DNA from: Oscillospiraceae bacterium
GTDB taxonomy: Bacteria > Bacillota > Clostridia > Oscillospirales > Oscillospiraceae
Assembly: GCA_017416685.1 (NCBI GenBank)
Contig: JAFQBN010000009.1
Location: 1 to 41,676, forward strand
DNA length: 41,676 bases
Direction of reading: 5' to 3'
The position numbers were made by a program, and so were the translations under genes. Below the pieces are notes generated by a model. The model had not been told where the DNA came from. It searched no databases and saw only the letters and a program-made list of their open reading frames with translations. This document shows positions 1 to 41,676 of this stretch, one piece after another (within the stretch, counting starts at the first letter, position 1; every line of letters starts with the position of its first letter).

Positions 1-40
1 AATCCTCGTGTCGTTGGTTCGATTCCGACCGGAGGCACCA
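1..40 (+). tRNA. tRNA-Phe, 3' part only (cut by window edge)
   Basis: The window opens inside a tRNA. Visible parts are the 3' anticodon stem (TCCTC), a 5-base variable loop (GTGTC), a T arm (GTTGG-TTCGATT-CCGAC), the 3' acceptor strand CGGAGGC, discriminator A and an encoded CCA. The anticodon is outside the window. The run from the anticodon stem to the T arm closely resembles bacterial tRNA-Phe(GAA), and A73 fits Phe; this identity is an inference. Confidence 0.7.
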
Positions 41-50
41 ACAACAAAGT

Positions 51-77
51 CCCTGAGAGGGTCCTCCCCTTTCAGGG
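51..77 (+). other. Hairpin between tRNA genes
   Basis: An 11-bp stem with one G-T pair (51-61 with 67-77) and a 5-base loop lies between the first two tRNAs. No T-run follows, so it is not a terminator; a role in processing of the tRNA precursor is only a guess. Confidence 0.4.
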
Positions 78-83
78 CAAAAT

Positions 84-159
84 GCGAGTGTAGCTCATCT
101 GGTAGAGCGCCACCTTGCCAAGGTGGAGGTAGCGAGTTCGAGCCTCGTCACTCGCTCCA
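84..159 (+). tRNA. tRNA-Gly (anticodon GCC)
   Basis: A full 76-nt cloverleaf: acceptor GCGAGTG pairs with CACTCGC, D arm GCTC/GAGC, anticodon stem CCACC/GGTGG with loop TTGCCAA (anticodon GCC), variable loop AGGTA, T stem GCGAG/CTCGT, discriminator T and encoded CCA. Confidence 0.97.
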
Positions 160-188
160 TTTTTTTGGGGCGGAATACCGCTCCATGT

Positions 189-262
189 GGTGCCATAGCC
201 AAGTGGTAAGGCAGAGCTCTGCAAAAGCTCCACCCCCAGTTCAAATCTGGGTGGCACCTCCA
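189..262 (+). tRNA. tRNA-Cys (anticodon GCA)
   Basis: A full 74-nt cloverleaf: acceptor GGTGCCA pairs with TGGCACC, D arm GCC/GGC, anticodon stem GAGCT/AGCTC with loop CTGCAAA (anticodon GCA), T stem CCCAG/CTGGG, discriminator T (usual for Cys) and encoded CCA. It is the last tRNA of the cluster and is followed at once by a terminator. Confidence 0.97.
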
Positions 263-266
263 ATTA

Positions 267-298
267 ACTCCCGACTCATTCGAGTCGGGAGTTTTTGT
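267..298 (+). terminator. Intrinsic terminator of the tRNA cluster
   Basis: Stem ACTCCCGACTC with GAGTCGGGAGT, a short loop, then TTTTTGTT. Confidence 0.93.
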
Positions 299-317
299 TC
301 CTCTCTCACCTTTTCTC

Positions 318-346
318 TTGATATACCAACTGTTTGATGGTATACT
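318..346 (+). promoter_or_regulatory. Sigma-A promoter for the esterase gene
   Basis: -35 TTGATA (318-323), 17-bp spacer, -10 TATACT (341-346). The expected transcript start near 353 lies after an upstream in-frame start at 318 and so supports the ATG at 378. Confidence 0.85.
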
Positions 347-377
347 GATACCCGAACAATCAAGGAGGCGATTCGCT

Positions 378-1652
378 ATGACCGAAGTCAAAATAATTGC
401 CGGTGAACTGGTGGGTGTCAAGTATAAACCCGGTTTCAAATTCAACTTCACCCTCTCCGTTCCTCAGGTTGATGTAAAGGAATTCGCCCTGTTTCTGGAG
501 CATGACCGCCAGAACGATGCCAACCACAACGCCATGCTCACCCTGGCTGACGAAGGGAAGGCTCCCTACTGCATCTACGTTGGCATAAACCCCGGCAAGC
601 TGACCATGCCCGACGGAACCGTGCGTGGCATGCGCATGAACAGCTACGATCTGTTCGACCGGGAATACGCCGACTTTGTTGTGTATGAGTTGATTCCTTA
701 TATTACAAAGACCTACGAATTGAACCTTTCCACCTCCCCTGATATGCATATGATCAGCGGAGGCTCCTCCGGCGGCATCTCCTCCTTCGTGATGGCCTGG
801 TTCCACCCCGAATATTTCCGCCGGGTCTATATGTGCTCCCCCTCTTTCCTTGCCATGGGTCGGGGCAACGAGCTTCCCTACCTCATCCGCAAATACGAAA
901 CCAAGCCTCTGCGCATCTATCACGAGTCCTCGGAAAACGAGCCGAATGATTACTTCGGTTGGAGCCGCGGCATCGATGAAGAAACCGACAAGGGGCTGGT
1001 GTTTGCCGGCTATGATTACCGGTTCGCGCAGTTCAAGGGCGAGGGCCACAGCAGCCGTTACCGAAACCAGGCCGAGGCCTACCAGCGGTTTGAATGGCTC
1101 TGGAAGGACTATCAAACAAAGCCCATCACCGCACCCGCCAATTCTCCCCGGGTGAATCAGGTCATTCCCTTCGGCAGCCGTTGGGAACTGTGTGACGAAT
1201 TCCCTGTCAAAACCTCCCCGGAGGTCCCCACCGCAATCCGTACCTATGACCACATCCTCCCGTCCTTCGACAACCTGACATGGTACGCCGCAGACCGCGA
1301 CGATGACATAGTATATATGTATGTTGCGGACGATGCGCTCGCGGTCGAAAAGCGAATCCTCCACGCAACCCTCCACACCATCCCCAGAATTTACCCCAAG
1401 GGTGCCATCGCCATGGCCACCGACGCCGTCGACCGGCTCTATGTACTGACCGCCATCGGCGTTCAGTGTGTGCGCTCCTTCGGTCTGATCGACGTCATCC
1501 TCGACCTCCCCGATGACACCATGCCGATCGATATCGCCGTTACCGACGCTCTGTATGTAAAAACCGAGCGCGGCGTTTACCGCAGACCCCTGTGCCCGGA
1601 TTGCACCGATTTCGAGCATCCGACGAGAAAATATACCAGCTATTACGATTGA
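378..1652 (+). CDS. Putative esterase (Fes/esterase D type) with C-terminal SMP-30-like region
   Basis: The 424-residue protein belongs to the alpha/beta-hydrolase putative-esterase family. A GxSxG-type elbow (GGSSGG, nucleophile probably Ser131) and a likely catalytic His in GEGHSS (about His224) are visible; there is no signal peptide, so it is probably cytoplasmic. After about residue 260 the esterase fold is finished and the chain runs on through repeated strand-like segments (YVLTAIGVQCVRSFG) that recall SMP-30/gluconolactonase propellers, but it is too short for a full propeller. ATG 378 is chosen because AAGGAGG lies 9 bases upstream and the promoter excludes earlier starts. It is a one-gene unit between its own promoter and terminator. 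The substrate is unknown; a sugar ester or lactone is plausible. Confidence 0.8.
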   Translation: MTEVKIIAGELVGVKYKPGFKFNFTLSVPQVDVKEFALFLEHDRQNDANHNAMLTLADEGKAPYCIYVGINPGKLTMPDGTVRGMRMNSYDLFDREYADFVVYELIPYITKTYELNLSTSPDMHMISGGSSGGISSFVMAWFHPEYFRRVYMCSPSFLAMGRGNELPYLIRKYETKPLRIYHESSENEPNDYFGWSRGIDEETDKGLVFAGYDYRFAQFKGEGHSSRYRNQAEAYQRFEWLWKDYQTKPITAPANSPRVNQVIPFGSRWELCDEFPVKTSPEVPTAIRTYDHILPSFDNLTWYAADRDDDIVYMYVADDALAVEKRILHATLHTIPRIYPKGAIAMATDAVDRLYVLTAIGVQCVRSFGLIDVILDLPDDTMPIDIAVTDALYVKTERGVYRRPLCPDCTDFEHPTRKYTSYYD

Positions 1653-1662
1653 TGCTCCCACA

Positions 1663-1692
1663 ACATCCCGGCTCATGTGAGCCGGGATGTTT
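1663..1692 (+). terminator. Intrinsic terminator after the esterase gene
   Basis: A 12-bp stem (ACATCCCGGCTC with GAGCCGGGATGT) with loop ATGT; the T tract is short and A/T mixed. Confidence 0.85.
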
Positions 1693-1718
1693 CATAATAA
1701 ATATTTTTCATTTTCCTG

Positions 1719-1747
1719 TTGACAAAGCGCGCTCATACTGGTATACT
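1719..1747 (+). promoter_or_regulatory. Sigma-A promoter of infC-rpmI-rplT
   Basis: Consensus -35 TTGACA (1719-1724), 17-bp spacer, -10 TATACT (1742-1747). It gives a leader of about 150 bases before infC. Confidence 0.92.
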
Positions 1748-1825
1748 ACTCAAGCAAAACAAAGCAGGAACGGTCCCCGTCCTCACCCCAAGCCATTGGG
1801 CCCAAGGGTCAACATCGTATCTTCT

Positions 1826-1888
1826 CACCGGGTCACCGGTGGTAATTTCGTTGTGCGGGTGCCGTTTCGGCAGCCGCAATTATTTTTG
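1826..1888 (+). promoter_or_regulatory. Attenuating leader of the infC operon
   Basis: Two hairpins precede infC: CACCGG-GTCA-CCGGTG (1826-1841) and a GC-rich stem at 1855-1877 (GCGG.TGCCG with CGGCA.CCGC, one G-G mismatch) followed by AATTATTTTTG. The second has the form of an intrinsic terminator and sits directly upstream of the infC ribosome binding site. In other Firmicutes, ribosomal protein L20 represses this operon through its leader; that the same holds here is an inference. Confidence 0.7.
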
Positions 1889-1905
1889 TCTGGAGGTGCT
1901 TTCCC

Positions 1906-2436
1906 ATCGCTAACACAGATCATCAGCTCAACGAGGAAATCCGCGACAAGGAAGTTCGCCTGATCTCCGAAACCGGCGAGCAGCTGGGCATTATGTCCGC
2001 GCAGGACGCCCTGAAACTGGCCGAGGAGCAGGGTCTTGACCTGGTCAAGATCTCCCCCAACGCCGTTCCCCCTGTGTGCAAGGTCATGGACTACGGCAAG
2101 TTCCGTTTTGAACAGACCAAGCGCGAGAAAGAAGCACGTAAGAACCAGCGCGTGGTCGAGATCAAAGAAGTCCGCATGTCCCCCAGCATCGACGTGAACG
2201 ACTTCAATGTCAAGCTGCGTAGCGCCCAGAAGTTCCTGGGCGAGGGTAACCGTGTCAAGGTCACCGTCCGCTTCCGCGGCCGTGAGATGGCCCACACCGA
2301 GATCGGTCAGGACCTGCTGGTCAAGTTCGCCGAGGACTGCGGTGAGGTCGCCGTTCTGGACAAGGCCCCCAAGCTGGAAGGTCGGCATATGTCCATCTTC
2401 CTGTCCCCCAAGTCTGCGAAAGAAGCAAAAAAATAA
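1906..2436 (+). CDS. infC: Translation initiation factor IF-3
   Basis: IF-3 binds the 30S subunit, keeps it apart from 50S and checks the start codon-initiator tRNA pair. The 176-residue protein has the full family length only if it starts at the ATC codon at 1906, which follows GGAGG (1892-1896) by 9 bases and gives the conserved N terminus (IANTDHQLNEEIRDKEVRLI). The first ATG in frame (1993) would delete the start of the N-terminal domain. The C domain is intact (SPSIDVNDFNVKLR, VRFRGREM, EGRHMSIFLSP). Use of a rare AUU/AUC/AUA-type start is a known feature of infC and lets IF-3 repress its own translation. First gene of infC-rpmI-rplT. Confidence 0.97.
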   Translation: MANTDHQLNEEIRDKEVRLISETGEQLGIMSAQDALKLAEEQGLDLVKISPNAVPPVCKVMDYGKFRFEQTKREKEARKNQRVVEIKEVRMSPSIDVNDFNVKLRSAQKFLGEGNRVKVTVRFRGREMAHTEIGQDLLVKFAEDCGEVAVLDKAPKLEGRHMSIFLSPKSAKEAKK

Positions 2437-2454
2437 GAAAAGGAGTTTTCTGTT

Positions 2455-2658
2455 ATGCCCAAGATCAAGACTCATAGCGGCGCTAAGAAGCGCTTCTCCC
2501 TGACCAAGTCCGGCAAGGTCAAGCGTGCCCACGCCAACAAGCGTCACCTGCTGAACGGCCACGGCAAGACCACCAAGCTCAAGCGCGGTCTGCGCAAGGG
2601 CGCCTACGCTGACAAGACCAACGAGGCCGCTGTCAAGCGTCTGATTCTGTACAAGTAA
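2455..2658 (+). CDS. rpmI: 50S ribosomal protein L35
   Basis: A 67-residue, very basic protein with the L35 signature ([17 protein letters not shown] near the N terminus and [13 protein letters not shown] later). It is a late-assembling protein of the large subunit. An AAAAGGAG site precedes the ATG, and it lies 18 bases after infC and 22 before rplT, the standard Firmicutes order. Confidence 0.98.
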
Positions 2659-2680
2659 GAGGAAAGGGAGGTAGACAACA

Positions 2681-3034
2681 ATGGCAAGAGTTAAGGGCGC
2701 GATGATGACGCGCAAGAGAAGAAACAAGATCCTGAAGCTGGCCAAGGGCTACTGGGGTTCCAAGTCCCGTCACTTCAAGATGGCCAATCAGGCTGTCATG
2801 AAGTCCCTGACCTACGCTTACACCGGCCGCAAGCTGAAGAAGCGCGACTTCCGTCAGCTGTGGATCACCCGCATCAGCGCCGGTGCCAAGATGAACGGTA
2901 TGAACTATTCCACCTTCATGAACGGTCTGAAGAAGTCCGGCATCGCCATCAACCGCAAGATGCTGGCCGAGCTGGCCGTCAACGACAAGGCTGCTTTCGC
3001 TCAGCTGGTCGAGACCGCCAAGAAGGCTCTGTAA
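2681..3034 (+). CDS. rplT: 50S ribosomal protein L20
   Basis: A 117-residue basic protein with the L20 N terminus ([19 protein letters not shown]) and the globular C domain ([19 protein letters not shown]). L20 is needed for early 50S assembly and in Bacillus-type bacteria is the repressor that acts on the leader of its own operon. Last gene of infC-rpmI-rplT; an AGGAAAGGGAGG-like site precedes the ATG and a strong terminator follows. Confidence 0.98.
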
Positions 3035-3050
3035 TTCATTCATCCATCCG

Positions 3051-3087
3051 AAACGCCCGTGTTCCAAATGGAACACGGGCGTTTTTT
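3051..3087 (+). terminator. Intrinsic terminator of infC-rpmI-rplT
   Basis: A 15-bp perfect stem (3051-3065 with 3070-3084), loop AAAT, and a run of six T. Confidence 0.96.
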
Positions 3088-3163
3088 GTCCTCTCCTCTG
3101 CCGTGCTTTTCTACTCCGTCTCCGCAATCTAGTTTTTATTATTATATTTGACAATATTTTATA

Positions 3164-3192
3164 TTGACATTCGCAATTTTTCAAAATATAAT
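3164..3192 (+). promoter_or_regulatory. Sigma-A promoter of the hemolysin III gene
   Basis: Perfect consensus: -35 TTGACA (3164-3169), 17-bp spacer, -10 TATAAT (3187-3192). It sits in an AT-rich gap and excludes start codons before about 3199. Confidence 0.93.
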
Positions 3193-3231
3193 ATGGTTTG
3201 TAAGATTTGTTTTTATCAAAAGGAGTCTCTT

Positions 3232-3936
3232 ATGAACCAGCCAAAAAGCCAACAGACATCTTCCCTTCACACTCCGGAAGTCTCAACATCCGGCAGGACC
3301 CCCTATGATGCTCTGCGTCCCTGGTCCGCTGTCACTCATGGGATCGGCGCGGTGCTGGCCGTTATCGGAACCATTCTTTTGCTGTGGGGCGCAAGTTTCC
3401 CCTTCGAGGTATTCGGTTTCGGCATTTACGGTTTTTCCATGATCGCCCTGTACACCGCCAGCACCCTGTATCACTGCCTGCGCACCTGCGTGGGCATGCG
3501 CCGCTTTCTGCGCAAGCTGGACCACAGCAGCATCTGCCTGCTCATCGCCGGCAGTTACACCCCCATCTGCCTGCTGACACTCTGGACCTGCTGCGGCCCG
3601 GCACTTCTGGCGGGCGTGTGGCTGTTCGCGCTGGCCGGCATCATTCTTTCTGTTGCGTGGATCTCCGCTCCCCGCTGGGTCAGCTCGGTCGTCTATCTGG
3701 CCATGGGCTGGCTGGTGATTTTCGCCATCAGGCCGCTCATCACGCTCATGGACCCTGCCGCCCTGTTCTGGCTGGTGCTGGGCGGAGTCCTCTACTCCGT
3801 GGGCGGCGTGCTGTACGCTTTGAAATGGCCGGGGAGAAACAACCCCCGCTTCGGCTGTCACGAAATTTTCCACATATTCATTCTGCTTGGTACCGTCTGT
3901 CAGTATATGACTATGTGGCTGCTGAAAACCGCATAA
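3232..3936 (+). CDS. trhA: Hemolysin III / TrhA family membrane protein
   Basis: A 234-residue integral membrane protein of the PAQR-like hemolysin III family. After a polar N terminus of about 35 residues come seven hydrophobic helices. Family motifs are visible: SAVTHGIGAVL, STLYHCLR, LDHSSICLLIAGSYTP and a final CHEIFHIFILLG, whose His/Asp residues form the putative zinc site. In Bacillus and E. coli, TrhA proteins help to keep membrane fluidity; the haemolysin name is historical. ATG 3232 is set by AAGGAG just upstream and by the promoter at 3164-3192. Single-gene unit with a terminator. Confidence 0.93.
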   Translation: MNQPKSQQTSSLHTPEVSTSGRTPYDALRPWSAVTHGIGAVLAVIGTILLLWGASFPFEVFGFGIYGFSMIALYTASTLYHCLRTCVGMRRFLRKLDHSSICLLIAGSYTPICLLTLWTCCGPALLAGVWLFALAGIILSVAWISAPRWVSSVVYLAMGWLVIFAIRPLITLMDPAALFWLVLGGVLYSVGGVLYALKWPGRNNPRFGCHEIFHIFILLGTVCQYMTMWLLKTA

Positions 3937-3940
3937 GAAA

Positions 3941-3970
3941 AAGCCTGCTGTTTCTACAGCAGGCTTTTTT
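3941..3970. terminator. Bidirectional terminator
   Basis: AAGCCTGCTG-TTTCTA-CAGCAGGCTT with T-runs on both strands ends the hemolysin III gene (plus) and the PAP2 gene (minus), which converge here. Confidence 0.93.
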
Positions 3971-3972
3971 GC

Positions 3973-4512
3973 TTAACCGAACTTCCGTCCGCCCAGCACC
4001 TTTCCCATGATCCACGCGGAGAACATGCCCACCAGCGCTCCGGCCAGCACATCCGTTGGGAAATGAACGCCCAAATACAGGCGGGACAGGCCCATCAGCA
4101 CCGCCACAAAGACAGCAAGCCTGCCCATCCATCGGCGGGGCAGCTGCCTGCGCCAGGTCCACGCCGCGGCAAAGGCGGCACAGGTGTGTCCGGAGGGGAA
4201 TGAGTGGACATCCCCCGGCACAACCATGTGCTTCAACCCTTCCACCACCAGCCACGGCCGGGTACGGTGGAGCAGCGGCTTGAGCAGGCCGTTACATAGC
4301 AGAAATCCCATGGCCAGTGCCGCAAGGCCCAGCGCCCCCGCCCGGCGTGTGCGGCGAAACAGCAGAAACACCGCGCACAGCACCAGCCACAGCATGCCGG
4401 CGTTGCCCAGTTTACTGAAAGCCACCACCGGGCCGTTCAGCCAGTCAAACCGCAGCCAGTTCTGAATCCAAAGCAATATGGGTCCTTCGTACTGCGACAG
4501 AAAACCAAACAT
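3973..4512 (-). CDS. PAP2-family membrane phosphatase
   Basis: A 179-residue membrane protein with the three phosphatase motifs of the PAP2 superfamily: KPLLHRTRP, PSGHTC (catalytic His) and SRLYLGVHFPTDV (nucleophile His and its Asp). About five to six hydrophobic helices are visible. Family members remove phosphate from lipid phosphates such as undecaprenyl pyrophosphate, phosphatidate or phosphatidylglycerol phosphate; which one is used here cannot be told from sequence, but recycling of the undecaprenyl carrier would fit the many envelope genes nearby. GGAGGAGG precedes the ATG. It diverges from the glycosyltransferase at 4679. Confidence 0.93.
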   Translation of the reverse strand: MFGFLSQYEGPILLWIQNWLRFDWLNGPVVAFSKLGNAGMLWLVLCAVFLLFRRTRRAGALGLAALAMGFLLCNGLLKPLLHRTRPWLVVEGLKHMVVPGDVHSFPSGHTCAAFAAAWTWRRQLPRRWMGRLAVFVAVLMGLSRLYLGVHFPTDVLAGALVGMFSAWIMGKVLGGRKFG

Positions 4513-4548
4513 TTTTACTGCCTCCTCCCGGGAATATTCGCCCCACTC

Positions 4549-4577
4549 TTGACCGCAGGGCCACGTGCGTTTATAAT
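4549..4577 (+). promoter_or_regulatory. Sigma-A promoter of the glycosyltransferase gene
   Basis: -35 TTGACC (4549-4554), 17-bp spacer, -10 TATAAT (4572-4577), with a second overlapping TATAAT at 4577-4582. The leader to the GTG start is about 95 bases, with no clear structure. Confidence 0.8.
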
Positions 4578-4678
4578 ATAATAGTGGTATTTTTGGACTT
4601 ACCTGTCTGTATCAGTATATCCTATTTTCGGATTTTGGACAAGCCTTGGCGGCTGTCTTTTTGTTGGGAGGTTTTTTT

Positions 4679-5770
4679 GTGAATTACATCGTCTGTCTGT
4701 CCTCCAAGCCCTGGAGCAGCATTCCCTCCCGCACCCAGCATCTGATGACCCGGATGAAGGGTGTCCATGTACTGTTTTTCCAACCCGCCGCCCACCGTCG
4801 GGACTCCGGCTGGCGCAAGCCCGGCCGCAAGGTTCGACCCGAGGTGACCGTCTACACCCTCCCCCCTCTCACCACCCGGGAAGAGCGGCTTCCGTTCTTT
4901 TTCCGCTGGGGTCAGCGCCGACAGGCCAAATATATTCAGCGCCAGCTGGACCGCCAGCGGGTACGCAACTATCTGCTTTGGACCACTTCCCCCATCCACG
5001 TCCACCTGCTGGACCGACTGTCCTACGATGCGCTGGTCTATGACTGTGACCGTGACTGGGCCGACCTGCCCGAACACTGGGAAGGCAGCCTTGCCAAGGC
5101 CGCCGACGTGGTCTTTGCCGCCTCCCCTAACCTGCTGGAACAGTTGTCTCCCTGCAGCAGCAATATCGCCCTGCTGCCCAACGGTGTGAACTACTCCCTG
5201 TTCTCCAACTCCGGCAGCGCCGCCTCCGCCCCCCTGCTCAGGGATGTGGACTCCCCCATCTTCTGCTGGTCGGGCGTCATTCACGAAGATCTGGACCTCT
5301 CTCCGGTGGTCTACGCCGCCGCCCAGCGCCCGGAGTGGACCTTCCTGCTGGTGGGCCGCACGGAGCAGGACAATTCGTTTTTGGAGCGGCTGCATCGCTT
5401 CCCCAACGTCATCTTCGCCGGTGAGCGCCCCCTGATGGAGCTGCCCGACTGGCTGGAGCGCAGCGACGTGTGCATCAATCTGCTGCGCCGGGATGCCCCG
5501 GACAGCGATATTATCCCCAGCCGCATCTACGAGTATCTGTCCACCGGCAAACCCGTAGTGTCCATGCTGTGGCCCGAACAGGTGGAACAGTTTCCCGACG
5601 TGGTCTACGCCGCATACACGGAACAGGCATTTGTCGAACTGTGTCAACGCGCTTTGGACGAGGACCGCTCCTGGGTGGCCGACCGCCGCCGCGCTTACGG
5701 TGAGGAGGCCTCCTGGCCCAAACGCGCACAGACCGTTCTGCAGCTGCTGCACACCACCGGCCTGTTGTGA
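4679..5770 (+). CDS. Glycosyltransferase, GT-B fold (TuaH-like)
   Basis: A 363-residue soluble GT-B glycosyltransferase. The N-terminal half has the acceptor domain with the DYDCDRDWADLP-type region seen in TuaH-like enzymes (here ALVYDCDRDWADLP); the C-terminal half has LPNGVNYSLF, VGVIHEDLDL-like WSGVIHEDLD, VFAGERPLMELPDWL and the donor-binding SRIYEYLSTGKPVV. Start GTG 4679 is preferred to a TTG 33 bases upstream because GGGAGG ends 7 bases before it. TuaH-type enzymes take part in cell-wall polysaccharide synthesis; the sugar and acceptor here are unknown. It stands alone, with no terminator seen directly after its stop. Confidence 0.88.
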   Translation: MNYIVCLSSKPWSSIPSRTQHLMTRMKGVHVLFFQPAAHRRDSGWRKPGRKVRPEVTVYTLPPLTTREERLPFFFRWGQRRQAKYIQRQLDRQRVRNYLLWTTSPIHVHLLDRLSYDALVYDCDRDWADLPEHWEGSLAKAADVVFAASPNLLEQLSPCSSNIALLPNGVNYSLFSNSGSAASAPLLRDVDSPIFCWSGVIHEDLDLSPVVYAAAQRPEWTFLLVGRTEQDNSFLERLHRFPNVIFAGERPLMELPDWLERSDVCINLLRRDAPDSDIIPSRIYEYLSTGKPVVSMLWPEQVEQFPDVVYAAYTEQAFVELCQRALDEDRSWVADRRRAYGEEASWPKRAQTVLQLLHTTGLL

Positions 5771-5836
5771 GTTTCACCATGCCCTGCCCCAAATTTTGCC
5801 CCTCCTTGTTCAAGCCTACGAAATTTCGTTCTGCCC

Positions 5837-5865
5837 TTGCAAATTTGCACTTTTTTCGATAAAAT
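5837..5865 (+). promoter_or_regulatory. Promoter of the purine cluster
   Basis: -35 TTGCAA (5837-5842), 17-bp spacer, -10 TAAAAT (5860-5865). Transcription would start near 5872, 26 bases before the leader-peptide ATG. Confidence 0.75.
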
Positions 5866-5897
5866 AAGTATCAAGTTATGATGAGGAGGCCGACCGC

Positions 5898-5969
5898 ATG
5901 ACAGTTACGTTTTCCTGTATGAACTGCCTGTCCGCCTGCGGTCTCTTTGCGCCTAAAATCGCTGTGTAA
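5898..5969 (+). CDS. Putative 23-residue Cys-rich leader peptide of the purine operon
   Basis: A short frame with a strong ribosome binding site (GAGGAGG at 5883-5889) and an ATG at 5898. It encodes 23 residues with a CxxCxxxC pattern (CMNCLSAC) and stops at 5967-5969, five bases before the terminator stem. Position between promoter and terminator is that of a leader peptide. Bases 5928-5935 (codons Leu-Ser-Ala) are perfectly complementary to 5991-5998, the 3' arm of the terminator, so ribosome position could decide whether the terminator forms. Function is inferred; it could also be a small protein in its own right. Confidence 0.6.
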   Translation: MTVTFSCMNCLSACGLFAPKIAV

Positions 5970-5973
5970 CCTT

Positions 5974-6010
5974 CGGCTGTCCGCACCCCTGCGGACAGCC
6001 GGTTTTATTT
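5974..6010 (+). terminator. Attenuator terminator before purE
   Basis: A 12-bp perfect stem (5974-5985 with 5990-6001), loop CCCC, then GTTTTATTTT. It lies 28 bases before purE and downstream of the operon promoter, so purE needs read-through or a promoter that is not visible. Confidence 0.9.
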
Positions 6011-6037
6011 TCACAGCTCTGCCATGGAGGTATGATT

Positions 6038-6535
6038 ATGAACAAAAAAGTCGCTGTTATCATGGGTTCCGACTCCGACTGGCCCGTGGTAAAGGCCGCC
6101 TGCACCCAGCTGGAGCAGTTCGGCATCCCCTTTGAGGCGCACATCCTCAGCGCCCACCGCACCCCTGCTGCCGCGGCTGAGTTCGCCAAGAATGCCCGTG
6201 CCAATGGCTTCGGCGTGCTGATTTGCGCCGCCGGTATGGCCGCCCATCTGGCCGGTGCCTTCGCCGGCAACTCCACCCTGCCCGTCATCGGCATCCCCAT
6301 GAAGGGCGGCGCTGTGGACGGTCTGGACGCCCTGCTGGCCACCGTCCAGATGCCCAGCGGTATCCCCGTGGCTACCGTGGCCATCAACGGTGCAAAGAAC
6401 GCCGCTGTACTGGCCGCCCAGATGCTTTCCATCTACGATGACGAGCTGGCCGCCAGACTGGATGCCGCCCGCGTCGATATGGCCAAGCAGATCGCAGAAA
6501 AAGAAGCAAAGCTTCAGGCCGAGCTGAACGGCTGA
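6038..6535 (+). CDS. purE: 5-(carboxyamino)imidazole ribonucleotide mutase / AIR carboxylase
   Basis: A 165-residue PurE of de novo purine synthesis; it forms CAIR. Motifs seen: MGSDSDWPVV, LSAHRTPAAAAEF with the catalytic His, AAGMAAHLAG, and VQMPSGIPVATVAINGAKNA. ATG 6038 is chosen because GGAGG (6026-6030) lies 7 bases upstream; the ATG at 6032 would be only one base away. The usual partner gene purK is not in the window, so whether this is a class I mutase that uses N5-CAIR or a class II carboxylase that uses AIR and CO2 is open. First enzyme gene after the attenuator. Confidence 0.96.
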   Translation: MNKKVAVIMGSDSDWPVVKAACTQLEQFGIPFEAHILSAHRTPAAAAEFAKNARANGFGVLICAAGMAAHLAGAFAGNSTLPVIGIPMKGGAVDGLDALLATVQMPSGIPVATVAINGAKNAAVLAAQMLSIYDDELAARLDAARVDMAKQIAEKEAKLQAELNG

Positions 6536-6577
6536 ACCTATCAACATTTGCAAATCAAATTTCGGGAGGAATTATTT

Positions 6578-7264
6578 ATGGATTACAAACTGCTCTACAC
6601 CGGCAAGACCAAGAATGTCTACGCCCTGCCCAACGGCAACTGCCTGCTGCTGTTCAAAGATGACTGCACCGGCAAGGACGGTGTGTTCGATCCCGGCGAG
6701 AACTCCGTTGGCCTGACCATTGAGGGCGTGGGTGACGTGAACCTGCGCATGTCCATCTACTACTTTGAGAAAATCAATGCCGCCGGCATCAAGACCCACT
6801 ACGTCAATGCCGACCTGACCAACACCACCATGGAGGTCCTGTCCGCCAAGGTGTTCGGCAAGGGTCTGGAGGTCATTTGCCGCCGCAAGGCCGTGGGTTC
6901 CTTCTACCGCCGCTACAACCAGTACTGCACCGAGGGTCAGGATCTGCCTTACTACGTGGAGACCACCTTCAAAAATGACGAGCTGGGCGATCCTCTGGTC
7001 ACCAAGGACGGTCTGGTCGATCTGGGCGTCATGACCGCCGAGCAGTACGACTCCCTGAAGGCACAGACTCAGGCCATCACCAAGATCGTGGCTGATGATC
7101 TGGCCGCCAAGGGTCTGGAGCTGTACGACATCAAGTTCGAGTTCGGCTACGATGCTGATGGCAATGTTATGCTGATCGACGAGGTGGCCTCCGGCAACAT
7201 GCGCGTGTACAAGGACGGCGAGTACGTGGATCCCATGACCCTGAACAAGCTGTTCTTCGCCTGA
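6578..7264 (+). CDS. purC: SAICAR synthase
   Basis: A 228-residue PurC, the normal bacterial length. It joins CAIR and aspartate with ATP to give SAICAR. Seen: [14 protein letters not shown] at the N terminus (nucleotide loop), [16 protein letters not shown], and [19 protein letters not shown] with the DE metal site. GGGAGGA precedes the ATG by about 8 bases. It follows purE by 42 bases and precedes purF by 26, so they are almost surely co-transcribed. Confidence 0.97.
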
Positions 7265-7290
7265 TCCCGCCCATAGGAGAACGATAAAAC

Positions 7291-8718
7291 ATGGGTGGCT
7301 TTTTCGGCGCAGTTTCCAACCGCGATGTAACATTGGACGTGTTCTTCGGCGTGGACTATCACTCCCATCTGGGTACCAAGCGGGCCGGTATGGTCAGCTA
7401 TGATGCGCACAATGGTTTTCACCGTGAGATCCACAGCATCGAGAACACTCCCTTCCGCACCAAATTTGAGAAGGACCTGCACGAGTTCAAGGGCAATATC
7501 GGTATGGGCTGCATTAGCGATACCGACCCCCAGCCCCTACTGGTCCGCTCTCATCTGGGTCTGTACGCCATCAGCACCGTCGGCATCATCAACAATGCCG
7601 ACGAGCTGGTGCAAACCTACTTCTCCGACCACGGACACCAGTTCATGGCCATGAGTTCCGGCAAGGTGAACGCCTCCGAGCTGGTGGCCGCGCTGATCAA
7701 TCAGCGGGAAAATCTGGTGGACGGCATTCTGCACGCCCAGGCGCTGATCCGTGGTTCCATCACCATTCTCATTATGACGCAGGACGGTATCCTGGCTGCC
7801 CGCGACCGGCTGGGCCGTCTGCCCGTCCTGATCGGCAGACACCCCGACGGCAGCCACTGCGTATCCTTCGAGTCCTTCGCCTATCACAAGCTCGGGTACG
7901 AGGATGCTTACGAGCTTGGCCCCCGCGAGATCGTGGCCCTGACCCCCAGCGGATTTGAGACCGTATCCCCCGCCGGCAAGGAGATGAAGATCTGCGCCTT
8001 CCTGTGGACCTACTACGGCTATCCAAACTCCAACTACGAAGGCCGCAACGTGGAGGTCATGCGCTATCGCAACGGCGAGATCATGGCCCGTGACGAGCTG
8101 GCGGCCGGGACACTGCCTGATGTGGACTTCGTTGCCGGTGTGCCCGACTCCGGTGTCCCTCACGCCATTGGCTATTCCAACTGCAGCGGCAAGCACTTTG
8201 CCCGCCCCTATGTGAAGTACACCCCCACCTGGGCCCGTTCTTTCACCCCCGCCGACCAGCGGCTGCGCAGCCAGACCGCAAAAATGAAGCAGATCCCTGT
8301 ACCTGAACTCATTCAGGGCAAGAAACTGCTGTTCGTGGACGATTCCATCGTCCGGGGTACCCAGCTGCGGGAAACCGTGGAATTCCTCTACGAGTCCGGT
8401 GCCAAGGAAGTGCATATGCGCTCTGCCTGCCCCCCCATCATGTACGGCTGCAAGTACCTGAACTTCTCCAGCAGCAAGTCCGAGATGGAACTGCTGGCCC
8501 GTGCCACTGTGCAGGAGCTGGAGGGTGACGAGGGACAAAAGCATCTGGACGAGTACGCCGATGCCCGCACCGAGCGCGGCAAGTGCCTGCTGAAGACCAT
8601 CTGCAACAAATTCGGCTTCGACTCTCTGGGATACCAGTCTTTGGACGGCATGCTGGAGGCTATCGGCCTTGACCGCGACAAAGTTTGTACTTATTGTTGG
8701 ACCGGGGAAGAAAACTAA
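7291..8718 (+). CDS. purF: PurF-like phosphoribosyltransferase with degenerate glutaminase domain
   Basis: A 475-residue protein with the two-domain layout of amidophosphoribosyltransferase. The C-terminal PRTase domain is intact, with the PRPP loop LLFVDDSIVRGTQ, PTWARSFTPADQRLRS and MRSACPPIMYGCKY. The N-terminal Ntn-glutaminase domain looks non-functional: the start reads MGGFFGAV where normal PurF has Met-Cys-Gly (Gly in place of the catalytic Cys), the usual HRGQ-type segment is SHLGTKRAGM, and the HNGN oxyanion segment is TVGIINNADEL. There is no propeptide or other start that would supply a Cys. It may use free ammonia, a partner glutaminase, or serve in regulation. Similar Cys-less homologues in Bacteroides come to mind from memory only. 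The gene is in the purine operon between purC and purM. Confidence 0.88.
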   Translation: MGGFFGAVSNRDVTLDVFFGVDYHSHLGTKRAGMVSYDAHNGFHREIHSIENTPFRTKFEKDLHEFKGNIGMGCISDTDPQPLLVRSHLGLYAISTVGIINNADELVQTYFSDHGHQFMAMSSGKVNASELVAALINQRENLVDGILHAQALIRGSITILIMTQDGILAARDRLGRLPVLIGRHPDGSHCVSFESFAYHKLGYEDAYELGPREIVALTPSGFETVSPAGKEMKICAFLWTYYGYPNSNYEGRNVEVMRYRNGEIMARDELAAGTLPDVDFVAGVPDSGVPHAIGYSNCSGKHFARPYVKYTPTWARSFTPADQRLRSQTAKMKQIPVPELIQGKKLLFVDDSIVRGTQLRETVEFLYESGAKEVHMRSACPPIMYGCKYLNFSSSKSEMELLARATVQELEGDEGQKHLDEYADARTERGKCLLKTICNKFGFDSLGYQSLDGMLEAIGLDRDKVCTYCWTGEEN

Positions 8719-8756
8719 CCCCCTTACGATGAACTTCTGAAAAGGAGCGTTCCGTT

Positions 8757-9809
8757 ATGGATCACAAGAATTCCCATTCCGAATCCTACGCCGCTGCCGG
8801 CGTGGATATCGTGGCCGGCTACCGTGCCGTAGAGCTGATGAAAAAGCACGTTGCCCGCACCCGGAACGAGGGCTGCCTGGACGACGTGGGCGGCTTTGGC
8901 GGCTGCTTTGGCCTGCCCATCGCCGGCATGGAAGAGCCTGTGCTGGTCTCCGGTACCGACGGCTGCGGCACCAAAGTCAAGCTGGCCATTTTGATGGACA
9001 AGCACGACACCATCGGCATCGACGCCGTGGCCATGTGTGTCAACGACATCATCTGCGTGGGTGCAAAGCCCCTGTTCTTCCTGGACTACATTGCCTGCGG
9101 CAAGAACGTCCCCGAGAAGATCGCCGCCATCGTCGGCGGTGTTGCCGAGGGCTGCGTCCAGTCCGGTGCCGCCCTCATCGGCGGCGAAACTGCCGAGCAT
9201 CCCGGTCTGATGCCTGTGGAGGACTACGATCTGGCCGGCTTTGCCGTGGGTATCGTGGACAAGAAAAAGATCATCGACAACACCCGCATGAATGAGGGTG
9301 ACGTGGTCATCGCCCTGCCCTCCACCGGTATCCACTCCAACGGCTTCTCCCTGTGCCGCAAGGTGTTTGACATTGACAACAACAACCCCGAGCTGTACGT
9401 CCCCCGTGATGAGCTGGGCGGCAAGACCATTGCCGAAGCGCTGCTGGTCCCCACCAAGATCTACGTCAAGCCTGTGCTGGCTCTGCTGGAGCAAGTGGAC
9501 GTAAAGGGCATCAGCCACATCACCGGCGGCGGCTTCTACGAGAATATCCCCCGCTCCATCCCCGACGGTCTGTGCGCCAGGATCGACCGCAGCGCCGTCA
9601 AGGTCCTGCCCATTTTCGACCTGATCGCCAAGTGGGGCAACATCCCCGAGCGCGACATGTTCAACACCTACAACATGGGCGTGGGCATGAGCATCGTGGT
9701 CCCCGCCACACAGGTGGACACCGCCCTGTCCGTTCTGAAGGACAACGGCATTGATGCTTACACCATTGGCTCCATTGTCAAGGGCGAGGAAAAGGTGATC
9801 CTCGAATGA
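8757..9809 (+). CDS. purM: Phosphoribosylformylglycinamidine cyclo-ligase (AIR synthase)
   Basis: A 350-residue PurM that closes the imidazole ring: FGAM + ATP gives AIR. Seen: SYAAAGVDI at the N terminus, [60 protein letters not shown] and [13 protein letters not shown], all family landmarks. AAAAGGAG precedes the ATG. The stop overlaps the start of purN (ATGA), which implies translational coupling. Confidence 0.97.
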
Positions 9810-10429
9810 AGAAGATCGCTGTCCTCGTCTCCGGCGGCGGCACCAATCTGCAGGCGCTGATCGATGCCCAGTCCCGTGGCGAGATCATTGGCGGCGAGAT
9901 CGCCGCCGTCATCTCCTCCACTTCCGATGCTTACGCGCTGCAGCGCGCCGCCATGGCCGGTATCCCCGGCTTCGTGGTAGCCCGCAAGCAGTTTGACTCC
10001 AACCGCGCCATGACTTTAGCTTTGGTGGACAAGCTCCGCGAGTTGAACATCGATCTGGTGGTACTTGCCGGTTTTATGGTCATTCTCACTGAGGAGATGG
10101 TGGATGCCTACCCCAACGCCATCATCAACGTCCACCCCGCCCTGATCCCCTCTTTCGCCGGTCCGGGCTGCTACGGCCTGCACGTGCATGAGAAAGCACT
10201 GGAATACGGCGTAAAGCTGTCCGGTGCCACGGTGCATTTTGTCAGTGCCGAGTGCGACGGCGGCCCCATCATCAGCCAGAAGGCTGTTGAGGTGCTGCCC
10301 GACGACACCCCCGAGGTGCTGCAGCGGCGCATTATGGAGCAGGCCGAGTGGAAGCTTCTGCCCCAGGCCGTGTCCCTGTTCTGTCAGGGGCGTCTGCAGG
10401 TGGAGGGCCGCACCGTCCGGGTGCTTTAA
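9806..10429 (+). CDS. purN: Phosphoribosylglycinamide formyltransferase (10-formyl-THF type)
   Basis: A 207-residue GAR transformylase that moves a formyl group from 10-formyl-tetrahydrofolate to GAR. Seen: [16 protein letters not shown] at the N terminus, the catalytic Asn-His segment [11 protein letters not shown] and the [11 protein letters not shown] loop with the catalytic Asp. Starts inside the purM stop (ATGA overlap). It is the last gene before the ZTP riboswitch, which begins about 15 bases after the stop. Confidence 0.97.
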
Positions 10430-10444
10430 GCAACAACTTAACTG

Positions 10445-10515
10445 CGTGCGATATGACTGACGGAAGTGGAATTGACCACAGGGAATACCGCATAAGAAAT
10501 GCCGACCGTCTGGGC
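10445..10515 (+). promoter_or_regulatory. ZTP (pfl) riboswitch
   Basis: The consensus elements of the pfl/ZTP motif are visible: P1 TGCG/CGCA (10447-10450 with 10489-10492), the ACTGACGG segment, P2 GTGG/CCAC (10466-10469 with 10476-10479) followed by AGGGAA, and the highly conserved 3' element GCCGACCGTCTGGGC (10501-10515). The pseudoknot GACGG (10459-10463) with CCGTC (10506-10510) is present. The motif senses ZTP/ZMP (AICAR phosphates), which pile up when 10-formyl-THF is short. It controls the downstream IMP-forming genes. Confidence 0.93.
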
Positions 10516-10549
10516 GCACCGTACACCACTGTATCGGTGCGCCTTTTTT
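10513..10549 (+). terminator. Expression-platform terminator of the ZTP riboswitch
   Basis: Stem GGCGCACCG (10513-10521) with CGGTGCGCC (10535-10543), an inner TACA/TGTA pairing, then TTTTTT. Its 5' arm starts inside the riboswitch P3 (GGC of CTGGGC), so ligand binding and terminator formation exclude each other. Confidence 0.92.
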
Positions 10550-10571
10550 AACAGAGAAAGGAGAAACGACT

Positions 10572-11279
10572 ATGCAGCTTTTGGATTTCAACAACATCCT
10601 GCGCAACCACGCCTACCCCGGCCGGGGCATCATGCTGGGCCGCTCCGCCGACAATAAGAAGGCCGTTATCGCCTACTTTATCATGGGCCGCAGCGAGAAC
10701 AGCCGCAACCGCATCTTCGAGACCACCTCCGACGGCATCCGTACCAAGGCTTTCGACGAGTCCAAGATGGTGGACCCCTCCCTCATCATCTACCACCCCG
10801 TCCGTGTGCTGAACGGTGACACCATTGTCACCAACGGCGACCAGACCGACACCATCCGTGACTTCATGCTGGAGGGCAAAAGCTATATCGAGGCTCTGCG
10901 CACTCGCTGCTACGAGCCTGATCCCCCCAACTACACCCCCCGCATCTCCGGCGTGGTGAACAAGGACGGCTCCTACTGCCTGTCCATCCTCAAGTCCGCC
11001 GACGGCAACCCCGACTGCAACCACCGTTTCTTCTATGAGTACGATGCTCCCGTGGCCGGCACCGGCCACTTCATCCACACCTATCAGGAGAACCTGGACC
11101 CCCTGCCCTCTTTCGAGGGTGAACCCCGCAAGGTGGCCGTCACCGCTCCCGACGCTAAGACCCTGGCCGACGAGCTGTGGGCCAGCCTGAACGCGGACAA
11201 CAAGGTTTCTCTGTTCGTGGAGTATATCGACCTGTCCACCGGCGCGCGCGACAACGTCACCATCAACAAGCACAACTAA
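10572..11279 (+). CDS. purO: IMP cyclohydrolase, PurO-like
   Basis: A 235-residue protein of the PurO-like IMP cyclohydrolase family, best known from archaea; it would close FAICAR to IMP. Seen: GRGIMLGRSADNKKAVIAYF at the N terminus, SRNRIF, and the NGDTIVTNGDQTDTI segment that parallels the SNGSHTDTI region of archaeal PurO. It has no similarity to the MGS-like cyclohydrolase domain of normal bacterial PurH. AAAGGAG lies 9-15 bases upstream of the ATG. It directly follows the ZTP riboswitch and precedes the stand-alone transformylase, so the two last steps are made by separate proteins. Confidence 0.88.
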   Translation: MQLLDFNNILRNHAYPGRGIMLGRSADNKKAVIAYFIMGRSENSRNRIFETTSDGIRTKAFDESKMVDPSLIIYHPVRVLNGDTIVTNGDQTDTIRDFMLEGKSYIEALRTRCYEPDPPNYTPRISGVVNKDGSYCLSILKSADGNPDCNHRFFYEYDAPVAGTGHFIHTYQENLDPLPSFEGEPRKVAVTAPDAKTLADELWASLNADNKVSLFVEYIDLSTGARDNVTINKHN

Positions 11280-11281
11280 CC

Positions 11282-11437
11282 CAAATCAAAAGACAAGTCT
11301 TTTGATTTGAATTAAGTTTGCGGCCCCCTGCAGCGCACTCGCTGCGCTCGCACGTTTGTGGGCCGAGAAGTGTTTTTTCCGACGCACATGTCGCCGAAAA
11401 AAACATTTGCAATTCTTTCGCCGCTGCGGCGGCGAAA
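11282..11437. repeat. Hairpin-dense intergenic island 1 (purO-purH)
   Basis: The 207-base gap holds four consecutive hairpins: a 13-bp perfect palindrome with a 2-base loop (11282-11309); GCAGCG-CACT-CGCTGC (11330-11345) enclosed by CGGCCC (11321-11326)/GGGCCG (11360-11365); a long T6/A6-armed stem (about 11368-11409) with CGAC/GTCG at its tip; and TTTCGCCGC-TGCG-GCGGCGAAA (11416-11437). The first lacks a T-run. No gene or known riboswitch was recognised. Confidence 0.75.
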
Positions 11438-11486
11438 CAGCAGGACAACGACAAAAATCTATCTTTTGGAAAGGCATGTGACTTAA

Positions 11487-12659
11487 ATGACCGAACTGGA
11501 ACTGAAGTATGGCTGTAACCCCAACCAGAAGCCTGCCCGCATTTACATGGAGGGCCGCGAGCTGCCTCTGACTGTCCTGAACGGCAAGCCCGGCTACATC
11601 AATTTTATGGACGCCCTGAATTCCTGGCAGCTGGTCAAGGCCCTGAAGAAGTCCACCGGCCTGCCCGCCGCCGCCTCCTTCAAGCATGTCTCCCCCGCCG
11701 GCGCCGCTCTGGGTAAGCCCCTGACCGATGTGGAGCGCAAGATCTACTTCGCCCCCGAGGGTGACCTGTCCCCCATCGCCTGCGCCTACATCCGCGCCCG
11801 CGGTGCTGACCGTCTGTGTTCCTTCGGCGACTGGGCCGCTCTGTCCGACACCTGCGATGCCGACACCGCCCGTTATCTGGCCGCCGAGGTGTCCGACGGC
11901 GTCATCGCCCCCGCCTACACCGACGAGGCATTGGAGATCCTGAAGTCCAAGCGCAAGGGCGGCTACAACGTGGTGCAGATCGACCCCGATTACGAGCCTG
12001 ACCCCGCCGAGCGCCGCAATATCTACGGCATCTGGTTTGAGCAGGGCTACAACGACCTGTCCATCGACGAGAAGATGCTGGAGAACATCGTCACCGCCAA
12101 CAAGGAGCTGTCCCAGGACGCCAAGAATGATATGCTCCTGTCCCTCATCACCCTGAAGTACACCCAGTCCAACTCCGTGTGCTACGTCAAGGACGGCATG
12201 ACCATCGGCGTGGGCGCCGGTCAGCAAAGCCGCATCCACTGCACCCGTCTTGCCGGCAACAAGGCCGACATCTGGTGGCTGCGTCAGCATCCCAAGGTGC
12301 TGGGTCTGCAGTTCGTGGACGGCATCCGCCGCCCCGACCGTGACAACGCCATCGACATCTACATCTCCGACGAGCATGACGACGTGCTGGCCGAGGGCGT
12401 GTGGCAGAACACCTTCAAAGTCCGTCCCGAGGTGCTGACCGAGGCTGAGAAGAAAGAGTGGATTTCCAAAATGTCCGGTGTGACCGTGGGTTCCGATGCC
12501 TTCTTCCCCTTTGGTGACAATGTGGAGCGCGCCCGCAAGTCCGGCGTGCAGTACATCGCCCAGCCCGGCGGCTCCATCCGCGACGATCAGGTTATCGCCA
12601 CCGCCGACAAGTACGGCATGGTCATGGCCTTTACCGGCATTAGACTCTTCCATCACTGA
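11487..12659 (+). CDS. purH: AICAR formyltransferase, stand-alone PurH C-terminal domain
   Basis: A 390-residue protein that contains only the AICAR transformylase half of PurH; the N-terminal IMP cyclohydrolase domain is missing and its role would be taken by the PurO-like protein encoded just upstream. It formylates AICAR with 10-formyl-THF. Seen: LKYGCNPNQKPARIY at the start, the catalytic Lys-His motif SFKHVSPAGAA, YTQSNSVCYVKDGMTIGVGA and DAFFPFGDN, IAQPGGSIRDD. GGAAAGG precedes the ATG. It lies downstream of the ZTP riboswitch and between two hairpin-rich gaps. Confidence 0.96.
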   Translation: MTELELKYGCNPNQKPARIYMEGRELPLTVLNGKPGYINFMDALNSWQLVKALKKSTGLPAAASFKHVSPAGAALGKPLTDVERKIYFAPEGDLSPIACAYIRARGADRLCSFGDWAALSDTCDADTARYLAAEVSDGVIAPAYTDEALEILKSKRKGGYNVVQIDPDYEPDPAERRNIYGIWFEQGYNDLSIDEKMLENIVTANKELSQDAKNDMLLSLITLKYTQSNSVCYVKDGMTIGVGAGQQSRIHCTRLAGNKADIWWLRQHPKVLGLQFVDGIRRPDRDNAIDIYISDEHDDVLAEGVWQNTFKVRPEVLTEAEKKEWISKMSGVTVGSDAFFPFGDNVERARKSGVQYIAQPGGSIRDDQVIATADKYGMVMAFTGIRLFHH

Positions 12660-12665
12660 GTTTCC

Positions 12666-12851
12666 CATAGGGGGGGATTTCTTCCCCCCTATGTACAAAA
12701 TCGCCGCGCCGCAAGCGGCACAACGCTTTTGATACCCCCCTCGCCTTCGCCCGCGAAGGCGGCCCTGGCCGCCACGGCCAGGGGCAGTGGTGTGCTGCGC
12801 AGGCGCATGTCCTGCTCCGCACGATTTAACCAATTCGCCGTAACCGGCGAA
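12666..12851. repeat. Hairpin-dense intergenic island 2 (purH-purD)
   Basis: The 230-base gap holds at least five hairpins: CATAGGGGGG/CCCCCCTATG (12666-12693, 10 bp), GCCGC/GCGGC (12708-12719), CGCCTTCGC/GCGAAGGCG (12742-12761, 9 bp, 2-base loop), CCCTGGCCG/CGGCCAGGG (12763-12783, 9 bp, loop CCA) and TTCGCCG/CGGCGAA (12834-12851). None is followed by a clear T-run, so ordinary termination is unlikely. No gene was recognised here. Confidence 0.75.
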
Positions 12852-12889
12852 CTCTGCGAGGCTTATTAACGAGAGGAGCATACGCAAAC

Positions 12890-14146
12890 ATGAAAGTATT
12901 AGTCGTCGGCGGTGGCGGCCGTGAGCACGCCATCTGCTGGAAGCTGGCTCAGTCCCCCCGGGTGACCCAGCTGTTCTGCGCTCCCGGCAACGCCGGTATT
13001 GCACAGGTGGCCACCTGCGTTCCCATCAAGGCCACCGATGTTGAAAGCATGGTCAAGTGGGCTAAGGAAAACGCCATGGACTTTGTCATGGTGGCTCCCG
13101 ATGACCCTCTGGCTCTGGGTATGGTGGACGCCATGGAGGCCGCGGGCATCCCCGCTTTTGGCCCCCGTGCCAATGCCGCCATCATTGAGGCCAGCAAGGC
13201 CTTTTCCAAGGAATTGATGAAGAAATACAACATCCCCACTGCCAAGTACGAGACCTTTACAGACCTTGAGGCCGCTCTGTCCTACATCCGTGAGCAGGGC
13301 GCACCCATCGTGGTCAAGGCCGACGGTCTGGCTCTGGGCAAGGGCGTCGTGGTCGCCGCCACCGTTGAGGAGGCGGAGACCGCCGTGCGCGAGATGATGG
13401 AGGACAAGAAGTTCGGTGCCTCCGGCTCCACCGTGGTCATTGAGGAATGCATGGTGGGTCCCGAGGTCACCGTGCTGGCCTTCTGCGATGGGGAGCATCT
13501 GGTCCCCATGCTGTCCAGTCAGGATCACAAGCGCGCCTATGACGGCAACCGCGGTCCCAACACCGGCGGTATGGGCGCTTTCTGCCCCTCCCCCAACTAC
13601 ACCGCTGAGGTGGCCGAGTTCTGTCAGAAGAACATCTTCCTGCCCACCGTCAACGCCCTGAAGGCCGAGGGTCGCCCCTTCAAGGGCGTGATCTACTTCG
13701 GCCTGATGCTGACAAAGGACGGCCCCCGGGTGGTGGAGTACAACGCCCGCTTCGGTGACCCCGAGACGCAGCCCATCCTGTCCATGCTGGAAACCGACCT
13801 GCTGGACATCTTCGAAGCTTGCGTCAACGGCACGCTGGACAAGGTGGACATCAAGTGGAAGGACGGCGCCGCCTGCTGCATTGTGCTGGCCTCCGGCGGC
13901 TATCCCGTGTCCTACGAAAGCGGCTATCCCATTTCCGGTCTGGAGGAAGCGGCCAAGCTGGCCACCGTGTTCCACGCCGGCACCAAGCTGAACGACAAGG
14001 GTGAGATCGTCAACGCCGGCGGCCGTGTGCTGGGCGTGACCGCCACCGGCATCAGCCTGCCCGAGGCCATCGAAAAGGCCTACGCCGGCTGCAAGCCCAT
14101 CACTTGGACCGATATGCACTTCCGCACCGACATCGGCAAGGTGTAA
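12890..14146 (+). CDS. purD: Phosphoribosylamine-glycine ligase (GAR synthetase)
   Basis: A 418-residue ATP-grasp ligase, normal PurD length, that joins phosphoribosylamine and glycine. Seen: VLVVGGGGREHAICWKL at the N terminus, the ATP-grasp segments IVVKADGLALGKGVVVAAT and SSQDHKRAYDGNRGPNTGG, and the metal-binding VVEYNARFGDPETQ. GAGAGGAG lies upstream of the ATG. Last gene of the purine cluster, ended by a strong terminator. It uses the product of PurF, whose glutaminase half is degenerate here. Confidence 0.97.
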   Translation: MKVLVVGGGGREHAICWKLAQSPRVTQLFCAPGNAGIAQVATCVPIKATDVESMVKWAKENAMDFVMVAPDDPLALGMVDAMEAAGIPAFGPRANAAIIEASKAFSKELMKKYNIPTAKYETFTDLEAALSYIREQGAPIVVKADGLALGKGVVVAATVEEAETAVREMMEDKKFGASGSTVVIEECMVGPEVTVLAFCDGEHLVPMLSSQDHKRAYDGNRGPNTGGMGAFCPSPNYTAEVAEFCQKNIFLPTVNALKAEGRPFKGVIYFGLMLTKDGPRVVEYNARFGDPETQPILSMLETDLLDIFEACVNGTLDKVDIKWKDGAACCIVLASGGYPVSYESGYPISGLEEAAKLATVFHAGTKLNDKGEIVNAGGRVLGVTATGISLPEAIEKAYAGCKPITWTDMHFRTDIGKV

Positions 14147-14150
14147 AAAC

Positions 14151-14188
14151 AAAAAACTGCCCCGTCCTCACGGACGGGGCAGTTTTTT
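14151..14188. terminator. Bidirectional terminator after purD
   Basis: AAAAAACTGCCCCGTCC-TCA-CGGACGGGGCAGTTTTTT style stem with A/T runs on both sides; it serves purD (plus) and the coiled-coil gene (minus). Confidence 0.95.
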
Positions 14189-14194
14189 ATTGTC

Positions 14195-14812
14195 TTATTC
14201 CTTTTCGGCGTCCCGGACAAACTGCTCCATAGCATTGTTCTGCCGGTCCATACACAGAGAGATGTTCCCCAAACTCTGACGCACCCGGTCCAAATCACCG
14301 GCAGCGTGGGACACGGTACTCTCCACCACGGCGCGCAGTTCGTCGTATTCACGGCGCACCTGCAGCACCCACTGACGGGTCTGCTCCTGCAGCTTATCGG
14401 CCTCTGCCTTGGCCTCATTCACGATACCCTGCGCCCGCTGATGGGCCTCCAGCTCGATACCGGCGGCGCGCTCCTTGATGGCAAGGTACGCGGCAGCATC
14501 CGGCTCCAGCTCGGACACCCGGCGGCGCAGCCGCTCCACCTCGGCTTCCAGTCCGGGCAGCCGGCCGGCCTTTTCCGCCGTTTCCTGCGCCTGCCGGCGG
14601 CAGTCGTCCCGCTCGCCGGTCATGGCGGCAAGGGTCTGCTCCGCACGGACGGCGCGCTGCTGCGCCTCGTCCCGCTGTGCGGTCATGTCGGACAGCTGCC
14701 TGTTGAGCTGCTCCACCTTTTCGTTCTGCTCCGCGGCGGCAGTGGTGATGTAGTTGATCACGTCCTTGCGATTGAAACCGCCGAAGGCCGAACCTCTGAA
14801 CCGGTTGTCCAT
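14195..14812 (-). CDS. Coiled-coil protein with DivIVA-like N terminus
   Basis: A 205-residue, highly charged protein. The first 20 or so residues (RGSAFGGFNRKDVINYI) resemble the short membrane-targeting N-terminal region of DivIVA/GpsB-type proteins; the rest is almost wholly heptad-like coiled coil (LNRQLSDMTAQRDEAQQRA, LEAEVERLRRRVSELE) with Ala-rich C-terminal helices. Start ATG 14812 is preferred to one 33 bases upstream because GAGAGGTG lies just before it. DivIVA-family proteins organise septum and wall growth at poles; that role is only suggested by the N terminus. No strong promoter was found. It converges with purD and diverges from murJ. Confidence 0.65.
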   Translation of the reverse strand: MDNRFRGSAFGGFNRKDVINYITTAAAEQNEKVEQLNRQLSDMTAQRDEAQQRAVRAEQTLAAMTGERDDCRRQAQETAEKAGRLPGLEAEVERLRRRVSELEPDAAAYLAIKERAAGIELEAHQRAQGIVNEAKAEADKLQEQTRQWVLQVRREYDELRAVVESTVSHAAGDLDRVRQSLGNISLCMDRQNNAMEQFVRDAEKE

Positions 14813-14951
14813 AGGACACCTCTCTCCCGCCCAAAAAGGGCGCAATAATCATACTCTGGGCCTATTTTATCACACTCTGTCGAAAAAAACAATCATCTTT
14901 TCGTACAGTGGCCTCTTTGCCGAAAAAACAGCATTTTTCTACCCGTAACGG

Positions 14952-14981
14952 TTGAAACTTCCCGGCTGTTCATGGTAAAAT
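14952..14981 (+). promoter_or_regulatory. Likely promoter of the murJ operon
   Basis: -35 TTGAAA (14952-14957), 18-bp spacer, -10 TAAAAT (14976-14981), overlapping a TATACT at 14981-14986. Supports the GTG start at 15016. Confidence 0.6.
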
Positions 14982-15015
14982 ATACTGATTATATATGCCG
15001 TTGGGAGGCGTGAGC

Positions 15016-16575
15016 GTGAGCGGACAGAAAGACAACTCCACAAAAACCATCAGTATCGTCATGGTCATCACCCTGCTGGGCAAGGTGCTGGGCCTGCTGC
15101 GCGACCGGCTGCTGGCGGTCAGCTACGGCACGGGAATGGCCGCCAACGCCTTTTACACCGCAAGCCGTATCCCCCGTGTTTTCTTCGACGCGGTGTTTGC
15201 AAGTGCCATCGCCGCCTGTTTTATCCCGGTATTCAGCGAACACCTGACCCGCCACGGCAAAGAAAAGGCCATGCGCTTCAGCGGCACGTTCCTGACGGTG
15301 ATAGCGGTGCTGACCGCCCTGCTGAGCCTTGTGGGCATGGCCGGTTCGGGTGCGCTGGTCAGCCTGTTTGCCGACGGCTACAATGCCGAAACCACACAGC
15401 TTGCTGTCCGGCTGACCCAAATCATGTTCCCCACGGTATTCTTCACCGGCATCGCCTTTTCCTTTGTGGGTATTCTGCAGTCTTTGGACGAGTTCAACAT
15501 CCCCGCCCTCATCAGCACTGTCTCCAATCTGGTCATCATTGGCTACTTCGTGCTGTGCAATGAGCGGTTCGGAATCTACGGGCTTGCCGTCGCCTTTTTG
15601 GTTGGCTGGTTTTTGCAGGCCGCGGTACAAATTCCCGCCCTGCGCCGGCGCGGGTTCCGCTACTACCCCGGCTTTGACTTGCGCAGCGAGGGGATGAAAA
15701 AGGTCTTTGCCCTGATGCTGCCCGTCATGGTGTCCACCTGGGTGCAGCCCATCAACCTGACCATCAACTCCCGGTTCGGCTCCCACCTCTATAACGGCGC
15801 CGGTGTATCCGCCATTGAAATTTCCACCAACCTGTATCTCATTGTGGCCGGTGTGTTCGTCCTGTCGGTGACCAACGTTATCTTCCCCAAGCTGTCCCGT
15901 CAGGTGGCTCAGGGTGACGACGGTGCGTTCCGTGACACGCTGCGCGAAACCGTCCACTCCACCCTGTTCTTTGTGCTGCCCATGAGCGCGGGCCTCGTGA
16001 CCCTGGCCCGCCCGCTGGTGTCCTTTATCTACGGCGGCGGCGAGTTTGACGCCTTTTCCATCGACATCACCGCCAGCGGCCTTGCGTGGGTCAGTTTGGG
16101 CATGGTTGGCTACGCGGTGCAGAACATTCTCAGCCGCGCCTACTTCGCCCGTCAGGATGGGCGTACCCCCCTGCTGGCAGGTGCGGTGTCCATCGCCATC
16201 AACCTGATTTTGTGTATCGTGCTGACCGACCGGCTGCAGGTGGCGGGTCTTGCCATCGCCTCCGCCGTGTCCTCCTCTGTGTACGCACTGTTCCTGCTTC
16301 TGCCTCTGGAGCGAAAGGGCCGGGTGTTCAACGCCCGCTTCTGGCTGGACTTTGGCAAGATGCTTTTTGCCACGGTGCTGATGGCCCTTGCCGTGTTCGG
16401 TCTGGGCCGCTGGCTCACCCCTCTGCTGCCCACCGGGAAGCTGGGCGAGCTGCTTATGCTGGGCCTTTGCGCCGGGGCAGGCGTGGTGGTCTATTTCGCT
16501 GCCGCCGCTCTGCTCCGCCTGCCCGAGGTCCGGCCCCTTCAGCGCCTTGCTGCACGTTTTTTGAAACGAGGTTAA
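15016..16575 (+). CDS. murJ: Lipid II flippase MurJ
   Basis: A 519-residue polytopic membrane protein of the MOP superfamily with about 14 helices. MurJ moves lipid II (or another undecaprenyl-linked sugar) across the membrane. Seen: LLGKVLGLLRDRLLAVSYG at the N terminus, NAFYTASRIPRVFFD, ASAIAACFIPVFSE and NILSRAYFARQD. GTG 15016 is chosen because GGGAGG ends 7 bases upstream; an ATG at 14995 would sit almost at the transcript start. First gene of a six-gene envelope-polysaccharide operon. Because its partners include an O-antigen ligase-like protein and CsaB, its cargo could be a secondary polymer rather than lipid II. Confidence 0.92.
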   Translation: MSGQKDNSTKTISIVMVITLLGKVLGLLRDRLLAVSYGTGMAANAFYTASRIPRVFFDAVFASAIAACFIPVFSEHLTRHGKEKAMRFSGTFLTVIAVLTALLSLVGMAGSGALVSLFADGYNAETTQLAVRLTQIMFPTVFFTGIAFSFVGILQSLDEFNIPALISTVSNLVIIGYFVLCNERFGIYGLAVAFLVGWFLQAAVQIPALRRRGFRYYPGFDLRSEGMKKVFALMLPVMVSTWVQPINLTINSRFGSHLYNGAGVSAIEISTNLYLIVAGVFVLSVTNVIFPKLSRQVAQGDDGAFRDTLRETVHSTLFFVLPMSAGLVTLARPLVSFIYGGGEFDAFSIDITASGLAWVSLGMVGYAVQNILSRAYFARQDGRTPLLAGAVSIAINLILCIVLTDRLQVAGLAIASAVSSSVYALFLLLPLERKGRVFNARFWLDFGKMLFATVLMALAVFGLGRWLTPLLPTGKLGELLMLGLCAGAGVVVYFAAAALLRLPEVRPLQRLAARFLKRG

Positions 16576-16579
16576 CGCC

Positions 16580-18028
16580 ATGGAACGAATCAAACAAATT
16601 ATAAAGGCCAGCTTTCTGTGCCGTGCGCTGCTGGCCTGCTGCGACTGGATGGGCCGTCAGTGGTCGGCCAGCCGGGTGGTACAGGCCTATCTGTCTCCCT
16701 CCGACCTCAGCTTTCACACCGCCCGCAGCAGCGTGTTCGCCCTGCTGTGGGACAAGCTGCACACCTTCATCTGTTGGGTCTATGACAAGCTGCGGCTTGA
16801 GAAGCTTTTTGACGGCAGCGTATTCACCCGCCTGTGGTTCTGGTGCGCCCTGACCATCGCCCTGTCCCCCCTGCTGCCCACCATGGCCACCGCGGGTCTT
16901 GCCGCCATTTGCTGTTTCTCCCTGCTGCTTGGGTTCGCCCGGGACCGGGAACGAACCCTTCGCCATACCGCCATCAACAAGTATGTCATGCTGTACGCTG
17001 CGGTTTATCTTATTGGCTCCGTGGCCTCCGTCACCCCCGGTGACAGCCTGCCGGTGGGACTTCTGACCGTACTGTTCACCCTGTTCGCCCTTGTCCCCAT
17101 CAACACGGTAGACAGCCGCAAGCAGCTGGTCACACTGGTCCGCCTTTTGGTGTTGGCGGGTGCGCTGGTCAGTCTGTACGGCCTGTACCAGTTCATCTTC
17201 CGCACCGGCTACCAGTCCGATGCATGGGTGGACAGCAACATGTTCGCCGGTATCAGCTTCCGTGTCGTGTCCACCTTCGATAACCCCAACATGCTGGGCC
17301 AGTATCTGGTGCTGATGATCCCCCTGGGCGGCGCGTGCCTGATGAACGACTTTGCAAAGCCCAAACTGCGCTGGCTGTGGCTGGTGTGCTGCGGCCTGAT
17401 GTGCATGTGCATGCTGCTGACCTTCTCCCGGGGCGGCTGGCTGGCTCTGCTCATTGCGGCCCTGGCTTTCTTCGTGCTGATCAATCCCCGGCTGCTGATC
17501 CTTGCCCCCTTCGCGCTGGTGGCGCTGTACTTCGTCCTGCCGGACACTGTTATCCAGCGCTTCACCAGTATCGGCAACCTGTCCGACCACTCTACCTCCT
17601 ACCGGGTATCTATCTGGCTGGGTTCTCTGCGGATGCTGAGCGATTACTGGCTGTGCGGCATCGGCCCCGGCCCTGCGGCATTCAACACGGTCTACCCCGT
17701 CTACGCCTACGACGAGATCGTCACCCCCCACTCCCACAATCTGCTGCTGCAGATCACCTCAGATGCCGGCATTTGCGCTTTAGTCCTGTTCTGTGTCATC
17801 CTGTGGGTGTACTTCCGCCGCATGTGCGCCGCCATCCACACCACCGCCTGCAAAACCGGCAGATTGCTTCAAATCGCCTTCCTGTCCGGCGGTCTGGGCT
17901 TCATGGTTCAGGCTATGACGGACTATTCCTTCTACAACTACCGAGTCATGTTCCTGTTCTGGGTGTACCTCGCTCTGGGCATGGTCGCCGCCGGCTGGAA
18001 CAAGCTGAGAACGGAGGAAGCACAATGA
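16580..18028 (+). CDS. O-antigen ligase / polymerase family protein
   Basis: A 482-residue membrane protein with a polar N-terminal part of about 85 residues and then 10 to 12 hydrophobic helices. The Wzy_C/WaaL-type region is visible: FRVVSTFDNPNMLGQYL, MLLTFSRGGWLAL and, in the large outer loop, a segment ending in IVTPHSHNLLLQI with the conserved His. Family members join or polymerise undecaprenyl-linked glycans outside the membrane. It begins 4 bases after murJ and its stop overlaps the next start (ATGA). In a Gram-positive envelope it probably polymerises or attaches a wall polysaccharide; the target is unknown. Confidence 0.88.
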   Translation: MERIKQIIKASFLCRALLACCDWMGRQWSASRVVQAYLSPSDLSFHTARSSVFALLWDKLHTFICWVYDKLRLEKLFDGSVFTRLWFWCALTIALSPLLPTMATAGLAAICCFSLLLGFARDRERTLRHTAINKYVMLYAAVYLIGSVASVTPGDSLPVGLLTVLFTLFALVPINTVDSRKQLVTLVRLLVLAGALVSLYGLYQFIFRTGYQSDAWVDSNMFAGISFRVVSTFDNPNMLGQYLVLMIPLGGACLMNDFAKPKLRWLWLVCCGLMCMCMLLTFSRGGWLALLIAALAFFVLINPRLLILAPFALVALYFVLPDTVIQRFTSIGNLSDHSTSYRVSIWLGSLRMLSDYWLCGIGPGPAAFNTVYPVYAYDEIVTPHSHNLLLQITSDAGICALVLFCVILWVYFRRMCAAIHTTACKTGRLLQIAFLSGGLGFMVQAMTDYSFYNYRVMFLFWVYLALGMVAAGWNKLRTEEAQ

Positions 18029-19149
18029 TAAAGGTACTCAACATCATCAGCGACACCAACATTGGCGGTGCGGGCCGCGTGCTGCTGAACTATATGCAAA
18101 GCACCGACCGCACCAATTTCGACACCGCGGTAGTCCTGCCCCGGGGCAGCCTGCTGAAAGCTCCGCTGGAGGAGCTGAATACCACGGTGTATGAGGTGGA
18201 CGGTTTGTGTGACCGCTCCTACCACAAGGACGATGTGAAAGAGCTGATGGCGCTCATCGACCGGGTGCAGCCCGACATCGTCCACACCCACGGCGCTCTG
18301 TCCGGCCGCATCGCCGGCCGCCGCTGCGGCAAGGTGGTCATCTACACCCGTCACTCCGCCTTCCCCGTCCCTGCCAAGCTGAAATACCCCCCCGGCCGCT
18401 GGGTAAACAAGTGGCTCAACGAGCATTATTCCGACCACATCATTGCCGTCAGTCCCGCTGCGGCGGAAAATCTGACCGATGCAGGTATCTCCCCCAAGCG
18501 CATCACCACCATGATGAACGGTGTCACCCCCGTCATGCGCCGCCCTGCCGAGCGGGCCGCGCAGCTGCGTGAGCAGTGGGGCGTACCGCAGGATGCCTTC
18601 GTACTTGGTATTCTGGCCCGCATTGAGCCGTACAAGGGCCACCTGCACATTCTGGAGGCCATGGAGCTGCTGACCGAACAGGGCAAGCTGCCCCACCTGC
18701 TCATTGCAGGCACCGGCACTTATGAGCAGGAGCTGCGCGCCAAGGCTCAGCAGATGGGTCTTGCCGACCGGGTACATTTCCTCGGCTTCCAGAGCGAAGT
18801 TGCCGACTTCCTGTCTGTGCTTGACCTGCAGCTGAACGCCTCCTACGGCACCGAGACCTCCAGCCTGTCCATTCTGGAGGGTCTGAGCATGGGTCTGCCC
18901 GCGGTGGTCAGCAGCTACGGCGGCAATCCCTGGCTTATCGACGACAACGAGGACGGCCTGCTGTTTGAAAACCGCAACAGCGCCGACCTGGCCCGCTGTA
19001 TCGCCCAGCTGATGGACGACAGTGACACCCTGAGCTACATGAGCCGCCGCGCTGTGGAGATCTTCCGCCGCCGGTTCACATCCGACATCTTTGCACAGAA
19101 TATCGAAGCTGTATATTACTCTGTACTGGAGGGCAAGCATCATGAATGA
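18025..19149 (+). CDS. Glycosyltransferase family 4
   Basis: A 374-residue GT-B glycosyltransferase. N-terminal glycine-rich loop ISDTNIGGAGRVLLNYM, then IVHTHGALSGRIAGRR, VSPAAAENL, ILARIEPYKGHLHILEAM, and the retaining-GT4 donor motif SSLSILEGLSMGLPAVVS (the EX7E region with its second position varied). The start ATG overlaps the preceding stop (ATGA) with GGAGG 8-12 bases before. It probably adds a sugar to a lipid-linked wall precursor on the cytoplasmic side. Donor and acceptor cannot be told from sequence. Confidence 0.93.
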   Translation: MIKVLNIISDTNIGGAGRVLLNYMQSTDRTNFDTAVVLPRGSLLKAPLEELNTTVYEVDGLCDRSYHKDDVKELMALIDRVQPDIVHTHGALSGRIAGRRCGKVVIYTRHSAFPVPAKLKYPPGRWVNKWLNEHYSDHIIAVSPAAAENLTDAGISPKRITTMMNGVTPVMRRPAERAAQLREQWGVPQDAFVLGILARIEPYKGHLHILEAMELLTEQGKLPHLLIAGTGTYEQELRAKAQQMGLADRVHFLGFQSEVADFLSVLDLQLNASYGTETSSLSILEGLSMGLPAVVSSYGGNPWLIDDNEDGLLFENRNSADLARCIAQLMDDSDTLSYMSRRAVEIFRRRFTSDIFAQNIEAVYYSVLEGKHHE

Positions 19150-19651
19150 GAAAAAGAAGATCAGCTGGAAGCTGAACCTGTTTGACATCGGTCTGATCGC
19201 CGTTGTTGTGATCGCCGCCGCTGTATTCGCCTTTGCCAAGTTGGGCGGCAGCCCCGCCCCCGCAGACACCTCTGCCGACCAGCCCGCTCCCCCTCCTCAG
19301 TCCGTGCGCTACGTGGTGCAGGTGGAACAGTCCCTGCCCCAGACCGCCGAGCTGTTCGAGGTGGGCCAGCGTCTCTATGAGCGCACCCGGAAAGAGGATA
19401 TGGGTGTGATCGAATCCGTGGAGGTCACCCCCGCCAAGACCCTGACCAAGAACGAACTGACCGGCACCTTCCACTTTGTGGAGGTCCCCGACCGGGTGGA
19501 CGTGACCATGACCCTGTCCTCCCCCGCCACCTTCAGCGATACCGCTATCGTTTTAGCCAGCGGACTGGAAGTCCGGGCCGGCAACGCCGTGCGTGTGCTG
19601 GGTCCCGGCTACTACGGTTCCGGCTATATTCTGGAGATTGAAAGGGGTTGA
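19142..19651 (+). CDS. DUF4330-like single-span membrane protein, copy 1
   Basis: A 169-residue protein: short cytoplasmic N terminus (NEKKKISWKLNLFDIG), one membrane helix (about 16-35), a Pro-rich linker (GGSPAPADTSADQPAPPPQ) and an outer beta-rich domain. The layout and the LNLFDIGLIAVVVI segment match the DUF4330 type of protein encoded next. The start overlaps the preceding gene by 8 bases. Function is unknown; the place between glycosyltransferases and an O-antigen ligase-type gene suggests a role in assembly or export of the polymer. Confidence 0.7.
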   Translation: MNEKKKISWKLNLFDIGLIAVVVIAAAVFAFAKLGGSPAPADTSADQPAPPPQSVRYVVQVEQSLPQTAELFEVGQRLYERTRKEDMGVIESVEVTPAKTLTKNELTGTFHFVEVPDRVDVTMTLSSPATFSDTAIVLASGLEVRAGNAVRVLGPGYYGSGYILEIERG

Positions 19652-19656
19652 GCAGA

Positions 19657-20157
19657 ATGAAAAAGAAATTTATCGATGAAAACGGCCGTCTGTTCGGCCT
19701 TATAAGCCTGATCGACGTAGCCGTCATCGCCATCGCCGCCGTTCTGGTGGGTGCCCTGCTGACCAAGGACTCCGCCTCCCCTATCGTCAACATCGCCGCC
19801 CCCATGGACAAGATCTCCTATGAGCTGACCATCAGCAACATGCCCGAGGGCCGCCTGAACAGCCTGAAGGTGGGCGAGTCCATCTATGACAGCGACAACG
19901 GCAATCTCCTTGGCACCATCGCCGATATGAAGGTGGAAGATTGCGTTATCTCCATCCTGAAGGCCGACGGCACCTTTGACTATGCCCCTGTGGAGGACCG
20001 TTACAACGTCATCATGACCGTTGAGGCCGATGCCATCACCGACGAGCGTCAGCACACTTATGTAAACCGCGCCAGTCTGGTGGCACTGGGTTGGTCGCTG
20101 AATATCCGCACCCAGGCCAGCACCTTCAGCGGCCTGATCACCGCACTTGACAGATGA
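19657..20157 (+). CDS. DUF4330 domain protein, copy 2
   Basis: A 166-residue protein with the typical DUF4330 start (FIDENGRLFGLISLIDVAVI), one membrane helix (about 16-34) and an outer domain without Cys pairs. The ATG at 19657 has AAAGGGG upstream; the stop overlaps the next start (ATGA). It shares layout but little plain sequence with copy 1, so the two probably form an old duplicated pair that works together. Function unknown. Confidence 0.85.
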   Translation: MKKKFIDENGRLFGLISLIDVAVIAIAAVLVGALLTKDSASPIVNIAAPMDKISYELTISNMPEGRLNSLKVGESIYDSDNGNLLGTIADMKVEDCVISILKADGTFDYAPVEDRYNVIMTVEADAITDERQHTYVNRASLVALGWSLNIRTQASTFSGLITALDR

Positions 20158-22367
20158 GCAAGCGCATTTTAATGGTCACAATGGGGTTGGACATCGGCGG
20201 CGCCGAGACCCACATTGTAGAGCTGGCCAAACAGCTCAAGGTCATGGGGCATGACGTCGCCGTGGTATCCAACGGCGGCGTCTACGTGGATGAGATCACC
20301 GCCGCCGGCATCCGCCACCACAGCGCCCCTCTGAACCGCCGCAGTATTCCCTGCATGCTGCGCTCCCTCGTGGCTCTGCGCCGTGTCATCCGACAGGAGA
20401 AGCCCGATGTGGTCCATGCCCATGCCCGCATCCCCGGCTTTTTGTGCGGGCTGCTGCAACCGCTGATGAAGTTTCCCTTCGTCACCACCGCCCACTGGGT
20501 GTTTGAGACCGGCGGCGGCCTGCGGTGGCTGACCAACTGGGGTCAGCGCACCATCGCCGTGTCCGACGATATCAAGACCTACCTCATGCGGGAGTACGGC
20601 GTGGCGCAGGAGCATATCCGCATCACCATCAACGGCATCGACACCGACAAGTTCTCCCCGGAGGTGTCCGGCGCAGATGTGCAGGCGGAGTTCGGTCTTG
20701 ACCCCGCCCGCCCCATCGTGTCCTATGTCAGCCGCATGGATGCCGACCGTGCGCTGGTTGCCCGACAGCTCATTGAGATCGCCCCCCGGCTGGACAAGCA
20801 GGTGCCGGGTGTGCAGCTGCTCATCGCCGGCGGCGGCAACGTATTTGACGAACTGGATGCCATGGCGCAAAAGGTCAACACCGACCTTGGCCGTAAAATG
20901 GTCACCATGACCGGTCCCCGCACCGACATCAACCGCATCGTGGCCGCCGGCCACATCTTCATCGGTGTGTCCCGTGCCGCGCTTGAAGCCATGGCCGCGG
21001 GAAAGCCCGTCATCGTGGCGGGCAACGAGGGGTACCACGGCCTGTTCGGCCCGGAAAAGCTGGAACAGGCACGTCTGGGCAACTTCTGCTGCCGCGGTCT
21101 GCCCCTGTCCGAACCGCAGACGCTGCTGGATGATGTGGTACAGGCCCTGTCCCTGTCCGAGGATCGCCGTCAGGGCCTTGGTCAGTATGGCCGGCAGGTC
21201 ATCTTCGATTACTACTCCGTGCGTCGCATGGCGCAGGATTGTCTGGATATGTATCTGCAGGTCATCCCGCCCCGCCGGGTGCTGATGAGCGGCTACTACG
21301 GCTTTTCCAACGCCGGCGACGACGCCATCCTGCAGTCCATCCGGGACAGCCTGCAGTCCTCCGACGAAAACGTGGATATCTCCGTCCTGTCCAACGACCC
21401 TGCTCAGACCGGCGGCCGCTACGGACTGAAGGCCATCCCCCGCTTCAATCTGCCCGCTGTTTGGCGGGCGGTGGGTCGGTGTGACGTGCTGCTCAGCGGC
21501 GGCGGAAGCCTGCTGCAGGACCACACCTCCACCCGCTCCCTGCTGTACTATCTGTCCGTTATGTCTTTGGCCCGCCTGCGGGGCAAAAAGGTCGTGCTGT
21601 ATGCCAACGGCATTGGCCCGGTCAACCGCCCGGCCAACCGCCGCCGTGTGCGCCGTGCGGTAGAAAAGGCCGACCTTGTCACGCTGCGGGACCATAACTC
21701 CCGGCAGGAGCTGGAATCCATGGGCGTTACCCGATCCGACCTGCACGTCACCGCCGACCCGGTATTCTCCATGAGCTGGGCTTCCGATGACCGGGTGAAC
21801 GAAATCCTGCAGCAGGCCGGCATGTCCGCCGACCAACCCTTCGCCGTCATCTCGGTGCGCAGCTGGTCCGGCATGGCCGACTTTCCTGACCGGCTTGCCG
21901 AGGTCTGCGACCACCTGTACACCGCCCACGGCCTGACCTGTCTGTTCGTGCTGATGCAGCCCCATCTGGACCGGGACATCAGCCGTCAGGTCATCTCGCA
22001 GATGACCTCTCCCGCCCTGCTGCTGGAGCAGCCGCTCACCCCTGCCGAGATCATGGGCGTTATCGCCCGCAGCCGCCTGTGCCTTGCCATGCGCCTGCAC
22101 ACGCTGATTTTCGCCGCCCGGGCCGGTGTTCCTCTGGCCGGTTTGGTCTACGACCCGAAAGTCAGCAGCTACCTGTCCGAGCTGGATATGCCCTGTGCCG
22201 GCGATGTGGCCAATTTCGATGTCCGCACCGCCATCGGACAGCTTGACATCCTGATGGCAGATTACGATACCCGTAAGGCAGACCTGACCCGACGCTCGGA
22301 ACAGCTGACCCGAGCCGCCGAGCAAAACCGGCAGCTGCTTCTGGAGCTGCTGAACGAGATGCACTAA
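20154..22367 (+). CDS. csaB: Fusion: glycosyltransferase family 4 - polysaccharide pyruvyl transferase (CsaB)
   Basis: A 737-residue two-enzyme fusion. Residues 1 to about 370 are a GT4 glycosyltransferase (MGLDIGGAETHIVELAK, DVVHAHARIPGFLCGL, TINGIDTDKFSP, VSRAALEAMAAGKPVIVAG). From about 376 it is a CsaB-type pyruvyl transferase (LMSGYYGFSNAGDDAILQSI, DVLLSGGGSLLQDHTS, ARSRLCLAMRLHTLIFAARA, GLVYDPKVSSYLSEL). CsaB puts pyruvate ketals on the secondary wall polymer that holds SLH-domain surface proteins. No stop or shift lies between the halves, so it is a true fusion. Last gene of the murJ operon, with a 4-base overlap with the DUF4330 gene before it. Confidence 0.92.
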   Translation: MSKRILMVTMGLDIGGAETHIVELAKQLKVMGHDVAVVSNGGVYVDEITAAGIRHHSAPLNRRSIPCMLRSLVALRRVIRQEKPDVVHAHARIPGFLCGLLQPLMKFPFVTTAHWVFETGGGLRWLTNWGQRTIAVSDDIKTYLMREYGVAQEHIRITINGIDTDKFSPEVSGADVQAEFGLDPARPIVSYVSRMDADRALVARQLIEIAPRLDKQVPGVQLLIAGGGNVFDELDAMAQKVNTDLGRKMVTMTGPRTDINRIVAAGHIFIGVSRAALEAMAAGKPVIVAGNEGYHGLFGPEKLEQARLGNFCCRGLPLSEPQTLLDDVVQALSLSEDRRQGLGQYGRQVIFDYYSVRRMAQDCLDMYLQVIPPRRVLMSGYYGFSNAGDDAILQSIRDSLQSSDENVDISVLSNDPAQTGGRYGLKAIPRFNLPAVWRAVGRCDVLLSGGGSLLQDHTSTRSLLYYLSVMSLARLRGKKVVLYANGIGPVNRPANRRRVRRAVEKADLVTLRDHNSRQELESMGVTRSDLHVTADPVFSMSWASDDRVNEILQQAGMSADQPFAVISVRSWSGMADFPDRLAEVCDHLYTAHGLTCLFVLMQPHLDRDISRQVISQMTSPALLLEQPLTPAEIMGVIARSRLCLAMRLHTLIFAARAGVPLAGLVYDPKVSSYLSELDMPCAGDVANFDVRTAIGQLDILMADYDTRKADLTRRSEQLTRAAEQNRQLLLELLNEMH

Positions 22368-22403
22368 AAAAATCCCTGTGGCTATGCCACAGGGATTTTT
22401 TAT
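22366..22403. terminator. Bidirectional terminator
   Basis: AAATCCCTGTGGC-TAT-GCCACAGGGATTT with A/T runs on both sides; ends the murJ-csaB operon and the converging LTA-synthase-like gene, whose stop codon lies in it. Confidence 0.95.
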
Positions 22404-24241
22404 TCTATACAGTCGAAAAACATTTTTGTCTCTTCCGACATATCCCGCAGGCCGCAGTAGCAAAGCTGCTCGTACCACAATAGCCACTGCCGCTGTTCCG
22501 GGGGCAGATCTGCGGTGTCGGCGGTGATCTGTCCGTCTGCGGTCACGTAACCTGCGGGGCTGACCACCGGCATGATCTCGCTCAATTGGGACAGGAAGTT
22601 CATCCAGCCGCTTTGTGGCAGTCCGGCCATCTGTGCCACCTTTGCACCCAGAAAGTTGGAGCTGAGTACCACATCCCGCTGTTCCGGGATATCGTAGTTG
22701 GTCCAGATGAAAAAGGGAACTGCATACCGCTGCAAGTTTTGCTCCGCAGTGAGCTTTGCGCCTTCCTCCACCCCGGATATGGCATTGAGAAACTCCCGCT
22801 TCAGCGACGGCTGGTGGTCACCGAAAAAGACCACCATAGTGGGTTCCTCCACCTGCTCGTAATACTCGATGAGTCCCCGCAGGGCATCGTCACTTTCCCG
22901 CATAAGGGCAAAGTACTGCCGGGCATCCGGGTCCAGCTTATCCTGCTCCCCAGACAGGGTCACCCATGGGGTCAGGTTGCGCCATCCCTGTGCATATCCC
23001 GAATGGTTCTGCATGGTCACGTTGAAGATAAAGGCCGGATCTCCTCCCGCCTGTTCTGTCAAGGAAAACACCTTTTCATAGTTACAACGGTCAGAGATAT
23101 AGTTGCGCACACGCTCCTTGTCCGTCACATCGGTTTCGTACAGTTGGACATCAAACTCCATGTAATCGTACACCACAGGACGATTCCATCCGGAGGCGCG
23201 ATAAGGGTGAAACGCGGTGGTTTCATATCCCAATTCGCCCATCATTTTCGACAGCGCCGGGACCGTTTCTTTCACATAGAGCTGATAGGCCACGCAATGG
23301 GGCGGGAGAAATCCGTTGGACAGGCCGGTAAGAAACTCAAACTCCGTGGCCGCCGTTCCTCCGCCCGTAACGGGAGGGATGAGCCAGCCGCGGACGGTGT
23401 CCTCGTCCATACTGTGCAGGAATGGGGTCGGGTCTTCCGACACCTCCAGTCCGTCATAAACGGTCATATCCGCAAACGCCTCATTCATCACCACAATGAG
23501 ATTGGTCGGCCGCACAGCCTTTGTGTCTCCCTCCACCGACGGAAATTGCTCCATCAGCTCCGCCAGAGCGTGCCGGGAGTAATCCTGCGGTTTTTCCACC
23601 CGGCTGTACCGCAGGGCGATGGAGAAATTAAACAAAAAGCCGTTTTTCTGGGTGTTCCATTGCTGGGTGTAGATGTTCAGGGCCGGCAGCATATTGGTGA
23701 AAAAGAACGCCAGCGTGTAGGTCACTATGGAAATCGTCAGAATCGCGCCGCCCATACGGGGCAGCTTCTCCCGCTTTTTCTGCGCCGGGCAGACCGCCAC
23801 AAAAAAAAGATAGGCCACCAGCACGATAGCTGCTTGTTTTACCCACAGATCAGCCGTCAGGTCAAAGCCATCCAGCACATTGGCCGCTGTGCGCCAGCCG
23901 CTGATATCTGCCGGGAACAGGATCCGTCCCCGGAAGCGCAGCACGTAATGGTTGACCAGTCCAAAGGCAAAGCAGCTCACCGAAGCTGCCACTGCGGCCC
24001 TGCGCAGCCGGCCCAGCACCAGCCGCCATGCGGCGAAGATGATGTAGTACCAGACCATGTTGAATAGCAGCTGCCAGGACTCAAAGTCCTTGAGCAACTC
24101 GCTTTTGTTCAACAGCTCCACTGACCAGAAGGTAAACCACGGTCCAAGCAAAAACACCAGCCTGCTCAAAAAGCAGCCCGGTTTATGGCACATATCCTCC
24201 CACAGCTGTGGGAAATCCTTGCCAAATAACAGCCTGTACAT
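22400..24241 (-). CDS. LTA synthase family protein (sulfatase fold)
   Basis: A 613-residue protein with five N-terminal membrane helices (about residues 25-185) and an extracellular sulfatase-type domain. Catalytic and metal features: NEAFAD (253-258), the nucleophile Thr296 in GGGTAATEFEF, TMQNHSGY and FFGDHQPSL. LtaS enzymes move glycerol phosphate from phosphatidylglycerol to build lipoteichoic acid; related enzymes add phosphoglycerol or phosphoethanolamine to other glycans, so the exact role is open. GGAGGG precedes the ATG. It converges on the murJ-csaB operon and so sits within the same envelope neighbourhood. Confidence 0.92.
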   Translation of the reverse strand: MYRLLFGKDFPQLWEDMCHKPGCFLSRLVFLLGPWFTFWSVELLNKSELLKDFESWQLLFNMVWYYIIFAAWRLVLGRLRRAAVAASVSCFAFGLVNHYVLRFRGRILFPADISGWRTAANVLDGFDLTADLWVKQAAIVLVAYLFFVAVCPAQKKREKLPRMGGAILTISIVTYTLAFFFTNMLPALNIYTQQWNTQKNGFLFNFSIALRYSRVEKPQDYSRHALAELMEQFPSVEGDTKAVRPTNLIVVMNEAFADMTVYDGLEVSEDPTPFLHSMDEDTVRGWLIPPVTGGGTAATEFEFLTGLSNGFLPPHCVAYQLYVKETVPALSKMMGELGYETTAFHPYRASGWNRPVVYDYMEFDVQLYETDVTDKERVRNYISDRCNYEKVFSLTEQAGGDPAFIFNVTMQNHSGYAQGWRNLTPWVTLSGEQDKLDPDARQYFALMRESDDALRGLIEYYEQVEEPTMVVFFGDHQPSLKREFLNAISGVEEGAKLTAEQNLQRYAVPFFIWTNYDIPEQRDVVLSSNFLGAKVAQMAGLPQSGWMNFLSQLSEIMPVVSPAGYVTADGQITADTADLPPEQRQWLLWYEQLCYCGLRDMSEETKMFFDCIE

Positions 24242-24269
24242 GGTCCCTCCGTCACGGTTTATTTTTTAT

Positions 24270-24298
24270 AGCATACCCCCTCCCCGCCTTTTTTGCAA
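24270..24298 (-). promoter_or_regulatory. Likely promoter of the LTA-synthase-like gene
   Basis: On the minus strand: -35 TTGCAA (24293-24298), 17-bp spacer, -10 TATGCT (24270-24275). Confidence 0.6.
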
Positions 24299-24313
24299 GC
24301 GCCGCGTTTATAC

Positions 24314-24339
24314 ATGAATATTCATCGAATTATGCATAA
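24314..24339. promoter_or_regulatory. Two adjacent palindromes, possible operator
   Basis: ATGAATATTCAT (24314-24325) and TTATGCATAA (24330-24339) are perfect palindromes with centres 15 bp apart, in the gap between the divergent LTA-synthase-like and ABC transporter genes. The look is that of an ArgR-type or other dimeric repressor site, but they lie about 70 bp before the transporter -35 and about 16 bp before the minus-strand -35. Confidence 0.4.
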
Positions 24340-24408
24340 ATGCCTGATAAATACAGTTTAAAAAAGCTTTTCCCATGGGTTTTTGTGATAATTATAAGTG
24401 TAAATCTA

Positions 24409-24437
24409 TTGACGGCATAAAAAAAAGGGAGTATAAT
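24409..24437 (+). promoter_or_regulatory. Sigma-A promoter of the amino acid ABC transporter
   Basis: -35 TTGACG (24409-24414), 17-bp spacer, -10 TATAAT (24432-24437). Confidence 0.92.
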
Positions 24438-24492
24438 CCATTCGTTATTCAAACGGCGGCATTTCCGCCGAACAAAAAGGAGAGTTATCATT

Positions 24493-25281
24493 ATGAAGAA
24501 GATCATTGCTGCTGTCATGGCTCTGGCCATGGTGCTGGCCCTGGCTGCCTGCGGCGCCCAGAAGGTCACCCTGAAGATCCTGGACACCGAGTACGCCATC
24601 GAGGACTATGCCATCTGCATTGCCAAGGAGAACACCGACCTGCTGGAGAAGGTCAACGCCGCTTTGGCTGAGCTGACTGCCGACGGCACCGCTCAGAAGA
24701 TCGTTGACAAGTACATCTCCGGTGTTGCTCACGACCTGACCTTCCAGGCCAACGCCGAGGGCAAGGATGAGCTGCACATGGCTACCAACGCTTTCTTCCC
24801 CCCCTACGAGTACTATGAGAACGAGACCATCGTGGGCATCGATGCCGAGATGGCCGCTGCCATCGCTGACAAGCTGGACATGAAGCTGGTCATCGACGAC
24901 ATGGAGTTTGACGCCATCATCACCGCTGTTGCCACCGGCAAGGCCGACATGGGCATGGCCGGCATGACCGTCACCGAGGAGCGTCTGCAGTCCATCAACT
25001 TCTCCACCACCTATGCCACCGGCATCCAGTCCATCATCGTGACCGAGGACAGCAAGATCACCTCCGTGGACGACCTGTTTGCTGACGGTGCCAAGTACAT
25101 CGTGGGCGTGCAGCAGGGCACCACCGGCGACATCTACTCCGAGGGCGACTTCGGTGCCGAGCGCGTGTCCAAGTTCAGCAAGGGTGCCGACGCTGTTCAG
25201 GCTCTGGTCACCGGCAAGGTTGACTGCGTCATCATCGACAACGAGCCTGCCAAGGCTTACGTTGCCGCCAACAACGGCTGA
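24493..25281 (+). CDS. Amino acid-binding lipoprotein with circularly permuted SBP_bac_3 domain
   Basis: A 262-residue lipoprotein: signal peptide with lipobox LALAAC (Cys20). The fold is that of polar amino acid binding proteins but in a changed order. Residues about 27-75 (LKILDTEYAIEDYAICIAKE, then LLEKVNAALAELTADGTAQK) match what is normally the C-terminal end of the family. The usual N-terminal part (ATNAFFPPYEYYE, VGIDAEMAAAIADKL) starts only near residue 94, after a linker. The chain ends with VDCVIIDNEPAKAYVAANNG, where normal members would go on into the segment found here at the N terminus. Ligand-site motifs (MGMAGMTVTEER, GVQQGTTGD) are intact. First gene of a three-gene transporter. 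Confidence 0.93.
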   Translation: MKKIIAAVMALAMVLALAACGAQKVTLKILDTEYAIEDYAICIAKENTDLLEKVNAALAELTADGTAQKIVDKYISGVAHDLTFQANAEGKDELHMATNAFFPPYEYYENETIVGIDAEMAAAIADKLDMKLVIDDMEFDAIITAVATGKADMGMAGMTVTEERLQSINFSTTYATGIQSIIVTEDSKITSVDDLFADGAKYIVGVQQGTTGDIYSEGDFGAERVSKFSKGADAVQALVTGKVDCVIIDNEPAKAYVAANNG

Positions 25282-25305
25282 TAACAACACAGTTTGTGCT
25301 TCAGA

Positions 25306-25337
25306 CAGGGGCGGAGGAAGTTCTCCGCCCCTGTTTT
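25306..25337 (+). terminator. Hairpin between binding protein and permease genes
   Basis: An 11-bp perfect stem CAGGGGCGGAG/CTCCGCCCCTG (25306-25316 with 25323-25333), loop GAAGTT, then only TTTT. Probably a partial terminator or RNA-end stabiliser that gives more binding protein than permease. Confidence 0.7.
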
Positions 25338-25368
25338 CCCGCTATCAACTATCAAGAAGGTGACTTAA

Positions 25369-26127
25369 TTGACCTGGTTTGAAACGATCAAGCTGGCCGT
25401 TCTGGCGTGGTTTGAGGACTTCAAGGCCGACTTCATTCTGAACTTTATCGAGGACAATCGCTGGAAGTACCTTACCACCGGTCTGGGCAACACGTTGAAG
25501 ATCACCCTGCTGTCCCTGCTGATTGGCGTAGTGCTGGGTATCATCGTTGCCATCATCCGCTCCAGCCACGACAACATCGCCCACGAGATGCGCCCCGGTA
25601 TCGGCAAGTTCCTGCTGAACTTTGCCAACGGCGTGTGCAAGGTCTATCTGACCGTGTTCCGCGGCACTCCTGTGGTGGTCCAGCTGATGATCATGTACTA
25701 CATCATCTTTGCCTCCTCCCGCAACGGTGTGCTGGTGGCCTCTCTGGCCTTCGGCATCAATTCCGGTGCCTACGTGGCAGAGATCTTCCGCTCCGGCATC
25801 ATGGCCATTGACGCCGGCCAGATGGAGGCAGGCCGCAGCCTGGGCTTTGGCTATGTGGCCACCATGCGCCACATCATCCTGCCTCAGGCTTTCAAGAATG
25901 TATTGCCCGCTTTGGCAAACGAGTTCATCACCCTGCTGAAGGAGACCTCCGTGGCCGGTTACGTCACCGTGCGCGACCTGACCATGGGCGGCAACATCAT
26001 CCGCAGCGTGACCTACTCCCCCTTCCTGCCCCTGTTCGCAGTGGCACTGATTTACCTTGCGCTGGTCATGTTCTTCACGTGGCTTGTCGGCAAGCTGGAA
26101 AGGAGGCTGCGTACCGGTGAGCGATAA
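25369..26127 (+). CDS. Polar amino acid ABC transporter permease
   Basis: A 252-residue inner-membrane permease of the His/Glu/Gln/Arg type. About five to six helices; the EAA loop is [20 protein letters not shown], and [14 protein letters not shown] is the family signature. The start is TTG at 25369, with AGAAGGTGA upstream and no better candidate. It overlaps the ATPase gene by 11 bases. With the lipoprotein (24493) and the ATPase it would form an importer for a polar amino acid, two copies of this permease making a homodimer because no second permease is present. Confidence 0.95.
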
Positions 26128-26860
26128 TGTCATTATCAGCGCCCAGAACGTGCAGAAGTACTTCAAGGGCGGCGAGATCAAGGCTTTGGACGGTGTCTCC
26201 GCCGATATCCGCCGGGGCGAAGTCGTGGTGGTCATCGGCCCCTCCGGTTCCGGCAAGTCCACCTTCCTGCGCTGTCTGAACCTGCTGGAGGTTCCCACCG
26301 GCGGCAGCATCCTGTTCAACGGTGTGGATATCACAGACAAAAAGGTGAACATCAACCGCCACCGCCAGAAGATGGGCATGGTGTTCCAGCACTTTAATCT
26401 GTTTCCCCACATGACCATCCTGCAGAATATGACTCTGGCCCCCATGCAGCTGCTGAAAAAGAGCAAAGCCGAAGCTGAAGAGAAGGCCATGTCTCTGCTG
26501 GAGCGTGTCGGCCTTGCCGACCGTGCCAACGCCTATCCCAGCCAGCTGTCCGGCGGCCAGAAGCAGCGGGTGGCCATTGTGCGGGCGCTGTGCATGGACC
26601 CCGAGGTCATGCTCTTTGATGAGCCTACCTCCGCGCTGGACCCCGAAATGGTGGGCGAGGTGCTGGACGTTATGAAGGAACTGGCCCGGGAGGGCATGAC
26701 CATGGTTGTGGTCACCCACGAAATGGGCTTTGCCCGCGAGGTAGGCAGCCGCGTGCTGTTCATGGACGGCGGCAAGCTGGTGGAGGAAAACACCCCCAAC
26801 GAGTTCTTTGCCAACCCCCAGAACGAGCGCACCAAACTGTTCCTGAGCAAAGTTCTTTGA
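26117..26860 (+). CDS. Polar amino acid ABC transporter ATP-binding protein
   Basis: A 247-residue ABC ATPase of the GlnQ/HisP type. Walker [11 protein letters not shown] loop [13 protein letters not shown], signature [15 protein letters not shown], Walker [15 protein letters not shown] and the switch His in [12 protein letters not shown] are all present. GTG 26117 is taken as start, AGGAGG (26101-26106) being 10 bases before; the gene overlaps the permease stop. Last gene of the transporter unit. Confidence 0.96.
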
Positions 26861-26866
26861 TCACAG

Positions 26867-26897
26867 ACCACCCCGGACGACGTCCGGGGTGGTTTTC
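26867..26897 (+). terminator. Intrinsic terminator after the transporter operon
   Basis: A 12-bp stem ACCACCCCGGAC-GAC-GTCCGGGGTGGT followed by TTTTC. The T-run is short, so some read-through to the metallopeptidase gene is possible. Confidence 0.85.
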
Positions 26898-26917
26898 ATC
26901 ACCGAGGAGGTCCCGCC

Positions 26918-27478
26918 ATGAATGTTCCGGATCAAACCCGCACCGTCCGCACAGAGCGCGGACCTTTGACCTACACCCTGACCCGCAAACCCGTCCGCAA
27001 CTGGAATCTGCACGTGCGGGACGAGCAGGTACTGCTGTCCGCGCCCTTACGGGTAAGCAATCTGCAGGCAGATCTGTTTATCCAAAGCCGGGCCGAATGG
27101 ATCTTCGCCGTTCAGGCCCGCCAGAAGCAGACCGCCCGACACCCCCTCGATCCTATGCCCCGGACCGAGTGCCTGCAGATCCTGTCCGCCGCGCTGGAGC
27201 GGATGCTGCCCGTAGTTTCCGAGCTGGGCATCGCCCGTCCACAGCTGCGCCTGCGCAAGATGAGCAGTCAATGGGGCAACTGCCACTATCAGCAGGGGTA
27301 CATTACCCTGAACGTGGCCCTTGCCGGCTGCCCGGAGGACCTGCAGGACTATGTGGTGCTGCACGAACTGGTCCACTTCCTCCACCACGACCACGGCCCG
27401 CAGTTCAAATCCACCATGACCCGGCTGATGCCCGACTGGTGGATCCGACGGCGCGAACTGAAGTCTTACATTCCATAA
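26918..27478 (+). CDS. YgjP-like metallopeptidase (DUF45)
   Basis: A 186-residue protein of the YgjP/DUF45 family. The zinc-peptidase motif HELVHFLHHDHGPQF (HExxH with a third His) and the family marker RKMSSQWGNC are visible; no signal peptide or membrane helix. Members are thought to be cytoplasmic zinc peptidases, often next to restriction or housekeeping genes, but substrates are not established. AGGAGG precedes the ATG. Closed by its own terminator; read-through from the transporter operon may supply its transcript, as no promoter is clear in the 57-base gap. Confidence 0.92.
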   Translation: MNVPDQTRTVRTERGPLTYTLTRKPVRNWNLHVRDEQVLLSAPLRVSNLQADLFIQSRAEWIFAVQARQKQTARHPLDPMPRTECLQILSAALERMLPVVSELGIARPQLRLRKMSSQWGNCHYQQGYITLNVALAGCPEDLQDYVVLHELVHFLHHDHGPQFKSTMTRLMPDWWIRRRELKSYIP

Positions 27479-27483
27479 ACTCC

Positions 27484-27519
27484 GCCCCGCACTTCGCTTG
27501 ATGTGCGGGGCATTTTTTG
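27484..27519 (+). terminator. Intrinsic terminator after the metallopeptidase gene
   Basis: Stem GCCCCGCAC with GTGCGGGGC, 10-base loop, then ATTTTTTG. Confidence 0.93.
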
Positions 27520-27542
27520 TTCTGTGCCGTCCGCCGCTTTTA

Positions 27543-27571
27543 TTGACGAACAGTGGGAAAAATGATATACT
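27543..27571 (+). promoter_or_regulatory. Sigma-A promoter of the methyltransferase gene
   Basis: -35 TTGACG (27543-27548), 17-bp spacer, -10 TATACT (27566-27571). It may drive everything through ecfT and truA. Confidence 0.88.
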
Positions 27572-27608
27572 GATAAGAACCAATTATCGTGGAAGGGTGT
27601 GTCTATGT

Positions 27609-28472
27609 ATGTGGATCGCCGACGGTTGGAAAGACTATGAACTCATCGACTGCGGGCGGGGCGAAAAGCTGGAACGCTGGGGCGACCAGCTGCTGGTGCG
27701 GCCCGACCCTCAGGCTATTTGGAATACCCCCCGCTCCCACCCCGGCTGGAAGCGCAATGCGGGCCGCTACGCCCGTTCCTCCACCGGCGGCGGCGCATGG
27801 GAAAACAAGTCCATGCCCGAGCGCTGGACTGTGGACTATAAGGGTTTGACCTTCAACATCAAGCCCATGAACTTCAAACATACCGGCCTGTTCCCCGAGC
27901 AGGCCGCCAACTGGGACTGGGCCGGACAGATGATCCGCTCCGCCGGCCGGCCCATCAACGTGCTGAACCTGTTCGCCTACACCGGCGGCGCCACCGTGGC
28001 CTGTGCCGCGGCAGGTGCCAGCGTGTGCCACGTGGATGCGGCAAAAGGCATGGTCCAGTGGGCCAAGGAGAATGCCAAAAGCTCCGGACTGGAGGATGCC
28101 CCCATCCGCTGGATCGTGGATGATTGCGGCAAGTTTGTGGAGCGGGAGATCCGCCGGGGCCGCCGCTACGATGCCATCATTATGGACCCCCCCAGCTACG
28201 GCCGCGGCCCTACCGGCGAGGTGTGGAAGCTGGAGGAAAATCTGTATCCCTTCGTGGAACTGGTCAGCGGCGTGCTGAGTGACGATCCGCTGTTCCTGAT
28301 CTTGAATTCCTACACCACCGGCCTTGCCCCCAGCGTGGTGACCTACATTCTGGAAACCATCATCTCCAAAAAGTTCGGCGGTCACACCGAAAGTCAGGAG
28401 CTGGGCCTGCCTGTGAGTGAAACCGGTCTGGTGCTGCCCTGCGGCGCTACCGGCAGATGGATGTGCAAATGA
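27609..28472 (+). CDS. Class I SAM-dependent methyltransferase (RlmI-like)
   Basis: A 287-residue methyltransferase. The SAM site is VLNLFAYTGGATVACAAAG with the acidic tip CHVDAAKGMVQWAKEN; the catalytic motif IMDPPSYGRGP is of the kind used for base methylation of RNA. N-terminal residues (DYELIDCGRGEKLERWGDQL) match the start of RlmI/RlmK-related proteins, so a 23S rRNA cytosine or guanine methyltransferase is likely; the target base is not known. ATG 27609 follows GGAAGGG by 11 bases. It is 9 bases before ecfA1, so probably in one operon with the ECF genes. Confidence 0.88.
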   Translation: MWIADGWKDYELIDCGRGEKLERWGDQLLVRPDPQAIWNTPRSHPGWKRNAGRYARSSTGGGAWENKSMPERWTVDYKGLTFNIKPMNFKHTGLFPEQAANWDWAGQMIRSAGRPINVLNLFAYTGGATVACAAAGASVCHVDAAKGMVQWAKENAKSSGLEDAPIRWIVDDCGKFVEREIRRGRRYDAIIMDPPSYGRGPTGEVWKLEENLYPFVELVSGVLSDDPLFLILNSYTTGLAPSVVTYILETIISKKFGGHTESQELGLPVSETGLVLPCGATGRWMCK

Positions 28473-28481
28473 GGTAAGCAA

Positions 28482-29330
28482 ATGAACGACCCCATCATCA
28501 AAACCGAAGACCTGCGCTTTTCCTACACCAACGCCGAGGGCGAGTCCCCCGTGGTGCTGGGTGGCGTGGACCTGCAAATTGAAAAAGGTTCTTTCGTCGC
28601 GGTGCTGGGCCACAACGGCAGCGGCAAATCCACCCTTGCCAAGCACATGAACGCCATCCTGCTGCCCTCCGGCGGCAAAGTGTATGTCTCCGGCACCGAT
28701 ACCGCAGACGAGGAAAAGCTGCTGGATATCCGCCGCACGGTAGGTATGGTCTTCCAAAACCCGGACAACCAGATCGTTGCCAACGTGGTGGAGGAAGATG
28801 TGGCCTTCGCCCCGGAAAATCTGGGCGTTGCCCCGGAGGAGATACGCCGTCGGGTGGACGAGGCGCTGCAGGCCGTGGGTATGTACGAATACCGCGAGCA
28901 TGCCCCCCACCTCTTGTCCGGCGGACAGAAGCAGCGCATCGCCATCGCCGGTGTCATCGCCATGGAGCCGGAGTGTATCGTGCTGGACGAGCCTACCGCC
29001 ATGCTGGACCCCGTGGGTCGGGCAGACGTGCTGCGCACCGTCAAGCAGCTCAACCGCACCAAGGGCGTCACCGTGGTCATCATCACCCACCACATGGACG
29101 AGGCCGCACAGGCCGACCGTCTTGTGGTCATGGCCAAAGGCAAAGTCGTGGCTGACGGCACACCCAAAGAGGTGTTTCAGGACGTAGAGGGGTTAAAGGC
29201 AGTTGGCCTTACAGTCCCTGATACTACCGAGCTTTTGTGGCAGCTGCGTCAAGCCGGGCAGGACGTTCCTCTGGATGCCCTCAGCGACGAGGAATGCGCC
29301 CGGGCGCTTTATGACCTTTTGAACAACTGA
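28482..29330 (+). CDS. ecfA1: ECF transporter ATPase EcfA1
   Basis: A 282-residue CbiO-type ABC ATPase, one half of the ATPase pair shared by many vitamin and metal S components. Walker A GHNGSGKST, Q loop FQNPDNQIVANVVEEDVAF, signature [13 protein letters not shown], Walker B CIVLDEPTAMLDP and switch His in IITHHMDEA are present. GAGGTAAGC precedes the ATG. The gene order ecfA1-ecfA2-ecfT-truA is the standard Firmicutes one; no S-component gene lies nearby, which is normal for group II ECF systems. Confidence 0.96.
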   Translation: MNDPIIKTEDLRFSYTNAEGESPVVLGGVDLQIEKGSFVAVLGHNGSGKSTLAKHMNAILLPSGGKVYVSGTDTADEEKLLDIRRTVGMVFQNPDNQIVANVVEEDVAFAPENLGVAPEEIRRRVDEALQAVGMYEYREHAPHLLSGGQKQRIAIAGVIAMEPECIVLDEPTAMLDPVGRADVLRTVKQLNRTKGVTVVIITHHMDEAAQADRLVVMAKGKVVADGTPKEVFQDVEGLKAVGLTVPDTTELLWQLRQAGQDVPLDALSDEECARALYDLLNN

Positions 29331-29392
29331 CCCTCTCCCCCTTTCCGGGCGCGACCCTTTGGGCGTGCACCACACCAAGAAGGATGGAAGCT

Positions 29393-30250
29393 ATGCAGCC
29401 TATCATCGAAACCAGACAACTGACGCATATCTATTCCGAGGGAACGCCCTTTCAGCGGGCGGCCCTGAATGCCGTGGACTTCTCCGCTTACCCCGGGGAG
29501 TACCTTGGCATCATCGGCCACACCGGCAGCGGCAAATCCACTCTCATCCAGCATTTGAACGGCCTGCTGAAACCCACCTGCGGTCAGGTGTTGTACGAGG
29601 GGCAGGACATCTGGTCCGACCCCAAGCTGACCCGGCAGACCCGGTTCAACGTGGGGTTGGTGTTCCAGTATCCGGAATATCAGCTGTTTGAGGAAACCGT
29701 TTACAAAGATATCGCCTTCGGTCCGGGCAACATGGGCCTTGATTCGGAAGAAATCGACCAGCGTGTACGCCGTGCCGCCGCCTTCGTAGGTTTGAAGGAG
29801 GAACTGCTGGACAAGTCCCCCTTTGAGCTGTCCGGCGGACAGAAGCGCCGGGTGGCCATTGCCGGTGTCATCGCCATGGAACCCAAGGTGCTGATTTTGG
29901 ACGAGCCTACCGCCGGACTTGACCCGGTGGGGGTGGAGTCCGTCCTTTCCAACATCCGTGACTACCATCTGGCCCACAACGCCACCATCATTCTGGTGTC
30001 CCACTCCATGGAGGAGGTGGCCCGGTCCGTGGACCGCCTTGTGGTGGTAAACGACGGCGGCATTCCCTTCCACGGCACCCCTGCCGAGGTGTTCCGCCAC
30101 GGACAGGAGCTGGAGGATATGGGCCTTGGCGTGCCTCAGATGACCCGGGTGTTCAACCGACTGCGGGCCATGGGTGCGGACATCGACGGCTCGGTCTACA
30201 CTGTGGAGCAGGCGAAGTCCGCCATTCTCCGGGCAAAGGGGGTGGGCTGA
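29393..30250 (+). CDS. ecfA2: ECF transporter ATPase EcfA2
   Basis: A 285-residue CbiO-type ATPase, the partner of EcfA1. Walker A GHTGSGKST, Q loop VFQYPEYQLFEETVYKDIAF, signature LSGGQKRRVAIAG, Walker B VLILDEPTAGLDP and switch His in LVSHSMEEVA. ATG 29393 is preferred to the ATG 9 bases upstream because AAGAAGGA then has normal spacing. The C-terminal extension holds the residues that grip EcfT. Confidence 0.96.
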   Translation: MQPIIETRQLTHIYSEGTPFQRAALNAVDFSAYPGEYLGIIGHTGSGKSTLIQHLNGLLKPTCGQVLYEGQDIWSDPKLTRQTRFNVGLVFQYPEYQLFEETVYKDIAFGPGNMGLDSEEIDQRVRRAAAFVGLKEELLDKSPFELSGGQKRRVAIAGVIAMEPKVLILDEPTAGLDPVGVESVLSNIRDYHLAHNATIILVSHSMEEVARSVDRLVVVNDGGIPFHGTPAEVFRHGQELEDMGLGVPQMTRVFNRLRAMGADIDGSVYTVEQAKSAILRAKGVG

Positions 30251-31060
30251 GTGGCGCTGAAAGACATTACCTTGGGACAGTATTTCCCCGGCACCTCCCC
30301 CCTGCACCGCATGGACCCCCGCACCAAGCTCATCGGTATCGTGCTGTATATCGTGGCTCTGTTTCTGGCCAAAAGTGTGCTGACCTACGGCATTATGTTC
30401 GCCATTCTGGCGACCCTTATTGCCATTTCCCGGGTCCCCCTGAAGTCCATTCTTCGGGGTATGAAGCCGGTGGTTTTCATTCTGGTCTTCACTGCAATTC
30501 TTAACCTGCTCTATACCCCCGGCGAGACCGTTCTTGTACACTGGTGGATCCTGACCGTCACGCTGGAGGGCGTGCGCGCCGCCATCTTCATGGTGGTCCG
30601 CATTATGATGCTCATCACCGCCACCTTCCTGCTGACCTACACCACCTCCCCCATTCTGCTCACTGACGGCATCGAGAGCCTGCTTCGCCCCCTGAAGCAC
30701 ATCCGTGTCCCCGTCCACGAGCTGGCCATGATGATGTCCATCGCCCTGCGTTTTATCCCCACTTTGATCGAAGAGACAGACAAGATCATGTCCGCCCAGC
30801 GGGCCCGTGGTGCCGACTTTGAGTCTGGCAGCCTGCTGCGCCGGGCCAAGGCGCTGGTCCCCCTGCTGGTACCCCTGTTCATCTCCGCCTTCCGCCGGGC
30901 TGACGAGCTGGCGGTGGCTATGGAGTGCCGTTGCTACCACGGCGGCGATGGCCGCACTCGTCTGCGCCGGCTGACCTACCGCGCTTTGGACTGGTTTACG
31001 ATCGCTGCCGCCCTTTTGATGTGCGTGGGCATCTTCGTCCTTGGTCGCTTCGGCCTGTAA
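30251..31060 (+). CDS. ecfT: ECF transporter transmembrane protein EcfT
   Basis: A 269-residue membrane protein, five to six helices, with the two coupling motifs: AQRARGADFE (Ala-Arg-Gly) and a second one in the segment AMECRCYHGGDGRTRL. It links EcfA1/A2 to exchangeable S components. The GTG start directly follows the ecfA2 stop, so translation is coupled. ecfT runs straight into truA after 26 bases. Confidence 0.95.
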   Translation: MALKDITLGQYFPGTSPLHRMDPRTKLIGIVLYIVALFLAKSVLTYGIMFAILATLIAISRVPLKSILRGMKPVVFILVFTAILNLLYTPGETVLVHWWILTVTLEGVRAAIFMVVRIMMLITATFLLTYTTSPILLTDGIESLLRPLKHIRVPVHELAMMMSIALRFIPTLIEETDKIMSAQRARGADFESGSLLRRAKALVPLLVPLFISAFRRADELAVAMECRCYHGGDGRTRLRRLTYRALDWFTIAAALLMCVGIFVLGRFGL

Positions 31061-31086
31061 ATTCACCGCAAAGGAGGCGTGTGCCT

Positions 31087-31836
31087 GTGAGAAATATCGC
31101 CCTGAAGCTGATGTACGTCGGCACCGCCTACCATGGTTGGCAGGTACAGAAAAACGCTGTCACCGTGGCGGAAACACTGGAAAAGGCGCTGTCCACCGTA
31201 GTGTGCCACCCGGTCAAATGCACCGGCGCGGGCCGCACCGATGCCGGGGTCCACGCGGAAGTTTACATCGCCAATTTCCGCACTACCTCCACCATCCCCT
31301 GCGACCGCATCCCGCTGGCGGTCAACACCCGCCTGCCCAATGACATCGTGGTGGTCAAGGCCACCGAGGTCAGCGAGAACTTCAATGCCATCGGTTCCTG
31401 CAGACAGAAAGAGTACACTTACCGCATCTACAACAACCGCCTCGGCAATGCCTTTTTGGTGGACCGGGCGTGGTTCTACCCCAAGCATCTGGACGAAGCC
31501 GTCATGCAGCGGGCCGCCGACCAGTTCGTTGGCACTCACGACTTTCGTGCCGTGCGTTCGGTGGGAACGGAGACAAAGACCACCGTGCGCACCGTCTACT
31601 ACTTCGATGTCCAACGCGACGGCGACATGATCGAGTGCCGGGTCAGCGCCAACGGCTTTCTGTACAACATGGTTCGGGCCATGGTGGGCACCGTGGTCTA
31701 CGCCGCCGAGGGCAAGTTGGACCCGGAAGACATCCCCGCCATTCTGGACTCCGGCAACCGCACTCTGGCCGGCCCCACCGTCCCGCCGGGCGGGCTGTAC
31801 ATGACCAAGCTGTGGTACGACGAGGACGTTCTGTAA
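31087..31836 (+). CDS. truA: tRNA pseudouridine(38-40) synthase TruA
   Basis: A 249-residue TruA that isomerises U38-U40 in the anticodon arm of tRNAs. The catalytic Asp is in CTGAGRTDAGVHA; other landmarks are GTAYHGWQVQ near the start, CRQKEYTYRIYN and GNGFLYNMVR-like ANGFLYNMVRAMVG. Start GTG 31087 is chosen because AAGGAGG ends 9 bases before it; a GTG 6 bases upstream is too close. End of the ecfA1-ecfA2-ecfT-truA block. Confidence 0.97.
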   Translation: MRNIALKLMYVGTAYHGWQVQKNAVTVAETLEKALSTVVCHPVKCTGAGRTDAGVHAEVYIANFRTTSTIPCDRIPLAVNTRLPNDIVVVKATEVSENFNAIGSCRQKEYTYRIYNNRLGNAFLVDRAWFYPKHLDEAVMQRAADQFVGTHDFRAVRSVGTETKTTVRTVYYFDVQRDGDMIECRVSANGFLYNMVRAMVGTVVYAAEGKLDPEDIPAILDSGNRTLAGPTVPPGGLYMTKLWYDEDVL

Positions 31837-31875
31837 TCACCCTGCGGTGCTGACCGCACAGATGGGAGCATAGAT

Positions 31876-33045
31876 ATGAAACAGCCTGACCGCGCCGCTT
31901 CGGCGTCCAAAAAACCGAATTTTCTCATGCGCCTGCTGGCCCTTGTGCTGACGGGAGTTCTTGTTCTGGGTGCTGTTGCGCTGGTGGTCTTCCGGGAGCA
32001 GCTGAATGTGGACGCGCTGCGCCGCTGGCTGCACTACCGCTCCATCCGGACGGGCCAGACCGGCCAGACCGAACCATTCACCCACGGCGGCGGAGACAGT
32101 TTGGACATCGCCTGCCTGTCGGACGGCTACCTCTTCTCCTCCACCGCCGGAGCCCATTATTACGCCTTCAGCGGTGAGGAACTGGAAAGCCATATTACCC
32201 ACACGGAAAAGCCGGTGCTGTCCGTATCCGACCGCTTTGGTGTGACTTACAATGCGGGCGGGGACAGCCTGTACCTGTTCGGCGGTGGGCAGCAGCCCCG
32301 GGTCTATTCCCCGGAAAGCGGCGGCATCCTCTCCGCCCGGGTCAACAACAACGGCTGGATGGCCGTCACCGCCCTGCAGAGCCATTACCGCGGCGCGGTC
32401 ACCGTGCTGGATGAGGACCAAAAGCCGGTCATGCAGCTGAACTATTCCAGCGCCTTCGTTACCGACGCTGTCCTCTCCCCCGGCGGAGACACGGTGGCGG
32501 TGGTCACCCTGACTCAGACCGAAGGTGCCTTCCAAACCACACTGCATCTGCACCGCACCGACCGTGCAGAGCCCTTTGCCACCGTCACGCTGGACGGGTT
32601 CGTAGTGCTTGACATGGATTTCGACTCCAAGGGCATCTGGCTTTTGGGCGAGTCCTCCCTCATCACTCTGTCCGCCAAGGGCACTGACCGCTGCGACTAC
32701 GCCTTTGACCCCGGCTATCTGAAGGGGTACGCACTGGACGGAGACGGCTTTGCCGTGTTCCTGCTGGGCCGCTACCGGGCCGGTGCCGCTAGCCACGCCG
32801 TCACCGTCGACCACGATGGTGCGGTTCTGGGGCAGCTGCCCCTGACCCGACAGGTGCTGTCCATGTCCGCCCGGGGCCGGTACGTCGCCCTGCTGGACGG
32901 TCATGATCTGAATATTTACACCCGGGACATGTCCCTGTACAACACGCTGGATGACACCCGAAGCGCCCGCCATGTGGCCCTGTGTGAGGATGGCGGCTCG
33001 CTGCTGGCAAACAGTCAGGAGGCCTGGCTCTACATCCCCTCATAA
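31876..33045 (+). CDS. DUF5711 family membrane-anchored beta-propeller protein
   Basis: A 389-residue protein: short cytoplasmic N terminus with basic residues, one membrane helix (about 17-39) and a large outer domain made of repeated strand-rich units of about 40 residues (SVSDRFGVTYNAGGDSLYLF, VLSPGGDTVAVVTL, DMDFDSKGIWLLGES, SMSARGRYVALLDG), i.e. a likely beta propeller of the WD/PQQ kind. Matches the DUF5711 type found in Clostridia. The function is not known. It is 20 bases before a CvpA-like gene, a pairing that suggests a shared membrane role. Confidence 0.78.
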   Translation: MKQPDRAASASKKPNFLMRLLALVLTGVLVLGAVALVVFREQLNVDALRRWLHYRSIRTGQTGQTEPFTHGGGDSLDIACLSDGYLFSSTAGAHYYAFSGEELESHITHTEKPVLSVSDRFGVTYNAGGDSLYLFGGGQQPRVYSPESGGILSARVNNNGWMAVTALQSHYRGAVTVLDEDQKPVMQLNYSSAFVTDAVLSPGGDTVAVVTLTQTEGAFQTTLHLHRTDRAEPFATVTLDGFVVLDMDFDSKGIWLLGESSLITLSAKGTDRCDYAFDPGYLKGYALDGDGFAVFLLGRYRAGAASHAVTVDHDGAVLGQLPLTRQVLSMSARGRYVALLDGHDLNIYTRDMSLYNTLDDTRSARHVALCEDGGSLLANSQEAWLYIPS

Positions 33046-33064
33046 CACAGAAAGGAGCATCGCT

Positions 33065-33757
33065 ATGCCGTATCTGCATTGGATCATCGACCTTATCATT
33101 GTGGCAATTCTGCTGGTATCCTACCTGCGAGGTCGGAAAAAGGGCCTGATCCTGACCCTGTGCGGTTTAGCCGCGTTTTTCGTGGCCCTGTTCGGTGCCC
33201 GCTTTTTCTCCCAGCACCTGTCCCCCATGGCCGCCGATGCGCTGACCCCGCATTTTTCTTCCATGATGGAGCAAAACACCGACCTTGTCCTGACCGATGG
33301 ACTGGATCAGCTGCTGACCGGAGCCGAAGGTGAAAATCTGCTGCTTGATGCCTTGAAGGCCGTGGGCCTGTACGAGCCGTTTGCTGACTCCGTACGTGAC
33401 CTGTTGGGGCAGCAATCCGCCTCCGCTGTGACCGATGCCGCCACCGCCCTGGCCCACGCCATTGCGGAAGTTGTGGCAAGCGTGGTCATCTTCATCGTGG
33501 CTTTCCTGTTGATCCTTCTGGTGTGGTTCCTGCTGTCCCGGCTTCTCAATCTGGCCGCGCGCCTGCCCCTGATCCGGGGCCTCAATCGCCTGCTGGGCGG
33601 CGTGATCGGCCTTGTTCAGGGTGCGCTGCTGCTCTTTTTTGCCGCATGGATTTTGAAGCTGTGCGGCGGGGTCGTCCCCACCGACGTGGTTGATGCCAGC
33701 ACCGTACTTAAGTTTTTTATGACCACCAATCCCATTTCCATCTTTACCGGAATTTAA
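33065..33757 (+). CDS. CvpA family membrane protein
   Basis: A 230-residue protein with the CvpA layout: N-terminal helices with the IDLIIVAILLVSYLRGRKKG signature, a soluble middle part (about 65-125) and two to three C-terminal helices (IFIVAFLLILLVWFLLSRLL, GLVQGALLLFFAAWILKL). CvpA proteins are linked to colicin V production, biofilm and envelope stress in other bacteria; no enzyme activity is known. AAAGGAG precedes the ATG. Confidence 0.88.
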   Translation: MPYLHWIIDLIIVAILLVSYLRGRKKGLILTLCGLAAFFVALFGARFFSQHLSPMAADALTPHFSSMMEQNTDLVLTDGLDQLLTGAEGENLLLDALKAVGLYEPFADSVRDLLGQQSASAVTDAATALAHAIAEVVASVVIFIVAFLLILLVWFLLSRLLNLAARLPLIRGLNRLLGGVIGLVQGALLLFFAAWILKLCGGVVPTDVVDASTVLKFFMTTNPISIFTGI

Positions 33758-33796
33758 CGCCGTCCCCATTCACGACAAGTTCACAATTATGGGGTA

Positions 33797-33805
33797 TGGT
33801 ATGAT
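33797..33805 (+). promoter_or_regulatory. Extended -10 promoter of the Clp gene
   Basis: TGGTATGAT (33797-33805) is an extended -10 element with a weak -35 region (AAGTTC at 33777-33782). No CtsR or CIRCE operator was found nearby. Confidence 0.5.
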
Positions 33806-33841
33806 ACAGCAAACCTCAATCTCCTGAAAGGAGCATTTGCA

Positions 33842-36145
33842 ATGCAACCCACAATCTGCAGCCGCTGTCAAAAGCACGTGGCAGTGGTCTTTATCACCAA
33901 AGTTGAAAACGGCACCGCCAAAAACGAGGGGCTGTGCCTGAAGTGCGCCAAGGACCTCGGCATCAAACCCATCGACGACATGATGCGCAAAATGGGCATC
34001 TCTGACGAGGATCTGGAAAACCTGACCACCGAGATGATGTCCGCCTTTGGCGGCGCCGAGGGTCAGGATAGCCTGCTGCCCAATCCCACAGAGGACGGCG
34101 ATGAGGATGATGGCCGTACCGCCACCTTCCCCTTCCTGAACCAACTGTTCGGCGGCAGCGCCCCCACCCCTCAGGAACCCGCCCGTGAAGAGTCCCACCA
34201 GAACCGCAGCGGTGAGGGCAAACCGCAGAAGTCCAAACACAAGTTTCTGGACAGCTACTGCATCAATCTCTCCCGCCGGGCCGCCGAGGGCAAACTGGAC
34301 CGGATGATCGGCCGTGACCGGGAGCTGGAGCGCGTGATTCAGATCCTGAACCGCCGGCAGAAGAACAACCCCTGCCTGATCGGTGAACCCGGTGTGGGCA
34401 AAACCGCCATCGCCGAAGGCTTGGCCATGCGCATCTGCAGCGGCGATGTGCCTTATAAGCTGAAAGACAAGCAGGTCCACCTGCTGGATATGACCGCCCT
34501 TGTGGCAGGCACTCAGTTCCGCGGCCAGTTCGAAAGCCGCATGAAGGGCCTGATCGAAGAGATCAAAAAACTGGGCAACATCATCCTTGTCATTGACGAA
34601 GTCCACACCATTGTGGGTGCCGGCGATGCCGAGGGTTCCATGAACGCCGCCAACATCCTCAAACCCGCCCTATCCCGGGGCGAGGTGCAGGTCATCGGCG
34701 CCACTACCCTGACCGAGTACCGCAAGCACATTGAGAAGGACACTGCGCTGGAGCGCCGCTTCCAGCCCGTCATTGTGGAAGAACCCTCCGTGGAGGACAC
34801 TGTGGCGATCCTGCGCGGCATCGCCCCCTACTACGAGAGCTTCCACCATGTGACCATCTCCGATGCCCTGTGCCGTCAGGCCGTACTGCTGTCTGAGCGG
34901 TACATCACTGACCGCTACCTGCCTGACAAGGCCATCGACCTCATTGACGAGGCCTGCTCCACCGTCAACCTGCAAAACGTCGCTCTGGCCCGCAAGGCCG
35001 ACGTGGAGAAGGAACTGGCTGATCTTACCAAGGAGCGCGAGGTGCTGACCGACAACACCGAGGAAGCCGCTTATCAGCGTCTTGCGGTCATCCGCAGCAC
35101 CGAGCTGCGGCTTCAGGAGGAGTTGGAACAGCTGAATTCCGTTGCGGCGCCCGCCCTCACCGATGAGCATCTGGCCCGTGTCATTGAACTGTGGACCAAC
35201 ATTCCCGCCAGTCAGATCTGCCAGCAGGAGTACGAGCGTCTGGCCAAGCTGGAGCAGCGCCTTTCTGACCACGTTATCGGTCAGGACGAGGCCATCCGCG
35301 TCGTGTCTGCCGCCGTTCGCCGCGGCCGCGTGGGCATCAGTCCCAAGCGCAAGCCGGTTTCCTTCATCTTCGTGGGTTCCACCGGCGTTGGCAAGACCGA
35401 GCTGGTCAAGCAGCTGGCCCGTGATCTGTTCAGCACCCCCGAGGCCCTCATCCGCCTTGATATGTCCGAGTTTATGGAGAAGCACGCCGTGTCCCGCATC
35501 ATCGGCTCGCCCCCGGGCTATGTGGGTTATGATGAGGCCGGTCAGCTGACCGAGAAGGTCCGCCGTAAGCCGTACAGCGTGGTGCTGTTTGACGAGATCG
35601 AAAAGGCTCACCCCGATGTGCTGAACATCCTGCTGCAAATCCTGGACGACGGCCGTATCACCGATGCACAGGGCCGCACAGTGAATTTCGAGAACACCGT
35701 CATTGTCATGACCACCAACGCCGGCAGCAACACCAAGGTGGGCAGTGTCGGCTTTGGCCGCACCGCCAACGAGCAGAACAAGGAGCGTGCCATGAAGGCT
35801 CTGCAGGACTTCCTGCGGCCTGAGTTCATCAACCGTGTGGACGAGATCATCTGCTTCAACCAGCTGACCGAGGCGGATTTCCGCCGTATCGCTGTGCTGA
35901 TGCTCAGCGAGCTGAAGACGTCCATGGAGGAAAAGGGCATCTCCCTGATGTGGGAGGACAGCCTCATCGACTATCTGGTACGCAAGGGCTACTCCGTCAC
36001 CTACGGCGCCCGGAACCTGCGCCGGCTTATTCAGCGTGAGCTGGAGGATGCCATTGCCAGCCGCATCATTGAAAGCTACCGCGACCCTGTCACCCACCTG
36101 AAGGCCGTGGGCGGCGAGGATAAAATCGAACTGTTCAGCCTGTAA
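33842..36145 (+). CDS. clpE: ClpE-type ATP-dependent Clp unfoldase
   Basis: A 767-residue Hsp100 unfoldase. It starts with a zinc finger (Cys6, Cys9, Cys32, Cys35) in place of the Clp N domain, the mark of ClpE. AAA-1 has Walker A GEPGVGKT (181-188) and [15 protein letters not shown]; a short middle domain follows ([13 protein letters not shown]). AAA-2 has Walker A GSTGVGKT (about 512-519), [17 protein letters not shown] and [18 protein letters not shown]. It would feed damaged proteins to ClpP. CtsR and McsA/McsB are not next to it, unlike in clpC operons. AAAGGAG precedes the ATG. Single-gene unit with a terminator. Confidence 0.92.
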
Positions 36146-36149
36146 CAGA

Positions 36150-36183
36150 ACACCCCGGACGCAAATACGTCCGGGGTGTTTTC
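36150..36183 (+). terminator. Intrinsic terminator after clpE
   Basis: Stem ACACCCCGGACG-CAAATA-CGTCCGGGGTGT then TTT. It also touches the end of the converging spoIIR gene. Confidence 0.9.
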
Positions 36184-36799
36184 ATGTGAATTTCCGCTTT
36201 AAGTGTTCCCACAGTTCCATGGCCTTGAACTTGACCACGTAGCCGCCGCTCTCACCGGTGATCAGGGCGGTCTGTCCGGGGGTAAAACTGCCTGCCTGCT
36301 CCGCCGCCTCCAGCTCTTCGGTCACCGAGCCAAGACACAGAGGTGGAAAGACCACACACCACCAGTTTTGCCCACTCCCCTCCCCGATGACCACTTGCAG
36401 GGCGGTGTACTTACCCGCAGGCAGCGAAAAATCTTCGTACCGCTTAGTTGGAAACCAAACTTCCTTTACAGCTGCTGTGACAGGATAATCGTACCCCTGT
36501 TCCTCCACCACCCGCTGTCCCGCCTGCGCCAGCTGAGTCAAATGCTCCTCAATGCCTTGGCGGGCGGTTTCCACATCTGCACCTGCCGGGTACAGGTCAG
36601 CCGCCTGTCCCAGTATCCGATCCCTGACCTGCAATTTCAGCGCCTGATCCGCTTCGCTGTCGGAGTTGGCGATCACATGCAGGCGAATGACGCTGTCCGC
36701 CAGTGCCGCCTGCTCCGCGTTGAGCCACATTCCCGCCGGGACCGCCACGGCCACCGCGATCATCAGTGCCGCTTCCCAGCGGCGAAGCCTGTTTGGCAT
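36182..36799 (-). CDS. spoIIR: Stage II sporulation protein R
   Basis: A 205-residue secreted protein with an N-terminal signal/membrane helix (about 10-28). SpoIIR is made in the forespore under sigma-F and passes the septum to switch on SpoIIGA processing of pro-sigma-E in the mother cell. Family markers: SVIRLHVIANSDSEADQALK, VRDRIL and the WWCVVFPPLC segment. Its presence shows that the lineage has (or had) endospore genes. The ATG lies 3 bases after a long hairpin whose 3' arm carries the GGACGGTGA ribosome binding site. Downstream neighbour of ispE. Confidence 0.93.
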   Translation of the reverse strand: MPNRLRRWEAALMIAVAVAVPAGMWLNAEQAALADSVIRLHVIANSDSEADQALKLQVRDRILGQAADLYPAGADVETARQGIEEHLTQLAQAGQRVVEEQGYDYPVTAAVKEVWFPTKRYEDFSLPAGKYTALQVVIGEGSGQNWWCVVFPPLCLGSVTEELEAAEQAGSFTPGQTALITGESGGYVVKFKAMELWEHLKRKFT

Positions 36800-36801
36800 A
36801 A

Positions 36802-36848
36802 AAAGTCACCGTCCCCTGTGTATTTCCTACAGTGTGGACGGTGACTTT
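36802..36848 (-). terminator. ispE terminator that overlaps the spoIIR ribosome binding site
   Basis: On the minus strand a 13-bp perfect stem (AAAGTCACCGTCC, 36848-36836, with GGACGGTGACTTT, 36814-36802) and a following T-run TTTTT form an intrinsic terminator for ispE. The 3' arm contains the spoIIR shine-dalgarno; in any transcript that reads through, the site would be paired. Confidence 0.85.
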
Positions 36849-36853
36849 CGTTT

Positions 36854-37714
36854 TTATACAGTTTGCGCCAAAAAAGTTTCCGGATAGAGCGCCAGCAGTT
36901 CCTCCTTCGCCTTCTGTGCCGCCTGTTCGCTGTCGAACAGGCCGTACACGGCCGAGCCGGTGCCGCTCATGACCGCACCCATAGCACCGCAGTCGATCAG
37001 GATATTCTTGACCTGATTGACCTTGTCCGCGCACCGCTCGGGCAGGGCATCCTCAAAGACGTTGTACAGCCGTCGGGCCACTCCGGGCAGGTCACCCTGC
37101 TCCAGCGCCCGCAGCATCCCCTCCGTATCCGGATGGCAGCGCAGGCGCACTGAGTCGATTTTTCCAAACAGCGCCGGGGTGGACACGGAGAAGTCCGGCT
37201 TACACAGCACCGCCCAGCACTTGGGCAGCTTGGGCAGTTCCCGCAGAACTTCGCCGCGCCCCTCAGCCAGAGCGGTGCTGCCCAGCACGCAGTAGGGAAC
37301 GTCAGATCCCACCCGCTCACCGATTTTGGCCAGTTCCGTTAACGACAGGCCCGCATTGTGCCGCAGGTTCATGCCCCGCAGCACGGCGGCGGCGTCGCTG
37401 CTGCCGCCGCCCAGACCGGCACAGACAGGGATGATTTTTTTCAGGGTAATGTCCAAAGGCTGGGCCGGAATATCCAGCGCGCGCCAGAATGCCAACGCAG
37501 CCGCAGCTGCCAGATTGCGCTCGTCACAGGGCAGAAACCCCACGTTGCTGCTGACCCGCACACCCGCTCCCTTGCCGTCAGCAAGGGTCAGGGTATCGCA
37601 CAGGTCCACCGACTGCATGACCATGCGCAGGTCGTGGTAGCCGTCGGCGCGCTTTCCCAAAACATCCAAAGTCAGGTTGATTTTGGCAGGTGCCTTTATC
37701 TCTATGGCCTGCAC
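36854..37714 (-). CDS. ispE: 4-diphosphocytidyl-2-C-methyl-D-erythritol kinase
   Basis: A 286-residue GHMP kinase of the MEP isoprenoid pathway; it phosphorylates CDP-ME. Seen: APAKINLTLDVLGKRADGYH at the N terminus, the GHMP ATP loop IPVCAGLGGGSSDAAA and VMSGTGSAVYGLF near the C terminus. Normal length. Upstream (minus strand) is the DUF1015 gene with 17 bases between them, so they are probably co-transcribed. It is closed by the hairpin at 36802-36848. Confidence 0.97.
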   Translation of the reverse strand: MQAIEIKAPAKINLTLDVLGKRADGYHDLRMVMQSVDLCDTLTLADGKGAGVRVSSNVGFLPCDERNLAAAAALAFWRALDIPAQPLDITLKKIIPVCAGLGGGSSDAAAVLRGMNLRHNAGLSLTELAKIGERVGSDVPYCVLGSTALAEGRGEVLRELPKLPKCWAVLCKPDFSVSTPALFGKIDSVRLRCHPDTEGMLRALEQGDLPGVARRLYNVFEDALPERCADKVNQVKNILIDCGAMGAVMSGTGSAVYGLFDSEQAAQKAKEELLALYPETFLAQTV

Positions 37715-37731
37715 AGGCTCACCTCCGTTTA

Positions 37732-39018
37732 TTAGCGGATCTTCCGCGCCTCCAAATAGAAACGCTTGTCGTTGGCATGGCCCATGGAGAAAGTCTTTCG
37801 GGGCAGCACGCCGTCATGAATGACAGTGGGGAACAGTTCCTCCTTGCCCATGGCGGGCAGCAGGAATCCCACCGCATCAGGGCGGCGGGACAGGTCCGCC
37901 ACGACATCTTCACCGTGTATGTAGTCGATGCCGGCCTTTTTATTGCCCGCCATCCACCCATCCAGAAAGCCCTGCAGCGTACCCACAGCCAGCTGGGCCG
38001 TGGGGTTGGGAACGGTGATAGCTCCCTCGCCGTCACGGGTGACGTACTTGAGCACATGGCCCTCGCCCTCGCCCTCATGGGCGCCGGGGAAAGCGGCCTT
38101 CAGGTCAGCCAGCAGCTGCTGAGGGTCAACACCGAACAGCACCCGATGGATGGGTTCAAACTGCAGAGACTCGTCATGCAGGTCGCACAGCTCCACCAGC
38201 GCATAACGGGCAGGCAGGTCCGCCCACTGCTCCGGCGGGGTCAGCTTCTTCTGCCGCTCGTAGCACTCCTTGGCAGTGGCCAGGGAATGATTGCCGTCAC
38301 CCACGGCAAACAGCATCACAGGCACATCGGCACCCACGGAGTACTTCTGCTGATAGTTGGCTGCATCGCCCAGCTGCTCCAGCGCGGCGGCAAGCTGCGC
38401 TTTCTGCTCCGCGCCCATGAGCCAGCCGGTGATGTGGCCGCCGTCCTCCATCAGTTCAAAGTCATAGACCTGCTCCATACTGCCGGTCTGCTCCGCCAGC
38501 GGGGGCAGCACGGCACCCTGCCGGTCATCACACAGCAGCATGACGTGGGGCAGCTCCACAGGGGCGTTCTTACGCACCGCCACGCGGGGCGGAATGCGGG
38601 ACAGCACCGTACCCTCGGTAGCACGGATCAGGGCGGGAGAACCGGGTTCATAATCGTACTGCTCCAAGTCCACCATACCCACCACACCCCGGCGGGTGGC
38701 ACCGCTGTGGAGCTTGCGCTCCACATAGATCAGGGCGTCGGGCAGCACACGGAACTGATCACCCCGCAGGTAGCCGGTCATGGTAGAGTTGATCTCCATA
38801 ATGTCGGTCTCCACATTGGGGCCTTCCAGACAGCTTTCAGGCAGGATCAGCTTCAGGGTGGACGGCTTGTCCCCCACGAAGTCCGCCACCCGCTGCCAGT
38901 ATTCCGGCTGGGAGGTGTACTGGTCACAGGCCACCACGCTCCAGCGGGTCATGTCACAGTCCCGGGGAAGCAGAATGTCCGCAGGTTTGAACGGCAGGCG
39001 GTCAAACAGCTTGTCCAT
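37732..39018 (-). CDS. DUF1015 family protein
   Basis: A 428-residue soluble protein of the DUF1015 family. Family markers: LPRDCDMTRWSVVACDQYTS near the N terminus, a central LFAVGDGNHSLATAKECYER (GDGNHS) and IDYIHGEDVVADLSRRPDAV at the C-terminal end. In many Clostridia and other bacteria the gene is neighbour to serC/serA; here it is neighbour to a ThrH-type phosphatase, again pointing to serine metabolism. The biochemical role is not settled. GGAGGAGGA precedes the ATG. Confidence 0.9.
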   Translation of the reverse strand: MDKLFDRLPFKPADILLPRDCDMTRWSVVACDQYTSQPEYWQRVADFVGDKPSTLKLILPESCLEGPNVETDIMEINSTMTGYLRGDQFRVLPDALIYVERKLHSGATRRGVVGMVDLEQYDYEPGSPALIRATEGTVLSRIPPRVAVRKNAPVELPHVMLLCDDRQGAVLPPLAEQTGSMEQVYDFELMEDGGHITGWLMGAEQKAQLAAALEQLGDAANYQQKYSVGADVPVMLFAVGDGNHSLATAKECYERQKKLTPPEQWADLPARYALVELCDLHDESLQFEPIHRVLFGVDPQQLLADLKAAFPGAHEGEGEGHVLKYVTRDGEGAITVPNPTAQLAVGTLQGFLDGWMAGNKKAGIDYIHGEDVVADLSRRPDAVGFLLPAMGKEELFPTVIHDGVLPRKTFSMGHANDKRFYLEARKIR

Positions 39019-39033
39019 AGTTACTCCTCCTCC

Positions 39034-39636
39034 TCAATCAAGGGCGGCGCGGATGGCAGCCAGCAGATCGTCAAACTCCTCATAGGCGGCAAGGTCGGGA
39101 TTATCCGCCTTGATCTTATCGGTACTCTTGAACAGGAATCCGGCCTTGCTGGCGCGGATCATGCCCAGATCGTTAAAGCTGTCGCCGGCAGCAATGGTAT
39201 CAAAACCGGCAGACTGCAGGGCCTTGACGGTAGTCAGCTTGGACTGAGGGCAGCGCATGCGGTAGCCGGTGATTCGGCCGTCCCCGGCCACTTCCAGCGT
39301 ATTGCAGAAAATAGTGGGCCACCCCAGCTTTTCCATCAGCGGCTTTGCAAACTGCTCAAAGGTATCGCTGAGGATGATGACCTGTGTCTCTGCCCGCAGA
39401 GCGTCCAAAAACTTCTTGGCACCGGGCAGGGGGTCGATTTTGGCGATGGTCTCCTGAATTTCTTTCAGACCCAGGCCGTGCTGATTCAAAATATCCAAAC
39501 GCCAACGCATAAGCTTATCGTAGTCCGGCTCGTCCCGGGTGGTGCGCTTGAGTTCGGGGATGCCGCTTGCCTCGGCAAAAGCGATCCAAATCTCGGGGAC
39601 GAGAACGCCCTCCATATCCAAACAGACGGTATACAT
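39034..39636 (-). CDS. thrH: ThrH-like phosphoserine phosphatase / homoserine phosphotransferase
   Basis: A 200-residue HAD phosphatase. Motif I is CLDMEGVLVPE, with the Glu in the second acidic position that is typical of ThrH; it goes on with IWIAFAEASGIPELKRTTRD, closely like Pseudomonas ThrH. Motif II is ILSDTF, and motif III/IV is AGDSFNDLGM. In Pseudomonas the protein is a phosphoserine phosphatase that can also phosphorylate homoserine. Here it lies 15 bases before the DUF1015 gene and 17 after the aminotransferase; a role in serine formation is plausible. Confidence 0.92.
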   Translation of the reverse strand: MYTVCLDMEGVLVPEIWIAFAEASGIPELKRTTRDEPDYDKLMRWRLDILNQHGLGLKEIQETIAKIDPLPGAKKFLDALRAETQVIILSDTFEQFAKPLMEKLGWPTIFCNTLEVAGDGRITGYRMRCPQSKLTTVKALQSAGFDTIAAGDSFNDLGMIRASKAGFLFKSTDKIKADNPDLAAYEEFDDLLAAIRAALD

Positions 39637-39653
39637 GTCAAATCACTCTTTCT

Positions 39654-40826
39654 TTATTGTTTCAAACTGTTCACAAACCGCTCAATGCGGCGCAGTGCCT
39701 CGGCCAGGTCCTTCATGGATGCGGCATAGCAGGCACGCACGTATCCCTCTCCACCGGGTCCGAAAGCGGTGCCGGGGATGACGGCCACCCGCTCCTGCTC
39801 AATGAGCCGGTCACAGAACTGCTCACTGGTCAGGCCGGTGGACTTGATGCAGGGGAAGGTGTAGAACGCCCCCCTTGGCTCAAAGCAGTCAAGCCCCAGC
39901 TTTCGGAAGCCACTGACCAGAAAGCGGCGGCGGCCGTCGTACTCGTCCCGCATTTTCTGGATGTCCTTGTCGCCGTTGCGCATGGCCTCCATAGCGGCGT
40001 ACTGGCTGGTGGTGGGTGCGGACATAATGGCAAACTGATGCAGTTTTGTCACCGCGGCAATGATTTCTTTCGGCCCGCACAGGAAACCCATGCGCCAGCC
40101 GGTCATGGAGTAGGCTTTTGAAAAGCCGTTGACCACGATGGTCCGCTCGTACATACCGGGCAGCGTCGCGGGCGAGCAGTGCTGCTGTCCGTAGGTCAGT
40201 TCGGCATATATCTCGTCGGAGAGCACCATGATGTCTGTACCCTGCAGCACGTCGGCAATGGCCTGCAGGTCGCCCCGCTCCATAATGCCGCCGGTGGGGT
40301 TATTGGGGAAAGGCAGCACCAACAGCTTGGTGCGCGGAGTGATCGCAGCGCGCAGTTCCTCCGGCGTCAGGCGGAACTCGTTTTCCGCCTTGGTCTGCAC
40401 CATGACAGGGACGCCCCCGGCCATGGCAGCCAGCGGCCCATAGCAGACAAAGGAGGGCGTGGGGATGATAACCTCATCCCCCGGAGACAGCAAACTGCGC
40501 ATGGCAAGGTCAATGCCCTCGCTGCCGCCTACGGTGACCAGGATTTGCCCGTTGTGGGCGTAGTTCAAGCCAAACCGGCGCTTCATATACTCGCTGATGG
40601 CCCGGCGCAGGTCGGTCAGGCCGGCATTGGGGGTGTACTTGGTGTACCCCTTCTCCAGCGAGGTGATGCCCGCCTTTCGGATGTGAAAGGGGGTAATAAA
40701 GTCCGGCTCTCCGATACCCAGAGAGATGCCGCCCTCCATCCCGGCCAGCAGGTCAAAATACTTGCGGATACCGGAAGGTGGGATGGATTGAACTGTTTGG
40801 TTGAGAATCTTGGAATAATCCATCAT
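39654..40826 (-). CDS. Class I aminotransferase (aspartate/aromatic type)
   Basis: A 390-residue PLP enzyme of fold type I. The Schiff-base Lys is in VVNGFSKAYSMTGWRMGFL; other landmarks are ISLGIGEPDFITP, YTPNAGLTDLRRAI, VTVGGSEGIDLAMRSLL, LPFPNNPTGG and the Arg of GGEGYVRACYA. Close to PatA/AspC-like enzymes, substrate not set. It starts inside the stop of the Lrp gene (ATGATG), so the two are translationally coupled, and the regulator probably controls it. Confidence 0.94.
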   Translation of the reverse strand: MMDYSKILNQTVQSIPPSGIRKYFDLLAGMEGGISLGIGEPDFITPFHIRKAGITSLEKGYTKYTPNAGLTDLRRAISEYMKRRFGLNYAHNGQILVTVGGSEGIDLAMRSLLSPGDEVIIPTPSFVCYGPLAAMAGGVPVMVQTKAENEFRLTPEELRAAITPRTKLLVLPFPNNPTGGIMERGDLQAIADVLQGTDIMVLSDEIYAELTYGQQHCSPATLPGMYERTIVVNGFSKAYSMTGWRMGFLCGPKEIIAAVTKLHQFAIMSAPTTSQYAAMEAMRNGDKDIQKMRDEYDGRRRFLVSGFRKLGLDCFEPRGAFYTFPCIKSTGLTSEQFCDRLIEQERVAVIPGTAFGPGGEGYVRACYAASMKDLAEALRRIERFVNSLKQ

Positions 40827-41302
40827 TCGAAGACAAACCTTTCTTGCTGCGCACTCCAGCTGCGGAAACTTTTGTGCTGTTCCTTATAGCGGTTGAGAAT
40901 GAAGTGGGTGGCGGTGCCGGTAACACCGTCAATGGGCGCCAGGCGACGGGCAACGAACTCCGCCACCTCCCGCAAGGTGCAGTCGGACAGCAGCACTACA
41001 AAATCATAGCCGCCGCTCATCAGATACAGGCTCTCCACCTCGTCGTACTGCAGCAGCTGGTCGGCAATGGCATCGTAGCCGTCGGCAGTTTGGGGCGTGA
41101 CATTCACCTGAACCAGGGCGCTTACCCGCTCAGGCTCCACACATTCCCAGTCGATCAGGGCCTGATAGCCGCGGATAACCCCCTCTTTTTCCAGCTTTTC
41201 GATGGTGCTGTCCACCTCTGTCCGGGTCATACCGGTCATGGCGGCCAGCTGATCCCGGTCCATGGTGCAGTTCTTCTCAAGTAATTTCAGCAACTTCTTC
41301 AT
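40823..41302 (-). CDS. Lrp/AsnC family transcriptional regulator
   Basis: A 159-residue regulator: an N-terminal winged-helix part (LAAMTGMTRTEVDSTIEKLE, EGVIRGYQALID) and a C-terminal RAM domain that binds amino acids (VNVTPQTADGYDAIADQLL, MSGGYDFVVLLSDCTLREVA). ATG 41302 is chosen because GGAGG lies 8 bases before it; earlier in-frame ATGs lie within or upstream of that site. It is coupled to the aminotransferase gene, and an inverted repeat at its own -10 suggests autoregulation. Confidence 0.92.
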   Translation of the reverse strand: MKKLLKLLEKNCTMDRDQLAAMTGMTRTEVDSTIEKLEKEGVIRGYQALIDWECVEPERVSALVQVNVTPQTADGYDAIADQLLQYDEVESLYLMSGGYDFVVLLSDCTLREVAEFVARRLAPIDGVTGTATHFILNRYKEQHKSFRSWSAQQERFVFE

Positions 41303-41323
41303 TTGCAATGCCTCCATACCATT

Positions 41324-41346
41324 GGTGTAATGATTTATTATACACC
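41324..41346. promoter_or_regulatory. Inverted repeat at the lrp promoter, likely operator
   Basis: A 23-bp imperfect palindrome with perfect outer arms GGTGTA/TACACC that covers the -10 (41337-41342). Confidence 0.6.
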
Positions 41347-41365
41347 ACCTGCACCGAAAAAACAA
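41337..41365 (-). promoter_or_regulatory. Promoter of the lrp-aminotransferase operon
   Basis: On the minus strand: -35 TTGTTT (41360-41365), 17-bp spacer, -10 TATAAT (41337-41342). Confidence 0.75.
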
Positions 41366-41403
41366 TCCTGCGGAAATACTTTCTTCCCGTCCGTCCCGGG
41401 TAT

Positions 41404-41439
41404 AAAAAAGCGGAGCACGCTGTGCGTACTCCGCTTTTG
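41404..41439 (-). terminator. Intrinsic terminator of the dehydrogenase gene
   Basis: On the minus strand: AAAAGCGGAG.ACGC / GCGT.CTCCGC stem followed by TTTTTT, just after the dehydrogenase stop. Confidence 0.92.
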
Positions 41440-41446
41440 GTGCGTC

Positions 41447-41676
41447 TTAGCCGTAGATCAGGGACTCGGCGTAGCGGGTGGCAATGACACCCTCGGGCTC
41501 GCCGGACTTCTTGGACTCGGTGAGGATATGCTCGATGGTGTTGTAGATGTTGTCCACCTTCACCAGCACCTCGTCCTTGTTGTAGGGGCCGTCCACCTCG
41601 GCAGCCGCGTTGATAACGCCGCCGCCGTTGATGACGAAGTCGGGGGCGTAGAAGATGCCGCGGGCTTTCAGGGCCA
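41447..41676 (-). CDS. Leucine/valine-type amino acid dehydrogenase, C-terminal end (cut by window edge)
   Basis: Only the last 75 codons are in the window (stop TAA at 41449-41447). The visible part reads KARGIFYAPDFVINGGGVIN, then VDNIYNTIEHILTESKKSG and RYAESLIYG at the end. The YAPDxVINxGGVIN segment is a hallmark of the Glu/Leu/Phe/Val dehydrogenase family, of the shorter leucine/valine/phenylalanine kind. Such enzymes deaminate a branched-chain or aromatic amino acid with NAD. It ends upstream of the Lrp gene, separated by a terminator. Substrate cannot be judged from this part. Confidence 0.88.
   Translation of the reverse strand, partial: ALKARGIFYAPDFVINGGGVINAAAEVDGPYNKDEVLVKVDNIYNTIEHILTESKKSGEPEGVIATRYAESLIYG

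Follow-up and report, generated by a model that had tools for sequence, protein, structure and literature searches.

The window, that is the whole stretch of 41,676 nucleotides analysed here (contig JAFQBN010000009.1 of the Oscillospiraceae assembly GCA_017416685.1), carries on its forward strand a gene for a lipid-anchored protein of the SBP_bac_3 family, in the following called P0001, with permease and ATPase genes of the amino-acid ABC importer type as its downstream neighbours (Table 1). The promoter-like site 5' of the gene is one of two found by consensus scan in 24230-25420, where 0.7 are expected. Between the genes for the binding protein and the permease, the stretch 25285-25350 folds at -31 kcal/mol (z -4.9; equalled by 0/200 shuffles) and contains a strong stem-loop, for which a terminator scan gave no terminator-like site and which may set an excess of the binding protein over the permease. 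Elsewhere in the window, a plus-strand gene at 20154-22367 encodes a 737-aa protein in which Pfam recognizes a family-4 glycosyltransferase fused to a polysaccharide pyruvyl transferase.

Table 1. Features of the locus, with the second permuted gene of the same genome in the last line.
Feature	Position	Strand	Details
Circularly permuted SBP_bac_3 lipoprotein CDS (P0001, CP1 class)	24493..25281	+	262 aa
Lipoprotein signal peptide, residues 1-20, lipobox Cys20	24493..24552	+	From sequence; 6 residues separate Cys20 from the core
Moved segment, residues 27-75	24571..24717	+	phmmer, tblastn, model; forms the C terminus in canonical proteins
Linker, residues 76-93, from old C-terminal end to old N-terminal end	24718..24771	+	18 aa
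Residues 94-262: canonical N-terminal lobe 1 part, hinge 1 and most of lobe 2	24772..25278	+	
Promoter-like site TTGACG-17-TATAAT, 5' of the gene	24409..24437	+	Consensus scan, 11/12 matches
Strong stem-loop between binding-protein and permease genes	25303..25336	+	Fold of 25285-25350
Amino-acid ABC permease (BPD_transp_1, HEQRo_perm_3TM)	25369..26127	+	Profile matches
Amino-acid ABC ATPase, GlnQ-like	26114..26860	+	Start 26114 assumed; longest ORF from 26057
CP2 gene of the window genome, outside the window	G000:C33:59739-60506 (L219:1240-2007)		Own permease and ATPase

In searches of Pfam, NCBIfam and the PDB sequences, P0001 is matched best by SBP_bac_3-type amino-acid-binding proteins, and the Type I sugar-binding family is absent from the matches listed in these three collections. 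The family profile PF00497 (SBP_bac_3) scores 119.7 bits on P0001 against a curated cut-off of 26.4, split into two stretches, and in a search of the genome its positions 1-110 fall on 24772-25212 and its positions 97-130 further upstream, inside 24433-24717. Likewise, columns 166-218 of a profile of canonical proteins come before columns 1-169, residue 94 being equivalent to column 1, so that P0001, which departs from the canonical linear order, is to be regarded as a permuted relative and not as a canonical member of the family. By phmmer, chain positions 11-178 of AncQR (4zv1) align with residues 93-260 and positions 183-231 with residues 27-75, in swapped order. The canonical homologue L064 places its residues 29-198 on 24769-25278 (75% identity, tblastn) and its residues 199-247 on 24571-24717 (65% identity), two blocks that abut exactly, with gap 0 and overlap 0; at E up to 1 a third match is absent from the whole window, and no copy of the segment follows the stop codon. 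As L064 tiles P0001 without gap, overlap or third match, the core is complete, nothing is duplicated and the rearrangement is a clean circular permutation. With 262 aa, a single domain and each block present once, P0001 is not a tandem fusion of the GlnPQ type.

The moved residues 27-75 span the final strand of lobe 2, hinge 2 and the pair of helices with which lobe 1 closes. A chance resemblance was considered for them and is ruled out, since they score 91.8 bits with a profile of 76 canonical C-termini (identity at most 76%, median 65%, at least 37%), while the best composition-preserving shuffle reached 11.3 bits (3764 scoring out of 5000 made). The reading of the earlier note, a natural circular permutation of an amino acid-binding protein with the usual C-terminal segment directly behind the lipobox cysteine, a linker of about 18 residues, the normal N-terminal half from near residue 94 onwards and a chain that stops where the moved segment would be expected (at the L064 border 198/199), is borne out in all of these parts, and the coordinates given there, 24493-25281, are correct.

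The gene is under purifying selection. Within the moved segment, dN is 0, 0.009 and 0 against dS of 0.13, 0.43 and 0.24 in the comparisons with L033, L034 and L043, respectively, and four more distant relatives give dN of 0.11-0.15 with dS of 0.62-1.14 or saturated. A sequencing error or frameshift that hides a regular C terminus is ruled out by the downstream tblastn blank and by the preservation of the order in other genomes. It is exceedingly improbable that the permuted order stems from errors of assembly or sequencing or from breakage of the gene: although the majority of the listed carrier titles are metagenome-assembled genomes, the order recurs in two strains from culture collections, [Clostridium] viride DSM 6836 and Sporobacter termitidis DSM 10068, and in the one-contig genomes G278 and, by junction search only, G614, G642 and G761, with the reading frame open and dN well under dS. 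The certainty for the permutation and for its conservation is high.

A single-chain AF2 model of P0001 has a pLDDT of 91.1 and a pTM of 0.81, with block means of 85-98 over residues 21-80, a confidence equal to that of a canonical control. From about residue 88 to residue 262, P0001 matches 6q3u, 4zv1 and 1wdn, that is the bilobed Type II fold, and residues 27-75 are predicted to take in space the position which the C-terminal strand and helices have in canonical proteins. They might alternatively pack in trans, completing the neighbouring molecule of a domain-swapped dimer which the permutation would reflect or favour. In T. maritima ArgBP, whose structures are among the best matches of P0001, the C-terminal helix is swapped between protomers, and the 18-residue linker may permit packing in cis as well as in trans; however, the confidence of the single-chain model, also over the moved segment, and the observation that no sequence feature seen demands a dimer make such an arrangement quite improbable. 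Packing of the moved segment in cis would thus be the preferred reading.

Residues T70, R75 and D157 of GlnBP, which we take to be those that hold the amino acid, have by alignment their equivalents in T159, R164 and D249 of P0001; across a 33-row alignment of proteins with the same order, R164 and D249 are invariant, T159 is conserved to at least 90% and Cys20 is almost invariant. P0001 would be expected to bind an amino acid, and its function as a binding protein is predicted with good confidence. It had been noted before that the ligand-site motifs and the adjoining permease and ATPase are intact and that the gene looks functional and not broken, which agrees with the conserved residues, the downstream profile matches, the low dN and the confident model.

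For GlnBP, two reports delimit a large domain of residues 5-84 and 186-224, a small domain of residues 90-180 and a hinge of residues 85-89 and 181-185 (PMC7400645; PMC13229503). On this numbering P0001 ends at residue 171 and starts at about 173, the start being extrapolated from the alignment of its residue 37 with residue 183. P0001 represents the class CP1, and two representatives of a second permuted class, CP2, which starts and ends in lobe 2 past hinge 1, were mapped in the same way: L149, of the subclass CP2a, ends at residue 95, and L199, of the subclass CP2b, runs from about 112 round to about 111. One CP2 protein aligns with AncQR by its residues 173-266 on 9-103 and its residues 34-154 on 109-232. 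In all three mapped representatives it is thus the small lobe that is cut, at a distance from a hinge strand of 6 to 10 residues in CP2a and CP1 and of about 22 in CP2b, whereby the other proteins are assigned through the profile columns that they share with P0001, L149 or L199. The last profile columns cluster at 160-178 (CP1) and at 90-95 and 102-104 (CP2), three cut sites overall; between columns of about 46 and 160, no cuts elsewhere were found by the junction probe, which should in principle detect them. As the mapped cuts fall inside the small domain, both crossovers between the lobes stay covalent, lobe 1 becomes continuous and the anchor moves from lobe 1 to lobe 2. A version in which the cuts sit at the hinges and leave a single covalent crossover was withdrawn after the mapping on GlnBP. 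The median tether between the lipobox cysteine and the first core residue is 30 residues in canonical, 5 in CP1 and 7 in CP2 proteins, calculated over those that bear a lipobox (69/78, 77/78 and 43/47, respectively), with lipobox and start codon assigned by simple script patterns.

In the rearrangement that we envisage for P0001, the old N- and C-termini of an SBP_bac_3 protein would have been connected through the 18-residue linker, and a cut in lobe 2, some 10 residues ahead of the second hinge strand, would have created the new termini. With both inter-lobe crossovers kept, the ligand cleft should work as usual. Lobe 1 is turned into an uninterrupted stretch, and the lipid anchor is attached to lobe 2 by a tether of about 6 residues, where canonical proteins carry it on lobe 1 with a median tether of about 30. 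Taken with its gene neighbours and its conservation, P0001 very probably serves an ABC importer as a functional, membrane-anchored amino-acid-binding protein, and its circularly permuted chain probably arose via tandem duplication or fusion.

Permuted order extends well beyond this locus. Classification of 225 ORFs with the canonical profile gave 90 CP1, 49 CP2, 79 canonical, five tandem fusions and two unclear cases; the distinct proteins fetched are 78 CP1, two of which come from culture-collection strains, and 47 CP2. As the loci were fetched by their match to P0001, its junction or its family, these counts are not frequencies, unlike the counts in the genome samples. The full junction, old C-terminal end, linker and old N-terminal start, was found in one non-tandem ORF in at least 70 of 394 genomes of the order (around 18%), including the one of the window; 69 of the 70 hold a CP1 or CP2 ORF, and the remaining one, G253 (L210), is unclear, with a CP1-like order. 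At least five further genomes of the order have the full junction solely inside tandem fusions. In the class sample 58 of 391 genomes have it, with each of the 33 classified being CP1 or CP2, and in the phylum sample 5 of 398, the window's own counted, four of which belong to the same class; the carrier from another class, G878, is the only match in the three-genome sample of its class. The junction searches used E cut-offs of 1e-18 (order) and 1e-22 (class and phylum) on samples that overlap and were read by eye, and they would miss divergent families. The window genome, 98.9% complete, has two PF00497 genes, one CP1 and one CP2, and a search at E up to 0.001 gave no canonical SBP_bac_3 gene. 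Where an ORF has 1 kb of room, it is followed by a permease for 85/87 CP1, 41/43 CP2 and 74/75 canonical ORFs. In four loci the permuted domain is itself fused via its new C terminus to a permease in one ORF (L119, L151 and L180 in CP2, L201 in CP1), with the fusion in L151 supported by Pfam. The subclass CP2b, with its cut about one helix into lobe 2, comprises L117, L178, L190, L191, L198, L199 and L204-L209.

Phylogenetic trees were calculated after thinning by identity from 229 to 133 rows (a larger quick tree) and to 59 rows; 17 rows were removed ahead of a 94-row tree restricted to CP1 and canonical proteins, and 12 long or divergent rows, including the CP2 protein of the window genome, ahead of the 59-row tree. 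Permuted and canonical orders interleave in these trees. The 94-row tree requires at least six order changes, with four forced by strongly supported branches, and rejects a single clade of all CP1 proteins (p 0.0067), also without L021 and L031 (p 0.037); without L021, L031 and L063 a single clade is unrejected (p 0.058). With the three classes together, the 59-row tree needs 11 order changes, and AU tests reject a single clade for CP1 (nominal p 1.8e-87), CP2 (2.4e-4) and the canonical proteins (9.2e-5). The same holds with the columns of lobe 1 alone (CP1 0.0053, CP2 4.8e-5) and of lobe 2 alone (CP1 1.1e-4, CP2 9.2e-7). The rejection of single clades shows that the order has changed repeatedly within the family, through gain or through reversion, between which these tests do not distinguish. 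The phenomenon is therewith wider than a single gene, as a second permuted class exists and neither CP1 nor CP2 is one clade.

Topology is nevertheless mostly inherited: the closest other binding protein shares the class in 193/203 cases, and so does the closest other permease in 172/203. Order can also vary between close operons, since the canonical L064 and the CP1 protein L040 differ in order with 82% identity in the permease, 74% in the ATPase and 77% in the binding protein. Instead of several independent permutations, one ancient permutation followed by many reversions and shifts of the cut site could have produced this distribution. Parsimony and one-clade tests are blind to gain versus loss, the canonical L064 sits amid CP1 rows, and in the 59-row tree a CP2b clade is nested in a CP1-rich clade, all of which would suit such a history. 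On the other hand, a tree that groups L001, L044 and L050 without L064 is unrejected (p 0.233), so that reversion at this point is unproven; L063, with a junction linker that resembles a tether, is placed among canonical relatives (93/83 with L097 in the 94-row tree, weakly, 87/17, in the 59-row tree); and the CP2b-like L117 pairs with the same canonical L097 (96/95, 59-row tree). L063 and L117 look like fresh, separate events, and we consider a single ancient permutation unlikely.

How such a permutation would arise is indicated by five tandem fusions (L214-L218), which combine a permease with two or with three binding domains and in which the junction of old C-terminal end, linker and old N-terminal start is present, its linker measuring 14 to 18 residues. 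The likely route is that a binding domain was duplicated in tandem, or that two were fused, and that the outer ends were then lost: with the junction already in place, loss of the body of the first domain and the tail of the last domain would give CP1, and other trims would give CP2. In the 59-row tree, six CP2 rows (L184, L187, L188, L192, L193 and L195) and the tandem domain of L214 group together with support of 97/92, a grouping that is not firm in the larger quick tree of 133 rows, and the tandem domains are not near the CP1 clade of the window. None of the 225 ORF patterns has a single domain flanked on both sides by the moved segment; the duplication intermediate was therefore not caught, and duplication, held with moderate confidence, is the best guess. 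The CP1 gene L063:3842-4831 has as junction linker a 58-residue acidic repeat that by eye is like the N-terminal tethers of canonical proteins, as is expected if an old N terminus was joined to an old C terminus.

Among known systems, the canonical binding proteins GlnH, ArtJ, T. maritima ArgBP and AncQR (4zv1) are homologous to P0001 over the whole core and share its motifs and operon partners, while P0001 differs from them by the rotated order, the continuous lobe 1, the anchor on lobe 2 and the short tether. Fusions of the GlnPQ type (PDB 6h30; L214-L218) contain the same junction as P0001, but between two or three complete domains in canonical order, in L214-L218 together with a permease, whereas P0001 has one domain. 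Lobes have also been rearranged within the same family in the T. maritima ArgBP structures 6gpc, 6gpd, 6y16 and 7a99, which we take to be engineered single-lobe constructs, man-made dissections and not natural permutants. No solved structure in permuted order is among the best 60 of 285 PDB sequences that match the CP1 profile, nor among the 25 listed matches of one CP2 protein at E up to 1e-20; in the matches listed from both searches, it is the tandem fusion 6h30 whose PDB chain crosses the junction in a single stretch.

The closest precedent is TpMglB-2 (Tp0684) of Treponema pallidum, described as a natural circularly permuted glucose-binding lipoprotein, 'Type Ic / Cluster Bc' (PMC4990184). 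Like P0001, it is a naturally permuted, lipid-tethered binding protein of an ABC importer; it keeps ligand binding and closure, and its homologues are reported to occur mostly in treponemes and Gram-positive bacteria. In contrast to P0001, which belongs to the Type II amino-acid family, it is a member of the three-crossover Type I sugar-binding family. Its moved part consists of the first three strands of the N lobe, with 13% identity to the counterpart, compared with up to 76% (median 65%) between the moved part of P0001 and canonical C-termini. TpMglB-2 needs a fourth crossover and has both termini in the N lobe, while P0001 needs no extra crossover and has its termini in the small lobe. The family of P0001 is further set apart from the case of TpMglB-2 by having several cut sites and by having switched its order more than once. 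For permuted SBP_bac_3 proteins, no description was found in a search of mostly open-access literature. A natural permuted binding protein is thus already known from Type I, and the permuted SBP_bac_3 order appears undescribed in the literature searched. This accords with the earlier note, which mentioned similar proteins in gut Clostridia, now found in many sampled genomes, and knew of no description of the permutation; TpMglB-2 is of a different structural class.

The authors of the work on TpMglB-2 raised a possible adaptation to membrane anchoring (PMC4990184). With each mapped cut moving the anchor to the other lobe on a shorter tether, the present family fits this idea, but the shift may also be a by-product. 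It is a tentative proposal, to which we give distinctly less than an even chance, that SBP_bac_3 proteins of Clostridia are topologically unstable, switch repeatedly between the canonical and at least three permuted orders in otherwise orthologous operons, and converge on an uninterrupted lobe 1 and a short-tethered anchor in lobe 2, an outcome selected for the reach or docking of the protein at the permease. Confidence in an adaptive role of the anchor position as such is low. Permutation might instead be neutral, with duplication and trimming frequent, the fold tolerant and the position of the anchor without functional effect, a view for which the chances are only a little short of even. The close operons of L064 and L040, alike in permease and ATPase and different in topology, and the interleaved orders in the trees speak for neutrality, but the last profile columns cluster at few places, with none elsewhere by the junction probe, and the mapped representatives are all cut in lobe 2 and anchored there on a short tether.

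To our knowledge, natural circular permutation is known mainly from isolated, scattered examples. Here, a well-studied receptor fold is permuted in around 18% of the sampled genomes of an order (at least 70/394), beside canonical relatives. Two questions can thereby be put to the test: by what route permutations originate and become fixed in real genomes, and whether it matters where a Venus-flytrap receptor carries its membrane anchor. The family is a ready experiment of nature on the tolerance, and perhaps the use, of rearrangement by binding proteins, and its cut sites may guide the design of biosensors from this widely engineered class of scaffolds. P0001 is covered by Pfam and by most NCBIfam models as two stretches or with a partial profile, so that reliance on linear order can lead to errors in the domain boundaries, the binding-site annotation and the homology models of such proteins.
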